Part shown: piece after piece, positions 1 to 64,000 of the stretch
How positions within the stretch are numbered: the stretch's first letter is position 1
Layout of the letters: each line of letters begins with the position of its first letter
Origin: Hymenobacter fodinae
GTDB lineage: Bacteria; Bacteroidota; Bacteroidia; Cytophagales; Hymenobacteraceae
NCBI RefSeq assembly: GCF_004745825.1
Contig: NZ_SRLA01000001.1
Location: forward strand, 806,001 to 870,000
Length of the DNA stretch: 64,000 bases
Direction of reading: 5' to 3'
Program-made: the position numbers and the translations under genes
The notes under the pieces: generated by a model
Told to the model about the DNA's origin: nothing
What the model saw: only the letters and a program-made list of their open reading frames with translations
The model's database searches: none

Positions 1-1
1 G

Positions 2-568
2 ATAGGCAGCCCCACCTGGATAGAAGCCGGCGACGTACCATTCGTGAGCTTGCACGGCACCACCGATGCCGTGCTGCCCTACGCTGGTGGTAAAGTGGGC
101 AGTTTGCTGCCGCCGTTGAAAGTGTATGGCAGCGCGCCCCTGCACACACGGGCCCTGGCCGTAGGAGTTCAGAACCCGTTTTACACCTTTAAAGGAGCCG
201 GCCACGTGCCCTTTTCGGGTACCTCGGCGGCGCAAGTGGCCTACATGGATACTACGGTGCGCTTCGTGCGTGACTTTCTGCGCCCCCTGCTGCGGCAGCC
301 CAGCACCGTTACCGCTACGAAAACTAACTCAAGTGCGGCAGTGCTACAGGCCTACCCAGTACCCGCGGCCACCGCAGTGCGCCTGACCTGGCCTACCAGC
401 AGTACTTTCCGGTCCACCGCCGTGCAGGTGCTCGACGTAACGGGCCGCGTGGTGCGGCGCCTGCAGTGGGAGCAGCCCGAACTGCTGATTGCGCGCGAAA
501 ACCTACGGGCTGGTACGTACATAGTGCAGGCCGAGGGGGTAGGTACCCGCCGTGTGGTGTTCGAGTAA
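2..568 (+). CDS. Secreted alpha/beta hydrolase, C-terminal part, with T9SS sorting domain (5' truncated by window)
   Basis: The reading frame is open from base 2, so the gene begins upstream of the window. The visible 188 residues contain the end of an esterase fold: LHGTTDAVLPY carries the likely catalytic Asp and KGAGHVPFSG the likely catalytic His. Both line up with the same segments of the next gene (NIHGTRDGLIPY, RGAGHVPYS), so the two are tandem paralogues. From about base 340 a type A T9SS C-terminal sorting domain follows, with a YPVPA start, a GRVVRRL middle, a GTYIVQ turn and an RRVVFE end. The protein is therefore probably exported through the outer membrane and anchored or released. 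The substrate is unknown. Confidence 0.8.
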   Translation: MGSPTWIEAGDVPFVSLHGTTDAVLPYAGGKVGSLLPPLKVYGSAPLHTRALAVGVQNPFYTFKGAGHVPFSGTSAAQVAYMDTTVRFVRDFLRPLLRQPSTVTATKTNSSAAVLQAYPVPAATAVRLTWPTSSTFRSTAVQVLDVTGRVVRRLQWEQPELLIARENLRAGTYIVQAEGVGTRRVVFE

Positions 569-642
569 CTCACCTGACGATCTACAACAGGCGTAGCAGG
601 AATTGCCAGAAATCCAGATACTGCGAGCGGTGGCCTAGGCCG

Positions 643-650
643 TATCTTTG
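643..650 (+). promoter_or_regulatory. Bacteroidota -7 promoter element TATCTTTG
   Basis: This is an exact match to TAnnTTTG, 45 bases before the chosen ATG of the second esterase. No clear TTTG or TTG sits about 19 bases upstream, so only the -7 half is supported. Confidence 0.5.
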
Positions 651-694
651 TGGCAGACAGCACTAGCAGTAGGCTGCAACACACCGATTTTGGC

Positions 695-1915
695 ATGAAG
701 TATTTCTGGTTGCTGGCTGTGCTGGCAACGCTGTTTCTGGCGCCGCTGGTAGGGCAGGCGCAAATTGATACTACGCGGGGACGCTACTATCAGCCACGCT
801 TTCGGCAAGTGACGGTGCAGCGCGATGTAGAGTTTGCCCAGGCTACTACTTTCCTCGGCCGGACCCAAACGCTGTACATGGATGTGTACCAGCCGGCCGG
901 TGATACTGTGCGCCGTCGGCCACTCATTGTGCTGGCCCACGAAGGCGGCTTTCTCACCGGTACTCGCGACGATGCCATCATGACGGCCCTATGCACTCGG
1001 CTAGCCAAGTTGGGATACGTCACGGCCAGTATTGATTACCGGCTTTATTTCTTCCCATTTGATACCGTGGGTATCGGCCGGGCCGCCGTCCGTGCCACCC
1101 AGGACATGCGGGCGGCCATTCGGTTCTTTCGGCACGATGCCGCCACCACTCGCAAATACCGGGTGCACCCGCAGTACATTTTCGTGGGTGGTAGCTCGGC
1201 CGGTGGCTTTATGTCGCTGCTTACGGCGTACATGGATAAGCCCGCGGAGGTACCCGCTTACCTAGGTCTGGCCGACCTAGGTGGCCTAGAAGGCACCGGT
1301 GGCCACCCGCGCTACAGCAGCCGTCCGCGGGGCGTGGTAAACATGTGCGGGGCCCTGGCCGATTTGCGCTGGTTGCAACCCGGCGATATTCCCGTCTGCA
1401 ATATCCATGGCACCCGCGACGGGCTGATACCCTACGGCAAGGGCCACGTTGGCAACCCCTTACCGGCTCAGCGCGTGTACGGCGGCGGGGCCATCAGTGC
1501 CCGAGCTACGGCCGTGGGCGTGCCCAATGTGTTGCGGCGCCTGCGTGGGGCCGGGCACGTGCCCTACTCCGTGGAGCCCGTGTATCTGGATACTGTGTTT
1601 ACCACCGCCCGTGATTTTCTGCGGCCGTTACTGGGGGCCGGAGCACCAGGGCCGCTGCTAGCCGCCGCTCTCAAACCCCAACCGCTGGCCGTGGCCTTAC
1701 TCGCGCCGCGCCGCATTCGGTTGATTCCGCCGCCTCCACCGGAAAGCAAGCCGGTGCAACTGGTTGGCCTTCCTCCGGTGATAGCGCCGGACAGTAGCCA
1801 AGTACGTCCATTAGATTCTGACGAAGTGCAGTCGGCTAGGCCACCTGAGTCAGGGGCACCAGCTCCTGAACCTGCCCCGAGAATCGCCCCGACGCTAACG
1901 GATAGGCCTAGGTAG
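695..1915 (+). CDS. Secreted alpha/beta hydrolase (carboxylesterase type) with proline-rich tail
   Basis: The start is the ATG at 695, because it opens a signal peptide (MKYFWLLAVLATLF...GQAQ) and lies just downstream of a TATCTTTG promoter element; an earlier in-frame start would put charged residues before it. The 406-residue product has an HEGGF oxyanion-hole motif, the nucleophile elbow GGSSAGG, an Asp in HGTRDGLIPY and a His in GAGHVPYS, a complete serine-hydrolase triad. It is a paralogue of the preceding gene. In place of that gene's T9SS sorting domain it carries about 70 residues rich in Pro, Ser and Glu with no recognisable fold. It is probably periplasmic or surface located. The substrate is unknown. 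Confidence 0.8.
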   Translation: MKYFWLLAVLATLFLAPLVGQAQIDTTRGRYYQPRFRQVTVQRDVEFAQATTFLGRTQTLYMDVYQPAGDTVRRRPLIVLAHEGGFLTGTRDDAIMTALCTRLAKLGYVTASIDYRLYFFPFDTVGIGRAAVRATQDMRAAIRFFRHDAATTRKYRVHPQYIFVGGSSAGGFMSLLTAYMDKPAEVPAYLGLADLGGLEGTGGHPRYSSRPRGVVNMCGALADLRWLQPGDIPVCNIHGTRDGLIPYGKGHVGNPLPAQRVYGGGAISARATAVGVPNVLRRLRGAGHVPYSVEPVYLDTVFTTARDFLRPLLGAGAPGPLLAAALKPQPLAVALLAPRRIRLIPPPPPESKPVQLVGLPPVIAPDSSQVRPLDSDEVQSARPPESGAPAPEPAPRIAPTLTDRPR

Positions 1916-1927
1916 AGTCGCCTTGGT

Positions 1928-2515
1928 CTATGCCCGGCCGTAACCGCGTTGCCATACCTTATACCAATACTTGTTGGCAGGGTAACGGCGGGTGGGGGTT
2001 ATGTTGTTGAACAACAGCGCTACCAGCAGCAGAATAATTGCGCCCGACAGCACGGGCATCAGCACGTAATAGTAGCCCAGCGCCTTTATCTGCGCCGAGC
2101 CTACATTGGCAATAAGAGCTGTGGCCCCTCCCGGCGGGTGTAGGGTTTTGGTCATTTGCATCCCGATGATGGATAGCGCCACAGCCAGCGCCGAGGCCAG
2201 CCACAACTCACCGGGTACCAGCTTTTGCACCGTTACGCCAATGAGGGCACTTAACACGTGCCCTCCAATCAGGTTGCGCGGCTGGGCCAGCGGGCTGTTG
2301 ATTATACCATACACCAGCACCGAGGAAGCGCCGAACGAGCCCACCAGCAGCAGCGTATCATGCGGGCCCAGGTAATGGCGGTTGAGCAGCCCAATCAGGC
2401 CAATGCCAGCGAAGGAGCCCAAGAAAGTCCAGAGGTGCTCCTTAAAATCAAAGAGGGTTTCTTGGTATAAAATATAACGCGCCTGCCGCGCGTGTTTCCG
2501 CAGTTTGTTTCGCAT
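1928..2515 (-). CDS. HPP family integral membrane protein
   Basis: This 195-residue protein has about four hydrophobic segments and the family signature LHPPGGATAL after the third. A basic N-terminus (MRNKLRKHARQARY) suggests a cytoplasmic start. HPP proteins from cyanobacteria and chloroplasts have been linked to nitrite transport; whether that applies here is unknown, and no nitrogen genes are nearby. The gene converges on the upstream esterase with 12 bases between stop codons. An exact TACCTTTG promoter element lies about 80 bases before the start. Confidence 0.8.
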   Translation of the reverse strand: MRNKLRKHARQARYILYQETLFDFKEHLWTFLGSFAGIGLIGLLNRHYLGPHDTLLLVGSFGASSVLVYGIINSPLAQPRNLIGGHVLSALIGVTVQKLVPGELWLASALAVALSIIGMQMTKTLHPPGGATALIANVGSAQIKALGYYYVLMPVLSGAIILLLVALLFNNITPTRRYPANKYWYKVWQRGYGRA

Positions 2516-2592
2516 GCTAATGGTGGAGCAGCTGGCGGCTCCGTCACTGGCCTACCAGATTTCAGCGGCTCCCAGAGAACTGAATGGGGCCG

Positions 2593-2600
2593 CAAAGGTA
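2593..2600 (-). promoter_or_regulatory. Promoter -7 element (TACCTTTG on minus strand) for the HPP gene
   Basis: This is an exact TAnnTTTG match on the minus strand, 78 bases from the ATG of the HPP gene. No good -33 TTTG was found at the usual spacing. Confidence 0.5.
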
Positions 2601-2611
2601 CTGTAAACCGA

Positions 2612-2647
2612 AAGTCCCTAATCCGATAAGCGTGGAGTTAGGGACTT
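2612..2647 (-). terminator. Hairpin downstream of hom
   Basis: Ten-base perfect arms (AAGTCCCTAA and TTAGGGACTT) surround a 16-base loop, starting about 29 bases after the hom stop. The following T tract is weak, so termination is likely but not certain. Confidence 0.5.
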
Positions 2648-2675
2648 GGTCAGGATTAAGCGTAAGAGGTGATAT

Positions 2676-3953
2676 CTACAAGGATTCCTCTTCCATCACC
2701 GCCGCTACGGCCGTGCTGATGGGGCGCAGCTGCCCGGTACGCACCACGAAGGCGCCGTATTTGCGCAGGGTGTCGCGGTGGCGGATGAGGTTTTCTAGGG
2801 CCACGTAGCCTACCACGTATTCGTCCTCGTCGGCTTCTTCGGAAATTTCGCTAAAGTCGAGCAAGTCGATGAGGCGGTCTTCGTCGGTGCGCAGGTAGAT
2901 TTCTACTTCCAGGTCGGAGGCGTAGGCCGGGGCATCGGCAGCAGCCTTGGGATATTGGTAAGCGAAGCCCTGGCGTAGGGCTGCCAAATCGGCCAGTACG
3001 GCTGAGCCGGTGGGGTGCCCGCCGGCCCCACGGCCCCGCAGAAACTGCTCACCGGCAAAGTCAGCCTCAATTACCACGCCGTTGAACTCATGGTCAACGG
3101 AATAGAGCGGCGACTCCGGCCCTACCAGCTGCGGGGTAACCAAGGCCGTTACGCGACCGTCGGGGAGGCGCTGCAGCCCCGCTACCACTTTAATTTTCTG
3201 GCCTAGGGTAGCCGCAAAGGCAATATCTACGGCACTAATGCCTTCAATGCCCAGGTTCAACACCTGCTCGGGCTGTAGGAAGGCCCCGTAAGCATGGGCC
3301 GCCAGCAGCACAGCCTTGGAGCGCGGGTCAAAGGCACCCATGTCCAGCGAAGGGTCCGTTTCGGCAAAGCCTTTGGCTTGGGCTTCTGCCAGCGCCGGGG
3401 CGTAGTCCGAAGAATCCTCACCCATGCGGGTAAGCACGTAGTTGGAAGAGCCATTCAGGATGCCGGTCAAGCGACGCAGCGGTTCGGACCCGAAGTAGGC
3501 GTCGAGGGTCCGGATAACCGGAATGCTGCCACACACGGCGGCCTCATATAATAGCGTGCCCTGGCCTTCGCGCTGCAACTGCACCAGCTCGGGCAGGTGG
3601 CGGGCCAGCATGGCTTTGTTGGCCGTTACTACCTGGCGGCCGCGGCGCAAGGCTGCCGACACCAGCCGGAATGCTTCGTCGGCGTCGTCGATTACCTCCA
3701 CCAACACGTCCAGGGTGTCGTCGGCCAGCAGGGCGTTGGCGTCAAACTCAAACCGGTTGGCGGGCAAGGGGCGCTCTTTGTGCTGATTTTTCACCACAAT
3801 GCGGCTGATGTTGAAGCCCGCTTCTGGCCGTTGCTGCAGGATATCGTACAGGCCCTGGCCTACGCAGCCGAAACCAATCAGGCCTACGCGCCACGGCTGG
3901 GTAGCTGGGGCTGAAATGCTAGTTGGAAAACTCAGGGGCAAGTTGGCTGACAT
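2676..3953 (-). CDS. hom: Homoserine dehydrogenase
   Basis: The 425-residue enzyme reduces aspartate semialdehyde to homoserine, the branch point to methionine and threonine. The N-terminal Rossmann motif is GLIGFGCVGQG (residues about 24-34). NKAML and GILNGSSNYVL are typical of the catalytic region, with conserved Asp and Lys residues in the following segment. The last ~90 residues form an extra acidic and basic domain where many homoserine dehydrogenases carry an ACT domain; its identity is not clear by eye. The ATG at 3953 lies 35 nt inside the 3' end of metX in another frame, so the two are probably translationally coupled. Confidence 0.93.
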   Translation of the reverse strand: MSANLPLSFPTSISAPATQPWRVGLIGFGCVGQGLYDILQQRPEAGFNISRIVVKNQHKERPLPANRFEFDANALLADDTLDVLVEVIDDADEAFRLVSAALRRGRQVVTANKAMLARHLPELVQLQREGQGTLLYEAAVCGSIPVIRTLDAYFGSEPLRRLTGILNGSSNYVLTRMGEDSSDYAPALAEAQAKGFAETDPSLDMGAFDPRSKAVLLAAHAYGAFLQPEQVLNLGIEGISAVDIAFAATLGQKIKVVAGLQRLPDGRVTALVTPQLVGPESPLYSVDHEFNGVVIEADFAGEQFLRGRGAGGHPTGSAVLADLAALRQGFAYQYPKAAADAPAYASDLEVEIYLRTDEDRLIDLLDFSEISEEADEDEYVVGYVALENLIRHRDTLRKYGAFVVRTGQLRPISTAVAAVMEEESL

Positions 3954-4980
3954 GGCTAGGAGCGAAAAAGCGTTTGAGGAAGTGCGTGATTTGTGCGGTT
4001 TCGATCAGGAAGCCATCGTGGCCGTACTGAGAGCCCATTTCGGCATACATAGCGCCCTGAATGTGCCGGGCCAGCAGTTGCTGCTCACTGGGCGGAAACA
4101 GTACGTCGGAAGTAATACCGATTACCAGCGTGCGCGCCCGAATGCGACCGAGAGCCGCTTTCACACCGCCGCGCCCCCGTCCCACGTTGTGCGAATCCAT
4201 GGCCCTCGACAGCGTAACGTAGCTGTGCGCATTGAACCGCGCCACGAGCTTGTCGCCCTGGTAGCGCTGGTAGGAGCTGGCCCGGAAATCGGTGAGCACC
4301 GTATCGTCGGGCTCGGTTTGGGCCTGGCCGTAGGCCTCATAGCTGCGGTAGCTGAGCAAGGCTACGGCCCGGGCGGCCCGTAAGCCAGCTGCGCCGCTGT
4401 TGGGCGTAGCGGTATTGTAAGTAGGGTCGGCCTGGATGGCAAGACGCTGGGCCTCGTTGAAGGCAATGCCCCAGGCAGAGTGCCTGGCGCTGGTGGCCAG
4501 CAGCACCAAGTTTTCAAATAGTTCGGGCCGCTGAATGGCCCACTCCACAGCCTGCTGGCCGCCCAAAGAGCCACCAATCAGGGTGTTGATACGCGTCAGA
4601 GCCAGATGTTCCCGCAGGGCTTCGTGCGCCGAAACCAGGTCGCGTATGGTTAGCAGGGGAAACTGCTGGTAGGCCACCTCCTCGGTTTCGGGGTTAGGCG
4701 TAAGCGGGCCGGTGCTGCCGTAGCAGGAGCCCAGAATATTGGCGCAGACAATAAACCAGTCGGCCGGGTCAAAATGCGTGTCTTCCCCGAACAACCCCGG
4801 CCACCAGCTCAGCACGTCGGCGTTAGCCGTGAGGGCGTGGCACACCCACACCACGTTGTCGCGGGAGGCATTCAGCCGCCCGTAGGTGTGGTAGGCCACT
4901 TCCACGTGCGGCAGTACCGCGCCGCTTTCCAGTCGGAGTGGCCTAGGTAGCCGGAAAATCTGTTGATCGAAATCTGACAT
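3919..4980 (-). CDS. metX: Homoserine O-acyltransferase (MetX)
   Basis: This 353-residue alpha/beta hydrolase-fold enzyme activates homoserine, probably as O-acetylhomoserine, for direct sulfhydrylation by the neighbouring MetY. The diagnostic segment NILGSCYGSTGP and the nucleophile elbow GGSLGGQQA are present. The Asp in GITSDVLFPP and the His in YGHDGFLIE complete the triad. MetX proteins differ in using acetyl- or succinyl-CoA and I cannot tell which from reading alone; the nearby acetylhomoserine sulfhydrylase favours acetyl. It lies between metY and hom on one strand, with hom starting inside its 3' end. Confidence 0.92.
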   Translation of the reverse strand: MSDFDQQIFRLPRPLRLESGAVLPHVEVAYHTYGRLNASRDNVVWVCHALTANADVLSWWPGLFGEDTHFDPADWFIVCANILGSCYGSTGPLTPNPETEEVAYQQFPLLTIRDLVSAHEALREHLALTRINTLIGGSLGGQQAVEWAIQRPELFENLVLLATSARHSAWGIAFNEAQRLAIQADPTYNTATPNSGAAGLRAARAVALLSYRSYEAYGQAQTEPDDTVLTDFRASSYQRYQGDKLVARFNAHSYVTLSRAMDSHNVGRGRGGVKAALGRIRARTLVIGITSDVLFPPSEQQLLARHIQGAMYAEMGSQYGHDGFLIETAQITHFLKRFFAPSHVSQLAPEFSN

Positions 4981-5010
4981 ACTTCAAAAGCAAAAAAGTA
5001 GGGGCTAGTA

Positions 5011-5146
5011 CTAGCTCCCCTCCTCAGATGAGGAGGGGTTGGGGGTGGTTGACCGGAGCGTTGCACGACTGCTAGCTCTAGTTCTAAAAACTGTTCTAGG
5101 CCACATCAACCACCCCTAACCCCTTCTTTCTAAGGAGGGGAGCTAG
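5011..5146. repeat. REPIN-like pair of inverted GC-rich palindromes
   Basis: Two about 41-base units lie in inverted orientation at 5011-5052 and 5106-5146. Each begins or ends with CTAGCTCCCCTCC and contains its own hairpin (CCCCTCCT with AGGAGGGG on the left; an imperfect version on the right). Each runs into a GGGGGTGGTTGA or TCAACCACCCC flank. About 53 bases separate them. Two inverted palindromes of this kind are the architecture of REPIN elements. The unit sits between metY and metX, and one copy of the window-wide GGCCTAG word falls in the spacer. Confidence 0.7.
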
Positions 5147-5163
5147 TTTCTAGATGTTCCAAA

Positions 5164-5267
5164 GCCCGCGGGCTGAGCCAGTAGACGCTCTGGCTCAGCC
5201 CCGGCTATGGGCGGGCAACTGGTTTCAACGACTTCCTCTCTCACAAAAAAGCCGCTGAGTTGCCCGC
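5164..5267. repeat. Nested inverted repeats downstream of metY
   Basis: A 12-base perfect hairpin (GGGCTGAGCCAG at 5170-5181 with CTGGCTCAGCCC at 5190-5201) is enclosed by GCCCGC and GGCGGGC. A second pair, GCGGGCAACT at 5211-5220 and AGTTGCCCGC at 5258-5267, competes for the same GCGGGC. On the minus-strand transcript this lies between the metY stop and metX. It could act as a terminator, processing site or mRNA-stabilising structure. No T tract is present. Confidence 0.6.
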
Positions 5268-5343
5268 GGTACGCCCGCTGAAGGTCAAGGGCCGGCTGTC
5301 ATCCCACGACGCGACAACCAGCTGCTCAACCCCTCTCTTGGTC

Positions 5344-6900
<1,557 letters not shown>

Positions 6901-6945
6901 TTAGCAGGAAGGGGAGGGGGCGCTGAGGAGCCGACCTATGGGCGA

Positions 6946-6987
6946 CTAGCTACAGCAACAGGCGCTGCAACAGCAGCGCATTCGCAT
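6946..6987 (-). CDS. Candidate poly-cysteine leader peptide upstream of metY
   Basis: Between the SAM riboswitch and metY, minus-strand ATGs at 6987 and 6981 open a 13-codon frame reading MRMRCCCSACCCS followed by TAG. Six of the last nine codons are Cys (TGC/TGT). A longer in-frame start exists upstream (ATG at 7113), but either version ends in the same Cys run. Poly-Cys leader ORFs are known in mycobacteria as cysteine-responsive attenuators; that role here is inference. I see no strong terminator hairpin with a T tract between 6945 and 6733, so any mechanism would have to be non-canonical or act on translation. Confidence 0.55.
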   Translation of the reverse strand: MRMRCCCSACCCS

Positions 6988-7144
6988 TCGCGCGGTAGTG
7001 TGCGCGGCCACCAGTGCGGTGGGGGCAACACAAAAACCCATCGGCGTGGCGGCATGCAGCAAGGCAGCCGGGGCAGATGGGTGTACAAGGGCGAAAGCGA
7101 GGGTGTTTTCCATGGCACTCTGAGTTATATGCCCCGCCAGCAAA

Positions 7145-7224
7145 TGCTTGGTCGGGCAGGAATTGGCACCTTTCGCGCGGTCGAAGGTTGCCAGCGGGTC
7201 AGGGAGCCTGTTCTCTCGCCGCTT
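7145..7224 (-). ncRNA. SAM riboswitch (SAM-I/IV superfamily aptamer)
   Basis: Read on the minus strand, the conserved core is in order: GAGAG, then CCTGACCCGCTGGCAACC, a short P3 hairpin (CCTTC/GAAAGG), then GGTGCCAATTCC and a closing CCTGCCC. GGCAACC followed by GGTGCCAATTCC is the hallmark of the S-box superfamily. The CTGACCCGCTGGCAACC form resembles the Bacteroidota SAM-I/IV variant. It starts about 55 bases after a good promoter and precedes metY, where SAM-dependent repression of methionine synthesis is expected. Confidence 0.85.
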
Positions 7225-7283
7225 CTGTATAAATCCTATGAAAACTACTCTGCCGCGAGCAGAGGAGTACCGTGTTGGTGTTG

Positions 7284-7313
7284 CAAATGTATAGCCGGTT
7301 TTGATATCTGCAA
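7284..7313 (-). promoter_or_regulatory. Promoter of the riboswitch-metY transcript
   Basis: On the minus strand TTG (7313-7311) is followed after 19 bases by TACATTTG (7291-7284), matching the Bacteroidota -33/-7 promoter. Transcription would begin around 7278. The leader to metY is about 545 nt and contains the SAM aptamer and the poly-Cys ORF. The AT-rich 7314-7540 upstream of it holds no gene that I can see. Confidence 0.65.
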
Positions 7314-7544
7314 TAGATTGATGAAATATTTTTTTGCTCCTAAGTTTGATGGCCTAGGCCTATTATAGAACAATGCTGATATGCTATAAGTGGCTAAAAA
7401 TGAGCTTAAATAGAAGCTGTAAGCCATTTAGCAACCATAAGAAAGCAACGATGTTGTTGGTTGTAACTCCGATTCACCGCCAGGAACTAACCCGATAAAT
7501 TTTTGAAAAAGCCCCGAGAATGACGGCGGGAGCAAACAAAAAAA

Positions 7545-7566
7545 GCCGCCCTATTGCAAGGCGGCT
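7545..7566. terminator. Bidirectional terminator downstream of the LysM gene
   Basis: GCCGCC and GGCGGC arms with a short loop are flanked by A7 on the left and T5 on the right, so the hairpin can end transcription in both directions. It lies about 30 bases after the stop of the minus-strand LysM gene. Confidence 0.75.
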
Positions 7567-7596
7567 TTTTGGATATTTTTAATAGGAAGGAGCGGC

Positions 7597-7899
7597 CTAC
7601 AGCTTGGGAAGCGTCAGGACCTGGCCTACCTCAATGTGGTCGGGGTTAGAGCCGATAGTGCTCTTGTTGGCATCGTAAATCTGGTGCCATTTGGAGGCAT
7701 CACCGTAGTGGTTCTTGGCGATTTTCGAGAGCGAGTCACCGCTTACTACGGTGTAGGTTTCGCCTTGTGCTGCGGCAGGTTGAGCGGCTGCCTGGTTGGA
7801 GTTGCCGAAGAAATCGGTAGCGCCGCCAGCAGCAGGTTTGTTAGCGGGTTCTACTGGTTTTTTATCGCCGTCATTGGAGAGGAAATCAAACAGTCCCAT
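7597..7899 (-). CDS. Small LysM-domain protein
   Basis: The start is taken at 7899 (MGLFDFLSNDGDKK), the conserved N-terminus of YgaU-type LysM proteins; an upstream ATG in frame adds only four residues. The 100-residue product has a Gly/Ala/Gln-rich linker (residues 15-48) and one C-terminal LysM domain, YTVVSGDSLSKIAKNHYGD to GQVLTLP. LysM domains bind peptidoglycan or related glycans. There is no signal peptide, so a cytoplasmic or lysis-released role like that of YgaU is possible. An imperfect -7 element (TAACCTTG) ends ten bases before the ATG. Confidence 0.8.
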   Translation of the reverse strand: MGLFDFLSNDGDKKPVEPANKPAAGGATDFFGNSNQAAAQPAAAQGETYTVVSGDSLSKIAKNHYGDASKWHQIYDANKSTIGSNPDHIEVGQVLTLPKL

Positions 7900-8128
7900 G
7901 GCTATATGCAAGGTTAAAGTGTGAGGGAAGGGGCCGGTTGTCAGGCAGATGCGGTAAACCGTTACAAGCGTCTTACGCTGAGGTCTGCAATAAGTTGTGC
8001 CGTTACAGACGAGCTGTTTATGGGCTAAACATCTTCCGCAAGGCCACCGTAGAAGCGCTGTAACTGAACCTTCTCACTAGGCCTAGCAGTGAGTGCTGCT
8101 GGTCTTCCTCACCAATCTCCCTATTCTC

Positions 8129-8545
8129 ATGAAAACTCAATCACTGACCCTGCGTTATCTGGCCAGCCTACTCATGCTCCTCGCACTCTTCACTGCCTCC
8201 TGTGGCAGCAAAGAAGGCAAAGTAGAAGGCGTAAACATGCTCTACGGCAAAGACAGCAAGGTTTGGAAAACCGATAAAGAGCTTGATGCCAGCGGTGATA
8301 AAGTAAAGCAGACCGATGCCCAAGAAGATGAGCGCATCACGTTCTTCGCCAATGGCCAGTACAACATGACTTCGCCCACCGGTGCCACCAACGGTAAATA
8401 CACCTTCGACCAAACCGGCAAAACCATCACCATGACGCCCGAAGGAGCCGCCGAAAGCAACACCTTCAGTGTGGTTACCCTCACCGACGATAAGTTGACG
8501 CTGAAAAGCCCCGCCGGCGCTGAGCTACGCCTCGAAAAAGAGTAG
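8129..8545 (+). CDS. Lipocalin-like lipoprotein
   Basis: The ATG at 8129 opens a lipoprotein signal peptide (MKTQSLTLRYLASLLMLL) with lipobox LFTASC at residues about 19-24. The mature 115 residues have alternating strand patterns (ITFFANGQYNM, GKYTFDQTGKTITMTP, TDDKLTLKSP). This is the usual look of small lipocalin-like domains of Bacteroidota, in which a measured quantity is written as a short beta barrel. No catalytic residues or ligand can be named. A strong terminator follows at 8572. Confidence 0.7.
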   Translation: MKTQSLTLRYLASLLMLLALFTASCGSKEGKVEGVNMLYGKDSKVWKTDKELDASGDKVKQTDAQEDERITFFANGQYNMTSPTGATNGKYTFDQTGKTITMTPEGAAESNTFSVVTLTDDKLTLKSPAGAELRLEKE

Positions 8546-8571
8546 GCGCAAAGCTAGTCTGAAAAACACCG

Positions 8572-8605
8572 AAAAGCCCTTCTACTGTTGAGTAGAAGGG
8601 CTTTT
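8572..8605 (+). terminator. Rho-independent terminator
   Basis: Fifteen-base perfect arms (AAAAGCCCTTCTACT and its complement) with loop GTTG are followed by T7, 26 bases after the lipoprotein stop. Confidence 0.9.
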
Positions 8606-8734
8606 TTTATGATTTATGTAGCTGAGCAGCAGGGAGGTTTTACTGTATGAGTGGTTGTTACTCAAACCTATTCTTTCACCTGCAAGCAGCCTAGCATCTA
8701 CCTGCGGCTGTGTATCTTCCTTTCCCCTCCTCAC

Positions 8735-10192
8735 ATGGAACGCTACAACAACCTCAACAAACAGTATATCAACGGCCATTGGAAAGATGGCAGTGAAGAC
8801 GACCACATCCAAGACATCAACCCCTTCGATAACTCCGTATTGCTCGAGTTTAAGTGCGCGGGCCTGGGCGAGCTGAATGAGGCTTACGAGGCTGCTCACC
8901 AGGCCGCCAAAACGTGGAGCGCCACGCTGCCCCAGGAGCGCCGCGATATATTGCTGAAAGCCGCCGCTATCCTGGAAGCTCGCAAAGATGAATTTGCCGA
9001 GTGGATTGCCAAAGAAGCGGGTGGCGCCCACGCCAAAGGGGAGGTAGAGGTAATGCTAGCCCGCGAGGTAATTCTGGAAGCTTCCTCCTTCCCGAGTCGC
9101 ATGCACGGCCAAATTCTAGCTTCCAGCACACCAGGCAAAGAAAGCCGGGTGTACCGCAAACCACTGGGCGTAATTGGCATCATCAGCCCCTGGAACTTCC
9201 CGGTCCACCTCTCCATGCGCTCTATTGCCCCCGCCCTTGCCTGCGGCAATACCATTGTGGTAAAGCCAGCCTCGCAAACCCCCGCTACGGGCGGTACGCT
9301 GCTGGCTAAGTTGTTTGAGGAAGCTGGGCTGCCGGCCGGTGTATTTAACGTGGTGGTGGGCAAGTCGTCGGTTATCGGCGACCCGTTTGTGCAGCACCCC
9401 ACGCCCAAGATGATTTCCTTCACGGGCTCCACGCCGGTAGGCCAGAACATTGGCAAGCTGGCCGGCGAAGGCCTAAAGAAAGTAGCGCTGGAGTTGGGCG
9501 GCAACAACGTGTTCATCGTGCTGGAAGATGCCGACATCGACCAGGCCGTGGCCGGCGGTATGATGGGCAAATTCATGCACCAAGGCCAGATTTGCATGGC
9601 CGTAAACCGCTTCTTGGTGCACGAGAAGGTGTATGATGAGTTCCGCGACAAGCTGGTGGCCCGCACTAAAGAGCTTAAGGTGGGCGACCCACTGCAGCGC
9701 GAAACCGATATTGGCCCTCTCATTGATGAGAAGCAGGTAAAGCGGATTCAGAAGGATGTGGAGGAAAGCATAGCTCAAGGTGCTAAGCTGGAGTTTGGCG
9801 GTCAGGCCGAGGGTGCGGTGCTCTACCCCACGGTACTCTCGCAGGTGCGCAACGATATGCCCATCGCCCAAAATGAAATATTTGGCCCTGTGGCTGCGCT
9901 CATTCCATTTAAGGACGATGAGGAAATGCTGCGCCTGGCGAATGAGCTGAACTTTGGCTTAAGCGGCGCCCTGCATACCCGCAATGTGGAGCGCGGCGTG
10001 CAGCTGGCCCGGCAGGTGGAAACCGGCATGATTCACGTGAATGATCAAAGCGTGAACGACGAGCCCAATGCGCCCTTCGGCGGCGAAAAGGAATCGGGCA
10101 TGGGCCGCTTTGGGGGCGAGTGGGTAATTGAGGAAATGACCCGGGTGCAGTGGGTAACTGTGCAGCACACCCCCCGCGAGTATCCTATTTAA
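8735..10192 (+). CDS. NAD(P)-dependent aldehyde dehydrogenase
   Basis: The ATG at 8735 gives MERYNNLNKQYINGHW, the normal beginning of this family, and 485 residues, a typical length. Motifs are PWNFPVHLSMRSIAPAL (nucleotide-binding entry), FTGSTPVGQ, LELGGNN with the general-base Glu, and GQICMAVNRF with the catalytic Cys. The closest groups by pattern are benzaldehyde and vanillin-type dehydrogenases, but substrate cannot be assigned. A TATCTTCC sequence at 8713 is a weak promoter candidate, and a strong terminator lies immediately downstream. The gene appears to be a single transcription unit. Confidence 0.92.
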   Translation: MERYNNLNKQYINGHWKDGSEDDHIQDINPFDNSVLLEFKCAGLGELNEAYEAAHQAAKTWSATLPQERRDILLKAAAILEARKDEFAEWIAKEAGGAHAKGEVEVMLAREVILEASSFPSRMHGQILASSTPGKESRVYRKPLGVIGIISPWNFPVHLSMRSIAPALACGNTIVVKPASQTPATGGTLLAKLFEEAGLPAGVFNVVVGKSSVIGDPFVQHPTPKMISFTGSTPVGQNIGKLAGEGLKKVALELGGNNVFIVLEDADIDQAVAGGMMGKFMHQGQICMAVNRFLVHEKVYDEFRDKLVARTKELKVGDPLQRETDIGPLIDEKQVKRIQKDVEESIAQGAKLEFGGQAEGAVLYPTVLSQVRNDMPIAQNEIFGPVAALIPFKDDEEMLRLANELNFGLSGALHTRNVERGVQLARQVETGMIHVNDQSVNDEPNAPFGGEKESGMGRFGGEWVIEEMTRVQWVTVQHTPREYPI

Positions 10193-10210
10193 GGCATAGG
10201 CTCAATGAAT

Positions 10211-10250
10211 AAGCAAAAGGCCCGTTCTCTGTAGAGCGGGCCTTTTGCTT
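10211..10250. terminator. Rho-independent terminator after the aldehyde dehydrogenase
   Basis: Fourteen-base arms (AAGCAAAAGGCCCG and CGGGCCTTTTGCTT) form a hairpin 18 bases after the stop codon. Confidence 0.8.
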
Positions 10251-10313
10251 TAAATATCTGAAAAACGGTATAGATTGCTGCTGTAACTATACAGTGTTAG
10301 TAACTTGATTTTT

Positions 10314-12920
10314 ATGTCAGTGAATTTCCGATGGCTGGTAACCAGCTGTATATGCTTGCTGCTAGGCCTGCAGACTGGCCTAGGCCAAACCGTTACTACC
10401 GCCGGTAAAGCCGGCCTTGTCGTACATCCTATCCGCAGCAGTAGTGCCGCCGATACCAGCTTTGCCGATCTAGAATTTCTGCGCCAGGAAATTGGGTCGG
10501 CGCGGGTGGTATTTTTAGGTGAGCCCAGCCACGGAGAGGGCAATGTGTTTGAGGCCAAAGCGCGTTTAGTGCGTTTTCTTCAGCAGCAGATGGGCTTTAC
10601 TACCCTGGGGATGGAAAGCGGCTTTTATGAAATGCACAAGGCACAACAGCAAATAGCCGCTGGTGTGCCTGCCCAGGAAGCGTTGCAAAACAGCGTATTC
10701 GGCATCTGGACCTATACCCAGGAGTTTCAGCCGGTGGAAGACTTGGTCGCGGCGCGTAAGCTGCGCGTGATGGGCTTCGATCCGCAGCTGACGGGTAGCT
10801 ACGGCGAGGAATTGGTGGATGATCTGGAAGTGTTTCTGGAATCAAATAAAGCCAGCGCCGCCATCAATTACGATTACCTAGACGAGGTGCTGAACTTCAT
10901 GCAGCACTTCAACGGGTTTCCGGCGGGGCACACGCTGGCAGAGTGGGAGAAAAACCTGAAGCTGGCCGACCGCTTGCTGGCTGCGGCCGCCGCTACTCCC
11001 AGCCGGCGGGTAGAAGCGGAGCACTGGCGCCAAACTCTGCGCGGACTGCAAGCCTTGGCCCGTGATTACGCCCAAAACGACCCCAACGTAAAAGACCGCG
11101 AAACCTTCGAGGCCCGCGACAACAACCCCCGCGACGCCCAAATGGCCGACCATCTGCTGTGGTATCTGCGGCAGCACCCCCAGGAGAAAATCATTTGCTG
11201 GGGAGCCACGGCCCACTTCAGCAACCAAACGCAGCTCATCGATAACGCCGAAATGCAGGCGTTTCGGCCGATGGGCTGGCATGTGAAGAAAGCACTGGGC
11301 GAACAGGCCTACATCTTGGGTACTGCCACGGCGGGCGGCAGTTACGGCGCCGTTGGCGAGCCAGCCAAAGCCATTTCGGCACCTTCTGCTGGTAGTCTGG
11401 AAGCGCGCCTAGATAGCCTAGGACCCGAGATGCTGTTTCTCAACCTGCGGCAAAACTTTGGTGGTAAGCGCTTCTTGGCCTACTCTATTCTGGAATACAC
11501 ACCCTTCACGGCCGAATGGGCACAGGTGGTAGATGGAGTGCTGTTTCTGAAGACCACTAGGCCACCGCGGCTGCAGGAACCGCAGACCAGTAACGATGCT
11601 GCACCGCTGGCGAATAAGGACCCAGCCCGGCCCAGTCAGCTTGCGAACAAATCGGTTAGTCAGCCCCCGCTGGTGTTGCGGCAGGCTCCTGCCAGTGCGG
11701 CCAGCTTCACGGTGAAAGGCAAGGTGACTGATCAGAAAACCCGTGGCCCTGTGCCCTTTGCCTCGGTAGCACTGCCTGGCCTAGGGCTAGGCGTAATGGC
11801 GGACGAGCAAGGGAATTTTGCCCTGACCATCCCTCGCGCCGCCCTTGGGGCAGCCATGCAGGTGTCGAGCGTGGGCTACGCCACGATTACAGCCACAACC
11901 AGGGCGCAACCCATAGCGGTAGTCTTAGCCCCACAGGCCTACGCCCTCCGCGACGTGCAAGTGAGAGGTGAGTCGTTGGATCCGCGCCGGATTATGAAAA
12001 AGGTGCTGGCGGCTATTCCCACCAACTATGAGCAGAACGACTACATGGCGCAGCTGTACACTCACCGCCGCGTCAGCAACTTCGATACGCTCCAGCATGA
12101 AATAGAGTACGTAAGTCAGATTTTCGAGCCGGCCGAGCACAAACACTTTGCCGGTGGGTTTCTGATGCTGGAGGTAGTGCAGCAACACCGGGTGCAGGAG
12201 GCGCAGGTATTGGTTACCTCCAAGGCGCCACTCGGGCATTTTGGTTGGGGAGAAGGCGGGCAAGGGTTCTATGCTTCTACCGCAGACCCGGTTCGTACAT
12301 CTCCACTCTTCAAACGTGGAGCCTTAAGTAAGTTTGCCTATCACCTTGATAGCGTACAGGAAGGCCCCGAAACGGTGTACGTCATCAGCTTTGCGGCCAA
12401 GCGCGCCAACCACCGCAGCACGGGTACTTATCTTAATTCTGGTTTCTCGGGCCGGCTCTACGTGCAACAGCGCGACTACGCCGTAGTGCGCTACGAGGCG
12501 CTGTGGCAGGGCGACACAGTGCAGCAAAATGCCGTGGCGCACAAATACTATGGTCGCCAAAACCAAATAGCCCACCTCTATACTAACGTGTACTCAGACC
12601 AGCGGACGGCGCACATGGTTACTTACCAGAAAGCTGCTACTGGGCGCTACCACGTAGCTTCTAGCGTGGGCCAGGCCGTTAGTGCGGGGCGGGTGCTTGG
12701 TAAGAATCCATTTTACTACCAAAAGGCCTGCGAGGAATACTTTAGCGTGTTACCACCCGGCACCCAGCTACCGCCACTCACCGTAACCGGCGACCCGCGC
12801 TTCGTTAACAGTGAGATATATCAGGCTGACCATACGGAGTACCGCCCGGAGTTCTGGCGAACCTACCAGCGGCCCACACCCGCGGAGCCGGCGCCCACGC
12901 TCAACGCTACGAAGCCATAA
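10314..12920 (+). CDS. Erythromycin-esterase-like domain fused to carboxypeptidase-regulatory-like domain
   Basis: The ATG at 10314 opens a signal peptide (MSVNFRWLVTSCICLLLGLQ). Residues about 40-390 form an erythromycin-esterase-like domain with VVFLGEPSHGEGNVFEAK, LGMESGFYE and a second conserved His in CWGATAHFSNQ. A linker rich in Pro, Gln and Ser (about 420-460) leads to a carboxypeptidase-regulatory-like beta domain (VKGKVTDQKTRGPVPFAS... DEQGNFALTIP). The last ~320 residues resemble the domain often found behind it in Bacteroidota envelope proteins (DPRRIMKKVLAAIPTNY). Export is likely. Macrolide resistance should not be assumed, since the family is broad. The end overlaps the convergent flippase gene by 14 nt. 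Confidence 0.78.
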   Translation: MSVNFRWLVTSCICLLLGLQTGLGQTVTTAGKAGLVVHPIRSSSAADTSFADLEFLRQEIGSARVVFLGEPSHGEGNVFEAKARLVRFLQQQMGFTTLGMESGFYEMHKAQQQIAAGVPAQEALQNSVFGIWTYTQEFQPVEDLVAARKLRVMGFDPQLTGSYGEELVDDLEVFLESNKASAAINYDYLDEVLNFMQHFNGFPAGHTLAEWEKNLKLADRLLAAAAATPSRRVEAEHWRQTLRGLQALARDYAQNDPNVKDRETFEARDNNPRDAQMADHLLWYLRQHPQEKIICWGATAHFSNQTQLIDNAEMQAFRPMGWHVKKALGEQAYILGTATAGGSYGAVGEPAKAISAPSAGSLEARLDSLGPEMLFLNLRQNFGGKRFLAYSILEYTPFTAEWAQVVDGVLFLKTTRPPRLQEPQTSNDAAPLANKDPARPSQLANKSVSQPPLVLRQAPASAASFTVKGKVTDQKTRGPVPFASVALPGLGLGVMADEQGNFALTIPRAALGAAMQVSSVGYATITATTRAQPIAVVLAPQAYALRDVQVRGESLDPRRIMKKVLAAIPTNYEQNDYMAQLYTHRRVSNFDTLQHEIEYVSQIFEPAEHKHFAGGFLMLEVVQQHRVQEAQVLVTSKAPLGHFGWGEGGQGFYASTADPVRTSPLFKRGALSKFAYHLDSVQEGPETVYVISFAAKRANHRSTGTYLNSGFSGRLYVQQRDYAVVRYEALWQGDTVQQNAVAHKYYGRQNQIAHLYTNVYSDQRTAHMVTYQKAATGRYHVASSVGQAVSAGRVLGKNPFYYQKACEEYFSVLPPGTQLPPLTVTGDPRFVNSEIYQADHTEYRPEFWRTYQRPTPAEPAPTLNATKP

Positions 12921-13992
12921 TTTCCTTCGCGTCCTTCTTGCCGAAGATGCGTGTAATCCAGCGGGGGAGGAAGATGGCACCCAGCACCAGATAGAGGTAA
13001 TACGTTACAATGCGGTAGAGCAGTACCATGAAGCTGGTCATGGTAGGCGTACCGATAAATTTGCCGAAGAAGGTAGGAAAGGCCCCCTCCGCAATGCCCG
13101 CCCCGCCAGGCGTAATGGCAATCAGCAGGATAACTTTATAGGTGAGGTTGCGGCCGAAAATCAGCCAGAACTCCGACCATGTCACGTCGATAAACGCCGA
13201 AATCAGGCAGCCAATAACGAGGTAGCGCGCCGTCCAGACGAAGGCCGTGCTGAGGGCGGCGCGCAACCAGTAGGCCACCCCATTGCCGCGGAGCTGGGCC
13301 GAGGCCAGCACCAACTCGTTGCCGTGCTGGTAGGCCTTGTTGCGCCAGCGCCGCAAACCCGCAATGGAAAACAGCCGGATAAACAAACGCCGCACCGACC
13401 GAGGGTTCACAAAAATGGCGTACACCATTAGAAAGGCGTAAGCCGACACGAAGACGTAGCTAGCAATAAAAGCAATGCGCAACGTGGCTACTAGACCACC
13501 TTGCAAGGCCTCGTGTGGGTACAGTGCATCGCCGCCAATCAGCACTACCAGCGGTACTGCCAGCACATAGTATAAGTTGTCGAGCATGGCGGTAGCCATA
13601 ATGTAGGCCACTGACCGGCCCAGCGGAATACCTTCTTTGTGCAGCAAGACGGGCGCCACCGCCGTGCCTCCCACCGCCGATGGTAGCACGCACGACGAAA
13701 ACTCCCAGATCATAATTACATCGAGGCTGGCGCGCCAGCTCAGCACTTTTTGGGTGAGGTACCGGATGCGGTACACATAGCCCGCGTCGCGCGCCACCAG
13801 CACCACGGCCATAATCAGCAGCCACACCGGCTTGGCGTTGGCTAGAGGGGCCAGGTCGCCGGGTTTATAGCTGCGCCAGAACATAAAGCCCACCACGCTC
13901 AGGCCAATGAGAACCGGCAGAATAATGCGGGAGGGGCGGAGCTTGTGGAGCAGCTGCTGTTCCTCGTTCTGCGATTCCGTGAGTTGGGGCAT
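12907..13992 (-). CDS. Flippase-like membrane protein (LPG synthase TM / YbhN family)
   Basis: The start is the ATG at 13992 (MPQLTESQNEEQ); a TTG two codons earlier is less likely. The 361-residue protein has about eight hydrophobic segments and family motifs SSCVLPSAVGGTAVAPVLL and ITPGGAGIAEGAFPTF. It matches the integral membrane half of lysylphosphatidylglycerol synthases without the soluble synthase domain. Such stand-alone proteins are thought to move lipids or lipid-linked molecules across the inner membrane; the cargo is unknown. It converges on the preceding gene with a 14-nt overlap. Confidence 0.8.
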   Translation of the reverse strand: MPQLTESQNEEQQLLHKLRPSRIILPVLIGLSVVGFMFWRSYKPGDLAPLANAKPVWLLIMAVVLVARDAGYVYRIRYLTQKVLSWRASLDVIMIWEFSSCVLPSAVGGTAVAPVLLHKEGIPLGRSVAYIMATAMLDNLYYVLAVPLVVLIGGDALYPHEALQGGLVATLRIAFIASYVFVSAYAFLMVYAIFVNPRSVRRLFIRLFSIAGLRRWRNKAYQHGNELVLASAQLRGNGVAYWLRAALSTAFVWTARYLVIGCLISAFIDVTWSEFWLIFGRNLTYKVILLIAITPGGAGIAEGAFPTFFGKFIGTPTMTSFMVLLYRIVTYYLYLVLGAIFLPRWITRIFGKKDAKEIMAS

Positions 13993-14017
13993 GAGCAAAA
14001 GGACTTAGGTGGGCGGG

Positions 14018-14025
14018 TAAAGGTA
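14018..14025 (-). promoter_or_regulatory. Possible -7 element (TACCTTTA, minus strand) for the flippase-like gene
   Basis: Seven of eight positions match TAnnTTTG, 26 bases before the ATG at 13992. No -33 element is evident. Confidence 0.35.
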
Positions 14026-14156
14026 CGGATTACTGGAGGGGAGGATATTAAAGGGCAGTTAATTGACGAGCGGCAAGAGTCAGCCACGCGAAACCGGCCT
14101 TCCCACAATGACATAACCTTAGTGTCCAGCCTCGAACCGGTCGAGCGGAAAACCCG

Positions 14157-14164
14157 TACCTTTG
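14157..14164 (+). promoter_or_regulatory. Promoter -7 element TACCTTTG for dxs
   Basis: An exact TAnnTTTG match lies 93 bases before the dxs ATG. The expected -33 TTTG is not evident. Confidence 0.5.
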
Positions 14165-14256
14165 CCTGTTGTACGCAGTTGGGGTTGGCTAGATGTTAAC
14201 CTTTTACATACCCTTACTGTTGAACTGCTATATATCTCCCTCTTGCTCTTGCCCCT

Positions 14257-16200
14257 ATGATTGTCGAACCTGGTGAATTGCTGGCGGCTATTGACTCGCC
14301 CGACGACCTGAAAAAGCTCAGTCCGGACCAACTGGTGCAGCTGAGCCAGGAGTTACGACAATTTATTATCGATTCAGTTTCCATTTATGGGGGCCACTTC
14401 GGGGCATCCCTGGGCGTAGTAGAGCTGACAGTAGCGCTACATTATGTCTTCAACACGCCCTACGACCAGTTGGTGTGGGATGTAGGCCACCAGGCCTATG
14501 GCCATAAGATCCTCACCGGCCGCCGCGACCGGTTCCCAACCAACCGCCGCTACAACGGCATGTCGGGCTTCCCTAAGCGCAGCGAAAGTGAGTACGATGC
14601 CTTTGGCGTAGGCCACAGCAGCACCAGTATTGGTGCCGCGCTGGGCATGGCCGTAGCTTCTGACTATAAAGGAGAGTTCAACCGTCAGCACATTGCCGTA
14701 ATCGGCGATGGGGCCATGACGGCCGGTATGGCCTTTGAAGCCCTCAACCACGCTGGGGTAGAAAAGTCCAACCTGCTGGTTATCCTCAACGATAACTGCA
14801 TGAGCATTGACCCCAACGTGGGCGCGCTCAAGGAATACCTAACTGATATCACCACTTCTCGCACCTATAATAAGGTGCGTGATGAGCTATGGAATGTGCT
14901 GGGCAAGCTCTCGAAGTTCGGCCCCAACCCCCAGCAGATTGCTCGCCGCGTTGAGCAAGCCATGAAGGCCACGCTGCTGAAGCAAGGCAACCTGTTCGAG
15001 GCACTGAACTTCCGCTACTTCGGCCCTGTGGATGGCCATGATGTGCAGCATCTCGCTACCATCCTCAACGACCTCAAGAGCATTCCCGGGCCCAAGCTCC
15101 TGCACTGCGTAACGGTGAAGGGCAAAGGCTACGCGCTGGCTGAGAAAGACCAGACGCTGTGGCACGCCCCGGGTCTGTTCGATAAGGTTACCGGCGAAAT
15201 CCATAAGAAAACCTACTCCACGCCCCAGCCGCCTAAGTACCAGGATGTATTTGGCGAAACGCTGGTAGAGCTAGCCGAGCAGAACGACAAAATCATGGGT
15301 GTGACGCCGGCCATGCCCTCCGGCTCGTCGCTGAACATCATGATGAAGGCCATGCCCGACCGCGCTTTCGACGTGGGCATTGCCGAGCAGCACGCCGTAA
15401 CCTTCTCCGCTGGCCTAGCTACGCAGGGCTTGGTGCCGTTCTGCAACATCTACTCGTCCTTTATGCAGCGCGCCTACGACCAGGTGGTGCACGACGTAGC
15501 CCTGCAAAACCTGCACGTGGTATTCTGCCTCGACCGCGCCGGTTTTGCCGGCGCCGATGGCCCCACCCACCACGGCTGCTACGACTTGGCCTACATGCGC
15601 TGCATCCCCAACATGGTTGTGTCGGCGCCCATGAACGAGGAGGAGCTGCGCAACCTCATGTACACGGCTACCCTGCCTGAAAACGCGGGCCCCTTCAGCA
15701 TCCGTTACCCCCGTGGTGAAGGCGTGATGCCGGAGTGGCGCAAGCCCCTCAAGAAGCTCACCATCGGTACGGGCCGCGTGGTGCGCGAGGGCGAAGGCGT
15801 AGCGGTACTTAGCATCGGCCACATCGGCAACTACGCCGTGAAGGCCACCCAAAAGTTGCTGGCGGAAGGCCTCAACCCCGGCCACTACGATATGCGCTTC
15901 TGCAAACCTCTCGATGAGGAGATGCTGCACAACATTGCCCGCCAGTACAAAGCCATTGTAACCGTAGAGGACGGCTGCTTGCCCGGTGGCTTTGGCGCCG
16001 CCGTGCTGGAGTTCCTTGCCGACCACGGCTACAGCCTCCCCGTTAAGCGCCTCGGCATCCCCGACCGCATTGTGGAGCACGGCACCCAGGACGAACTCTA
16101 CAAAGAGTGCGGCTTCGACGCCGACGGCATTGCCGCCGCCCTCCGCGAAATGGCCGGCAAAGTAGTAGCCTCAGTCCCGTCAGAAACAGTGTTGCTGTAA
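14257..16200 (+). CDS. dxs: 1-deoxy-D-xylulose-5-phosphate synthase
   Basis: This 647-residue thiamine-diphosphate enzyme joins pyruvate and glyceraldehyde 3-phosphate in the first step of the non-mevalonate isoprenoid pathway. GHQAYGHKILTGR and GDGAMTAGMAFEALNHAG (the GDG-type ThDP/Mg site near residue 150) mark the N-terminal domain. GIAEQHAVTFSAGLA carries the conserved Glu of the central pyrimidine-binding domain, and a transketolase C-terminal domain follows. Length and order are typical. It is a single transcription unit with its own promoter element and a strong terminator. Confidence 0.95.
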   Translation: MIVEPGELLAAIDSPDDLKKLSPDQLVQLSQELRQFIIDSVSIYGGHFGASLGVVELTVALHYVFNTPYDQLVWDVGHQAYGHKILTGRRDRFPTNRRYNGMSGFPKRSESEYDAFGVGHSSTSIGAALGMAVASDYKGEFNRQHIAVIGDGAMTAGMAFEALNHAGVEKSNLLVILNDNCMSIDPNVGALKEYLTDITTSRTYNKVRDELWNVLGKLSKFGPNPQQIARRVEQAMKATLLKQGNLFEALNFRYFGPVDGHDVQHLATILNDLKSIPGPKLLHCVTVKGKGYALAEKDQTLWHAPGLFDKVTGEIHKKTYSTPQPPKYQDVFGETLVELAEQNDKIMGVTPAMPSGSSLNIMMKAMPDRAFDVGIAEQHAVTFSAGLATQGLVPFCNIYSSFMQRAYDQVVHDVALQNLHVVFCLDRAGFAGADGPTHHGCYDLAYMRCIPNMVVSAPMNEEELRNLMYTATLPENAGPFSIRYPRGEGVMPEWRKPLKKLTIGTGRVVREGEGVAVLSIGHIGNYAVKATQKLLAEGLNPGHYDMRFCKPLDEEMLHNIARQYKAIVTVEDGCLPGGFGAAVLEFLADHGYSLPVKRLGIPDRIVEHGTQDELYKECGFDADGIAAALREMAGKVVASVPSETVLL

Positions 16201-16223
16201 GCCGCTAGGCCAGTAGTAAAAAC

Positions 16224-16259
16224 AAAAAGCCCCGCTGGAACTATCCGGCGGGGCTTTTT
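16224..16259. terminator. Bidirectional terminator between dxs and the histidine kinase
   Basis: Twelve-base arms (AAAAAGCCCCGC and GCGGGGCTTTTT) flanked by A and T tracts serve both convergent genes. A second hairpin (CAGCCTGA/TCAGGCTG, 16269-16292) lies nearer the kinase but lacks a T tract. Confidence 0.88.
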
Positions 16260-16314
16260 GGTGTTATCCAGCCTGACAGTTTCATCAGGCTGTGTAAAGC
16301 AGTGGCCTAGCAGC

Positions 16315-19300
16315 TTACTCCAGCTCCGCCCGTAGTGTGTGCAGCTCTTGGGTCATCTGCTCTATGAGCTGCTGCAGAAGCTTGGTGGCTTCGGCGACCA
16401 TGCTCGGGATGATGGTGGCATCAAAGGCGGCGTGCCAGGAATCTAGGGTGGTGATGAGGGGCAGAAGGCGGTTGACCTGCAGGTGCTCCAGGCTAGGCTT
16501 AAGCTTGTGAGTGGCGGCGCGCAGTGCAACTACGTCTTGGGTGGCATTGGCAGCTTGCAGCTCCTGCACTGCCTCCGTGCAGCCCTCGATAAACGATTCC
16601 AGCATCAGGACGGTGAACGAGGCATCATCTTGCCCAATCTTGCGCACAATATCCAGGTTGTAGAAAGGCTGGGGAGCAGCGTCTTCAGGAGCCGTGTCGG
16701 TAGGAGCAACGGTTAAGAGGGCTTCCTGAGCAGCTTCGGGCAAAATCCAGCGGCACAGCATCTTCAGGAGGTCGTCTTCCTGGAATGGCTTGGGCAGATA
16801 GTCGTTCATGCCGGCTTCCAGACACTTTTCCCGCTCCCCTTTAATGGCATTGGCGGTAAGCGCAATGATGGGCGTGGTGAAGTTCAGCTCCTGGCGCAGA
16901 TAAGCCGTGGCTTCTAGGCCATTCATAATGGGCATTTGCACGTCCATGAGCACGGCCGCAAAGGACTGTTGGTGGATTAGCTCTACGGCTATAGCTCCGT
17001 TTTCGGCTTCTACTACTTCTAGCCCGGCATTACGCAGGAAGCCTTTGGCAATCTGACGGTTGAAGTTGTTGTCTTCCACCAATAGGATGCGCTGATTGCG
17101 CAGTTGCTCCCGAATGCCAGGCGTAACCAGCGTTTTCTGTGGCAAATCAGCTGGGGTGCCCACGGGCAGGCGTAGCGTAAAGTAACTGTGCGTGCCTTCG
17201 TGCTTCTGGCTGTCAATACTGATTTCGCCCCCCATCAGGTGCACTAGCTGCCGGCTGATGCTGAGGCCTAGGCCAGTACCGCCAAACCGCCGCGTAACGG
17301 AAGAGTCTTCCTGGCTGAACTCCTTGAAAATATCTTCTAGGTATTCGGCATCAATGCCAATGCCAGTATCAGCTACCAGAAAGCGCAGGTCGACGTAATC
17401 GTCTTCGGCGTGCTCCAGCGTGCAGGAAACCGTAACGGAACCCTTCTCGGTGAATTTCACGGAGTTACCGGCTAGGTTTAGCAGCACCTGCGTAATGCGG
17501 TACGGGTCGCCGAGCAGTACTGCCGGAATTCGCTCATCGGCCTGAGTATGGAAGGTGAGCCCTTTTTCCTCAGCCTTAAAGTGCAGGCTCTTCTCAATCT
17601 GGTGAAGCAAGCCCGTCATGCTGAACCCAATGTTCTCAATGAGCAACTGGCTGGCTCCAATTTTCGACAGGTCGAGGATATCGTTCAGAATTACTAGCAG
17701 GTTTTCGCCGGAAGTAGCAATAGCTCGCAGATAGGTGTGCTGATCCTCGGTGAGAGGCGTTTTGGCCAGTAGCTGGCCCATGCCCAGAATAGCGTTCATA
17801 GGCGTCCGGATTTCGTGGCTCATGTTCGCCAGAAATAGCTCCTTCGCCCTCGCCGATTCCTCTGCCTGCTCTTTAGCTTTGCGCAGATGGCTTTCCAGTT
17901 GCTTCTGGTGCGTGATGTCGAGAAAAATCCCAATGCTTCCGTACGTCTGGCGAGCATCGTTGTAAAGCGGGGCAGCACTCACCAACAGCCACTTTGCCTG
18001 TCCATCTTTCGTGATGATGGGCAGCTCATACGTCTCCGACACACCTTGCATACGCAAATCGTTGCGCTCGTGCATTTTGGTGAGCTCTTCGGCACTGAGT
18101 ATTTCGGCCATCATGTGCTCATCGCCAAGCTCATTGCCGCAGTAGCCTGTGGTGTCGCAGAACGTTTGGTTGGTGAACAACACCCGATTATCCAGGTCCA
18201 TTTCCACCAGGCCTAGATTCATATTCTCAATTATGCCTCGGTATTTCTCCTCGCGGCGCCGCAGGGCATCTTCGCTGTTCTTGCGCTCCGTAATGTCCTG
18301 AAACTTCCACAGGTGCCCAATGTAGCGCTCCGCCTCAAAAATGGGCACAAAGTCGCCTTGGGCTGTGCGTCCGTCGGCCAGCTCAAACAGCTCCGCCGTA
18401 ACCAGCTCTCGCGCGTGCACTATGGTTTCGTAGCGCTCCACAAATACTTCCGGCTGGCGGAAGTGGTGTTTAATACTTTGGCTCAATGAGCTGGTATCGT
18501 AGCCAATAAGCTGATCTGGCGTTATGTCTAAGGCAAAAATGCGGCATAGTGCGTCATTTGCTAGCATCACGCGCTGATGCTCATCTTCCAGCATAATGCC
18601 TTCTTGAAAGTTGGCAATAGTGGTAGAAAAGCGCAGCGTGCTGGCTTCCAGGGCCGAAACAGCCTGCTTGAAAGCTGAAATATCTGTGTGGACGCCCGTC
18701 ATAATCAGGGGCTGGCCCTGCTCATCGTGCTGGGTAATCAGCCCCCGGGCCAGCACCCACTTGTACTGGCCATTACGGCAACGCAAGCGGCGCTCTACGG
18801 AGTATATAGGTACTTCTCCCCGTAGGTAGGCCCCGGCTGCTTCCAGGCTTGGGTCGTGGTCATCGGGGTGCACGTGGTGCATCCAGGTATTCGGCATTGC
18901 TTCCGCCCCGGAGTCGGCGTACCCCAGCATTTCGTAGTAGGCGTTAGAGAAATACTCTTCGCCGGTGCGGTAGTTGAATTCCCAGGCACCGTCGCCAAAC
19001 CGCTCCATGGCCAAGCGCCAGCGCTGCTCGTTTTCCTGTACCGTGTTTTCAGCCTGCTTAAGAGCAGTTATGTCGGTAAGTAGGCCACTGTACAAGCGGC
19101 CTTCGGGGGTAGAGCAGGTTAGCTGCGCTTTCCCTCGGCACCACCGCATGGGCTGCCCGGGTATCAACAAGCGCCCTTCAAACAGCCATTCTGAATTGTC
19201 AAGGCGCGTGCGCTGCAACGATTCGTCCCACTGCGCGCGGTCGGTGGGGTGCACAAAGTCCATCAACCGGTTGGCTTGCTCGGGCGTCATGCCGAAGATG

Positions 19301-19797
19301 GAGCCGAGCTGAGGGCTTATATAAGTGAGCCCCGACGGACCAATGTTGCTTTGGCGCCATTGAAATAACACCCCCGGCACGTGTTCCGTGTGGTAACGGA
19401 AACGCTCTTCCTGCTCCAAAGCAGTCTGATGGCGTGTGGTGATATCTTCTAGTAACCCCAAATAGGTGCCAGTAGTACCGTAGGGCTGCAGTTTTAAGTG
19501 CACCCACAAGCGCTGCCCGTTGGCACACGGCAATGGTACCTCCACCCGAAGAGGAGAATCCGCCTGCAACTGCTCCCGGAATTGTGTGGGGCTGGTGCCA
19601 CCTGCTACCAAGGCTCTCAGCAACAGATCAGGCATCTGTGCAAAGTTGTAGAAGCCAGTAAGTTGCTCAAAGCCAGTGTTAACCCAGGTAAGTTCGCCCT
19701 CGGCCGATACTAGAACTACGGCATCAAAGACGGCTTCCAGTAAAGTAAGGTCGGGTTTCTCAATTTCAGGCAGAGAGCTGACAGTCGTTGACTTCAC
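16315..19797 (-). CDS. Soluble hybrid sensor histidine kinase: five PAS, HisKA, HATPase, receiver, Hpt
   Basis: This 1160-residue cytoplasmic phosphorelay protein starts at a GTG (19797), because an in-frame stop lies three codons upstream and no ATG is near. Five PAS modules occupy about residues 15-645, most closed by a DIT motif. They are followed by HisKA (phospho-acceptor His in NMSHEIRTPMNAILG), HATPase (NSVKFTEKG, DTGIGI, GGTGLGLSIS), a receiver (LVEDNNFNRQ, VLMDVQMPIMNG, Lys in LPKPFQ) and a C-terminal Hpt with His in ATHKLKPSL. No membrane segments are present, so it should sense intracellular signals. No partner regulator gene is adjacent. Confidence 0.93.
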   Translation of the reverse strand: MKSTTVSSLPEIEKPDLTLLEAVFDAVVLVSAEGELTWVNTGFEQLTGFYNFAQMPDLLLRALVAGGTSPTQFREQLQADSPLRVEVPLPCANGQRLWVHLKLQPYGTTGTYLGLLEDITTRHQTALEQEERFRYHTEHVPGVLFQWRQSNIGPSGLTYISPQLGSIFGMTPEQANRLMDFVHPTDRAQWDESLQRTRLDNSEWLFEGRLLIPGQPMRWCRGKAQLTCSTPEGRLYSGLLTDITALKQAENTVQENEQRWRLAMERFGDGAWEFNYRTGEEYFSNAYYEMLGYADSGAEAMPNTWMHHVHPDDHDPSLEAAGAYLRGEVPIYSVERRLRCRNGQYKWVLARGLITQHDEQGQPLIMTGVHTDISAFKQAVSALEASTLRFSTTIANFQEGIMLEDEHQRVMLANDALCRIFALDITPDQLIGYDTSSLSQSIKHHFRQPEVFVERYETIVHARELVTAELFELADGRTAQGDFVPIFEAERYIGHLWKFQDITERKNSEDALRRREEKYRGIIENMNLGLVEMDLDNRVLFTNQTFCDTTGYCGNELGDEHMMAEILSAEELTKMHERNDLRMQGVSETYELPIITKDGQAKWLLVSAAPLYNDARQTYGSIGIFLDITHQKQLESHLRKAKEQAEESARAKELFLANMSHEIRTPMNAILGMGQLLAKTPLTEDQHTYLRAIATSGENLLVILNDILDLSKIGASQLLIENIGFSMTGLLHQIEKSLHFKAEEKGLTFHTQADERIPAVLLGDPYRITQVLLNLAGNSVKFTEKGSVTVSCTLEHAEDDYVDLRFLVADTGIGIDAEYLEDIFKEFSQEDSSVTRRFGGTGLGLSISRQLVHLMGGEISIDSQKHEGTHSYFTLRLPVGTPADLPQKTLVTPGIREQLRNQRILLVEDNNFNRQIAKGFLRNAGLEVVEAENGAIAVELIHQQSFAAVLMDVQMPIMNGLEATAYLRQELNFTTPIIALTANAIKGEREKCLEAGMNDYLPKPFQEDDLLKMLCRWILPEAAQEALLTVAPTDTAPEDAAPQPFYNLDIVRKIGQDDASFTVLMLESFIEGCTEAVQELQAANATQDVVALRAATHKLKPSLEHLQVNRLLPLITTLDSWHAAFDATIIPSMVAEATKLLQQLIEQMTQELHTLRAELE

Positions 19798-19954
19798 AGA
19801 ACATCAAATGGGAAGTGAGTAGCGACATTACGCTAATGTTATAGTCAAGAAAGTTAGTAATTACCGACACTATCGCCAAGCCAGCTCATGTGCTAGCAGT
19901 ACCAAATGAACCCATACAGACTAGAGAGCGGGAACTAAACGAGAAAAATAATTG

Positions 19955-19966
19955 ATGTATGTACAT
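19955..19966 (+). promoter_or_regulatory. Candidate operator ATGTA-tg-TACAT upstream of YceI
   Basis: Five-base perfect arms with a 2-base centre abut the -33 TTG of the YceI promoter, a position suited to repression. Family-level regulators such as MarR bind short palindromes of this size. Support is weak because the arms are short. Confidence 0.3.
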
Positions 19967-19993
19967 TGATTGACGCATGAATCTGTATATTTG
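19966..19993 (+). promoter_or_regulatory. Promoter of the YceI gene
   Basis: TTG at 19966-19968, 17 bases, then TATATTTG at 19986-19993: both halves of the Bacteroidota promoter. The transcript would start near 20000, giving a leader of about 75 nt. Confidence 0.7.
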
Positions 19994-20073
19994 CATCGCA
20001 ATACGCTGATGCATGCTTCGCTGCTTCACCGCTCAATTCTACACGCACACGTCACTTCTAATTTACCCGCCTC

Positions 20074-20622
20074 ATGGCTACTACCACTTGGGTTATCGAC
20101 CCCACGCACTCAGAAGTACAGTTTAAGATCAAGCACCTGGTAATTTCGACGGTTACGGGCTCCTTTAAGAAGTTTGAAGGGCAGGCAGTAACGGAGAACG
20201 ACAGCTTTGAAGGCGCCCAAATTTCTTTTGCCCTGGACGTAAACAGCATCGACACCAACCAGGAGCAGCGCGATGAGCACCTGCGCAACAACGACTTTTT
20301 TGATGTTGCAGCCTACCCGCAAATCACGTTTACCTCTACCTCGCTCACTAAAGTAGAGGATGATGAGTACAAACTGACCGGCAACTTAACCGTGAAAGAC
20401 GTAACCAAGCCCGTAACGCTGAATGTAGAGTATGGGGGCACGGCTACCGACTTCTATGGCAATGAGAAGGCGGGCTTTGAAATAACCGGCAAAATCAACC
20501 GCAAGGAATTCGGCCTGACTTTCCACGCCGTAACCGAAGCCGGCTCTATCGTGCTCGGCGACGAGGTGAAGCTCTCCGCTAGCGTGCAGCTGGTGAAACA
20601 GGCTCAAGAAGTAGTGGCCTAG
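20074..20622 (+). CDS. YceI family protein (cytoplasmic)
   Basis: The 182-residue product starts MATTTWVIDPTHSEVQF, the standard YceI opening, and continues with the eight-strand lipocalin-like pattern (IKHLVISTVTGSF, DVNSIDTNQEQRDEHLRNNDFFD, LTVKDVTKPVTL, FGLTFHAVTEAG). YceI proteins bind long isoprenoid or amphiphilic molecules in a barrel. Unlike the Escherichia coli protein it has no signal peptide, so it should be cytoplasmic. Its TAG stop lies inside a GTGGCCTAG copy of the window-wide repeated word. It has its own strong promoter and a terminator. Confidence 0.9.
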   Translation: MATTTWVIDPTHSEVQFKIKHLVISTVTGSFKKFEGQAVTENDSFEGAQISFALDVNSIDTNQEQRDEHLRNNDFFDVAAYPQITFTSTSLTKVEDDEYKLTGNLTVKDVTKPVTLNVEYGGTATDFYGNEKAGFEITGKINRKEFGLTFHAVTEAGSIVLGDEVKLSASVQLVKQAQEVVA

Positions 20623-20647
20623 ACCACACCTGTCATAAGTCATTCTG

Positions 20648-20678
20648 AAACGCCAGTGGCCTCAGGCTGCTGGCGTTT
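20648..20678 (+). terminator. Terminator after YceI
   Basis: Nine-base arms (AAACGCCAG and CTGGCGTTT) lead into a short T tract 26 bases after the stop. Confidence 0.6.
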
Positions 20679-20780
20679 TGCATGTGAAGGATATGCTACC
20701 AAGTGACCTGCTATAAGGCTTTCAAAAAGGGTTATACTCTATGGAGAACACGGTGCATGGAGTGCTTTTACCAGATGTTT

Positions 20781-20788
20781 TACATTTG
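20781..20788 (+). promoter_or_regulatory. Promoter -7 element TACATTTG for the hydrolase pair
   Basis: An exact TAnnTTTG lies 28 bases before the ATG of the first hydrolase. The -33 half is not clear. Confidence 0.5.
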
Positions 20789-20815
20789 GCGGTAACCAAC
20801 CCGTAGCTAAGTAAA

Positions 20816-21577
20816 ATGCCACAGCCAGCCATCGTATTTCTTCATGGTTTCGCCGAGTCCAGCGCTATCTGGCAAGAGTTTACCCAGCCTTTTCTTCCCC
20901 AGTACCGGGTATTGATGTTAGACCTGCTAGGCCACGGCACCAACGTGCACCACATTCAGGACTACACCATGGATGCGCAGGCCCGCTACGTGGCCGAGCA
21001 ATTACGGGAGGAAGCGGTTGACAAAGCCGTAGTGGTGGGCCATAGTATGGGCGGCTATGTGGCGCTGGCTCTGGCCGAGGCGCATCCGGAGCTAATCAGT
21101 GGCCTAGTGCTTTTTCATTCTACTGCCCTGCCCGATACGGAGGAGAAGAAAGCCAACCGCGACAAAAACCAGGACTTTGTGCGGCGGCATGGAGTGCAGA
21201 AGTTTATGGACTCCTTCATCCGGCCGCTGTTTGCCCCTGCCAACCGCGACCGGCTGCAGCAGGCGCAGGAATTCCTGGAAGACATTGGTAAAGCTACGCC
21301 CGAAGCTACCGTGCTAGGTGGCCTAGAGGCCATGAAAAACCGTCCCGACCGCACAGACGTACTTCGCGCCGCTACCTTCCCCGTGCTCTTCATCGGGGGC
21401 AAAGAGGATGTGGCGGTAACAATTGACAGCTTGCTGCCCCAGTTGGCGCTACCAGCGCAAAGCCACGCGCTATTTCTGGCCGACGTAGGCCACCTCGGCT
21501 ACTTAGAAAAACCGGAAGCCACACGCCGGGCAATGCTAAGCTTTGCCGAACAGGTATTCTTAGGGCATGATGAGTAG
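20816..21577 (+). CDS. Alpha/beta hydrolase, copy 1 of a tandem pair
   Basis: This is a 253-residue soluble alpha/beta hydrolase without a signal peptide. VFLHGFAESSAIW is the oxyanion-hole region, VVGHSMGGYVAL the nucleophile elbow, GGKEDVAV holds the likely Asp and DVGHLGYLE the catalytic His. The general pattern is that of small esterases and lactonases (MhpC/RsbQ-like), and no substrate can be assigned. The next gene has the same length and nearly the same motifs, and both contain GGLEAMKNRPDR-type or GGLEAIGHRPDR-type segments encoded across a GGCCTAG word, so the pair arose by duplication. Confidence 0.85.
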   Translation: MPQPAIVFLHGFAESSAIWQEFTQPFLPQYRVLMLDLLGHGTNVHHIQDYTMDAQARYVAEQLREEAVDKAVVVGHSMGGYVALALAEAHPELISGLVLFHSTALPDTEEKKANRDKNQDFVRRHGVQKFMDSFIRPLFAPANRDRLQQAQEFLEDIGKATPEATVLGGLEAMKNRPDRTDVLRAATFPVLFIGGKEDVAVTIDSLLPQLALPAQSHALFLADVGHLGYLEKPEATRRAMLSFAEQVFLGHDE

Positions 21578-21659
21578 CTGAGTCTTAACGGGGTACTAAG
21601 CTGGCGCGTACAGCTCACCGAGACGCACTCGTATTGAGTGACACTTTTTCGGTGGCATT

Positions 21660-22421
21660 ATGAGCATTACTCCCCCCACGTTGGTATTTCTGCACGGGTT
21701 TCTGGAAAGCAATGAAATCTGGGAAGATTTTCTGCGCGATTTTCCACCGCACTACCAGACGCTTAGGCCCAACCTGCCGGGGTATGGCCCTGAGCCAGCA
21801 GCAGTAACCGACTATTCCTTGGAGGCAGGAGCCGAATACGTGCACCAGTATCTTCGGGAGAAAGGGGTACACCAAGTACTGCTGGTAGGCCACAGCATGG
21901 GCGGATACGTAGCGCTGGCGTTTGCGGAAAAGTTTCCGGCTCAAGTGGCAGGATTGTGCTTGTTTCATTCTTCGTCGCTGCCCGACTCAGAAGAGGATGC
22001 GCAGCGACGGCAGCGCAACCGGGAGTTTTTGGAGCAGCACGGGGTAGAAGCTTTTACGGCGGAGTTCCTGAAGCCACAGTTCTCCGCGGCTCAACGCGAG
22101 TCCATGAGCAATGAAGTGGCCCTGCTACAACGTATTGGCGCGTCGGTAAGCGTAGAGACAGCAGTAGGTGGCCTAGAGGCCATCGGGCACCGCCCCGACC
22201 GACGAGCAGTATTGGAGCAAGCTACTTATCCAGTGCTATTCATTGCAGGCAAAGACGATAAAGCGGTGCCACTGGAGAAAACCCACGAAGAGAGCCTCCT
22301 GCCCGATCATTGCACCGTGTTGTGGCTGGCCAAGGTAGGCCACGTAGGGTTTCTGGAGAGGCCTACAGACACCCGTAAAGCCATTCAGGGCTTCGCAGAA
22401 CTGGTATTCGGCAGCAAGTAA
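21660..22421 (+). CDS. Alpha/beta hydrolase, copy 2 of a tandem pair
   Basis: Like copy 1 this is 253 residues, with VFLHGFLESNEIW, LVGHSMGGYVALAFAE, AGKDDKAVP and KVGHVGFLE giving the full Ser-Asp-His set. It starts 82 bases after copy 1 and probably shares its transcript, although a separate promoter cannot be excluded. Divergence between the copies is large outside motifs, so the duplication is not recent. Function is unknown beyond hydrolase. Confidence 0.85.
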   Translation: MSITPPTLVFLHGFLESNEIWEDFLRDFPPHYQTLRPNLPGYGPEPAAVTDYSLEAGAEYVHQYLREKGVHQVLLVGHSMGGYVALAFAEKFPAQVAGLCLFHSSSLPDSEEDAQRRQRNREFLEQHGVEAFTAEFLKPQFSAAQRESMSNEVALLQRIGASVSVETAVGGLEAIGHRPDRRAVLEQATYPVLFIAGKDDKAVPLEKTHEESLLPDHCTVLWLAKVGHVGFLERPTDTRKAIQGFAELVFGSK

Positions 22422-22442
22422 AAAGCTCAGTAAGCCAAGAGA

Positions 22443-22694
22443 TTACCTTGTATAGAGGCTCTGCTTGAAGCTGTTGTTGCCAACGATTGAAAAAGTCATG
22501 GGCAACGTGAGAAAGACTTTCACGGGCTTGCCTTGCAGCATGGCCGGGGCTACAATTTTTTGTGCTTTCACTACGCGCATAGCCTCTTGGTCGAGCACCG
22601 CGCTGCTGCCAGGAGCAGCCGGCCTTGCACTTTAGGCGTGGCCTCCCTGGCCTAGAAGCAGTAAAACGGCGGGCGCGTAGAGCTTGAGATTCAT
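22443..22694 (-). pseudogene. Remnant of a TonB C-terminal-domain protein
   Basis: On the minus strand an ATG at 22694 opens a signal-peptide-like MNLKLYAPAVLLLL followed at once by TAA. Just beyond, another frame reads KVQGRLLL, resembling the KVQG strand that begins a TonB C-terminal domain. After a further frame change the sequence reads VLDQEAMRVVKAQ and GKPVKVFLTLPMTFSIVG, the typical end of energy-transducer TonB domains, finishing at TAA (22443). The middle of the domain is missing. The piece appears to be a gene broken by deletions and frameshifts; recognition rests on these short matches. Confidence 0.7.
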
Positions 22695-22759
22695 ATAAAA
22701 GATACTAACTATAGTGGGGTAAATAAGCTGTAAAGGAATGCTACCTGAGCCAAAAACGA

Positions 22760-22825
22760 CATAGGGAGCTGAGCAACGCCTCTCTGCTGACGTAAATAGC
22801 AAGAGGCGTTGCTCAGCTCCCTATG
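22760..22825 (-). terminator. 24-bp perfect inverted repeat downstream of asd
   Basis: Arms at 22760-22783 and 22802-22825 are exact complements (ends CATAGGGAGCTGAGC / GCTCAGCTCCCTATG) around an 18-base loop. On the minus strand it begins about 20 bases after the asd stop and is followed by TCGTTTTT, so it can act as a terminator. The unusual length and perfection also fit a small dispersed repeat. Confidence 0.7.
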
Positions 22826-22844
22826 AGAAACCAGATCAGGCTCA

Positions 22845-23840
<996 letters not shown>

Positions 23841-23862
23841 GAGTTTAGGTGTTTTACGGCTG

Positions 23863-23870
23863 CAAATGTA
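23863..23870 (-). promoter_or_regulatory. Promoter -7 element (TACATTTG, minus strand) for asd
   Basis: An exact TAnnTTTG match lies 23 bases before the asd ATG. No TTTG is visible at -33. Confidence 0.5.
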
Positions 23871-23981
23871 CGGCGCGAATTTCTGGTTATATTTCCTTCC
23901 TGATTATAGAATACCAAGCTTCTGGCACTTTCCCGTAGTCTGTTGAGCAGCTATGGGCCGCAGAAGCGGGCTATTCTCCCA

Positions 23982-26609
23982 ATGCATAAGCTACTCAGTC
24001 TATTCTTGGTGAAAAATTGGTTACTCCTGCCGCTGCTGCTAAGCGCGGCTCCGGCTGCAGCGCAGCTTCAGGATACGTTTGCCGATGGCAACTTTACGCA
24101 AAACCCCACCTGGACCGGCGACGTGGCTTCTTTCCAGGTGAATGCGGCCCAGCAGCTGCAAATCAACGGCCCTGCCACCACTGGCACCGTGCTGCAACTG
24201 GTTACGCCCTGCACGGCTACTACGGGCACCACCTGGGAGTTTTGGGCTAACCTGAAACTAGCAACCAGCAGCGGCAACTACACCGATGTGTGGCTGATGG
24301 CCGACCAAGCCGATCTGACGGCTACCGGCACTAAGGGCTACTTTGTGCGCCTGGGTGGTACGCCCGATGAGGTGGCCCTGTTCCGCAAGGATGCCACGGG
24401 CAGCCTCGTGTATGTGGTGAATGGCGCCGACGGGACGCTGAAATCAACGAATAACAATGTGGTGCGGGTGCGAGTGACACGCAGCGTGCAACACCAGTGG
24501 ACGTTGGAGCACGACCTGACCGGCGGAGTGGCCTACGCAAGTGAGGGCACTGCCTCCGACGCCACCTACCAGCGTAGCGCTTACTGCGGAGTAGTAGCCA
24601 CCTACTCCGCAACCAACAGCAAGGCGTTTTACTTCGATGATTTCCGGGTGATGGATACCACGCCGCCGGTACTGGTAAAGGCTAGCGTACCCGCCGCGCA
24701 ACAGCTAGATCTGGTTTTCAATGAAACCGTAGCGGTAGGCCAGGTGGTGAGTAATTATCGGCTAACGACTGGCCTAGCGCCCACCTCGGCCCAGCGTGAT
24801 GCTACCGACCCAACGCTGGTGCACCTGACCTTTGCTACCGACCTACCGTTGGGCACCATAACCGTGGAGGCCCGCAACGTAGCCGACCAATTTGGCAATG
24901 GGGCACCGGGGCCACTGGTGGCTACCGTCCAGAACAACGGTTTTCCGGTAGCCCCGAAGCTCAATCAGGTGCTCATTACCGAAATTATGGCCGACGAAAC
25001 TCCGGCGGTAGGGCTACCCGCTTCGGAGTTTATAGAAATTTATAACCCTTCGGCTACTGCGTTGCTAGACCTGGCGGGTGTGCGCCTCCAGAAACCTGGT
25101 AGTACTACCGCCGCTGTATTTCCGGCCGGCGCAGTGCTGCTGCCCGGTGAGTATGCCGTGGTATGCGGCAGCACCCGCACCGCGCAGTTTGGAGCTTACG
25201 GTAAAGTATTTGGCCTAACGAATTTTCCCAGCCTCAGCAATGCCGCCGACCAGCTGGTGCTGCGCGGCAAAGATGGCCGTACCCTGTTCGAGGTAAGCTA
25301 CTCCGACACGTGGTATAAGGATACTCGCAAGAAAGACGGCGGCTGGACGCTGGAAATGCATGACCCGGCCAACCCCTGCGGGGGTGCTGATAACTGGGCC
25401 GCCAGCCTCGACCCCAGCGGCGGTACCCCTGGCCGGCGCAACTCGGTGCAGCTTGCCAACCCCGACCGGGAAGCGCCCAAGCTCCTGCGGGCCCTGGCAG
25501 TATCGGCTACGGCGGTGCGGCTGTATTTTGGCGAGAAACTGGATAGTATGGCGGCCGCCACGCCGGCCCTGTACGCGCTCAGCACCGGCACGGCCATTAC
25601 GCGGGCCGCTCCCGTGGGTCCTGATTTTAGGGTAGTAGACCTCACCCTGGGTAGTGCACTCCTGGCCAATCAGCCGCTGACGGTAACCGTGCAGCGAGCT
25701 ACCGACTGTGCTGGCAACGCGGCGGGACCTGCTACTTCGGCCACCTTTGCGTTGCCCGTGCCGGTGAGCCCAGGCGATGTAGTTGTGAACGAGGTTCTGT
25801 TTAACCCGCGCTCCGGGGGAGTTGATTTTGTGGAGTTGCTCAACCGCTCTGCTAACTATCTGGATATGCGGGGATGGCAGCTGGGCGGGCAGAAAACGGA
25901 TGGGTCATTGGCCTGGGAAACCGTTACCTCGGAGGCGTGGCTGCTCAGCCCCGGACAACTGGTAGTACTGACTACTCAACCTGAGGTGGTGCGGGCCCAC
26001 TATCCAACCCACGACCCCGCGGCGTTTTTGACCATGACTGCGCTGCCTTCTTATCCCGATGATGCTGGCCTAGTAGCAGTGGCCGATGCGCTGGGGAAGG
26101 AGCTTGACCGGTATGCGTACACCGAAAAGCAGCACTTGGCTTTGCTTGACTCGCGAGATGGGGTGTCGTTGGAGCGAATTAGAGCTACGGGGCCGAGCCT
26201 ACCCGTGAATTTCCACTCCGCGGCCAGCAGTGTGGGGTACGCTAGCCCAGGCCGCCCAAATTCTCAGCAGCAGACTGACCCCACCGGCGCGGGTGTTCTG
26301 ACCCTGGAGCCCGAGCTGTTCACGCCCGATGACGACGGCCAGCAGGACTTTACCACGCTCAGCTACCAGCTTGATGGCCCCGGCTACACTGGCTCGGTAA
26401 CTATTTACGATGCCCAGGGCCACCTAGTGCGTCGGTTGGTGCGCAACGAAACCTGGGCCACGAAAGGCTTTTGGCGCTGGGACGGGCTCACCGATCAGAA
26501 TCAGAAAGCTGCTGTGGGCTACTACGTGCTGCTCGTGGAGCTATTCAGGGCCAATGGCGGCGAAAAGCGCGAGTATCGCAATACCGTAGTAGTAGGAGCC
26601 CGCTTCTGA
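23982..26609 (+). CDS. Large secreted protein with lamin-tail domains and FlgD-like C-terminus
   Basis: The ATG at 23982 opens a signal peptide (MHKLLSLFLVKNWLLLPLLL...AAAQ); an in-frame TTG earlier is unlikely. In the 875 residues I can see an N-terminal jelly-roll-like region (about 25-225), an Ig-like strand-rich segment, a lamin-tail domain (VLITEIMADE... FIEIYNPS, about 335-490), another Ig-like segment and a second lamin-tail-like domain (VVNEVLFNPRSGGVDFVELLN, about 595-740). The end is FlgD/gliding-associated (FTPDDDGQQDF... VTIYDAQGHLVRRL... YRNTVVVGARF), as in T9SS cargo. It is probably a surface or extracellular adhesin or nucleic-acid-associated protein; the exact role is unknown. 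Confidence 0.78.
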   Translation: MHKLLSLFLVKNWLLLPLLLSAAPAAAQLQDTFADGNFTQNPTWTGDVASFQVNAAQQLQINGPATTGTVLQLVTPCTATTGTTWEFWANLKLATSSGNYTDVWLMADQADLTATGTKGYFVRLGGTPDEVALFRKDATGSLVYVVNGADGTLKSTNNNVVRVRVTRSVQHQWTLEHDLTGGVAYASEGTASDATYQRSAYCGVVATYSATNSKAFYFDDFRVMDTTPPVLVKASVPAAQQLDLVFNETVAVGQVVSNYRLTTGLAPTSAQRDATDPTLVHLTFATDLPLGTITVEARNVADQFGNGAPGPLVATVQNNGFPVAPKLNQVLITEIMADETPAVGLPASEFIEIYNPSATALLDLAGVRLQKPGSTTAAVFPAGAVLLPGEYAVVCGSTRTAQFGAYGKVFGLTNFPSLSNAADQLVLRGKDGRTLFEVSYSDTWYKDTRKKDGGWTLEMHDPANPCGGADNWAASLDPSGGTPGRRNSVQLANPDREAPKLLRALAVSATAVRLYFGEKLDSMAAATPALYALSTGTAITRAAPVGPDFRVVDLTLGSALLANQPLTVTVQRATDCAGNAAGPATSATFALPVPVSPGDVVVNEVLFNPRSGGVDFVELLNRSANYLDMRGWQLGGQKTDGSLAWETVTSEAWLLSPGQLVVLTTQPEVVRAHYPTHDPAAFLTMTALPSYPDDAGLVAVADALGKELDRYAYTEKQHLALLDSRDGVSLERIRATGPSLPVNFHSAASSVGYASPGRPNSQQQTDPTGAGVLTLEPELFTPDDDGQQDFTTLSYQLDGPGYTGSVTIYDAQGHLVRRLVRNETWATKGFWRWDGLTDQNQKAAVGYYVLLVELFRANGGEKREYRNTVVVGARF

Positions 26610-26798
26610 CAAGCAGGCAATAAGTGACAACGTAAGCCACTGCTTAGGCGCAAGGTGTGCCCCGTTGTGCAGGCATGGGCAGCGTGAGTAGCAGGTGGTT
26701 AGCAGGCTGTGTTGTGGCAAAAAGCTGCAGCTCAGCTATATCCTTTAGTTTTCAGGGGCGTAAGCAAGGGTGTTCGTTCTCTCTAACACCATCTAGCT

Positions 26799-27188
26799 AT
26801 GAAAGTCATTTCACCTCGCATGCACGGCATGCTTGATTACGGGACCATTGCCTTATTTGCCCTGGCGCCCACGCTGTTCAACTTCGACGGCCCCTATGCC
26901 ACCGCCTGTTACGTACTGGCTGCTGGATACTTGCTGATTACGCTGGCCACTGACTTCCCCCTGGGTGTCATGCGCCTCATCCCGTTCCCCATGCACGGTG
27001 GCCTAGAGCTAGTGAGTGGCCTAGCCCTGCTGGCGGCCCCATTCATCTTTGGTTTTCACGACGATAATACCGTGGCCCGTAACTTCTTCATGATTATGGG
27101 TGTGGTGTTCTTGGGCTCGTGGATGCTGACCGACTGGCGCGCCGATACTCATACCCGGACGCACAACAACATGATGCCGCATCACTAA
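26799..27188 (+). CDS. SPW-type four-helix membrane protein, copy 1
   Basis: The 129-residue product has four hydrophobic segments and two internally similar halves (MKVISPRMHGMLDYGTIALFALAPTLF and FPMHGGLELVSGLALLAAPFIF), the pattern of SPW-repeat small membrane proteins. The C-terminus is His-rich (HTRTHNNMMPHH). It is tandem with the next gene and the sequences just upstream of the two (TATCCTTT... TTCAGGGGC and TATCCTTG... TGCAGGGGC) are also alike, so promoter and gene were duplicated together. No function is known. Confidence 0.75.
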   Translation: MKVISPRMHGMLDYGTIALFALAPTLFNFDGPYATACYVLAAGYLLITLATDFPLGVMRLIPFPMHGGLELVSGLALLAAPFIFGFHDDNTVARNFFMIMGVVFLGSWMLTDWRADTHTRTHNNMMPHH

Positions 27189-27213
27189 GCCGTAACTGGC
27201 CCGCACAAGCGAG

Positions 27214-27243
27214 AAAACCCCGTGGCCGCCGCTACGGGGTTTT
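27214..27243 (+). terminator. Terminator after SPW copy 1
   Basis: Ten-base arms (AAAACCCCGT and ACGGGGTTTT) end in T6. It separates the two duplicated genes into independent transcripts. Confidence 0.85.
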
Positions 27244-27279
27244 TTGTGATTTTGCTTCTAACTGCCGGAAGGTCAGCCG

Positions 27280-27287
27280 TATCCTTG
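27280..27287 (+). promoter_or_regulatory. Probable -7 element TATCCTTG for SPW copy 2
   Basis: Seven of eight positions match TAnnTTTG, 56 bases before the ATG. The equivalent TATCCTTT precedes copy 1, which supports a real shared promoter. The -33 half is not clear at the usual spacing. Confidence 0.4.
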
Positions 27288-27342
27288 TTCTGCAGGGGCC
27301 GTATTTACAGGTAGAGTTCCACCCTCAAAAACTCAGTAGCGT

Positions 27343-27714
27343 ATGAAAGTCCTGTCTCCGGCCGCGCACGGCGTAGTCGATATAACCTTTATCACGGTGC
27401 TCACTATGGCGCCCATCATGTTTGAGCTAAACCCGGCCGTTGATACCGCTTGCTTCGTGCTGGCCGGCGGCTATTTGCTTATCACCTTACTTACCGACTT
27501 CAAGCTGGGCTTGTTTAAGGTAATTCCGTTTCCTATTCACGGCTGGCTCGATTTGCTCACGGGCATTGCCTTGCTGGCGGCTCCGCTGCTATTCAACTTT
27601 CCGGCCGGTAGCTCCGAGCGCAACCTGTTTTGGGTACTAGGCCTGGTATCAGTGATTACGTGGTTTCTCACCGACTGGAAAGCCCATACCCGCAGCCTCA
27701 TGACGGATCAATAA
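27343..27714 (+). CDS. SPW-type four-helix membrane protein, copy 2
   Basis: The 123-residue paralogue of the preceding gene starts MKVLSPAAHGVVDITFI and repeats the same two-half design (IPFPIHGWLDLLTGIALLAAPLLF), ending in TDWKAHTRSLMTDQ without the His tail of copy 1. Both retain TDW near the C-terminus. A separate upstream promoter-like sequence and flanking terminators make it a single-gene unit. Confidence 0.75.
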   Translation: MKVLSPAAHGVVDITFITVLTMAPIMFELNPAVDTACFVLAGGYLLITLLTDFKLGLFKVIPFPIHGWLDLLTGIALLAAPLLFNFPAGSSERNLFWVLGLVSVITWFLTDWKAHTRSLMTDQ

Positions 27715-27743
27715 CCGGTCACCCATAGGCAGCCTACAATTAC

Positions 27744-27786
27744 AACACGGCCCCGGCCTCCATTCACTGGAAGCCGGGGCCGTGTT
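27744..27786. terminator. Bidirectional terminator between SPW copy 2 and the barrel gene
   Basis: Fourteen-base perfect arms (AACACGGCCCCGGC and complement) lie between two convergent genes. Confidence 0.85.
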
Positions 27787-27804
27787 ATATAACGATATAG
27801 TGGC

Positions 27805-28665
27805 CTAGCGCCGGAACGTGAAGCCCACGAAGAACTCCCGATCCATTTCTTTGCTCAAGGCTAAGTGCGCGCCAAAGTCGGCCTGCAGGTTTTTGTTGAT
27901 GGAAAAGATGGGCGCCACATTGATGGAAGAACGCCAGCCCGAGTGCTCAGCATCCCACTGCGTTACGCCTTCCACCAGAAAGCTGAATAAGTCGCTAAAC
28001 TCATGGTCGATGGCCACAGAAGGCATCATGCGCAGGTAATGATTACGCTGCTCCGAGTCGTAATTTAGGTCAGACTCTATTTGCACATCCAGGTTCCACT
28101 TGTGCGGCAGCATGATGTTGACGGGCAGAATCAGACCTCCTTCAATGGCGCCGTTGCGGGCCTGTTTGCTGGTGGGCAGGCGGGTGTAGGCCACTACCGA
28201 CATGGCAACGGGGCTTTCCTGATCATCGCCGAGGAAGTTGTGCTTCACCCGAATGGCCAAGTCGCCAAACCCGCGGCTCTTGTTCCACTCCGACTGATGT
28301 TCACCGCGCTCCTTGCCAATGCTGTAGAGTGGCACCTCCACCTGCAGGTCGGTGCGGTGCGTTAGGCCCATTTTAGCTACTGCGTAGGCCACGTGAAAGT
28401 CGCGGCTGCGCATCGTGTCTTCGCGGGAGTTAATCAGGCGTACAGCGTCCGTTTCCAATTGAAAGTGCCCAGCATCTACCGTGAAGGGGCTTTCCGTAAC
28501 GCCGGGTCGGTCGGGGCGCAGCTCCCGGAGTTGGTTGCGTGGCACCGGATGGAATAGGTCGAAGTGAGCCGAGTCGTAAGGCGACGACTTTTTAAGGTCT
28601 TGGGCAGCTAGTTGCAACGGGGCAAGCGCACCCAAGAGCCACAAAACTGAGTAGCGTGTAAACAT
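27805..28665 (-). CDS. Outer-membrane beta-barrel transporter-like protein (phenol MetA-degradation superfamily)
   Basis: The 286-residue product has a signal peptide (MFTRYSVLWLLGALAPLQLAAQ), an RPDRPGVTESPFTVDAGHFQLE segment typical of the family, and alternating amphipathic strands to an aromatic C-terminus (EFFVGFTFRR) suitable for barrel insertion. Family members are annotated as outer-membrane transporters of unspecified substrates. It begins 56 bases after the TonB receptor and is probably cotranscribed, which suggests a role in the same uptake process or in balancing it. The TAG stop is part of a CTAGGCC word. Confidence 0.72.
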   Translation of the reverse strand: MFTRYSVLWLLGALAPLQLAAQDLKKSSPYDSAHFDLFHPVPRNQLRELRPDRPGVTESPFTVDAGHFQLETDAVRLINSREDTMRSRDFHVAYAVAKMGLTHRTDLQVEVPLYSIGKERGEHQSEWNKSRGFGDLAIRVKHNFLGDDQESPVAMSVVAYTRLPTSKQARNGAIEGGLILPVNIMLPHKWNLDVQIESDLNYDSEQRNHYLRMMPSVAIDHEFSDLFSFLVEGVTQWDAEHSGWRSSINVAPIFSINKNLQADFGAHLALSKEMDREFFVGFTFRR

Positions 28666-28721
28666 GAGGGGAGAGGAGTAGGGGGTGTAATCCGCCCCTA
28701 CGCAAACGCCCGAAAAGAAGC

Positions 28722-31196
28722 CTAGAAAACCATGGTTATTTTGAGACTCAGGTTCCGCCCCTGATTGTAGATGCCTCGCCGGCCGGTCGGCGAAGCGGCA
28801 TAGTACTCAAAGTACTTCAGGCGGTTAAGGTGCGACTGATACGTGGTATTGAGGGCATTATCCAGCTGGAGAAAAAACTGAAGCCACTCGCGCTTCTCGG
28901 GGCCGCTGGCTAGGCCAGTCCCTGCTCCCAGCCCCAGCAATGCGTAGCCCGCCGTGCGCGTCTCGGTGTTATCTACGGCGTAAAAGCGGTTTTGCGGCGC
29001 ATTGTAGTCGAGCACGGCCCGCACGTAGGGGTGTAGCAAGCGGCCCCAGGGGTGCTCCCGGGTGAGGCGCACCTCCGAGCGCGTGCGGAGCGGTGGTATC
29101 AGGGGTAGGTATTTGGCCGCGCTGCCATTGGCCTCCAGCAGTTGGGCCTCGCGGTTGAGGCCCGTTACGTAGGCCAGGCTGTTGCTAAACAGCAAGCTGG
29201 GTAAGGCCCGCGGGTGCAGATTCACGGTGGCCTCGGCCCCATAGAGGCGGGCCCGGCCTTGCTGATACTGATACGTAGCGTTGCCCGGCACCAGCACCAC
29301 GGGTTGCCCATCGGGGCCATTCAGGCGGGCTTGGTAAATGTAGTTGTCGATGGAGTTATTGAAGATGCTGGCGCTCAGCTCGGCATCGGGCAGGTAGGCG
29401 CTCAGTCCGAGGTCTTGCTGTAGGCTAAACTCGGGCCCGAAACTACGGTTGCCCAGGTACACAATGTGGGCGCCCGGGTCGAGGCCATTGGAACCAACCT
29501 CCGTGATGTTGGGCGCCCGGTAGCCCCGCGCTACGTTGGCGCGCAGCAGCAGCCGGTCTGACAAGTTATAGGTGGCGCCTATACTGGCCGACAGGCCGCG
29601 GTACGTACCCCGAAAAGCCGGGAACTGCGGCGCTAGGCCACTGCCGGCACCCACCTGCTGTGGAAAGCCGGTGGCCGGGTTCTCGCCTACGTAAAAATCA
29701 GCCCACCGCAGCACCCGCGTATCATAGCGGAGGCCGCCCGAAAGATCGAGCTTGCCAAAGGTTTTCTTCAGGTAGAGGTAACCCCCAACGTCAAACAGGG
29801 AATAGTCGGGAATGGGGAAGTCGGTGGCGTTACGGTTCGTATTAGTCTGGTACATGCCGTTTAGGCCCAGCGTTGTCTCTATGCCCTGCCAGGCAGGAGC
29901 GGCGTAGCGTAAGTCGTAGTTGTAGGTGTTAAGGGCCACGGCTAGGCCAGCCTGCGCAGGAGCAGTGGGGTGGTTATACTCGCGGCGGATATTTTGCTGT
30001 GCCCCCAGCAGCGCGTGCAGTTCTCCGGTCCCCAACTTTAGGCGCGTCCGGCTAAGCAGGCGGTAGTGCTGAATGTGCTGGTGCAGCGGGTTGATGCGGT
30101 ACGTGGCCAAGTCAGCATCTGCAACTATAGGGCGCTGCTTGATATCATCCAGCTCCCCATCAAATATCTGCCGCGTGAAGCGCCGGCTCAGAGAGTCACG
30201 GCTGCCATCGGGAATTTCCTGCAGGTTGTCGTAGAGAGTGGTGTAGAGTTGGGTCGAACCCCAGGTTTTCTCCAGCCCGGCCATGGCCGTTAGGTTCAGT
30301 TCCCGGAAAGCCGTGCCGTATACGCGACCTTCTAGGGCATTGCGGTAGGCCTGTGCCAGCCGGTATGAGCCCCGCGCCGCGTACTGCCAGCCGTTGCGGT
30401 TGTAGTGCAGGCCTAGCGAGGTGCCAATGAGGTTATTGTTCGTTTGATATTCCGTCAGGGCGTCGCCGTGTAGCTCGCCGGCGGGCCCGTTAGGCAAGCG
30501 CGGCAGCATATTGATAACGCCGGCCACCGCATCGGAGCCGTAAATTAGGCTGGCTGGGCCCTTCACTACCTCAATTCGGTCGATGTCGTACTGGTCTATT
30601 TCGATGCCGTGCTCATCGCCCCACTGCTGGCCCTCTTGGCGCAACCCGTTGTAGAGCGTGAGCACTCGGTTATAACCCAGTCCCCTGATGAAAGGCTTGG
30701 AAATATTGGGGCCAGTGGTTACGGCGCTCAAGCCCGGCACGCCTTTCACGGCGGCATCAATCACGTTGTTGCTGCCATTGAGGTGCACCTCCCGGCGGCT
30801 GAGCACGGCAATGGGCACAGGGCTCTTGCGCAGCTCTGTAGCCCTGGAAACCCCCGTTACCACCACTTCCTGCAAGGCCGCTGGGGTTGGAGTAAGCTGC
30901 GCATTCAGGGCGTGAGTTTGGCCGGCCACTACCGTCAGGCGCTGCCGCTGACTTTGGAATCCGATACTTGAAATGACTAGTTCCTGACTGCCCGCCGACA
31001 CTTGCTGCAGTTCATAGCGGCCTTGGGCATCAGTGGCCGTACCCATGCCGCTGCCAGATAGTACCACCGTAGCCAACTCTAGCGGCTTACCCTCGGCCAG
31101 TACCTGCCCCCTAATACTACCCGTAGACTGGGCCAGCGCCCACTGGTTGCTACCACTAAGGAGCAAGGCAAGCAACAGAGTAAGAGTGTGTTTCAT
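28722..31196 (-). CDS. TonB-dependent receptor, probably for a metal or metal chelate
   Basis: The 824 residues comprise a signal peptide, a carboxypeptidase-regulatory-like domain (about 25-110, IRGQVLAEGKPLELATVVLSG), a plug (about 115-235: EVVVTGVSRATELRKSPVPI, IEVVKGPASLIYGSDAVAGVINM) and a 22-strand-type barrel ending NLSLKITMVF. In a TonB system it would import a scarce ligand. The promoter region holds a 16-bp palindrome also found before the neighbouring Nramp gene, so manganese or iron is the best guess. The gene is followed by an outer-membrane barrel gene on the same strand. Confidence 0.9.
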   Translation of the reverse strand: MKHTLTLLLALLLSGSNQWALAQSTGSIRGQVLAEGKPLELATVVLSGSGMGTATDAQGRYELQQVSAGSQELVISSIGFQSQRQRLTVVAGQTHALNAQLTPTPAALQEVVVTGVSRATELRKSPVPIAVLSRREVHLNGSNNVIDAAVKGVPGLSAVTTGPNISKPFIRGLGYNRVLTLYNGLRQEGQQWGDEHGIEIDQYDIDRIEVVKGPASLIYGSDAVAGVINMLPRLPNGPAGELHGDALTEYQTNNNLIGTSLGLHYNRNGWQYAARGSYRLAQAYRNALEGRVYGTAFRELNLTAMAGLEKTWGSTQLYTTLYDNLQEIPDGSRDSLSRRFTRQIFDGELDDIKQRPIVADADLATYRINPLHQHIQHYRLLSRTRLKLGTGELHALLGAQQNIRREYNHPTAPAQAGLAVALNTYNYDLRYAAPAWQGIETTLGLNGMYQTNTNRNATDFPIPDYSLFDVGGYLYLKKTFGKLDLSGGLRYDTRVLRWADFYVGENPATGFPQQVGAGSGLAPQFPAFRGTYRGLSASIGATYNLSDRLLLRANVARGYRAPNITEVGSNGLDPGAHIVYLGNRSFGPEFSLQQDLGLSAYLPDAELSASIFNNSIDNYIYQARLNGPDGQPVVLVPGNATYQYQQGRARLYGAEATVNLHPRALPSLLFSNSLAYVTGLNREAQLLEANGSAAKYLPLIPPLRTRSEVRLTREHPWGRLLHPYVRAVLDYNAPQNRFYAVDNTETRTAGYALLGLGAGTGLASGPEKREWLQFFLQLDNALNTTYQSHLNRLKYFEYYAASPTGRRGIYNQGRNLSLKITMVF

Positions 31197-31266
31197 AAAA
31201 CAAGTGCCGTGAGTAGAAGCAGCCGATAGACCGCCGTTACTGCGTTTAAACCGGGTTAAATAAAAA

Positions 31267-31282
31267 TTTAGAGTAGTCTAAA
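31267..31282. promoter_or_regulatory. Shared operator, site A: TTTAGAGTAGTCTAAA
   Basis: Six-base perfect arms TTTAGA/TCTAAA surround GTAG, 71 bases before the TonB receptor start. It matches site B upstream of the Nramp gene at 15 of 16 positions. Size and composition fit a DtxR/MntR-family metalloregulator operator; the regulator gene is not in the window. Confidence 0.6.
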
Positions 31283-31295
31283 AGCGAAAAGCCAA

Positions 31296-31333
31296 AAAAG
31301 CGCTGCTTGGCCTAGGCCTATAGCAGCGCTTTT
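31296..31333 (-). terminator. Terminator after the Nramp gene, loop made of the repeated word
   Basis: Eleven-base arms (AAAAGCGCTGC and GCAGCGCTTTT) enclose a loop reading TTGGCCTAGGCCTATA, a back-to-back pair of GGCCTAG and CTAGGCC. It sits just after the Nramp stop. Confidence 0.75.
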
Positions 31334-31336
31334 GGT

Positions 31337-32716
31337 TTACCTGAAGAAGGTCTGGAACAGTAGGTAGCAGTTCAGCAGCACGATAATGCCCGACACGCTC
31401 CACGCTGCCGTTTGCAGCCAGGGCTTGTTTACGAACACGCCCATTTTGGCTTTGCTGCCCGTAAAGAGCACGAGTGGAATAACGGCAAAGCTGAGTTGAA
31501 ACGACAGAATCACTTGGCTGAGAACCAGTAGCTCACCCGTGCCTTTCTCCCCGTACAGCCAGGCTACTATGAAGGCTGGCACTACGGCAATACCGCGCGT
31601 AATTAGGCGGCGCACCCAGGGCTTGAGCTTCAGATCCAGGAAGCCTTCCATCACAATCTGACCAGCTAGAGTGCCGGTGAGCGTAGAGGTTTGACCTGAG
31701 GCCAGCAGAGCTACTGCAAACAGAATGGAGGCGGCACTGGCCCCCAGTACGGGCGCCAGGAGCTTATGGGCATCGGCAATGTCGGCAATGTCTTGGTGTC
31801 CGTTGCGGTGAAATGCTGCCGCCGAGGTTACCAGAATAGCTGCATTCACAAAGAAGGCCAGAAACAGCGCCACCGTGCTGTCAATAGTAGCAAACTTGAT
31901 GGCCATGCGCTTGCCCGGCTCATCTTGGGTGAAGGCCCGGGTTTGCACAATGCTGGAGTGCAGGTACAGGTTGTGCGGCATAACGGTAGCCCCCAGAATA
32001 CCGATGGCGATGTACAGCATCTTAGGGGTGGTTACGATCTGAGGTTGGGGCACTAGGCCACCCACAATGCCAAACCAATCGGGCTTCGAGATGATGATTT
32101 CGTAGAGAAAGCACCCAAACACCACCGTCAGCAGGCCCGCCACAATGCTTTCCAGCACCCGGAACCCCTTGCTCTGGAAGAACAAGACCACCAGCACATC
32201 TAGAATGGTAATGGATACACCCCAGGTCAGCGGGAGCCCAAACAACAGGTTTAGGGCAATGGCTGAGCCGATAACTTCCGCTAGGTCGCAGGCGGCAATG
32301 GCTACCTCACACAGCAACCACAGCACCTTGGCTACCGGCGCCGAATAATGGTCGCGGCACGCCTGGGCCAGGTCGCGGCCCGTTACGATGCCCAGCTTGG
32401 CGGCCAAGTGCTGAAGCAGCATGGCAAACAAATTGGAAATCAGAATGACCGAAAGCAGCGTATAGCCGAAACGCGAGCCGCCTTCAATGTCGGTAGCCCA
32501 GTTGCCGGGGTCCATGTAGCCTACCGCCACCATAAGCCCCGGCCCCCAAAATGCTAGCAGCTTGCGCCAGAACGACGCACTCTGCGCGGGCACCCGAATA
32601 GAGGCGTACACCTCGGCCAATGAGTTTTGCTTCCGGGCCCGGCGCCAGCCGGTAGCGGCCTGCACATCCGCTTCGGAAGGAGTAACAACGGGAGGAGTTT
32701 GTATGGCTGGAGGCAT
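31337..32716 (-). CDS. mntH: Nramp-family divalent metal transporter (MntH-like)
   Basis: The chosen ATG (32716) gives 459 residues; a GTG 24 bases upstream is possible. [23 protein letters not shown] is the TM1 metal-binding signature (Asp and Asn in DPGN), and [14 protein letters not shown] is the TM6 MPH signature. About eleven membrane segments are present. Such carriers import Mn2+ or Fe2+ with protons. A 16-bp operator-like palindrome lies about 40 bases upstream and is almost identical to one before the TonB receptor, which suggests metal-dependent repression. Confidence 0.92.
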
Positions 32717-32752
32717 AGAGTCAGAGGTACTTGAAGTCACAAAGTAACAGAT

Positions 32753-32768
32753 TTTAGGGTAGTCTAAA
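32753..32768. promoter_or_regulatory. Shared operator, site B: TTTAGGGTAGTCTAAA
   Basis: This site lies 37 bases before the Nramp ATG and differs from site A at one base. It sits between the divergent Nramp and CDF genes, so it might also touch CDF transcription, 110 bases away. Confidence 0.6.
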
Positions 32769-32878
32769 TTTATTTTTAAGACAGGTTAATTACTGCGTTT
32801 GTTTTAAAAAGTTTTGTCCGCAGTAGCCTACCAGGTTTTTTACCTGAATTTTGTTGTTCGCTCCACAGTTACGTACTC

Positions 32879-33886
32879 ATGGCTTCACTTCCCCTCAAAA
32901 CGCGCTACGGGCTACTATCGTTGGTAGTCAGTGTAGTGTTGGTGGCAATTAAATTCTACGCCTACCTACTCACCCGCTCTCAGGCCGTGCTTACCGATGC
33001 GCTGGAGTCCATCATCAACGTAGTCACCAGCGGGTTTGCGCTCTATAGCATCTACCTGGCCAGCCTGCCCAAGGATGAAAACCATCCGTATGGCCACGGC
33101 AAGATTGAGTACCTGTCTATCGGGTTTGAGGGTGCCCTGATTCTGACCGCAGGCGTGTATATTTTTCGCACTGCCATTCTCTCCTTACTGAATCCGCACG
33201 CAGTGGAGCGGCCCGACTGGGGTATGGCTCTGTTGGCCTTTACGGCCTTGGTGAACTTGGTGGTGGGCTTCCTGCTCGTGCGCGCGGGCAAGCAGCACAA
33301 CTCCGTGGCGCTGGTAGGAGATGGGCAGCACCTCTACATGGACTCCGTAAGCACCTTGGTGTCATGCGCGGCACTACTCCTGGTGCTATTCACTGACAAC
33401 GTACTGTTCGACTCCGGCGCTGCCTTGGTGCTGGGTGTATTTATTGTGGTGAATGGCTACCGCATGCTGCGGCGCTCCATTGGGGGGCTCATGGACGAGT
33501 CGGATGTGAAAACGGTAAAACAGGTGATTGCTGAGTTGCAGGCCCACCGCCAGCCGTCTTGGATTGATGTGCACAACCTACGCGTGCTGCGCTACGGCGC
33601 CGATTTGCACGTAGACTGCCATGTGACCATGCCCTATTACTTCACTCTCGACGAAACCCATGGCCAGGTGCACCGCATTGAGGAGTTTGTGGCCAGCAAG
33701 TTTGAGGTGGAGGTAGAAATGTTTGTGCACGCCGACCCATGCACCTTCGCAGCCTGCTCGCACTGCCACATGCCCGACTGCCCCGTGCGACAGCACCCCT
33801 TCAGCCAGGAAATACCCTGGACCCTGGCTAACACCGTAAAAAACGAGCGCCATCAGCTGCTCTTAGAAGAAGAGGAACAGGCCTAG
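32879..33886 (+). CDS. Cation diffusion facilitator exporter with Cys/His-rich tail
   Basis: The 335-residue protein has six membrane segments and a C-terminal cytoplasmic domain, typical of CDF metal/proton antiporters. NHPYGHGKIEYL follows TM2 and HLYMDSVS in TM5 keeps the HxxxD pair. In TM2 the usual DxxxD or HxxxD appears as TDALESIIN, so the second ligand position is Ser with Glu just before it, which may alter metal choice. The tail adds HADPCTFAACSHCHMPDCP, an extra Cys/His cluster. It is divergent from the Nramp importer, so import and export of a metal are paired. The TAG stop is in a GGCCTAG word. Confidence 0.9.
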   Translation: MASLPLKTRYGLLSLVVSVVLVAIKFYAYLLTRSQAVLTDALESIINVVTSGFALYSIYLASLPKDENHPYGHGKIEYLSIGFEGALILTAGVYIFRTAILSLLNPHAVERPDWGMALLAFTALVNLVVGFLLVRAGKQHNSVALVGDGQHLYMDSVSTLVSCAALLLVLFTDNVLFDSGAALVLGVFIVVNGYRMLRRSIGGLMDESDVKTVKQVIAELQAHRQPSWIDVHNLRVLRYGADLHVDCHVTMPYYFTLDETHGQVHRIEEFVASKFEVEVEMFVHADPCTFAACSHCHMPDCPVRQHPFSQEIPWTLANTVKNERHQLLLEEEEQA

Positions 33887-33914
33887 CAACTCTGCGGTGA
33901 GGTTATATAAAGCG

Positions 33915-33964
33915 GGAGCGAGGAATCTGGTTGGCCACTAGGCCACACTCGGGTTCCTCGCTCC
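33915..33964. terminator. Bidirectional terminator after the CDF gene
   Basis: Eleven-base arms (GGAGCGAGGAA and complement) precede T7. The 28-base loop contains CTAGGCCAC. Confidence 0.8.
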
Positions 33965-34026
33965 TTTTTTTAATAGGTAGCTTCTGCTGGCTGAGAAAGT
34001 AGTCATTCTATAGTAGTACTAGCTGG

Positions 34027-34260
34027 CTACTTATCGAAAAACCAGGAGTAAAGCAGCCACAACAGCGTCATCAGTCCGAAAACGTACCAAATCCATTTGT
34101 TGGACTCCGGCTCGGAGCCGCTTGTACGCTCGCGGCGTTTGAGAAAAGGAGGAAGCATTGGAAAGAAGGTAGATGTGGAAAACAGCTTGTTCTTCCCATA
34201 CGGACGCGAAGAGTTGGCGTTCCGGCTCAGGTTGCGGCGCTGGGCTCTAGGCCGCTTCAT
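34027..34260 (-). CDS. Small single-pass membrane protein of unknown function
   Basis: The ATG at 34260 lies two bases after the stop of the upstream sugar dehydrogenase gene, so the two are probably coupled. The 77 residues are basic for the first half and end in one clear hydrophobic helix (WIWYVFGLMTLLWLLYSWFF). An internal Met (codon 35) could be the true start and would leave 43 residues. I do not recognise the family. Confidence 0.5.
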   Translation of the reverse strand: MKRPRAQRRNLSRNANSSRPYGKNKLFSTSTFFPMLPPFLKRRERTSGSEPESNKWIWYVFGLMTLLWLLYSWFFDK

Positions 34261-34262
34261 GG

Positions 34263-35672
34263 CTATTCCACCACCAGGCGCTGCGTAAAACTGCCAGTAG
34301 GAGTAAGCACGCTAGCCGAATACAACCCCGGCCGCAGCTCCGCCACCGACACATCTAGCGCCGACTGCCCCGCCGCAAATCGACTGGTAAGTACCACCCG
34401 GCCCAGGGCGTCGCGTAGCTCTGTGGGCAGCGCTGTAGTAGCGGGGGCGGGCAGGCGTAGGGTTACGCTATTGGTGGCAGGGTTGGGCCACAGGCCTAGA
34501 GCTTGCGTCCGGGCAGTTGTGGTGGGCGTGGCTACGTAGGCCAGGTTCTCCAGTACCAGAATGCGGTCATCGGTAGCAGCGGGGGCACCGCGGCCGTCGC
34601 GGTTGCTGGTGCCCACGTACACGCGCCCCTGCGGCGACACGCAAATGGCTCGGAGTCGCCCGAAGGAGGTCAGGCTGGACTCGCCTGCTCCGGCCGTGGC
34701 CGTACCCGCCGCAGTAAGCGGAATTTGGGTGAGCTTGTTGCCGCGCAGGGTGGCAGCCAGCAAGCTGTTGCGCCAGCCCGGAATGGCAGGGTGGTCGTAG
34801 TACGTAAGAGCGGCTACGCCCACGGTAGGCGCCCAGGTGTAAATGGGCTCCCGCACGTTGTTGGCGGTGCAGTAGGCCTGTTCGGCGCTGAGGTTGCAGA
34901 GGCCCTCCACCGTAGGCCACCCATAGTTGCGGTTGGGCTCAATGATGTTTACTTCGTCCTCGGCATTCTCGCCATGCTCTGAGCTATAGAGTAGCCCGTT
35001 GGCGGCTCGCACCAAGCCTTGCGGGTTGCGGTGCCCAAAGGTGTAGCTGGCGTTGCCTGTCACTGGGTTATCACTCGGGATGCTGCCATCGAGGTTTAGG
35101 CGCAGAATCTTGCCGTTCAGGGAAGCGCGGTTTTGGGCGGCGGGCCGGTCCTGAGCGTCGCCGGTGGTCATAAGCAGGGTGCGGTCGGGCATAATGAGCA
35201 GGCGCGAGCCACTGTGGGTGCTCACGGCCGGAATGTTGCCCAGCAGCACCAGCGGGCTGCCCAGCGTGCCATTGGCATACGTCAGGCGCACCAGCTTCTC
35301 CTTGTAGCCATTGTCGTTGTAGTTGTACACCACATACACATAGGGCGAGGTTGCAAAATCAGGGTGGAGCGCCATGCCCAGTAGGCCACCTTCTGAGCTG
35401 GTTACCACGTCGCTAAGCGTAATGAGGGGCGTAACGGCGCCCGTGCTCGGGTTTACGCGGCTAATGCGGCCTCCGCGCTCCGTCATCCAGATGAAATTAT
35501 CGGGCCCCCACACCAGCTCCCACGGTACCTGTAGGCCAGTGCTCAACGCCGAAACCGTAACCGTAGCGGTGCCTACGGGAAAGGTAGTAAGCACCGGCAG
35601 GGTTTGCGTGTGGCCGCTGGTGGCACCAGCTAGTAAGAGGCTGGTAATGGATAATGCGTACAGAGCTTTCAT
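34263..35672 (-). CDS. Secreted PQQ-dependent sugar dehydrogenase with T9SS sorting domain
   Basis: The 469-residue product has a signal peptide (MKALYALSITSLLLAG), a six-bladed propeller of the soluble glucose/sorbosone dehydrogenase type (about 35-375), and a type A T9SS sorting domain from about 390 (LWPNPATNSVTLRLP... GLYSASV... QRLVVE). Conserved pieces are VPWELVWGP, THSGSRLL, FGHRNPQG, SEHGENAEDEVN and NYGWP. It would oxidise sugars outside the cell with PQQ. No PQQ synthesis genes are in the window. A second relative is at 55668. Confidence 0.85.
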   Translation of the reverse strand: MKALYALSITSLLLAGATSGHTQTLPVLTTFPVGTATVTVSALSTGLQVPWELVWGPDNFIWMTERGGRISRVNPSTGAVTPLITLSDVVTSSEGGLLGMALHPDFATSPYVYVVYNYNDNGYKEKLVRLTYANGTLGSPLVLLGNIPAVSTHSGSRLLIMPDRTLLMTTGDAQDRPAAQNRASLNGKILRLNLDGSIPSDNPVTGNASYTFGHRNPQGLVRAANGLLYSSEHGENAEDEVNIIEPNRNYGWPTVEGLCNLSAEQAYCTANNVREPIYTWAPTVGVAALTYYDHPAIPGWRNSLLAATLRGNKLTQIPLTAAGTATAGAGESSLTSFGRLRAICVSPQGRVYVGTSNRDGRGAPAATDDRILVLENLAYVATPTTTARTQALGLWPNPATNSVTLRLPAPATTALPTELRDALGRVVLTSRFAAGQSALDVSVAELRPGLYSASVLTPTGSFTQRLVVE

Positions 35673-35818
35673 AGTCAGAGGCTTGCTAAACGTGTAGAAG
35701 TTTCTCGATGAACGAATTATTCTCTTCTATGGATGAGGTGGCCGCACCTTTTCCGGCCGTACCTTGCCGGCTCCTAGCTCCCTCAATCCTAGGCCACTGG
35801 TTTTGCCTGCTTCCGTAC

Positions 35819-36253
35819 ATGTTTACCATCAGTACCAACCCTGCCCAGCTCAACGTCGAGGTCATTCACCGCTACCTGTCCCAGGAGTCATACTGGGCGC
35901 AGGGCATTCCGCTGGAAACAGTGCAGCGGGCCATTGCCAATTCCCTGAATTTTGGGGTGTACTCCCCAACCGGCGAGCAGGTGGCCTACGCTCGCGTCGT
36001 TACCGATAAAGCCACTTTCGCATGGCTCTGCGACGTGTTTGTGCTGCCTGCGTTTCAGGGGCAGGGCATCGGCAAGCAGCTGCAGGCCGAAATCTGGGCT
36101 CACCCCGAGCTGCAGGGCCTGCGCCGCTATCTGCTGGCTACCCTCGATGCCCACGGGCTCTACCGGCAGTTCGGCTTCCAGGACCTGACTGCCCCCGAGC
36201 GCTACCTGGAAATTCGGCGGCCTAACCCCTACGGTACGCCCACGGCAAATTAA
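35819..36253 (+). CDS. GNAT family N-acetyltransferase
   Basis: The ATG at 35819 (MFTISTNPAQLNVEVIHRYL) gives 144 residues, the normal size for this single-domain family; a longer frame upstream is GC-rich leader. VYSPTGEQVAYARVVTD, WLCDVFVLPAFQGQGIGKQL (acetyl-CoA loop Q/RxxGxG/A) and LATLDAHGLYRQFGF are typical of the YjaB/PanZ-like subgroup. The acceptor substrate is unknown. It is divergent from the sugar dehydrogenase gene. Confidence 0.85.
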   Translation: MFTISTNPAQLNVEVIHRYLSQESYWAQGIPLETVQRAIANSLNFGVYSPTGEQVAYARVVTDKATFAWLCDVFVLPAFQGQGIGKQLQAEIWAHPELQGLRRYLLATLDAHGLYRQFGFQDLTAPERYLEIRRPNPYGTPTAN

Positions 36254-36397
36254 CACCAGTGGCCTAGACCACCCCCCGGCCAGGGCCGCGACATGCGGGC
36301 GAGACCAACCCAGATATAGTAATACGCCTACGTGTTTGTTAGCCAGCCGCTTCGGGTAAAGAAGGCTGCTGCATGAAAAAAACTAAAGCTCATCTAA

Positions 36398-36428
36398 TTT
36401 ATTCTGCCTACCTGAGGTAGTATCTTCC
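36398..36428 (+). promoter_or_regulatory. Promoter of the HD hydrolase gene
   Basis: TTTA, 19 bases, then TATCTTCC resembles the -33/-7 pair at the right spacing with one or two mismatches each. The spacer holds a small palindrome, CTACC-TGA-GGTAG, that could be an operator. Confidence 0.4.
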
Positions 36429-36461
36429 TGTAGTGCGCCACTTGGTTGCTTCCGTATAGTT

Positions 36462-37115
36462 ATGGTTATGAATACCACTTTGCCGGCTCGCTGGCACCAG
36501 TTAACTGCTCCACTCATCCCGGAAGAAGCGCGTCGTACGGCCATGCTCAAGCAGCTCACCGAGGCCTACCAGGGCTCCGACCGCCACTACCACTCCCTGC
36601 ACCACATTCGGGCCTTGCTCGACTGCACCGACCAGCACGCTGCTACCCTGCAGGATGCCGAAGTGGTGCAGCTGGCCATCTGGTTTCATGATGCCGTGTA
36701 CAGCACCCGCCGCGACGACAATGAAGCCCGAAGTGCCGCGCTAGCCCTCGAGTTTCTAGGCCACTCCACGCTCTCGCCCGCGCGCCGCCAGCGGGTGGCC
36801 TACCTCATTGAGCGCACCAACGACCACACCCAGCCTCAGCCCGCCGCCGACTCCGACCTGCATTTTTTCTTGGATGCCGACCTGCAAATCTTGGGTGCCG
36901 CCGAAGCTGACTACTGGCAGTATGCCCGCCAAGTGCGCCAGGAGTACCGTCTCGTGCCCGATTTTCTCTACCGCCGCGGCCGCCGTAAGGTGCTAGAGAA
37001 GCTGCTCACCGCCCCCGTCCTTTACCAAACCGCACTGTTTCGCAACAAGCTCGATGCCCAGGCCCGCCGTAACCTGCGGGCTGAGCTGAAAGCATGGGAA
37101 AGTGGGGGAGTGTAA
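36462..37115 (+). CDS. Predicted metal-dependent HD-superfamily phosphohydrolase
   Basis: The 217-residue soluble protein has HYHSLHHIRALLDC, LAIWFHDAVYSTRRDDNE and ERTNDHTQ, the His/Asp pattern of a small HD-domain family often labelled predicted phosphohydrolase. The next ATG is two codons downstream and would serve equally well as a start. The substrate is unknown. It converges on the glycosidase gene, whose stop is 49 bases beyond. Confidence 0.75.
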   Translation: MVMNTTLPARWHQLTAPLIPEEARRTAMLKQLTEAYQGSDRHYHSLHHIRALLDCTDQHAATLQDAEVVQLAIWFHDAVYSTRRDDNEARSAALALEFLGHSTLSPARRQRVAYLIERTNDHTQPQPAADSDLHFFLDADLQILGAAEADYWQYARQVRQEYRLVPDFLYRRGRRKVLEKLLTAPVLYQTALFRNKLDAQARRNLRAELKAWESGGV

Positions 37116-37163
37116 TGGCAAAAGCCCACAGATAAGTTATCTGTATCGACTCGTTGCGGGCTG

Positions 37164-38615
37164 CTACACTCTCACTATAGCTAGGGCTATGTCTGAGCGC
37201 ACTTCGGGTATCTCAATAACCAACGGGGCAGAGGTGGCTTGCAGCAACAGTTGCCCGGTACGGTGGCCCGCCGTTGTGTTCCAGAGGTGCACCAGGTAAC
37301 TGCCTTCCTGCAGCCCCGGCAGACTAAGTTGCACAGGCAGTGGGCGCACCTGTTGTAGCATAGTGCCGCCGCGCTTCTTGAGGCTGTCTTGCCGCAGCAG
37401 CCATACCACCGCCTGAGTTGTATCGCCGCAGGCAAACCCCACAAACGCCGGTGTGGAAAGTTGCAACTCGTGGTTGAGGTTCCGGCGCCGGAAGCGCGAC
37501 CAGTCGATCAGCTTTGTGAAGGAGGCCAAGCTTTGCTGCGCCGCCCGCATGCCGTGGGTAAGCACGTGCGGGTGCCGGTTAGGCCAGCGCATACCACCGC
37601 CCGCCGCGCCGGAGGCCAGGTGAGCCCACTGCATATGCCGGAAATACTCATCGTCGAAGGCTTCTGGTAGAGTGCGCCGCCGGTCTTTGAACGTGTGGAT
37701 GGGGCCATGCTCGCTATCGAAAAAGGGAGCGAGTTGCCGTTGATGCTCCAGGGCCTCCCGCACCAGGGCCCCCGTACGGATTGCTGAGCGTACCGTATCC
37801 TTTGGGTGGTCTATGGTAGCGGCATCGTAGAAGTGAGAAGTAGCAAAGTCGAGCTGCGGATGCCGAAAAATGACATCTGCCAGGGCCGGGTGCTCATCTA
37901 GCACGGGCCCGAATACCGAGACCGTTTGCAAGTGAGTACGCCCGTATAGTCTCGTCTCCACCTCCCGCAGATGCGTGCTGATTTCCGCAATAAAGTCGTA
38001 GAAGCCTTCCGTGCGACCCCGGGAATGCCGCGGGTGAATCTCATTCCACAAGTCCCAGGCGAAGAGGGCTCCGCTGCCACCCCAGCGCTCCGTGGCAAAC
38101 GTCAGGCGGTTTTTAATGGCCGTGAGTGTGCTGGGGCAGAGCAACCACCGCGAATGATGAGTACACGGGCCACCGTGCACCTGGTTGTAGGGGTGATGGC
38201 GCCACCGCTTCCACATCCAGAACGTATCATAAGGAGTGAGCAGCACCCGCAGGCCGTATTGCTCGCAGAGAGCAAACAGATCATCCCAGAGGCGCACCAT
38301 ATGGGGCTGAAAGCGCCCCACGGGTCGTTCCAGGTAGCGGTTCTCCGTTTGGCAGTACTCCAGCATAAACCGCAAGCACGTTACGCCGTGCGCCGCCAAC
38401 CACGCGAGGTGCCCCTCCACGGCGGCCATATTTTTCCGACGGAACAGCCCAGCAAAATCCGGCCAGGTGATGGCGTCGTTCTGGCCAATAGGCGTCCAGT
38501 TCTGCCCTTCGTCGGTGATGAAGTAGGGCGCAGCGGGCGCCACCTGAATCCAGTGCAGACGTTGGGTGAAAAGAGTTGGGGCAGGAGCTATTTGAAAAGA
38601 GGGGAGGGGCTGCAT
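37164..38615 (-). CDS. GH5-like cellulase-family glycoside hydrolase
   Basis: The start at 38615 (MQPLPSFQIAPAP) is preferred because the upstream extension in the same frame is Cys/Trp-rich noise. The 483 residues form a TIM barrel of clan GH-A type: LFAWDLWNEIHP holds the Asn-Glu acid/base and FFDSEHGPIH the likely nucleophile Glu; VTCLRFMLEYCQTEN marks an early strand. The last ~90 residues form a beta-rich domain. There is no signal peptide, which is unusual for a polysaccharide hydrolase and suggests an intracellular oligosaccharide or glycolipid substrate. Confidence 0.78.
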   Translation of the reverse strand: MQPLPSFQIAPAPTLFTQRLHWIQVAPAAPYFITDEGQNWTPIGQNDAITWPDFAGLFRRKNMAAVEGHLAWLAAHGVTCLRFMLEYCQTENRYLERPVGRFQPHMVRLWDDLFALCEQYGLRVLLTPYDTFWMWKRWRHHPYNQVHGGPCTHHSRWLLCPSTLTAIKNRLTFATERWGGSGALFAWDLWNEIHPRHSRGRTEGFYDFIAEISTHLREVETRLYGRTHLQTVSVFGPVLDEHPALADVIFRHPQLDFATSHFYDAATIDHPKDTVRSAIRTGALVREALEHQRQLAPFFDSEHGPIHTFKDRRRTLPEAFDDEYFRHMQWAHLASGAAGGGMRWPNRHPHVLTHGMRAAQQSLASFTKLIDWSRFRRRNLNHELQLSTPAFVGFACGDTTQAVVWLLRQDSLKKRGGTMLQQVRPLPVQLSLPGLQEGSYLVHLWNTTAGHRTGQLLLQATSAPLVIEIPEVRSDIALAIVRV

Positions 38616-38872
38616 TACAGGGCCAAACGAGGCGGAGAGCGTAGTTGGTGCGGGTACGGGTGTAGGCCACCTACAAGGATGCGCGCAGCCTAAAAGTTCG
38701 GCTAGGCCACTCCAAACGCCATCCAAAGTATGTAGCGGGCAGGCCTAAGACAAACGTTGGGCGAGTGCATTTGCCCCGTGATGGCCCCAGCCGTGCAACG
38801 CAAGCAGTCGGCACTATGTCCCTTGCCTGCCGTGACGTAAGTTGCAGTCCGGCTTTGCTACTCGCCGCATCT

Positions 38873-41329
38873 ATGCTGAAACGACTTCTCCTGCTGCTGG
38901 CCGCTGGGCCCGCTTTTTTGCCCATTGCCACTGCCCAGCAACTCGGGCCGCTTACCGTTGAGAAAATCATGCGCGATCCTGCGCAGTGGATCGGCAACTC
39001 ACCCAGTAACATTTCCTGGGCCGAAGATGGCAAGCGCATCTACTTTACTTGGAACCCTGAGAAAGCCCGCCGCGACTCGCTCTACAGTATCAGTCCCAGC
39101 GGTGGCACGGCCCGTAAAGTGAGCCTGCGGGAGCAGTACGCTCTGCCGGCTGCCAACGGCGAATACGATCAACGTCACACCCGCAAAGTATATGAGAAGG
39201 ACGGCGACATTTATCTGCTGGATCTCAAAACCCAACGGGCCCACCGCGTAACCAATACCGCCGAGCGGGAGCTAGACCCCGTTTTTGCCCTTCAGGGGCA
39301 GCTCATCAGCTACACCCGCGCGGGCAACCTTTACACCTGGGACCCCGCCACCGGCGAAACCGTGCAGCGCACCGATTTCCGCCGCGGCAATAGGCCTAGC
39401 GACGCCTCTACGGATAAGGCCGAGAAGTTCTTAAAAGCTCAGCAGCTGGCCCTGTTCGACATTATCAAGCTGAAGGACCAGGATGCCAAAGCTCGCCAGC
39501 GCCAACAGAAAGCCCTGGCCCGCTTGCGGCCCAAAGCCATTTGGGTAGGCCAGCAGTCGGTGCGCAACCTGCGCCTCTCGCCCGATGGCCGCTACGTGAC
39601 GTACACATTGGCTCAGGAGCCTAGTGCCGAAAAAGTAGCCATTGTGCCCAACTTCGTGACGGCCTCGGGCTTCACCGAAGACATCAGCACCCGCACCAAA
39701 GTAGGCGCCGCCCAAACGGCGTATCAGCTAGGCCTCTATGACATTGGGCGCGACACCACGTTTGTGCTGGGCTACCGCGAGCTGAAAGGTTTGGATGAAC
39801 AGCCGGCTTACCGCAAAGAATACCAGCTGCCTGCCAAAGCTCCCGTCCCCGCCGACTCGGCCAAAGCGAAGTCAGCAGCTGGCAAGAAGGAAAAACCCGC
39901 CACGGAGCTGCGCCGCGTGATTCCTTACGGTCCGTTTTGGTCTGAGGATGGCAGGCGCGCTTTCCTGGTCATCCGCAGCACCGACAATAAAGACCGATGG
40001 ATTGTAGGCCTCGACCCGGCCACTCAAAAAATTAATCTGCTTGATCGGCAGCACGACGACGCCTGGATCAACGGCCCCGGCATCGGCTACGACGAGGGCA
40101 ACGTGGGCTGGCTGCCCGACTCGCGCCGCATCTGGTTCCAGAGCGAGGAAAGCGGGTACAGTCACCTTTATACTCTCGATGTAACCAATGGCCAGAAGAA
40201 AGCTCTTACCAGCGGCAAATTTGAGGTGCAGCGGGCTCAGCTCAGCCAAGACAAGAAAACCTGGTACCTCACGGCCAACAAAGTGCACCCCGGCGAGCAG
40301 CACTTCTACCGCATGCCCGTTAGTGGCGGCGAGCTGACGCAAATAACCTCACTGCCCGGCAGCAGCGAAGTCACGCTTTCGCCCGATGAGAAAACCCTGG
40401 CCGTTCGCTATAGCACCGCCAACACACCCTGGGAGCTGTACGTGATGGACAATAAGCCCGGCGCAAAAATGCGCCGCCTCACCCATAGCACTACCCCTGA
40501 GTTTGAAAGCTACGCGTGGCGCATGCCCGAGGTCATTACCATCAAGGCCCGCGATGGAGCCGATGTGTACGCCCGCCTCTACAGGCCTAGCAGCCCGCAG
40601 GCGCAAGGGCCGGCCGTAATATTTGTGCACGGAGCCGGCTACTTGCAGAACGCCCATAAGTGGTGGAGCACCTACTTCCGCGAGTACATGTTCCACAACT
40701 TGCTGGTTGACAAGGGTTACACTGTACTCGATATTGACTACCGCGGTTCTGCGGGCTACGGCCGCGACGTGCGCACCGGTATTTACCGCTTTATGGGCGG
40801 CAAAGACCTCAACGACCAGGTAGACGGTGCCAAGCTGCTAACCGAGAAATACAGCGTGAGCCCCCAACGCATTGGTATTTACGGCGGTAGCTACGGCGGC
40901 TTTATCACGCTGATGGCCATGTTCACCCAGCCCGATGTGTTCAAGGCCGGCGCCGCCCTGCGCTCCGTTACCGATTGGGCTCACTACAACCACGGCTACA
41001 CCGACAACATCCTCAATGAGCCCTACAACGACTCGGTGGCCTACGCCCGCTCCTCACCCATTTATTACGCCAATGGCCTGAAGGGTGCCCTGCTCATGTG
41101 CCACGGCATGGTGGATACCAACGTGCACTTCCAGGACATTGTGCGGCTCTCGCAACGCCTCATTGAGCTGCACAAGGAGAATTGGGAGCTAGCCGTGTAT
41201 CCCGTAGAAGACCATGGTTTTGTGGAATCCTCTTCCTGGACCGATGAGTACAAGCGCATTTTGAAGCTGTTCGAGACCAACCTCAAGCCTGCCTCAGGTG
41301 CTACCATTGGAAGTTCCGGCAGACAGTAG
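38873..41329 (+). CDS. S9 family prolyl-oligopeptidase-type peptidase (DPP IV-like), exported
   Basis: The ATG at 38873 opens a signal peptide (MLKRLLLLLAAGPAFLPIATAQ). The 818-residue protein has an N-terminal beta-propeller (about 30-540, with SPDGRYV, WLPDSRRIWF and SPDEKTLAVRY blades) and a C-terminal hydrolase domain (from about 560). The catalytic triad is Ser in YGGSYGGF, Asp in GMVDTNVHF and His in VEDHGFVE. It should release dipeptides or short peptides in the periplasm or at the surface. The divergent neighbour is the GH5-like gene, and about 257 bases between them hold no clear promoter match. Confidence 0.9.
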   Translation: MLKRLLLLLAAGPAFLPIATAQQLGPLTVEKIMRDPAQWIGNSPSNISWAEDGKRIYFTWNPEKARRDSLYSISPSGGTARKVSLREQYALPAANGEYDQRHTRKVYEKDGDIYLLDLKTQRAHRVTNTAERELDPVFALQGQLISYTRAGNLYTWDPATGETVQRTDFRRGNRPSDASTDKAEKFLKAQQLALFDIIKLKDQDAKARQRQQKALARLRPKAIWVGQQSVRNLRLSPDGRYVTYTLAQEPSAEKVAIVPNFVTASGFTEDISTRTKVGAAQTAYQLGLYDIGRDTTFVLGYRELKGLDEQPAYRKEYQLPAKAPVPADSAKAKSAAGKKEKPATELRRVIPYGPFWSEDGRRAFLVIRSTDNKDRWIVGLDPATQKINLLDRQHDDAWINGPGIGYDEGNVGWLPDSRRIWFQSEESGYSHLYTLDVTNGQKKALTSGKFEVQRAQLSQDKKTWYLTANKVHPGEQHFYRMPVSGGELTQITSLPGSSEVTLSPDEKTLAVRYSTANTPWELYVMDNKPGAKMRRLTHSTTPEFESYAWRMPEVITIKARDGADVYARLYRPSSPQAQGPAVIFVHGAGYLQNAHKWWSTYFREYMFHNLLVDKGYTVLDIDYRGSAGYGRDVRTGIYRFMGGKDLNDQVDGAKLLTEKYSVSPQRIGIYGGSYGGFITLMAMFTQPDVFKAGAALRSVTDWAHYNHGYTDNILNEPYNDSVAYARSSPIYYANGLKGALLMCHGMVDTNVHFQDIVRLSQRLIELHKENWELAVYPVEDHGFVESSSWTDEYKRILKLFETNLKPASGATIGSSGRQ

Positions 41330-41396
41330 GTGGCTTAGCTTAGCAAAGCTTATTGATGCGTCGCCTTGCTTCAGAATTTTAGAGACGGGGTGGTGC

Positions 41397-42734
41397 TCAG
41401 AGCTGCTTTGAGGTGGGGAATTTATCAGTATTACGATTTAGCTGGTAGCTAATTCCCGCTGATAAGCTAATGGGAGTATAGATATAGTCAATAGCTAAAT
41501 CTTCGCCCGTTGAGCTCTTAAATCGGTGCGTGAAATATTCTGTTTCGTAAGTACGCACCGTACCCGCAAACGTATAGCGCTTATAACGAAACCCTGCCTC
41601 CATATACGGTAGGGCAGTGCCGCGGAAACCATACAAAAATTCTTGTCCGTAGTAAGTCGGATTTAGGTTTGTGTAAGACTTCGTGCGCCAGAAAGTATTG
41701 ATTTCATATCCAAACCCTACAAGCACTCGGAGATTGGGTGCAACTGGAAGCAAGCCGCGTAAACCAAACTGGAAAGCTGCATTCAGGCCACGCCAATCAT
41801 ACACGCCAGTACGAAGTGCATATTGAGATGGTAGAGTTATGCTTCCACGGCGACCATACAATGCACCTACCACGGCTGTGTGCAAGGCAAGGCGCCGACC
41901 CGGAAGAACCAAATCCAAGTAAGTACCCAATTGTAGATGAGATCGGCCATCGTCATTAAGCCCTTTCAGTGCATCGTTGCCTAAAGTAGGCTGCTGCATA
42001 GGACTAGTAGAGAGGCGCAAGGAGTTATAGCGTAAGCCAGCCGTTAGACCTACCAACATGGCCGCCTTAGGTCGCGGAACTTGCTCCGTAATAGCTTCGG
42101 TTCCTAGATGGCGAGCAGCAGAACATTCTTGATTATAAGTTTGCACAACGCGTGTAAGATCCTTTGCAGTAAAGGAGGCCGTTGCAGCCATCTTCACTGC
42201 TGACGGACAGTCGCCGAAATACTGAAGAAGTTGGGCGTGGTAATTATTAGCATCAGCGATATACTGCCTACCATTTCGCTCTGTTAAGCATAGGCGTTCC
42301 GCCATCTCTAGGTATGGCTGTTGCTCACGCCGAACAAAAAAGTGTTTCGAGGCGTCTATCGTTATACCTAACAGGCTAGCAGGGCCATCTACCCACACGT
42401 CTGCTAGCACCACTTCTAGCAATTGACGTTTAGGAGTACCGCGGGTAAGTCGGTCAACACGTACCTGAGCAAAGCGATCAATGGGCACCAGAGCACTACG
42501 TAGTAAGCGGCTTTTACTTAAACATACGCTCTGCAAGTCGGCGGCCATATAAATCAGGTCCTCTGTACCGCGCCGAAAGCGAATTTCGGAAGGTGGTTCT
42601 TCCCAAAAGTCATTTTGTATCTCGCCCCGCAGGGTGTCACCTGTGCTGAGCACAACGTATCCTGGCTCAAAAGTCTGTGCTTGCGCTATGACAGAAATCA
42701 GGAGTAATATATTAACAAGTAGAACTTTTTTCAT
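41397..42734 (-). CDS. Outer-membrane beta-barrel protein of unknown function
   Basis: The 445 residues begin with a signal peptide (MKKVLLVNILLLISVIAQAQ) and GYVVLSTGDTLRGEI, an opening I know from many uncharacterised Bacteroidota proteins. A soluble N-terminal region (to about 210) is followed by amphipathic strands (about 220-435) of a porin-like barrel. The gene is visibly poorer in GC than its neighbours and contains no copy of the GGCCTAG word over 1.3 kb, so it may be a more recent arrival. Its promoter is one of the clearest in the window. Confidence 0.65.
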   Translation of the reverse strand: MKKVLLVNILLLISVIAQAQTFEPGYVVLSTGDTLRGEIQNDFWEEPPSEIRFRRGTEDLIYMAADLQSVCLSKSRLLRSALVPIDRFAQVRVDRLTRGTPKRQLLEVVLADVWVDGPASLLGITIDASKHFFVRREQQPYLEMAERLCLTERNGRQYIADANNYHAQLLQYFGDCPSAVKMAATASFTAKDLTRVVQTYNQECSAARHLGTEAITEQVPRPKAAMLVGLTAGLRYNSLRLSTSPMQQPTLGNDALKGLNDDGRSHLQLGTYLDLVLPGRRLALHTAVVGALYGRRGSITLPSQYALRTGVYDWRGLNAAFQFGLRGLLPVAPNLRVLVGFGYEINTFWRTKSYTNLNPTYYGQEFLYGFRGTALPYMEAGFRYKRYTFAGTVRTYETEYFTHRFKSSTGEDLAIDYIYTPISLSAGISYQLNRNTDKFPTSKQL

Positions 42735-42751
42735 AGAGTATAATTTTTTTA

Positions 42752-42781
42752 TAAAGGTACTAGCCTGCAGTCCTTAACAAA
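42752..42781 (-). promoter_or_regulatory. Promoter of the outer-membrane barrel gene
   Basis: On the minus strand TTTG (42781-42778), 18 bases, then TACCTTTA (42759-42752): near-consensus Bacteroidota promoter, 17 bases before the ATG. Confidence 0.65.
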
Positions 42782-43013
42782 TTGTGGTTTTTGTATTAAG
42801 ACGAATAATTAGTAGTTGTCATGGGCTAGCCTTCGTTCATGAATGCCAGAAATAGTTAATAAAATCGTAGCTGATACCTATAAAAGGCAGGTTCTCTCAC
42901 TCCGGTCATGATTTAGGTGTGCACCTGAATCATATAGCAATTTCAGAGTAAAGGCTCTAAGGCAGATCAGCAGGAATTCCATCTTATCATCCTTTCACCA
43001 TGTAGAAAACTCG
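42782..43013. other. AT-rich intergenic stretch between divergent promoters
   Basis: This is the upstream DNA of the barrel gene and of metK. I see no open frame, repeat or aptamer core in it. It is distinctly AT-richer than flanking genes and has no GGCCTAG word. Confidence 0.5.
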
Positions 43014-43021
43014 TAGCTTTG
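43014..43021 (+). promoter_or_regulatory. Promoter -7 element TAGCTTTG for metK
   Basis: An exact TAnnTTTG match; transcription would begin near 43028, inside or just before the structured leader. The -33 half is unclear. Confidence 0.5.
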
Positions 43022-43024
43022 CGG

Positions 43025-43069
43025 CCCTGCCTGGTCAGTTGCCAGGGTGGGGCAGGGGCTGCCGGCCCC
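43025..43069 (+). promoter_or_regulatory. metK leader with two mutually exclusive hairpins
   Basis: CCCTGCC (43025-43031) can pair with GGCAGGG (43051-43057), with an inner TGG/CCA. Alternatively GGGGC (43055-43059) pairs with GCCCC (43065-43069). The two share bases 43055-43057, so only one can form at a time. This resembles an attenuator or small riboswitch in front of a SAM synthase gene, but I do not recognise a known SAM-class core. Confidence 0.45.
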
Positions 43070-43094
43070 TTGCGTACTTCTACCTTACTAGCTG

Positions 43095-44357
43095 ATGCCG
43101 TACTTGTTCACCTCCGAATCTGTTTCGGAAGGCCACCCCGATAAAGTAGCCGACCAGATTTCTGATGCCATTCTCGACGAATACTTGCGTCAGGACCCAA
43201 CGGCCAAAGTCGCTTGCGAAACCCTGGTTACCACCGATTTTGCGCTGGTAGCCGGCGAAATTAAATCGACGGCCCACGTGGAGGCCGAGCCCATCATTCG
43301 GGAGGTAATTCGCCGCATCGGCTACAACAAGCCTGAGTACCTCTTCAACGCCGATACCTGTGAGGTGATGAACCGCCTGCACGAGCAGTCGGCCGACATC
43401 AACCAGGGTGTTGAGCGCGCCAAGCCCGAAGAGCAGGGCGCCGGCGACCAGGGCATGATGTTCGGGTATGCTACCCGTGAAACCGAAAACTACATGCCTC
43501 TGGCCCTCGACCTTTCGCACCGTTTGCTGCGTGAGCTGTCGGCTATCCGTAAGGCTGGTCAGGAGATGACCTACCTGCGCCCCGACGCCAAGAGCCAGGT
43601 AACTATCCGCTACAACGACGACAACACCCCGGAAGCCATCGAAACCATCGTGGTTAGCACCCAGCACGATGACTTCGACCAGAACGAGCAGGTGATGCTG
43701 AGCCAGATTGAGCAGGACATCAAGAACATCTTGATTCCGCGCGTGAAGGCCCAACTGAGCCAAGAGGTGCAGGCGCTTTTCACTGAGGATATCAAGTATC
43801 ATATCAACCCCACTGGCAAGTTCGTAATTGGTGGTCCTCACGGCGACTCCGGCCTTACCGGTCGGAAAATTATTGTGGATACCTATGGCGGGAAAGGAGC
43901 CCACGGCGGTGGTGCTTTCTCCGGTAAAGACTCGTCCAAAGTCGACCGTTCAGCGGCCTACGCTGCTCGTCACATTGCCAAAAACCTGGTAGCAGCTGGT
44001 GTTGCTGATCAAGTGCTCGTGCAGGTGGCCTACGCTATTGGCGTAGCCGAGCCAGTAGGTGTATTTGTGACTACCTACGGCACCACCAAGGCAACGGGCT
44101 CGTTCGGTCACCAGCTCACCGATGGTGAAATTGCCGCCAAAGTGCAGAGCATTTTTGATCTGCGCCCTTATGCTATTGTGCAGCGCCTAGGCCTGCAGAA
44201 CCCCATTTTCGCTGAGTCGGCTGCTTACGGCCACATGGGTCGGCAGCCTGGCACGAAAGAGGTAACGCTGGCCGATGACTCAACTAAGACCGTTGAAACT
44301 TTCACGTGGGAGAAGCTCGACTACGTAGATAAGATCAAGTCGGAGTTTGCCCTGTAG
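43095..44357 (+). CDS. metK: S-adenosylmethionine synthase
   Basis: The 420-residue enzyme makes SAM from methionine and ATP. Family landmarks are the N-terminal SESVSEGHPDKVADQISDAILD, GAGDQGMMFGYA, FVIGGPHGDSGLTGRK and GGGAFSGKDSSKVDRSAAYAAR (the phosphate-binding loop). All catalytic segments are intact and the length is normal. It stands alone with a promoter element, a folded leader and a terminator. It links the metY-metX-hom block to SAM, the ligand of the riboswitch at 7145. Confidence 0.97.
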   Translation: MPYLFTSESVSEGHPDKVADQISDAILDEYLRQDPTAKVACETLVTTDFALVAGEIKSTAHVEAEPIIREVIRRIGYNKPEYLFNADTCEVMNRLHEQSADINQGVERAKPEEQGAGDQGMMFGYATRETENYMPLALDLSHRLLRELSAIRKAGQEMTYLRPDAKSQVTIRYNDDNTPEAIETIVVSTQHDDFDQNEQVMLSQIEQDIKNILIPRVKAQLSQEVQALFTEDIKYHINPTGKFVIGGPHGDSGLTGRKIIVDTYGGKGAHGGGAFSGKDSSKVDRSAAYAARHIAKNLVAAGVADQVLVQVAYAIGVAEPVGVFVTTYGTTKATGSFGHQLTDGEIAAKVQSIFDLRPYAIVQRLGLQNPIFAESAAYGHMGRQPGTKEVTLADDSTKTVETFTWEKLDYVDKIKSEFAL

Positions 44358-44372
44358 AGTGGCCTAGCCCAT

Positions 44373-44413
44373 AAAAAAAGTCCCGGCTGCACTTGGCAGT
44401 CGGGACTTTTTTT
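44373..44413. terminator. Bidirectional terminator between metK and hpf
   Basis: AAAAGTCCCG/CGGGACTTTT arms, extended by CTGC/GCAG, are flanked by A7 and T7 and separate convergent genes. Confidence 0.88.
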
Positions 44414-44475
44414 ATGAGTTGTGAACATGTCCAGGTAGCCTAGCCTGTAGTGCTAGTCCACTTGGCTACAAGTGC

Positions 44476-44775
44476 TCAGTGGCTCACAAGCTTTTCTTTG
44501 TACCTGGTAATCTGACGCTTCAAACTATCAGCAGCGGCATCAGCGGCAGCCTCAAAAGTGCCGGCATCTTCCTGGGCGAAAAGCGTAGTGCCGGGGACGC
44601 GCACTTTCACTTCTACCGTTTTATTATTTATACCATCCTTGTTATTCAGGCGCATAATTACTTCACCCTCTGTGACATGGTCATAGAAAGTTTCGAGTTT
44701 ATCAAGACGCTTCTGGATGAAGTCAATCAGTTTCTGGTCGGCGTCGAAATGCACCGATTGCATCTGTACTTTCAT
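44476..44775 (-). CDS. hpf: Short ribosome hibernation promoting factor
   Basis: The 99-residue protein is the N-terminal HPF/RaiA domain alone (MKVQMQSVHFDADQKLIDFIQKRL... ADSLKRQITRYKEKL) without the long-form C-terminal dimerisation domain. It binds the 30S decoding region in stationary phase and shields or dimerises ribosomes. It lies 30 bases after xerC on the same strand, so it is probably cotranscribed; this xerC-hpf order is familiar in Bacteroidota. Confidence 0.9.
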   Translation of the reverse strand: MKVQMQSVHFDADQKLIDFIQKRLDKLETFYDHVTEGEVIMRLNNKDGINNKTVEVKVRVPGTTLFAQEDAGTFEAAADAAADSLKRQITRYKEKLVSH

Positions 44776-44805
44776 CGGATGTTGGGTTAAGGGTAAAAGA
44801 AAAAA

Positions 44806-45693
44806 TCAGGCTTTTGGATGGGCCTTTTCAAATACGGATTTGAGCTTGTCAATACTTAAGTGCGTGTACACCTGGGTGGCTGCCAAATTAGCGTGGCCTA
44901 GCAACTCTTTAATAGCGTTTAAGTCAGCTCCCTTACCCAACAAGTGGGTGGCAAAGGAATGACGTAACACATGCGGGTGTTGCTGGCCTGATGCAGTGGT
45001 AATCTGGCTCAAATAGTGCTTTACCGTGCGATACACAAACTTTTCATAGAGCGGCTCTCCTTTGTCCGTAACGAGGAGTGCCCGGCGGGCGTTGCTCTCA
45101 GAACCAAATTCGCGTTGCTTGTGCGCTATATAGTGTTCTATAACTATAAGTAGAGTAGGATTGAGTGGCACAAGGCGCTGCTTGTTGCCCTTACCCGTCA
45201 CACGCACAGTTTTACTGGCTAAACTAATGTCTTCGTGGGCGATACCTATCAGCTCCGAGAGGCGGATACCCGTGCCATAGAGCAGTTCCAGAATTAGTTG
45301 GTCGCGGGAGCCAGTAAGATCATCCGTAAAGGCAAACGTATTGAGCAAACCATTTAGGGAATCCTCGGCCACAAAGTCGGGGAGCTTCTTTGCTACTTTA
45401 GGAGAAGTGATGCGCAACATGGGGTTCTTCTGGATGGCCCCCGTGCGTAGCAGGTACTTATAGTAAGAGCGTAAACAGGCAATCTTTCGGTTTACCGTAC
45501 GTGGGTCTTGATGCTGCTGCATCAAGGTCACCACCCAAGAGCGAATCAGCATGTGGTCAGCCTGCGCCGGGTCTTTCAACTCGTAAGTGGCCTCTAGAAA
45601 AGCAGAAAACTGGCGCAGATCGGTTTGATACGACAGAACTGTATGCGGGCTATAGCGCCGCTCAAACCGCAAATAATCAAAAAACAATTCCAT
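44806..45693 (-). CDS. xerC: Tyrosine recombinase XerC
   Basis: The ATG at 45693 (MELFFDYLRFERRYSPHTVLSYQTDL) is used because the upstream in-frame codons are TTG-initiated and unlike the family. The 295-residue enzyme has the SAM-like N-terminal core-binding domain and the catalytic set Arg (GTGIRLSELIGI), Lys (VTGKGNKQR), HVLRHSFATHLL, His (LGHANLAATQ) and Tyr in VYTHL. It resolves chromosome dimers at dif with XerD. The size and chromosomal context (rpsU, hpf) indicate the housekeeping protein rather than an integrase. Confidence 0.92.
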   Translation of the reverse strand: MELFFDYLRFERRYSPHTVLSYQTDLRQFSAFLEATYELKDPAQADHMLIRSWVVTLMQQHQDPRTVNRKIACLRSYYKYLLRTGAIQKNPMLRITSPKVAKKLPDFVAEDSLNGLLNTFAFTDDLTGSRDQLILELLYGTGIRLSELIGIAHEDISLASKTVRVTGKGNKQRLVPLNPTLLIVIEHYIAHKQREFGSESNARRALLVTDKGEPLYEKFVYRTVKHYLSQITTASGQQHPHVLRHSFATHLLGKGADLNAIKELLGHANLAATQVYTHLSIDKLKSVFEKAHPKA

Positions 45694-45775
45694 ACGTTGG
45701 GCTTCAACAGCTGTGCTGCGGATACCCAATGTATGGAATTCAGTGGAAGAAAAAAACGAATGGAAAGAGCGCGAA

Positions 45776-45818
45776 AAAGCCGGCTGTTATGCTACAAGAG
45801 CACACATCAGCCGGCTTT
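45776..45818. terminator. Terminator downstream of rpsU
   Basis: Eleven-base perfect arms (AAAGCCGGCTG and CAGCCGGCTTT) with a 21-base loop lie between rpsU and xerC. Confidence 0.75.
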
Positions 45819-45845
45819 ATCTAGCTTGTAGGAAGCTTCTGGAGA

Positions 45846-46043
45846 CTATTGGTTAGCCTCGTTGCCGTACATCTCCTGCTTGTAGATAGCTTTCTGCTTC
45901 TGCTTGCGGTTGGTGATGGAAGGCTTCTGGAAAAACGTGCGGCGACGCAGTTCTTTCAGCACGCCAGTGCGCTCGAATTTCTTCTTAAAGCGCTTGAGCG
46001 CACGGTCAACCGACTCGTTTTCTTTGATTTGTACGATGATCAT
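45846..46043 (-). CDS. rpsU: 30S ribosomal protein bS21
   Basis: The ATG at 46043 gives the 65-residue [20 protein letters not shown], standard for Bacteroidota S21; the longer frame adds 24 non-homologous residues. The rest is basic, [15 protein letters not shown] and [10 protein letters not shown]. In Bacteroidota bS21 takes part in hiding the 16S anti-Shine-Dalgarno end. I find no AGGAGG before this ATG. An excellent promoter lies about 40 bases upstream. Confidence 0.96.
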
Positions 46044-46083
46044 ATCTTCAGTGAGGTTGAAAACTTTCCTGGCTAGAGGGCTG

Positions 46084-46116
46084 CAAAGATAAGGAAGTCT
46101 ACGTGGTAGATGCAAA
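46084..46116 (-). promoter_or_regulatory. rpsU promoter
   Basis: On the minus strand TTTG (46116-46113), 21 bases, then TATCTTTG (46091-46084), both exact. The leader is about 35 nt. Confidence 0.7.
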
Positions 46117-46202
46117 TGGTTTGCAGATTAACTATGATTCAACAGTTTATCTGCTTCATTTTAGCGCTAGGCCACCCTAATGCGCTTCCACGTTGCTGGA
46201 GG

Positions 46203-47342
46203 TTACTTCAGAATAGTGCGGGCAATAACCAGCTTCTGAATTTCAGAGGTGCCCTCCCCAATAGTGCAGAGCTTGGCGTCGCGGTAGTACTTCTCTGCCG
46301 GGTAATCTTTAGTGTAGCCATACCCCCCAAAGATTTGCACGCCCTCGTTAGCAGTACGCACCGCCACTTCCGAGGCGTACAACTTTGCCATTGCTGACTC
46401 ACGGTTAACATTCAGACCCCGGTCCTTCATATCAGCTGCCCGATAGGTAAGAAGCGAGGCTGCTTCAATTTCGGTGGCCATATCCGCTAACTTGAACCCA
46501 ATACCCTGAAAGCTGCTGATAGGCTGATTGAATTGGTGCCGCTCTTTCGAGTACTGCAGAGCCGCTTCATAAGCGCCCTGGGCAATGCCTAAGCTAAGGG
46601 CCGCGATGCTGATACGACCCCCATCCAGCACTTTTAAGGCCTGAACAAAACCGTCGCCTACTTTTCCGATGATATTTTCCTTAGGTACGCGGCAATCGGT
46701 GAAGATAAGCTCGGTGGTTTCAGAGGCTCGCATGCCTAGCTTGTCTTCCTTACGACCAGCTTCAAAACCAGGGGTACCGCGCTCAATGATAAATGCCGTC
46801 ATTGCGTGGGAGTCGCCTACTTCACCGGTCCGGGCAATAACTACGGCTACATTACCGGTTTTGCCATGGGTAATAAAGTTCTTGGCTCCATTGAGCACAT
46901 AGTAGTCGCCATCTTCAACGGCTACGGTACGCATGTTGCCAGCATCAGACCCTGTATTTGGCTCCGTGAGGCCCCACGCGCCGATCCACTCGCCAGATGC
47001 TAGCTTCGGCAAGTATTTATGCTTTTGCTCTTCGGAAGCGTGCTGTAGAATATGGCCAGTGCACAAGGAATTATGCGCCGCCATGCTTAAGCCAATACTG
47101 CCATCAATCTTAGACAGCTCGGCAATAGCCGTCACATATTCAACGTAACCAAAGCCGGCCCCACCATATTCTTGAGGTACTAACACGCCCATAAGGCCTA
47201 GCTCACCGAGCTTATGAAAAACGTCCACAGGAAATTCCTGGGATTCGTCCCATTTCATCATGTTGGGCTTGATCTGTTGCGCGCCAAAATCGCGCACCAT
47301 TTGGGCAATCATTGTCTGGTTTTCTGTGGCAACCAATTCCAT
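46203..47342 (-). CDS. Acyl-CoA dehydrogenase
   Basis: The 379-residue flavoprotein has the family order: [12 protein letters not shown] (substrate and FAD contact), [38 protein letters not shown] and [10 protein letters not shown], where the first Glu is the usual catalytic base of short-chain and butyryl-CoA types. It oxidises acyl-CoA to enoyl-CoA and passes electrons to ETF. No other beta-oxidation genes are adjacent. A near-consensus TACTTTCG lies 66 bases upstream of the ATG. Confidence 0.93.
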
Positions 47343-47469
47343 AGTGGGTGGGAGTAAGGGTGGGGTGGGAATGCGATATGAACAGGGCTAGGCCTGTTTT
47401 GGGTCCGCGAAAGTACGATTTTAGTAAGGCAGAAGCCAGTACAGGATTTCGGGCTGAAGTGGCCTAAAT

Positions 47470-47500
47470 TTTGAAAGGGCGGACCGATTCGGTTACTTTG
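47470..47500 (+). promoter_or_regulatory. Promoter of the exopolysaccharide export operon
   Basis: TTTG (47470-47473), exactly 19 bases, then TTACTTTG (47493-47500), one mismatch to TAnnTTTG. The start would be near 47507, giving a leader of about 75 nt. Confidence 0.6.
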
Positions 47501-47580
47501 ATAGTTCTTTCCCGGAATTCCTATTTGTGATTTTGGGTTTTCCATGAAGTCCTGACCTTGAACCCGGTCCTCCGGTTTGC

Positions 47581-48507
47581 ATGCAAGAAAACACGATCCT
47601 CCGCCTTCTGCGCCTGTGTGTGTTATGCGTTTGCGCTGCACTGTTATCCTTCTCTTGTACGACTTCTAAGCTGCGCCAGCAAAACATTCTGCTGCGAACT
47701 AGTGGTGCCGGAGCACTTGACACTGCACGGTTACGAGACGTTGTTAACCGAGCTGAGCGGAACTATATAATTCAGCCTAATGATTACCTATACGTTCAGG
47801 TAGCAACTAACAAGGGCGAGAGAATCATTGACCCTAATGGTGAGCTAGGATTTGGTTCCCCTGGTGGGATAAATGGTGGAAACCGGCAACAATTCAATCG
47901 AGGTGGAGCTGGTGGACGAAATACTCAGCAACAGCAGGGGTATGGTCAGAGCGAATTCTTAGTGCAGCATGACGGTATAATCAAGCTGCCCATGATAGAT
48001 CCTTTACGTCTGGCTGGTTACACATTGCTGGAGGCAGATAGTGTGCTGCAACAGCGGTATAGCGTTTACTATAAAGATGTCTTTGTTCAGACGCGTATAA
48101 CAAATAATCGCGTAGTTGTAATGGGTGCTGTTGCTGGCGGTCCAGGACAAGTAATACCACTATATAATGACAACGTAAACCTACTTGAAGTACTGGCCTC
48201 AGCGGGAGGTATTACCGGAGGATACGTGGGGACGAACTCACAATCGGGCCAAGCCGGTCGAGCTGATAACATACGCTTGATTCGAGGAGACTTGAAAAAC
48301 CCGCAGGTACAAATCATCAACTTAACTACGATTGATGGTATGCGCCGGGCAAGCTTACAAGTTGAGCCCAACGATATTATCTACGTGGAGCCTATACGTC
48401 GGCCAGTGTACGAAACGTTAAGTGATGCTCAGCCCTACTTTGGGTTGATAGGAAGTGTAGTGGGCATCTTTACAACGTTTTTCCTCATTCGGAATGCTGT
48501 TAAATAG
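47581..48507 (+). CDS. Wza-like polysaccharide export lipoprotein
   Basis: The 308-residue lipoprotein (lipobox LSFSC at about residues 22-26) has a polysaccharide-export domain starting NYIIQPNDYLYVQV, SLBB-like segments (VVVMGAVAGGPGQVIPL, IRLIRGDLKNPQ), and a hydrophobic C-terminal helix (YFGLIGSVVGIFTTFFLI). A Gly/Gln/Asn-rich insertion (about 95-125) is unusual. It should form the outer-membrane exit channel for a capsule or exopolysaccharide. It is first in an operon with a Wzc-like kinase and a CpsB-like phosphatase. Confidence 0.88.
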   Translation: MQENTILRLLRLCVLCVCAALLSFSCTTSKLRQQNILLRTSGAGALDTARLRDVVNRAERNYIIQPNDYLYVQVATNKGERIIDPNGELGFGSPGGINGGNRQQFNRGGAGGRNTQQQQGYGQSEFLVQHDGIIKLPMIDPLRLAGYTLLEADSVLQQRYSVYYKDVFVQTRITNNRVVVMGAVAGGPGQVIPLYNDNVNLLEVLASAGGITGGYVGTNSQSGQAGRADNIRLIRGDLKNPQVQIINLTTIDGMRRASLQVEPNDIIYVEPIRRPVYETLSDAQPYFGLIGSVVGIFTTFFLIRNAVK

Positions 48508-48542
48508 CAGCATTCCTATTTACTTACTGAGTATCTGCCTGT

Positions 48543-51002
48543 ATGGCTCTGAACGAAGAAGCTGAACTAGAAGATTTAGTCCGTAGTGCCGGAGGTGAGG
48601 CGGATGAAGACCAAGGCGGCGGATTAGATTTAACTACCCTAGTAATGGTAGCTCGTAAGAGCTTGCCTTGGGTGTTGTTGCTTGTTATTCTGGGGTTGCT
48701 AAGTTCGTGGTTGTTTCTGCGCTACACCAGTCCAGTGTATCAATCGTCTTCTGTTCTCAAGATAGATGAGAAGACGGAGGCGGGGGTACTTGGCCTAGAA
48801 GGGCTAGGTAAAATGGTAGAGCAGAAGCAAACCATCGCACAGCTTTCAGGAGAAATTGAGCTAATAAAGTCTGATCTGATTTACCGTAGGCTGCGTGACT
48901 CACTTGACCTAGAAGTAAACTATTATGCAGAGGGTACAGTGCTAGAAACAGAACTCTACCGCACTTCTCCCTTCAAGGTTGATTACGAAACCAAAGCAGG
49001 TGGGGCCGGGCAGCTTAATACCAAATTCGGTTTACGGTTTCTGTCGCCGCAGCAAGTTGAGCTAACTTATCAGGAGGCAGGACAGGAGAAAACTGATAAA
49101 GCCAATATTAACGAAGTAATAGAAACAGCTGGGTTTCGTTTTAAAATTCAGCAAACCTCACGTTTCCGTCCGACAGATGTTGAGCGGAGCTTCTATTTTA
49201 TCATCAGAGATGATGCCTTCATCAATGGGTATTTGAGCTCCAATTTGCAGGTGCAGGTAGTAAATCCGGATGCTAATACCATTAGCATCTCATTTACTGA
49301 CCATAACCCATTAAAAGCACACGATATTGTCAATAAGGTTGACACAGCTTATTTAGTAGAAAAAATTCAGCGTAAGCAAGAGCAATCTGCTAAAACGCTT
49401 CGGTACTTGGCGGAACAGTCGGATGAGAACCGTCAGTTGCTGCGTCAGGCAGAGGAGCAGCTTCAAAATTACATGAAGCAAAATAAGCTGTTCGATGCAG
49501 AAAGCGAATTAGGCAGCTTAACGGGGACATTAAAAGAGCAGGAGAAAGAGCGCCAGGAGTTGCAGGAGCAACTAACACTACTGCGAAACCTGAATGGTCA
49601 GATAGAGCAAAACCGATTTGTAGCCGTGGAAGGTGTGTCAGCAGAGCAGAGCATTCCAGCTTTGGCCGAGCTCAAGTCCCCTGAGTTAACCGAACGGGTG
49701 TCGGAGTTATATGGCTTGCAATTAGATATCAACCGCATATCTAATTCTTACACCCCTGAAACGCAGACAATCAAGAATCTGCAACAGCAGATCGCGTTTG
49801 TTAAGCGTAATATCATGCAGCTGCTCCGTCAAAACCAGCAACTGTTACAGCGTCAGTTGGATCAGATGAATGGTAAAGACAATGAGCTGCAAGCCCGTTT
49901 GGCTGAGTTGCCTGAGATAAAAACCCAGATTGAGCGTTTAAGGCGTCCCCGCGAGCTATATGAGAAGTATAGTTTGCTTATGATGGACAAAACGCTGGAA
50001 TACAATATTGCTCGTGCAGGCATTACGGCCGATTTTCAAGTACTTTCGCCAGCTAACCTGCCTAATGCCCCTATTGCTCCCGTGCGTGCCATGGTGTATG
50101 CTATTGGACTAGCAGCAGGCCTAGTGCTTGGCCTTGGCTTGATTGCTGTTCGTTACCTGATGCATAACACGGTCACGAATGTGGGGGAGCTCGAACGCAA
50201 TACGTCTTCACCGGTGCTTGGCGTGATTCCAACTTACGACAAGGAGAAAATGTCTGTATCTAAGCTGATCGTGGACAAGAATCCTAAATCAGCTATTTCG
50301 GAAGCTATTCGCTCTATCCGGACGAACCTGGAGTTTATGGCTTCTTCTAAAAAGAAGCGCCTGATTTCTGTGACTTCTACTATCAGTGGCGAGGGCAAGA
50401 CCTTTGTGACAGTAAATCTAGCGGGCATTATCGCTGCTTCGGATCAGCGAGTTGTGATTCTGGACTTGGATATGCGTAAGCCCAAGGTAAACTTGGCATT
50501 TAATGCAGAAAATATCAAGGGCGTAAGCACCATCCTAATTGACAAACACTCCTGGCAGGAATGCATTCAGCATACTACCATTCCGACCCTGGATTTTATT
50601 TCCGCTGGTCCGACGCCACCTAACCCTTCAGAGCTTATTTTAAGCTCACGCTTTGATGATTTGATTGAGCACCTGTATCAGTTTTACGATGTAATTATCA
50701 TTGATACTCCGCCAGTAGGCCTAGTAACCGATGGTATTCTGATCATGCGTAAGGCGGATGTGCCAATCTATATTGTACGGGCTAATTATTCGAAAAAGGC
50801 TTTCCTCAAAAATATTAACAAGCTGATTCGTACGAACGGTTTCACCAAGATTACGACCATTCTTAACGATGCAAAGGCCAGCGGTATGTATGGCTACGGC
50901 TACGGGTATGGTTACGGCCAGGGGTATGGGCAAGGATATTATGAGGAAGCTCAAGCTCAGCCGAGTAGTGTAGTAGAAAAAATCCGCAAGCGGTTTTCAT
51001 AA
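48543..51002 (+). CDS. Wzc-like polysaccharide copolymerase and tyrosine autokinase
   Basis: The 819 residues combine a Wzz domain with two membrane helices (about 37-56 and 520-540), a long coiled coil between them (about 275-490), and a C-terminal BY-kinase: Walker A in TISGEGKTFVTV, A' in ILDLDMRKP and B in IIIDTPPVGL. The extreme C-terminus alternates Gly and Tyr with nine tyrosines (from about base 50889), the expected autophosphorylation cluster. It polymerises and regulates chain length with the Wza-like channel before it. It starts 35 bases after that gene. Confidence 0.92.
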   Translation: MALNEEAELEDLVRSAGGEADEDQGGGLDLTTLVMVARKSLPWVLLLVILGLLSSWLFLRYTSPVYQSSSVLKIDEKTEAGVLGLEGLGKMVEQKQTIAQLSGEIELIKSDLIYRRLRDSLDLEVNYYAEGTVLETELYRTSPFKVDYETKAGGAGQLNTKFGLRFLSPQQVELTYQEAGQEKTDKANINEVIETAGFRFKIQQTSRFRPTDVERSFYFIIRDDAFINGYLSSNLQVQVVNPDANTISISFTDHNPLKAHDIVNKVDTAYLVEKIQRKQEQSAKTLRYLAEQSDENRQLLRQAEEQLQNYMKQNKLFDAESELGSLTGTLKEQEKERQELQEQLTLLRNLNGQIEQNRFVAVEGVSAEQSIPALAELKSPELTERVSELYGLQLDINRISNSYTPETQTIKNLQQQIAFVKRNIMQLLRQNQQLLQRQLDQMNGKDNELQARLAELPEIKTQIERLRRPRELYEKYSLLMMDKTLEYNIARAGITADFQVLSPANLPNAPIAPVRAMVYAIGLAAGLVLGLGLIAVRYLMHNTVTNVGELERNTSSPVLGVIPTYDKEKMSVSKLIVDKNPKSAISEAIRSIRTNLEFMASSKKKRLISVTSTISGEGKTFVTVNLAGIIAASDQRVVILDLDMRKPKVNLAFNAENIKGVSTILIDKHSWQECIQHTTIPTLDFISAGPTPPNPSELILSSRFDDLIEHLYQFYDVIIIDTPPVGLVTDGILIMRKADVPIYIVRANYSKKAFLKNINKLIRTNGFTKITTILNDAKASGMYGYGYGYGYGQGYGQGYYEEAQAQPSSVVEKIRKRFS

Positions 51003-51020
51003 CTAAGTTGTTCAGGTAGC

Positions 51021-51791
51021 ATGGCATCGTTCCTTCAGAAACTTTTTGGCTCAAAGCTGCCAGCAACTCCTGAAGTAGCAGTGACATTGGCAGCGCTGGG
51101 AACTGATATGCATTCTCACTTGCTACCTGGCCTAGACGATGGGGCAGAAACGTTGGAGCAGTCGGTAGAATTGGTGCGGGCCATGCAGCAGTTAGGATAC
51201 CGCAAGCTGGTAATGACCCCTCACATAATGGGCGATTTCTACCGCAACACCCCTGAGAGTGTGCGGGGAGCTTTAGGCGCGCTACGCAACGCTGTGAAAG
51301 CTGCGGGTATAACGGGTATAGGGCTAGAGTGTGCGGCTGAATATTACCTGGATGAGTGGTTTGGGCAAAAGTTAGATGCTAAGGAAGCTCTATTAAGTTT
51401 CGGGGGCGACAAGCGTTATGTGCTGGTTGAGACGTCTTACATCAACGAGCCCTTCAATTTTGCTGACACCATGTTTCAGCTAAAGGCCCACGGCTACCAA
51501 CCCGTGCTAGCCCATCCAGAGCGCTACACCTATATGTATGGGCGGTTTGAACAGCTGGAAAGCATTCGGGAGAGTGGGGTGTTGTTGCAGTTGAATCTAA
51601 ACTCTATTGTTGGTTACTACTCAGCAGGTGCCAAGCGCGTGGCAGAGAAAATGATAGACGCGGGCATGGTAGATATGCTCGGCACTGACGCGCATCATAT
51701 AAAGCACGTGGAGACGCTACGCTCCAAAGTTTTGCTCAGTGGTTATTTGCAAAAGGTCTTATCATTGCCTCTTCTCAACAGCACATTGTAA
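51021..51791 (+). CDS. CpsB/YwqE-type PHP-domain tyrosine phosphatase
   Basis: The 256-residue enzyme has the metal-binding PHP motifs DMHSHLLPGLDDGAET, MTPHIMGDFYRN, VLAHPERY and LGTDAHHIKH. These manganese-dependent phosphatases dephosphorylate the tyrosine tail of BY-kinases, here the gene 18 bases upstream. The pair forms the on-off cycle controlling polymer export. No glycosyltransferases follow, so polymer assembly genes must lie elsewhere. Confidence 0.9.
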   Translation: MASFLQKLFGSKLPATPEVAVTLAALGTDMHSHLLPGLDDGAETLEQSVELVRAMQQLGYRKLVMTPHIMGDFYRNTPESVRGALGALRNAVKAAGITGIGLECAAEYYLDEWFGQKLDAKEALLSFGGDKRYVLVETSYINEPFNFADTMFQLKAHGYQPVLAHPERYTYMYGRFEQLESIRESGVLLQLNLNSIVGYYSAGAKRVAEKMIDAGMVDMLGTDAHHIKHVETLRSKVLLSGYLQKVLSLPLLNSTL

Positions 51792-51844
51792 GTACTCTGT
51801 TTAGTGGGTAGTTTCATCCGGGTTTTTCGCCTCAGCTTGATTGC

Positions 51845-52876
51845 ATGATTTTCGTTACCGGGGGTAGTGGCCTAGTAGGCAGCTTTTTGATTGCAGAATT
51901 AGTAGCGCGGGGCGAAAGTGTCAGGGCTTTGTACCGGGGAGAAAACATTCCGAGTATAGCCAATGCCGGTCAGGTTGAATGGGTGCAGGGAGATTTGCGC
52001 GACGCGCTAGGCCTACGGGTGGCACTAGAAGGCGTTACGCACGTATTTCACTGTGCGGGCTTGGTGTCCTATGCACCACAGGATGAAACTGCCTTGCTGC
52101 AGATTAATGTAGAAGGAACGGCCAATGTAGTAGACGCCTGTCTGGAGCGGCCCGGCATCCGGTTAGGTTATGTATCATCGGTAGCAGCTCTGGGCAGTAA
52201 AAGTGGTGAACAACCTGCGGGCCCAGTGCAGTTAGATGAAACCGCTAAGTGGGATTTAGGCGCCGAGCATAATGCTTACGCTACCTCCAAATACTTAGCT
52301 GAGCTGGAAGTGTGGCGTGGAGTGTCCGAAGGATTGCAAGCTATAGCCGTTAACCCTTCCGTAATTTTGGGGCCGGCTGATTGGAACCGTAGCAGTACTC
52401 GTCTATTTCGCTATGCCTATGATCAGCACGCCTTCTACACGCCCGGCAACATTAACGTAGTGGACGTGCGCGATGTAGTAGATATGCTTCTGCGCCTTAC
52501 ATTGGATACTGCCATCAGCGGTGAGCGGTTTGTGCTGAGTGCCCAGGCCATACCTTTGCGTGACTTCCTGGCGCAGGCCGCCGCGTGCTTCCGCCGTAAG
52601 CCACCAACTGTAGCAGTGCCAAACTGGGCCGCTGAAACAATCTGGCGGCTGGAGCATGTGCGGTCGGTGTTAACGGGGGCTAGGCCACTAATTACTAAAG
52701 ATACCGCCCGGGCAGGTCGGCGGCCAGTAGAGTACCGCGCTGAGAAGGTACAGCGCGTACTAGGCAAGTCGTTTCGGGCGCTGTCAGATACTATAACGTG
52801 GTGTTGCCAGGAGCTGATTGCCCATCAGTCAACTACAAAGCAGCCTGTTCCACCGGCAGGAGTGCTAGGCCAGTAA
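51845..52876 (+). CDS. NAD(P)-dependent epimerase/dehydratase (extended SDR)
   Basis: The 343 residues open with the Rossmann motif FVTGGSGLVGSFL, carry DLRD in the cofactor region, and have the catalytic YATSK (Tyr-x-x-x-Lys) near residue 140. The family includes dihydroflavonol-reductase-like and sugar-nucleotide enzymes; the substrate is not determined. It follows the phosphatase by 53 bases on the same strand and may be in the same transcript, which would suit a role in polysaccharide precursors, but this is inference. Confidence 0.85.
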   Translation: MIFVTGGSGLVGSFLIAELVARGESVRALYRGENIPSIANAGQVEWVQGDLRDALGLRVALEGVTHVFHCAGLVSYAPQDETALLQINVEGTANVVDACLERPGIRLGYVSSVAALGSKSGEQPAGPVQLDETAKWDLGAEHNAYATSKYLAELEVWRGVSEGLQAIAVNPSVILGPADWNRSSTRLFRYAYDQHAFYTPGNINVVDVRDVVDMLLRLTLDTAISGERFVLSAQAIPLRDFLAQAAACFRRKPPTVAVPNWAAETIWRLEHVRSVLTGARPLITKDTARAGRRPVEYRAEKVQRVLGKSFRALSDTITWCCQELIAHQSTTKQPVPPAGVLGQ

Positions 52877-52956
52877 AAGAACTTTTACGAAGCGAATTAT
52901 GGCCTGAACCAGCGCGCCTCCGGTGCGGTTGTTGTATATTCAGGACCGACACCTTA

Positions 52957-52984
52957 TTTGGGTGAGATACACCGCTCACCTTTG
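52957..52984 (+). promoter_or_regulatory. Possible promoter for the TPR gene
   Basis: TTTG (52957-52960), 16 bases, then CACCTTTG (52977-52984), one mismatch to TAnnTTTG. The leader would be about 35 nt. Confidence 0.4.
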
Positions 52985-53026
52985 CGTAGCCTGCCAAAAT
53001 GGCGGCCGCGTGCCGATTGTAGCAGC

Positions 53027-54430
53027 ATGAGAATGAATGAGAATTTTGAGGACCGGGATGAAGTGCTGGACACCGTGCGCCGCTTTGAGCGGATGGTAGC
53101 CCAGAATGAGCCCGTGTTTTTTGACTTGGCCGATTTTGAGAACATTATCGACCATTATACTACCAATACTCAGTACGATAAAGCATTACAAGCCTGCGAA
53201 GCAGCCATTGCGCAATATCCTTTCAGCACCGAACTGCTCATTGACCGCTCACAAGTGCTGGCCATGAAGGGTGAGTATGGCGCGGCGGCTCAGCAAATTG
53301 AAGATGTAGCGCTACTTGACCCCGACAACCCGGATGTGGCTGTTACGCGGGGTATCATTGCCACTCAAAAAGGCGACTTTGCCGAAGCTGTAGCCTTCTT
53401 CCAGCAGGCTGCCGAGCGTACCCAGGACCGCGACGACATCTTCTTTAACCTCGGCTTGGCCTATCAAAGCTGGCAGAAGTTTAAGAGCGCCGCCAAGTAC
53501 TACAAGCAAAGCCTGCGCCTGAACCCCGACAACGATGTGGCGGTGCAGGAGCTATTGTACTGCCTGGAAGTAAGTGAGCGGTTGGAAAAGAACCTGGAGT
53601 TTTTCCGGCGCTTCACCGACGACGACCCGTACTCGGCGGTGGCTTGGTACAACTTAGGGCAGGCGTACTACCGGGCTGGCAAGTTCGATGATGCTATAAG
53701 CGCCTTCGACTACGCCATCCTCATCGATGGCAAGTTTCATGAAGCGCATGGCTTCCTGGCTAGCACCTACGTGAGCCTGGAGCGCTACCGTAAAGCCATT
53801 GAGGAATTTGACCTCAGCTACCCAGAAGGGCAGCCCACGCCCGAGGCCTTGTGCAACATTGGCGAGTGCTACGAGAAACTGGCTGAGTGGGACAACGCTC
53901 GCAAGTTTTATCAGCGCGCCATCGATCTGGATAACACCATCGATGAAGCCTGGTTTGGCATTGGCATTGTGATGAATGCGCAGGAGCGGTATTTCGAGGC
54001 CATTCATTTCTTCCGGAAGGCCGTGAGCCTATACGAAGAAAGCGTAGAATACTGGCTAGCCTTGGCCGCTGCGGAGTACCAGATTGGCAACGTAGTATCA
54101 TCGATAGAGGCCTACGAGCGCGCTACCCAAGTGGCCCCTGACAACAAAGACGCTTGGCTGAACTGGAGCATTTTGCTGTATGAGCAGGGCAATTTTGATG
54201 GGGCTATTGACCTGATGCGCAACGCCGTAGAGATTCAGCCGCTTGAGGCAGAGCTGCACTACCGCTTGTGCGCTTACCTATTAGCGGCCGGCCGCTACCG
54301 CGAGGCGTACCAGTGCCTGGAAAACGCCTTGGTGCTTGACTTTGATAAGCACCGGCTGCTGTTTGATTACTTTCCGGAGCTAGAGTCGCAAAAAGCTCTG
54401 GCTAAGCTGATTGATCAGTACCGAAAATAG
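53027..54430 (+). CDS. Tetratricopeptide-repeat protein
   Basis: The start is taken at 53027 (MRMNENFEDRDEV), with an alternative ATG two codons on; the longer frame begins with TTG. The 467 residues are almost entirely TPRs, about eleven, for example YNLGQAYYRAGKFDDAISAFDYA and WLNWSILLYEQGNFDGAID. There is no signal peptide or membrane helix, so it is a cytoplasmic scaffold with unknown partners. A hairpin follows the stop. Confidence 0.85.
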   Translation: MRMNENFEDRDEVLDTVRRFERMVAQNEPVFFDLADFENIIDHYTTNTQYDKALQACEAAIAQYPFSTELLIDRSQVLAMKGEYGAAAQQIEDVALLDPDNPDVAVTRGIIATQKGDFAEAVAFFQQAAERTQDRDDIFFNLGLAYQSWQKFKSAAKYYKQSLRLNPDNDVAVQELLYCLEVSERLEKNLEFFRRFTDDDPYSAVAWYNLGQAYYRAGKFDDAISAFDYAILIDGKFHEAHGFLASTYVSLERYRKAIEEFDLSYPEGQPTPEALCNIGECYEKLAEWDNARKFYQRAIDLDNTIDEAWFGIGIVMNAQERYFEAIHFFRKAVSLYEESVEYWLALAAAEYQIGNVVSSIEAYERATQVAPDNKDAWLNWSILLYEQGNFDGAIDLMRNAVEIQPLEAELHYRLCAYLLAAGRYREAYQCLENALVLDFDKHRLLFDYFPELESQKALAKLIDQYRK

Positions 54431-54451
54431 GCAGCTGCAAGCTTGAATGTT

Positions 54452-54497
54452 AAGAGCCCGGCCCAGTTGGTGACGTCACTAATTGGGTCGGGCTCTT
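54452..54497 (+). terminator. Hairpin after the TPR gene
   Basis: Nine-base AAGAGCCCG/CGGGCTCTT arms with further imperfect pairing inside; the following T tract is short, so it is a moderate terminator. Confidence 0.55.
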
Positions 54498-54613
54498 GGC
54501 GTTTTCAGCGGTTACAGAATTCGGGCGTACTTTTGGGCGCTTCGCTAGGCCACTCTATAAGGGGCTTAGCGCTGGCGTACCCTGTTTGTTTATTCTCAGA
54601 AAGACACGTAAGA

Positions 54614-55444
54614 ATGAATTACACCCTCAATCAACTCCCTGAGCGTACCGAAAAACCCCGCGAACAAGGCTTCACCATGGTGATGGATAAAGGCCTGAGC
54701 GTACGGGAGGTGGAAGATTTCCTGGAAGTAGGCGCACCCTATACCGATATTGTGAAGCTAGGCTGGGCCACTTCCTTCGTGACGCCTAACCTGAAGCGCA
54801 AGCTGGCCGCCTACAAAGAGGCCGGCATTCCGGTATACTTCGGGGGGACGCTGTTTGAGGCCTTCATCATCCGGAACCAGTTTGATGACTACCGCCGGTT
54901 GCTAGAAGAATTTGGCATGGAGTACGCCGAAGTATCGGATGGCTCCATCGACCTGAACCACGACCGTAAGCTGGAGTACATTCAGCAACTCTCTAAAGAC
55001 GTAAAAGTCCTGTCTGAAGTAGGCTCGAAGGATGCGGAAAAGATCATTCCGCCCTACAAGTGGATTTCGCAAATGAAGACCGAGCTAGAAGCCGGTGCCA
55101 TTAAAGTAATTGGGGAAGCCCGCGAAGCTGGCAACGTAGGCCTGTTCCGCAGCACGGGCGAAGTACGCTCGGGGCTGGTAGAAGAAATTCTGACGCAGAT
55201 TCCGTTTGAGAAAATTCTGTGGGAAGCCCCGCAGAAAGCGCAGCAAGTGTGGTTTATCAAGCTGCTCGGAGCCAACGTAAACCTGGGCAATATTGCGCCC
55301 AACGAAATCGTGAGCCTCGAAACTATCCGTCTGGGCCTGCGCGGTGACACGTTCACGCACTTCCTCGATATGGACGCCGTGCACGAAGATTTCCGTCCGG
55401 AGAAGCCTACTGGCAAGCCCGGTACCTCCATGCCCCGCGGGTAA
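54614..55444 (+). CDS. Phosphosulfolactate synthase-like protein (ComA family)
   Basis: The ATG at 54614 (MNYTLNQLPERTEKPREQGF) gives the expected 276 residues. MVMDKGLSVREVEDFLEVGAPYTDIVKLGWAT and VYFGGTLFEAFIIRNQ are strong family matches, with EVSDGSIDL and SEVGSKD following. In methanogens ComA joins sulfite to phosphoenolpyruvate for coenzyme M. Bacteria have no coenzyme M need here; a plausible use is a sulfolactate or cysteate route to the sulfonolipids of Cytophagales, which I only infer. No partner genes are adjacent. Confidence 0.85.
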   Translation: MNYTLNQLPERTEKPREQGFTMVMDKGLSVREVEDFLEVGAPYTDIVKLGWATSFVTPNLKRKLAAYKEAGIPVYFGGTLFEAFIIRNQFDDYRRLLEEFGMEYAEVSDGSIDLNHDRKLEYIQQLSKDVKVLSEVGSKDAEKIIPPYKWISQMKTELEAGAIKVIGEAREAGNVGLFRSTGEVRSGLVEEILTQIPFEKILWEAPQKAQQVWFIKLLGANVNLGNIAPNEIVSLETIRLGLRGDTFTHFLDMDAVHEDFRPEKPTGKPGTSMPRG

Positions 55445-55463
55445 GCGGCGTTGCTTTTATAGT

Positions 55464-55500
55464 AAAAGCCCAGTGCTACGGCCGGTAGCACTGGGCTTTT
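55464..55500 (+). terminator. Strong terminator after the ComA-like gene
   Basis: Sixteen-base perfect arms (AAAAGCCCAGTGCTAC and complement) with a five-base loop and T6. Confidence 0.92.
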
Positions 55501-55667
55501 TTGTTGCCGGCTCAAGCCCGTTAGGCTGCACCTAGGCCTGTGTTAGCCAAGAAGCAGGAGCTGAAGCCGGAACAAGGGTAATCGTAACCAACTCAACAGA
55601 AAGCAGTAAGAATAGCCTAGCTGGCGCCCTACGGATGGGCGCCTATTCTTTCGCTTTACAGTTGACA

Positions 55668-57005
55668 ATGCTTACATCTAAGTTTTATCCGGCCGTACTC
55701 GGTCTAGGCCTGCTAGCGGCGTGCGGCGGCCCATCTAAGCAGGAAAAGGCCGAAGCTCAGGCCAACACGCCCGCCGATACGGTGGCCACGGCAGCCACCA
55801 ACGTGAAGCTTCCGGAGCCATACGCCACCGAATCGACCACCAAGCGTAGCAAAGTAATTGGCTGGCCCCAGGGCAAAACGCCCGTTGTGCCCGCCGGTTT
55901 TGCTATTCAAGAGTACGCCGGCAACTTTCAGAGCCCGCGTTGGGCCTACATTACGCCCTCCGGGGATGTGCTGATTGCAGAAGCCAACACTATCCCGACT
56001 ACTACCAAGAAAAAAGTAACGGCTGCCCTAGATCTGGACCCCTCAAAATCGTTGCGGGAAACCAGCGCCAACCGTATTACGCTGCTGCGCGATACCAACA
56101 AGGACGGTAAGCCCGATGTACGGGAAACCTTTTTAGCCAACCTAAGCCAGCCACTGGGCATGCTGGTGCTAGGCCAGTATTTCTATGTGGGCAACACCGA
56201 TGGTGTATGGCGCTACCCTTACCAGTCCGGCCAAACCAAAATAACCGGTAAGGGGGAGAAGATTCTGAGTCTGCCAAAAGGCGGCTACAACAACCACTGG
56301 ACGCGTAACCTGCTCGCCAGCCCCGATGGCAAGAAGATTTACGTATCCGTGGGTTCGGGCTCTAACGTGATGGAGCACGGTGCCGAGAATGAAGTACGCC
56401 GCGCCAATATTCTGGAGATAAACCCCGATGGCTCGGGTGAGAAGATTTACGCTAGTGGCCTCCGCAACCCCGTGGGTATGGACTGGGCAAAAGGTACCGG
56501 CAAGCTCTGGACGGCCGTGAATGAGCGCGATGAGTTGGGCGACGAGTTGGTGCCCGATTACTTGACCAGCGTACAGGAAGGCGCTTTCTATGGCTGGCCT
56601 TACTCGTATTTTGGACAGCACGAAGATCCGCGGCGGAAGGGTGAGCGGCCTGACCTGGTGAAGAAAGCGGTGGTGCCCGAGGTACCCCTAGGGCCACACA
56701 CGGCCTCGTTGGGCCTCGCTATTTACGATGGGCAAGCCTTTCCGGCCAAGTATCAAGGGGGTGCCTTCATCGGGCAGCATGGCTCCTGGAACCGCTCGGC
56801 TTTTTCGGGTTATAAGGTGGTGTTTGTACCCTTCGCCAATGGCAAACCCAGCGGCGGCATGGAAGACTTTGTAACGGGCTTTATTGCCAATGAAGAAAAG
56901 AAAGAAGTGTACGGCCGTCCGGTAGGAATTACCGAAATGCCGGATGGCTCCCTGCTGGTGCTAGATGATGCCGGCGAGAAAGTCTGGCGGGTAGCAGCCA
57001 TTTAA
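55668..57005 (+). CDS. PQQ-dependent sugar dehydrogenase-like lipoprotein
   Basis: The ATG at 55668 opens a lipoprotein signal (MLTSKFYPAVLGLGLLAACG, lipobox LLAAC). The 445-residue product has a propeller of the sorbosone dehydrogenase type: GFAIQEYAGNFQSPRWAY, HWTRNLLASPDGKKIYVSVG, GLRNPVGMDW, NERDELGDELVPDYL, FYGWPYSYFGQH and GQHGSWNRS. It should be anchored in the periplasm or outer membrane and oxidise a sugar or aldose. It is a second relative of the gene at 34263 but without a T9SS domain. Confidence 0.85.
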   Translation: MLTSKFYPAVLGLGLLAACGGPSKQEKAEAQANTPADTVATAATNVKLPEPYATESTTKRSKVIGWPQGKTPVVPAGFAIQEYAGNFQSPRWAYITPSGDVLIAEANTIPTTTKKKVTAALDLDPSKSLRETSANRITLLRDTNKDGKPDVRETFLANLSQPLGMLVLGQYFYVGNTDGVWRYPYQSGQTKITGKGEKILSLPKGGYNNHWTRNLLASPDGKKIYVSVGSGSNVMEHGAENEVRRANILEINPDGSGEKIYASGLRNPVGMDWAKGTGKLWTAVNERDELGDELVPDYLTSVQEGAFYGWPYSYFGQHEDPRRKGERPDLVKKAVVPEVPLGPHTASLGLAIYDGQAFPAKYQGGAFIGQHGSWNRSAFSGYKVVFVPFANGKPSGGMEDFVTGFIANEEKKEVYGRPVGITEMPDGSLLVLDDAGEKVWRVAAI

Positions 57006-57092
57006 CCTAGCTACGGCTAAACGCAAGCCATTTGCTATAGATCTGAACAGGAGCCGTGGGTATCTACTGCTGGTTACTGTAACCTACTAAAT

Positions 57093-57128
57093 GAGGCCTA
57101 GAGCGCGTGCAAGACGCCTCTAGGCCTC
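57093..57128 (+). terminator. Hairpin whose stem is the repeated word
   Basis: Eleven-base perfect arms, GAGGCCTAGAG and CTCTAGGCCTC, place one GGCCTAG and one CTAGGCC copy opposite each other. It lies about 88 bases after the dehydrogenase stop and is followed by TCTGTTT. Confidence 0.6.
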
Positions 57129-57150
57129 TCTGTTTACGTGGTAGTTACTG

Positions 57151-57158
57151 TATCTTGG
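57151..57158 (+). promoter_or_regulatory. Possible -7 element TATCTTGG
   Basis: One mismatch to TAnnTTTG, ending only six bases before the ATG at 57165, so the transcript would be leaderless. Support is weak. Confidence 0.3.
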
Positions 57159-57164
57159 GCCCCG

Positions 57165-57833
57165 ATGAAGCAGCTGCTCACCTCCTTGCGCCAGCTAGTT
57201 AGCTACGCCATGCCGCTTACGCGCCGGGTGAAAACCGTACATAGCGGCACCGTAGAAGTAACGCTGTACCAAGGGCAAAAAACTCTCGATACGGCTAACG
57301 CCAACTACTCCTATGGTTCTCTAGAGCGGGTACTTCGCTACGGTATCCGGTTTACGCAGCCCGAAACGGCCCGGCACGTACTGGCGCTAGGCCTAGGGGG
57401 TGGCAGTGTTGTGCAGGTGCTACGTAAAACTCCTGGGTTCAGGGGCGCTATTACGGCGGTAGAGCTTGATCCTGTCATCATCACTATTGCTGAAGAGGAG
57501 TTTGGTATTCGGGCCGATGAAACGCTGCGCATTGTATGCGCCGACGCGTTTGAGTGGGTGCCCACAGCTCCCGACCAGAGCGTTGACTTGATCGTCATTG
57601 ATTTATTTCTGGACCTGTTCCTGCCCGCCGGGTTGGGCTCCGGAAGCTTCTGGGAGCATATCAGCCGAATCTTGCAGCCTGGGGGGCGCGTGCTCTTTAA
57701 TAGCCTCACCGCCGACCCCGTCTTCATAAACCTGGAGTCCGCCACTGAGTTTTGGGAACGCCTAGGCCTTGAGGTGAAGGAAGTGGAAGTAGAGCTGCTG
57801 AACCTGCTCTACATTCTGCACAAGGTGGCCTAG
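57165..57833 (+). CDS. Spermidine-synthase-like SAM-dependent transferase
   Basis: The 222-residue protein has the SAM-binding set of the spermidine synthase fold: LALGLGGGSVVQVLR, AVELDPVIITIAEEEFG, IVCADAFEWV and DLIVIDLFLD. It lacks the usual N-terminal beta domain of true spermidine synthases, so it may be a methyltransferase of the same fold. The stop TAG lies in GTGGCCTAG. The DedA gene follows 93 bases downstream. Confidence 0.8.
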   Translation: MKQLLTSLRQLVSYAMPLTRRVKTVHSGTVEVTLYQGQKTLDTANANYSYGSLERVLRYGIRFTQPETARHVLALGLGGGSVVQVLRKTPGFRGAITAVELDPVIITIAEEEFGIRADETLRIVCADAFEWVPTAPDQSVDLIVIDLFLDLFLPAGLGSGSFWEHISRILQPGGRVLFNSLTADPVFINLESATEFWERLGLEVKEVEVELLNLLYILHKVA

Positions 57834-57926
57834 ACGGATACTGCGGCATATTTGCAACCCAGATTGCGGCTTAACCTCTGTGGTTTGGGGTGCAACTGCT
57901 TTCTTTGTAGGCTCAACCCCCACTCT

Positions 57927-58574
57927 ATGGAAATCATAAAGCACCTGATTGACTTCGTACTGCACCTGGATAAGCACCTGACGGAGCTGGTGCAGGATTA
58001 CGGCGTCTGGACCTACGCCATCCTGTTTCTCATCATTTTCGTGGAAACCGGCGTGGTGGTGCTGCCCTTCCTGCCCGGCGACTCCTTGTTGTTTGCGGCG
58101 GGCTCTCTGGCGGCGTTGCCCGGCTCGCCCCTTAACGTGTGGGCACTCATGGGGCTGCTCATTGTGGCCGCAGTGTTGGGCGATGCCCTCAATTATCACA
58201 TCGGCGACTTTCTGGGGCCGCGGGTGTTTAGTGGCAACTCGCGCTTTCTGAAGCGTGAGCACTTAGAGAAAACCCAGGCTTTCTACCAGAAGCACGGCGC
58301 CAAAACTATCATCCTGGCCCGCTTCATTCCCATTATTCGCACGTTTGCGCCGTTTGTGGCGGGCGTAGGTACTATGAGCTATACCAAGTTCCTGGCCTAC
58401 AACCTCACGGGAGCTGTGGCGTGGGTAGTGCTCCTGACAGGGGCTGGCTACTTCTTTGGCTCTATGCCTTTCGTGCAGAAAAACTTCTCGCTGGTGGTAG
58501 TAGCCATCATTGTGCTGTCGGTGCTGCCGGCAGTGTGGGAGTTCTTCAAGGCCCGCCGCGCTCCAGTAGCATAA
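57927..58574 (+). CDS. DedA family membrane protein
   Basis: The ATG at 57927 ([22 protein letters not shown]) gives 215 residues and about five hydrophobic segments. [29 protein letters not shown] and [16 protein letters not shown] are DedA signatures; the last carries the conserved Arg residues needed for activity. DedA/VTT proteins recycle undecaprenyl phosphate or related lipids across the membrane. A CATATTTG sequence at 57847 is a weak promoter candidate. A terminator follows. Confidence 0.9.
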
Positions 58575-58662
58575 CACTAACCTGCTCGCAGTGGCCTAGC
58601 CGACTAGCCACCTGACTTACGTGTACGTGCAGGCAACAATCTATTGAGTTACCGGTAAGAAT

Positions 58663-58699
58663 AAAAACCACCCGTTGGCTTTGGGCCGGGGTGGTTTTT
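58663..58699 (+). terminator. Terminator after the DedA gene
   Basis: Eleven-base arms (AAAAACCACCC and GGGTGGTTTTT) ending in T7, just before aroE. Confidence 0.85.
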
Positions 58700-58734
58700 T
58701 TGTTGCTTTATCCCGGCTACCCAAGGGCTTTCGT

Positions 58735-59496
58735 ATGCGTGAATTTGGCTTGATTGGTCGCACCCTGCGGCACTCGTTTTCTCAGACGTATTTCACCCAG
58801 AAATTTCAAAACCTCAACCTGGAAGACTGCCAGTACGAGCTGTTTGAGCTACCGACGGTTGATGAACTGCCGGCCCTGCTAAGCAAGCACCCCAACCTGT
58901 GCGGACTAAACGTAACCATTCCGTACAAAGAGAAGGTGTGGCCCTACTTAACCAAAGTAGCCCCCTCAGCGGCTCGCGTGGGGGCAATTAATACCATTCA
59001 GTTTACCCGCGACGGGCGCCTCATCGGGCACAATACCGACATGATTGGCTTCCGTGATTCCGTCCGAGGCTTCTTGCCCCCCGATTTTGCTGGTCGGGCC
59101 CTTATTCTAGGTAGTGGGGGCGGCTCCAAAGCCGTGGAAGTTGCCCTCCGCGATTTGGGCATTGGCTTCTGGGTTGTGTCGCGCAACCCGCTAGGCCAGG
59201 GGCTCACCTACGATGAACTCACCCCCGAAATCATGCGTGAGCATCCGCTGCTCATCAACACCACGCCGCTGGGCACCTTCCCCGATGAGCACGAGTGTCC
59301 TCCCATCCCTTACGATACGCTCACGAGCCAGCATTACCTCTACGACCTGATTTACAACCCCCGCGAAACCGAGTTTATGAAGCGTGGCCTAGCTGTAGGG
59401 GCACAAGCCAAAAACGGTTTCGAAATGCTCTGCATCCAAGCTGAGGAAGCCTGGAAAATCTGGAATACAGAGAGAGGTAACGAGGGTGAGCAGTAA
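58735..59496 (+). CDS. aroE: Shikimate dehydrogenase
   Basis: The ATG at 58735 (MREFGLIGRTLRHSFS) is the family start. The 253-residue enzyme reduces 3-dehydroshikimate to shikimate. GLNVTIPYKEKV has the catalytic Lys, GAINTI and GHNTDMIGF bind substrate with the catalytic Asp, and GSGGGSKAVEVAL is the NADP loop, here with Ser where many have an Ala. It stands alone between two terminators. Confidence 0.93.
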   Translation: MREFGLIGRTLRHSFSQTYFTQKFQNLNLEDCQYELFELPTVDELPALLSKHPNLCGLNVTIPYKEKVWPYLTKVAPSAARVGAINTIQFTRDGRLIGHNTDMIGFRDSVRGFLPPDFAGRALILGSGGGSKAVEVALRDLGIGFWVVSRNPLGQGLTYDELTPEIMREHPLLINTTPLGTFPDEHECPPIPYDTLTSQHYLYDLIYNPRETEFMKRGLAVGAQAKNGFEMLCIQAEEAWKIWNTERGNEGEQ

Positions 59497-59581
59497 TGAA
59501 GTGGCCTAGGCCTCTTAAACAAAGGTCAAAAAGTAGAAAGCAGAGCTGTGCAGCTACTGTCTCCTTGACCTTCGCTAATGT

Positions 59582-59630
59582 GCAAGCAAAAGCCCTGACC
59601 TCTACTGCAGAGGTCAGGGCTTTTGCTTGC
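59582..59630. terminator. Very long perfect hairpin between aroE and the barrel gene
   Basis: Twenty-two-base perfect arms with a five-base loop (ACTGC); the outer part reads GCAAGCAAAAGCCC. The genes converge, so it probably serves both. Confidence 0.85.
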
Positions 59631-59749
59631 GTGTTGTTATGTAGCACAGGGAAAAGGTGTATTCCAGGGCGGTGCTGCCAGGCCACATACTGCTCATCAA
59701 TAGCTCTAGGCCACTCGTCTTAGCACATCGTCACCTTATAACTTCTTTA

Positions 59750-62239
59750 CTAGCCTCCTTGCTGGCCGCCACTGCTGCCGCCTTTGGAGTCGTCATTGCG
59801 AATGGTGCGGCGCTGGCGCTGACCGCCGTCGAGCTTGCCGAAGCGGTAGTTAAACGAAGCCCGAATGGAGCGCTGGTAGGAGTAGAAGCTACCCTGGTTG
59901 ATGAAGTCGGGGGTGATGGTGGTGCTGCGGAACTCGCGCCCCGGAGCCAGGAAGTTGTTGATGCCCACCGTGAAATCGGCTTTCTCCGCGAGTAGCAGCT
60001 TCTTGGCGCTCAGGCCGTAATACAAACCGCCGGAATAGCGCGTTTGTAGCTCTACGCCCCCGGTCCAGAAGCCCCCGTACCCCTGCAAAGTATAGCCCTT
60101 GCCTAGCTTGTAGGAGCTGTTCACGTTCATGTAAACGCTGGCCCGGCGATTAGGCCGGTTCAGGATGCTGCTTCGAATGCTAGTAAAGTCGCCGCTGAGG
60201 TTGCTGCTCAGGTCCCAGTCTTTCACGGGTTTCCAGGAGCCGTACAGGTTTACGCCGTAGATGGTAGCAGTAGCCAGGTTGCCGTAGGTGGTTTCGTTGC
60301 GGGCCAGGGCCTCGTTGTACTGGCTGAACCGCTCAATGGAGTTGCCCGTGCGTCGCATAAAACCTGAAGCGTTCAGCGAAGTCTTTTCACCAAACGTGCC
60401 GTAGGTCAATTCCACCAGATCAGCTATTTCGGGCCGCAGCTTGGGGTTGCCAAAGTTCACGGAGTTAGGCGTAACCTGATTCACGTATGGGTTCAGGTAG
60501 AAAATCTGGGGGCGCTGAATGCGGCGGGAGTAGCTCAGCCGGAGGGTTTGCCCTTCTTTCTTGAGTGTGCGGGTGGCGCTCAGGTTAGGCAGCACGTTCA
60601 GGTAGTCGTTCTGGAAGCGGCCCGTCTCGCTCTGAAATTCACCTTTAATGGCTGTGCGCTCCAAGCGGGTGCCCAGGCTGATGGCATGCTTTTTCCCCAG
60701 GGCGAAGTTGTAGGTGCCGTACGCCGCCAGCACGTTTTGCTGGTAATTGAAGCGGTTTGAGCGTAAGTCGCTACGCACAAAGGCCGTTTGCTGGCTGGCT
60801 AGCAGGGTATCCACGGTGTAGTCGCTGCTCACGCGCCGGCGGATGTGCTTGGCCCCCATCTCCAACGTGTTCTTCTCCCCGAACGGGTGAGTGTAATCGG
60901 TTTGGAAGGTGGTTTCGAGGTTGCGGGCCACGTTGCGGCTGGCTTCTTGGTATTCAACTGGGCCCCGTAGCTCGGCGGTCGGGAATTGGTCGAGGCGGTA
61001 CTGCTCGCGGCTGCGGTTGCTAGTATGCTGGGCTAGCACGCTCCACTCACGCCGCGGCTGCTTCTCCCCAAAGGTGCGGGTGTAGCCCGCGTTCAGGTCG
61101 TAGTTGCGGTTCACGTCGCGGCGGTTGATGTCGCGCGAGTACAGCGTGTCTAGCGCCGACTGGCCTAGGTACTGATTGAACAGCTTCTGGGGGGCGTTAT
61201 TCCTGTAGAGGTTGCTGTTGCCGCTGAGGGTAAAGCTATGTTGAGGAGAGGGGTCGTAGGTGAGTTCTACCTGGCCGTAGCCCCCGTTGCCTTGGTTGCG
61301 GGAGGTAGTGCGCTCCGTAAGCTGGCCGGTGGTGCCATCGGGCAGGTAGCTGGTGCGGTCGGTGCTGCTCTTGAAAGGATAGAGGCTGCGGAAAGCGCTG
61401 AGCTTGGTGTTGATGCCCACCACGCCACGCTTGGCATTGAGGGCTCCGTTAAGGCCTTGGTTGCGGTTGCCTCCATTTATGCCCACGTTGCCACTCATGC
61501 CCTGCAGGCTGTTCTTCTTGAGCACAATATTGATGACGCCCCCTGAGCCCTCGGCATCATACTTCGCCGACGGGGCTGTGATAACCTCAATGGCCTTGAT
61601 CTGGTCGGCCGGAATTTGCTTTAGCGCATCGGCCAGGTTGCCGGAAAGTAGGGCCGAGGGCTTATTGTTGATGAGAATGCGCACGTTGCTGGTACCGCGC
61701 AGCTGTACATTGCCCTCCCCATCGAGGTTTACCAGCGGTGTTTTGCGCAGAATGTCTGAGGCTGTGCCGCCGGTGTTGCTGGGGTCTTGCTCGGCGTTGT
61801 ACACCAAGCGGTCGGGCTTGGTTTCTACCATTGGTTTGGCGCCCGTCACGGTTACGCCCGCCAGGTTTTGGGCCGAGGCGGTCAGCGTAAGGGTGCCTGC
61901 ATCAGCCGCGCTACCCGTAAGGCTAATGGGCTCAAGCCGGGTAGCATATCCCACAAAACTGATTTGCAACCGGAAGGAGCCCGTGGGTAAGTCCTTAAGC
62001 TCAAACCGGCCTTGCTCGTCGCAGGTGGCCCCCGCGAGGGGCGTGGTGCCAGCGTCCGGCAGCAAGGCCACGGTGGCGTACTCAATAGGCTTTTGGGTGG
62101 CCGCATCCAGCACGCGCCCCGTTAGGCGGCCGGTGCCCTTGGATGTCTGCACCGCAGTAGGGGAAGGTGAGGAGGTTTGGCCCTGAATAACTGCCACCGG
62201 CAGCAACGCCAGCAGCACTAGAGTACTGAATTGCTTCAT
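59750..62239 (-). CDS. TonB-dependent-receptor-like outer-membrane protein (OMP_b-brl family)
   Basis: The 829 residues comprise a signal peptide (MKQFSTLVLLALLPVAVIQG), a carboxypeptidase-regulatory-like domain (about 35-130), a plug (about 130-245: GGTASDILRKTPLVNLDGEG, ITAPSAKYDAEGSGGVINI) and a barrel to ASFNYRFGKL. A Gln/Arg and Gly/Ser tail (about 800-829) follows the barrel, an odd position for an outer-membrane protein. This receptor subfamily often lies near regulatory or peptide-handling genes; ligand unknown. A TACGTTTG promoter element is 85 bases upstream. Confidence 0.87.
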   Translation of the reverse strand: MKQFSTLVLLALLPVAVIQGQTSSPSPTAVQTSKGTGRLTGRVLDAATQKPIEYATVALLPDAGTTPLAGATCDEQGRFELKDLPTGSFRLQISFVGYATRLEPISLTGSAADAGTLTLTASAQNLAGVTVTGAKPMVETKPDRLVYNAEQDPSNTGGTASDILRKTPLVNLDGEGNVQLRGTSNVRILINNKPSALLSGNLADALKQIPADQIKAIEVITAPSAKYDAEGSGGVINIVLKKNSLQGMSGNVGINGGNRNQGLNGALNAKRGVVGINTKLSAFRSLYPFKSSTDRTSYLPDGTTGQLTERTTSRNQGNGGYGQVELTYDPSPQHSFTLSGNSNLYRNNAPQKLFNQYLGQSALDTLYSRDINRRDVNRNYDLNAGYTRTFGEKQPRREWSVLAQHTSNRSREQYRLDQFPTAELRGPVEYQEASRNVARNLETTFQTDYTHPFGEKNTLEMGAKHIRRRVSSDYTVDTLLASQQTAFVRSDLRSNRFNYQQNVLAAYGTYNFALGKKHAISLGTRLERTAIKGEFQSETGRFQNDYLNVLPNLSATRTLKKEGQTLRLSYSRRIQRPQIFYLNPYVNQVTPNSVNFGNPKLRPEIADLVELTYGTFGEKTSLNASGFMRRTGNSIERFSQYNEALARNETTYGNLATATIYGVNLYGSWKPVKDWDLSSNLSGDFTSIRSSILNRPNRRASVYMNVNSSYKLGKGYTLQGYGGFWTGGVELQTRYSGGLYYGLSAKKLLLAEKADFTVGINNFLAPGREFRSTTITPDFINQGSFYSYQRSIRASFNYRFGKLDGGQRQRRTIRNDDSKGGSSGGQQGG

Positions 62240-62323
62240 CTACAGCAGGAAAAAGATACGCAGAGAGAAATAGAATAGCTGCCCTATAAAGCAGCTTACA
62301 CGCGGATAGGTGGCACAACTCGT

Positions 62324-62331
62324 CAAACGTA
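62324..62331 (-). promoter_or_regulatory. Promoter -7 element (TACGTTTG, minus strand) for the receptor-like gene
   Basis: An exact TAnnTTTG match on the minus strand, 85 bases before the ATG. A TTTTG about 22 bases upstream (near 62354) may be the -33 half. Confidence 0.55.
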
Positions 62332-62569
62332 GAGCTTATTTTTTCCAACGCTCCCAAAATTCAACCAAGGGTAACTTCGCGGCATACTAACCCATGGTCT
62401 GCCTCAACCAGCCCCGGAATGTGGCCTAGCGGCTAAAGGGCCCAGTGGTTCGCTGAAACCAGCCTCAGATTGATTGAAGCCACCGGGGCACTGGTTGAAA
62501 AGGACCGTGCTAGTGGCCTACGAATAGCTACTTTAGGGCTGGAAGGCCAGTAGTGCTTCCAGCTTGCGC
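62332..62569. other. Divergent intergenic region before the LytS-like gene
   Basis: About 330 bases separate the receptor-like gene from the kinase. Apart from the -7 element, one GTGGCCTAG word (near 62421) and one near-copy (GTGGCCTAC near 62513), I see no gene, hairpin or aptamer. The kinase promoter is not evident. Confidence 0.5.
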
Positions 62570-63754
62570 ATGCGTACTTCTTTTTCCGCGGCCCGCCGCC
62601 CCCTGCAATTGCCCCGTTTCCTGAAAAGCCTGCCCTGGCCGCATATGGTGTGGCTAGGCCTGTTGCTGTACTTTGATGTGCAGCTGCGGCTGCTGCGGGT
62701 GGGGCCGTTTCTGCCGGTGCTGGAAGAGCATTTCTGGCTGAATGCCTTCTTGACTGATGTGCTCGACTCAGGCCTGTTCTACCTGAACTGGCTGCTGATG
62801 CCGCACCTCTTCGTCCGGACGCGGCTACCGGCCTATTTTCTCACGCTAGGCCTGGGGCTGGCCACGTTTACCATCTTGCGCATTGGCCTGAGCTACGCCT
62901 TTGAGGAGGTGAAGATCCAGGGCGTTTCGCAAACGCTGGACTACTACGTGCGGGTGCTGCAGTCGTATTACTTGCTACTGGGCGGCCTAATTTTGCTGCT
63001 GAGCTTCTTCCTGCGTCTGGCCGGCGACTACCTGCGGGAGCGAGACGACCGGCGCGAGCTAGAGCAGCAGCACCTGCGCACTGAGCTGGCCCTGCTCAAA
63101 ACCCAGCTGCATCCGCACTTTCTCTTTAATACCCTTAACAACATTTATTCGCTCACGCTGAATGCCTCACCGCAGGCGCCGGAGGCGGTGCTGCGCCTCT
63201 CGGAGCTGATGCGCTACCAGCTCTACGACAGCGCCGCCGACACCGTGCCGCTGGCCCGCGAAATCAACCACCTACAAAGCTTCCTGACTCTACAGCACCT
63301 GCGCCTCCCGCCCGATGAAGCCGACGAGGCCATTCAGTTTACGGTGCTGCTGCCACCCGGGGCTGAGCACGCCTACCAACTGCCGCCCATGCTGCTGCTG
63401 CCATTGGTGGAAAACGCCTTCAAGCACGGCGACCTAACCGCAAGGCCACACGTGGTGCGCCTCTCGCTGGAGCTAGCCGACGACGGGCAACTGCACTTTA
63501 CCGTGCGCAACCGGCGCGCTAACTCGGGCGCTGTGCCGCCCGGCCGGGGAGGGGTAGGGCTGGCTAATCTCAAGCGCCGCTTAACACTGCTGTACCCAGA
63601 GCAGCACGCGCTGGTGGTAGTCGAAAACAACGAGGAATATTCCGTTAGAATGTCGCTGCAGCTAGATAGAAAAGCGCTAGTCAGCTCGAAGATGGCTCCG
63701 GCGCCACAAGATGTGCCGGCACCTGTGGTACCTCTTCCTCAACCACTGGCCTAG
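62570..63754 (+). CDS. LytS-type sensor histidine kinase
   Basis: The ATG at 62570 gives 394 residues with four hydrophobic segments (about 25-150), a coiled-coil linker (LEQQHLRTELALLKTQ) and the His_kinase domain: LHPHFLFNTLNNIYSL with the phospho-acceptor His, PPMLLLPLVENAFKHGD (N box) and GGVGLANLKRRL (G box). A Pro/Ala-rich tail ends at a TAG within CTGGCCTAG. It pairs with the response regulator beginning 97 bases downstream. The signal is unknown; the adjacent divergent receptor-like gene may be a target. Confidence 0.9.
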   Translation: MRTSFSAARRPLQLPRFLKSLPWPHMVWLGLLLYFDVQLRLLRVGPFLPVLEEHFWLNAFLTDVLDSGLFYLNWLLMPHLFVRTRLPAYFLTLGLGLATFTILRIGLSYAFEEVKIQGVSQTLDYYVRVLQSYYLLLGGLILLLSFFLRLAGDYLRERDDRRELEQQHLRTELALLKTQLHPHFLFNTLNNIYSLTLNASPQAPEAVLRLSELMRYQLYDSAADTVPLAREINHLQSFLTLQHLRLPPDEADEAIQFTVLLPPGAEHAYQLPPMLLLPLVENAFKHGDLTARPHVVRLSLELADDGQLHFTVRNRRANSGAVPPGRGGVGLANLKRRLTLLYPEQHALVVVENNEEYSVRMSLQLDRKALVSSKMAPAPQDVPAPVVPLPQPLA

Positions 63755-63851
63755 AACTCCGACGCACAGCGCTACGAGGCTAGTCTCTGTACTGCGTGCG
63801 CTCCGGCCCAAAACTTACCTCATAACTCTACACTTCACCATTTCACACTCT

Positions 63852-64000
63852 ATGGAATCTAACGTGCCGCGTCGTCCGCTCACCTGTGCTATTGTGGATG
63901 ATGAGCACTTGGCCCTGAAGGTGTTGGCGGAGTATTGCGGGCAGGTACCGTTTTTGGAGTTGAAAGGCCAGTTTCAGGATGCCCTGACCGCCGTAGCCTT
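63852..64000 (+). CDS. Response regulator, probably LytTR type (3' truncated by window)
   Basis: The first 49 residues are visible (MESNVPRRPLTCAIVDDEHLAL...). The acidic pair of a receiver domain is present (IVDDE), and the pattern is that of LytTR regulators, which usually accompany LytS-type kinases. The DNA-binding part lies beyond the window, so the output domain is inferred from the partner. Confidence 0.8.
   Translation, partial: MESNVPRRPLTCAIVDDEHLALKVLAEYCGQVPFLELKGQFQDALTAVA

Follow-up and report, generated by a model that had tools for sequence, protein, structure and literature searches.

A predicted two-input sulfur leader in Bacteroidota couples a SAM-I riboswitch aptamer to a cysteine-ending upstream ORF

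Introduction

Does the RNA leader of metY in Hymenobacter fodinae answer to one sulfur metabolite or to two? The usual picture of a riboswitch has its aptamer directly controlling either a terminator or the start of the downstream gene, and to our knowledge RNA regulation in Bacteroidota is poorly known. An initial annotation of a 64,000-nt stretch of the H. fodinae genome (contig NZ_SRLA01000001.1, positions 806,001 to 870,000; the window) had placed a short frame ending in a run of Cys codons between a SAM riboswitch and metY, and had proposed that this leader reads cysteine. We compared the leader with those of related metY loci and of other genes, and it is likely to be a two-input sulfur leader, in which translation of a Cys (and Met) leader-peptide attenuator is gated by a SAM-I riboswitch. 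Here the aptamer's target appears to be another sensor, a run of codons that reads the charged-tRNA pool, and a single transcript could balance SAM, the end product, against cysteine, the sulfur donor.

Results

A cysteine-ending uORF begins just past the SAM aptamer of metY

The metY leader of the window has the following parts, given in the order of transcription.

7122..7235, minus strand: SAM-I (S-box) riboswitch aptamer, RF00162 (Rfam 68.1 bits, gathering score 44.4, model positions 1-108)
6946..7113, minus strand: conserved uORF of 55 codons plus stop, with ATG at 7113, 8 nt past the aptamer, and tail RMRMRCCCSACCCS*
7036..7082, minus strand: hairpin within the uORF (ACCCAUC..GAUGGGU) with a U-rich tail to 7029 (paired-arm covariation, 56 rows)
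6979..6990, minus strand: CGA-AUG-CGA-AUG, Met and rare Arg codons just 5' of the Cys run (exact in 49 of 81 uORFs)
6952..6975, minus strand: six Cys codons, CCC-S-A-CCC (sequence; Cys enrichment of the tail over 81 uORFs)
6922..6950, minus strand: predicted hairpin engaging the uORF stop codon (stop-base pairing counts, 81 leaders)
6904..6921, minus strand: C-rich, G-poor stretch past the stop, a candidate rut-like site (base composition; weak folding)
5344..6732, minus strand: metY, an O-acetylhomoserine sulfhydrylase-type PLP enzyme, the putative regulated gene (PF01053, 2.5e-136)

The frame is where the initial annotation had put it, running from an ATG at 6987 to the TAG at 6948-6946 as MRMRCCCSACCCS* with six Cys in its last nine codons, and it does lie between an aptamer recovered by Rfam upstream (7235-7122) and metY, which starts at 6732, downstream. 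Its start had to be moved, for the frame is open from an ATG at 7113 (full translation MENTLAFALVHPSAPAALLHAATPMGFCVAPTALVAAHTTARMRMRCCCSACCCS*), and 6987-6946 comprises only the last 13 codons and the stop; we take the ATG at 7113 as the start because relatives keep an ATG at that place. The 3' strand of the aptamer P1 helix, AUAUAA, lies immediately 5' of the uORF start codon, and 213 nt separate the uORF stop from metY. The observed tail has six Cys among the final ten codons of an ORF whose start is no more than about 32 nt from the aptamer, and it was not reached once when the leader was shuffled 20,000 times with dinucleotides kept. An ORF ending with at least six Cys in nine codons occurs once in the six frames of the whole 64 kb and not at all in each of 20 shuffles.

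The uORF and its cysteine codons are conserved at metY loci

A metY protein scan of named genomes returned 221 relatives, the best 80 of which were analyzed; these are mostly from Hymenobacter, with one each from Solirubrum, an Adhaeribacter MAG, and a Microscillaceae MAG, and five from Mucilaginibacter (L199, L200, L201, L203, and the MAG L204; L numbers designate loci and leaders). The closest named metY is that of H. wooponensis, at 99%. All 80 loci have a SAM aptamer by Rfam. A start rule blind to cysteine, taking the first ATG 3-20 nt past the aptamer, yields a start in 79 of the 80, invariably 7-10 nt past the aptamer; L145 is the sole failure, and the reported aptamer end there looks misplaced. 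At least four Cys are present in the last 16 codons in 76 of these 79 frames, and the leader's densest TGY stretch is likewise confined to the aptamer-proximal ATG frame in 76 of 79. The exceptions on both counts are L174, L178 (RMRMCWGCRM*), and L194, which keep only two Cys. The predicted conservation of a Cys-rich frame in related metY leaders was thus borne out at most of the 80 loci, with the frame kept behind the aptamer and both Cys codons in use (TGT 280, TGC 195 over 81 frames, the window's included). What the comparison across loci establishes is the aptamer, the uORF and its frame, their spacing, the Cys codons, and the covariation of a hairpin within the uORF.

Over 81 uORFs, including that of the window, Cys accounts for 42% of tail residues against 1.3% in the body, and Met for 12.5% against 1.0%; for these statistics the uORF start is the ATG giving most Cys, which is the same ATG that the Cys-blind rule gives in all 79 loci it resolves. 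The proposal that the leader reads cysteine stands as far as the Cys tail is conserved, but it may be too narrow, since the tail is also Met-rich and methionine may be a second amino acid that it senses. Clusters differ between loci in how many Cys they hold and how these are spaced, yet they stay at or near the stop; Mucilaginibacter tails resemble CMCMCCCCC*, and the tail in the Microscillaceae MAG is CICCCCCCCCC*. Rare Arg codons are kept beside the Cys codons: CGA makes up 59% of Arg codons in uORF tails and 0.4% in metY coding sequences, and CGA-AUG-CGA-AUG is retained letter for letter ahead of the Cys run in 49 of the 81 metY uORFs, possibly to slow decoding or to make an RNA contact. 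Two further counts are given no weight as evidence: that of in-frame stops, which is zero by construction, and a frame test within the genus (34 of 43), which is spoiled by ties and by a GTG preceding the ATG in metY leaders.

The gap between uORF and metY is longer at some loci, and in eight of nine such loci examined it holds an ORF labeled peroxiredoxin-like from sequence reading (L162, L179, L180, L183, L187 in two pieces, L190, L192, and L205), which would share the same leader control.

The same module precedes a defined set of genes within the genome and genus

The window's genome contains six SAM aptamers, and in four of the six leaders (those of metY, cysH, a permease gene, and an ATP-grasp-like gene) the aptamer is followed by a uORF ending with at least three Cys. 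The fifth leader (L006) has a weaker Cys/Met form, and the sixth, ahead of a metH-like gene, is without a Cys uORF. GTG is the start codon of the cysH and permease uORFs and lies, as a rule, 9-10 nt past the aptamer. In the window's genome, the cysH and permease copies match PF01507 and PF13520, respectively, and the ATP-grasp-like protein has no Pfam match at 1e-5; this name and those of the metH-, hom-, metX-, and cysK-like and TonB-dependent genes are labels from sequence reading.

We extended the comparison to 89 SAM leaders from the genus and 110 from the phylum, taken from the best-scoring matches listed; since sampling was by score and, for the genus, partly by aptamer length, the fractions that follow are not population rates. 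The module is present in 41 of the 89 genus leaders sampled among the matches listed, and its presence follows the P1 helix closely: with TATAA as the P1 3' strand it occurs in 37 of 37, and with any other P1 in four of 52 (L070, L071, L123, and L124). Downstream of these 41 modules, again among the matches listed, are cysH (17), the ATP-grasp-like gene (9), metY (6), an amino-acid permease gene (5), and a TonB-dependent-like gene (1); no such gene was found in reach of L082, L099, and L069. Pooling the own, genus, and phylum leaders sampled among the matches listed, the module precedes cysH in 18 of 18 cases, the ATP-grasp-like gene in 10 of 10, and the permease gene in 6 of 6, and it is found ahead of none of the 75 metH- (0/43), hom- (0/12), metX- (0/14), and cysK-like (0/6) genes. 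This gene-class split within one genus is the best internal control.

A search of the window's genome with a poly-Cys pattern gave 27 matches, three of which sit behind a SAM aptamer (by regular expression), and the reversed pattern gave three; the pattern alone is noisy, and it accepts TGG, a codon that is not a stop, as well.

Aptamer and Cys uORF are joined at metY in eight families, and Cys/Met uORFs also occur alone

Under the strict rule, a uORF was recovered in four of the 110 phylum leaders sampled among the matches listed, all four from the window's class. A metY search of 119 genomes of this class found close relatives in 26, at 28 loci, and a script flagged Cys-ending uORFs at 17 of these (L388 being doubtful); L378 and L386 were added after 21 of the 28 leaders had been read directly. 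In an Rfam scan covering the class metY loci other than L388-L393, a SAM aptamer lies ahead of the Cys uORF at 11 loci besides the window (L367-L369, L371, L373, L375-L377, L379, L381, and L383), which together with the window represent eight families. Spacing is looser outside the 80 loci described above, with the start 2-15 nt past the aptamer in 10 of the 11; the exception is L381, whose likely ATG overlaps the end of the aptamer.

The pairing of a Cys leader with a SAM aptamer at metY, proposed by the initial annotation, is thus found in relatives, but the two parts also occur separately. Six metY loci have Cys/Met uORFs without a SAM aptamer in front (L374, L378, L380, L382, L386, and L387), and in one genus of the window's order (L208 and L211) the metY aptamer is kept ahead of short frames without Cys runs. 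L370 and L372 have the aptamer but no proper Cys run (in L213, which is the L372 locus, the run is shrunken), and L384 and L385 have neither aptamer nor run. At cysH, a uORF of this kind is present at five of 23 loci, namely in the window's genome, in L352 with a SAM aptamer, and in L355-L357 without; the SAM-less cysH uORFs L337 and L338, reached through the poly-Cys pattern, belong to the same genus as L355-L357, and L357 is the same place as L337.

In four of the SAM-less metY leaders (L378, L380, L386, and L387) the Cys/Met leader peptides, single or paired, precede intrinsic terminators in the form of GC hairpins that end in U-runs, and by their anatomy these are ordinary trp-type attenuators; the peptides are in tandem pairs in L378, L380, and L387. 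L374 and L382 each have two Cys/Met uORFs and no scored terminator. No terminator was found behind the uORF in ten SAM-linked leaders outside the window's family, the match in L379 lying upstream of its aptamer. Comparison of the two sets indicates that the leader peptide does not depend on an aptamer for its presence, and that leaders with an aptamer usually have no terminator behind the peptide.

A covarying hairpin within the uORF and a C-rich stretch behind it are candidates for the output step

A hairpin at about nucleotides 31-78 of the uORF has arms that covary between loci (ACCCAUC/GAUGGGU, ACCCCAC/GUGGGGU, and others). In the 56 colinear rows of the 81, 656 of 896 pair cells are kept (73%, and 30-42% when the structure is slid), and 119 cells are changed on both sides, with no column shuffle in 2,000 reaching either value; the structure derives from the window's own fold, which favors it over the slid versions, and related rows are non-independent. 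The T content after the hairpin is 3.4 per 8 nt, against 2.1 in the body, and in 41 of the 56 rows the 8 nt that follow contain three to five T. The structure could be a terminator or pause hairpin that is melted by the translating ribosome. A second hairpin is predicted at the uORF stop codon. In the predicted folds at least two of the three stop bases are paired in 57 of 81 leaders; for the stop of metY itself the count is 21 of 80. In most cases TAA faces U and TAG faces C.

Behind the stop, conserved terminators were not found: among 81 metY leaders eight score a terminator-like site, as do 10 of 45 uORF leaders from the own genome and genus. RNAalifold gave no consensus structure behind the stop (energy 0 on 57 sequences) and no conserved terminator/antiterminator pair, and folding of the whole leader of the window is no more stable than that of shuffles (z -0.46) and so tells little. 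A terminator-like site is scored in 29 of 50 SAM leaders of the own genome and genus that lack the uORF; the window has instead the U-tailed hairpin inside the uORF. Between 20 and 40 nt past the uORF stop, C averages 10.2 and G 2.0 of 20 nt (n = 56) and folding is weak. This C-rich, G-poor stretch looks like a putative Rho-loading site. Two points count against that reading: its distance may place it past the edge of a ribosome that has halted in the Cys run, and the GTG-start uORFs of cysH and other genes are without it (C 0.28, G 0.27, n = 36).

A model for sensing SAM and cysteine on one transcript

Several observations favor the two-input reading: the aptamer at 80 of 80 loci, the Cys tail in 76 of 79 frames, the split by gene class, the eight families, and the SAM-less attenuators. 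Against it stand the three loci with two Cys (L174, L178, and L194), the aptamers without a Cys run in L208 and L211, the shrunken run of L213, the looser spacing outside the 80 loci, and the failure to find a conserved terminator/antiterminator pair behind the stop. So does the substitution pattern: substitutions by codon position number 450/343/501 in the body and 84/65/82 in the tail (52 pairs), a third-position excess that is weak in the body and absent in the tail, so that outside the tail there is hardly any constraint on the peptide. We infer the stalling, the AND logic, and the output step from the sequence and layout of these leaders. When SAM is high, P1 would close and block ribosome loading at the adjacent uORF start, as the fixed geometry suggests; the unread leader would then lead to early transcription termination, leaving metY off. 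That SAM would act on initiation at the codon behind P1 is suggested by the near-fixed distance between aptamer and start, and by L225, where a metX-like start codon lies 11 nt past a P1 of the same type. With little SAM and abundant Cys-tRNA, ribosomes would finish the uORF and leave, and metY would remain mostly off. With SAM low and Cys-tRNA scarce, a ribosome would stall on the Cys codons, whose position next to the stop is the reason for reading them as a tRNA-Cys sensor, and RNA polymerase would proceed into metY. The Met codons of the tail suggest that charged tRNA-Met is probably sensed beside tRNA-Cys. The cell would thus probably check both SAM and cysteine supply before making MetY.

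Termination is the least certain step of this model. It could be carried out by Rho on the C-rich, G-poor stretch, aided by the U-tailed hairpin within the uORF, which translation would melt; candidates for the output are Rho, this hairpin, or translation.

Alternative roles for the cysteine run

The uORF might only relay the SAM signal, with its translation keeping the U-tailed internal hairpin (and Rho) from terminating, and with the Cys run being a slow or stop-proximal feature rather than a sensor. The strong covariation of the hairpin and the T residues after it in 41 of 56 rows fit this account, as do the rare CGA codons kept beside the Cys codons, which could slow ribosomes without any shortage of Cys. 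It leaves unexplained, however, why it should be Cys, of all amino acids, that 76 of 79 frames retain, and why Cys recurs where both the gene and the uORF sequence differ (cysH and the permease gene) and in SAM-less relatives with true terminators, and we regard such a pure relay as unlikely.

It is very improbable that the peptide itself acts, for example as a small metal- or thiol-binding protein, rather than the act of reading it. A Cys cluster could bind metal, and the uORF is conserved, but the body varies freely in sequence and in length, with 25 different lengths of 35-63 codons among the 81 frames, and the cluster differs in number and spacing while staying at or near the stop. Searches gave no NCBIfam match for four uORF peptides and no Pfam match for three.

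It is scarcely credible that an RNA or DNA element gave rise to the Cys run as a by-product, with an incidental frame: some of the window's Cys codons do lie within a perfect 7-bp palindrome (GCGCTGC-TGTT-GCAGCGC), but the densest TGY stretch keeps to the aptamer-proximal ATG frame in 76 of 79 loci and both Cys codons are used. The palindrome was rejected as the cause of the run, being exact in just three of the 80 other loci (L126, L130, and L147).

Discussion

Riboswitch-controlled uORFs and poly-Cys attenuators are known separately, and their union appears new; a literature search, in which subscription journals were thinly covered, found no report joining a SAM riboswitch to a Cys leader peptide. 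We lean slightly toward a fuller account in which this is a hierarchical two-metabolite RNA regulator of at least eight families in one Bacteroidota class. A Cys/Met attenuator would have come under a SAM-I aptamer that decides whether the peptide is read, with P1 taking over control of ribosome loading and the terminator being lost, to give a true gate for low SAM and low Cys at metY, cysH, the permease gene, and the ATP-grasp-like gene.

Of the traits of a trp-type attenuator, the window has the leader peptide with codons for the pathway's amino acid; it lacks alternative terminator and antiterminator hairpins behind the codon run, which L378, L380, L386, and L387 do have in the form of terminators. 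As for the SAM-I riboswitch, the window and all 80 loci have an RF00162 aptamer above the gathering score, and SAM binding is presumed from that match. The mgtA leader of Salmonella and E. coli, with its proline-codon MgtL, reportedly reads an ion and a charged tRNA through a short ORF; it likewise has two inputs, although its RNA, ligand, and amino acid are unrelated to those of the window.

The Cys-run leader peptides of actinobacterial cys operons, for which the part of the report available gives no conserved terminator hairpin and a proposal of Rho (PMC1262725), and the cysteine-responsive leaderless polycysteine short ORFs of mycobacteria (Canestrari et al. 2020, as cited in the available part of PMC13236596) resemble the window's uORF in that a short ORF ahead of sulfur genes closes with a run of Cys codons. 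Unlike the leaderless mycobacterial ORFs, the uORF of the window, in Bacteroidota, begins at a fixed spacing behind a 114-nt SAM aptamer, and its tail also has Met codons. The Mtb Mbox riboswitch controls translation of a uORF, with Rho-dependent early termination in the leader, and the accessible portion of that paper describes a Mg2+ aptamer and no amino-acid-sensing codon run (PMC12810186). By a criterion of our own analysis, a uORF start at a fixed distance from the aptamer (7-10 nt in 79 of 80, looser in more distant families), the window's leader is of this type, and it differs in combining a SAM aptamer with a Cys run; toward the Rho termination of Mbox it offers only the candidate C-rich, G-poor stretch past the stop. 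B12 riboswitches of Mtb are also combined with uORFs in one leader, as in the window, and the portion of that source at hand names termination-reinitiation, with B12 as ligand and without mention of a codon run (PMC11260477). Within Bacteroidota, the available parts of two reports mention leader-peptide attenuation of amino-acid operons in Flavobacterium psychrophilum (PMC9723704) and, for B. thetaiotaomicron, short ORFs that resemble leader peptides (PMC7366714).

The module is compact, and its presence four to five times in one genome and in eight families makes it a direct test bed. The shared leader may also aid annotation, joining cysH, metY, the permease, and the ATP-grasp-like protein in one likely sulfur regulon.

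A few other genes lie near leaders of this kind. The ATP-grasp-like protein (L001 and nine genus loci) is always downstream of a leader with a SAM aptamer and a Cys uORF (10 of 10 among the matches listed), and it is a candidate sulfur or thiol gene. The module is also found ahead of a TonB-dependent, SusC-like outer-membrane gene, so labeled from sequence reading (L006 and L032), with a weaker Cys/Met tail in L006. In L324 (family f6), where the regular-expression search returned no SAM aptamer, a uORF ending MHAMMRMCCCCCCC* lies 52 nt 5' of an ORF that sequence reading labels phytanoyl-CoA-dioxygenase-like.
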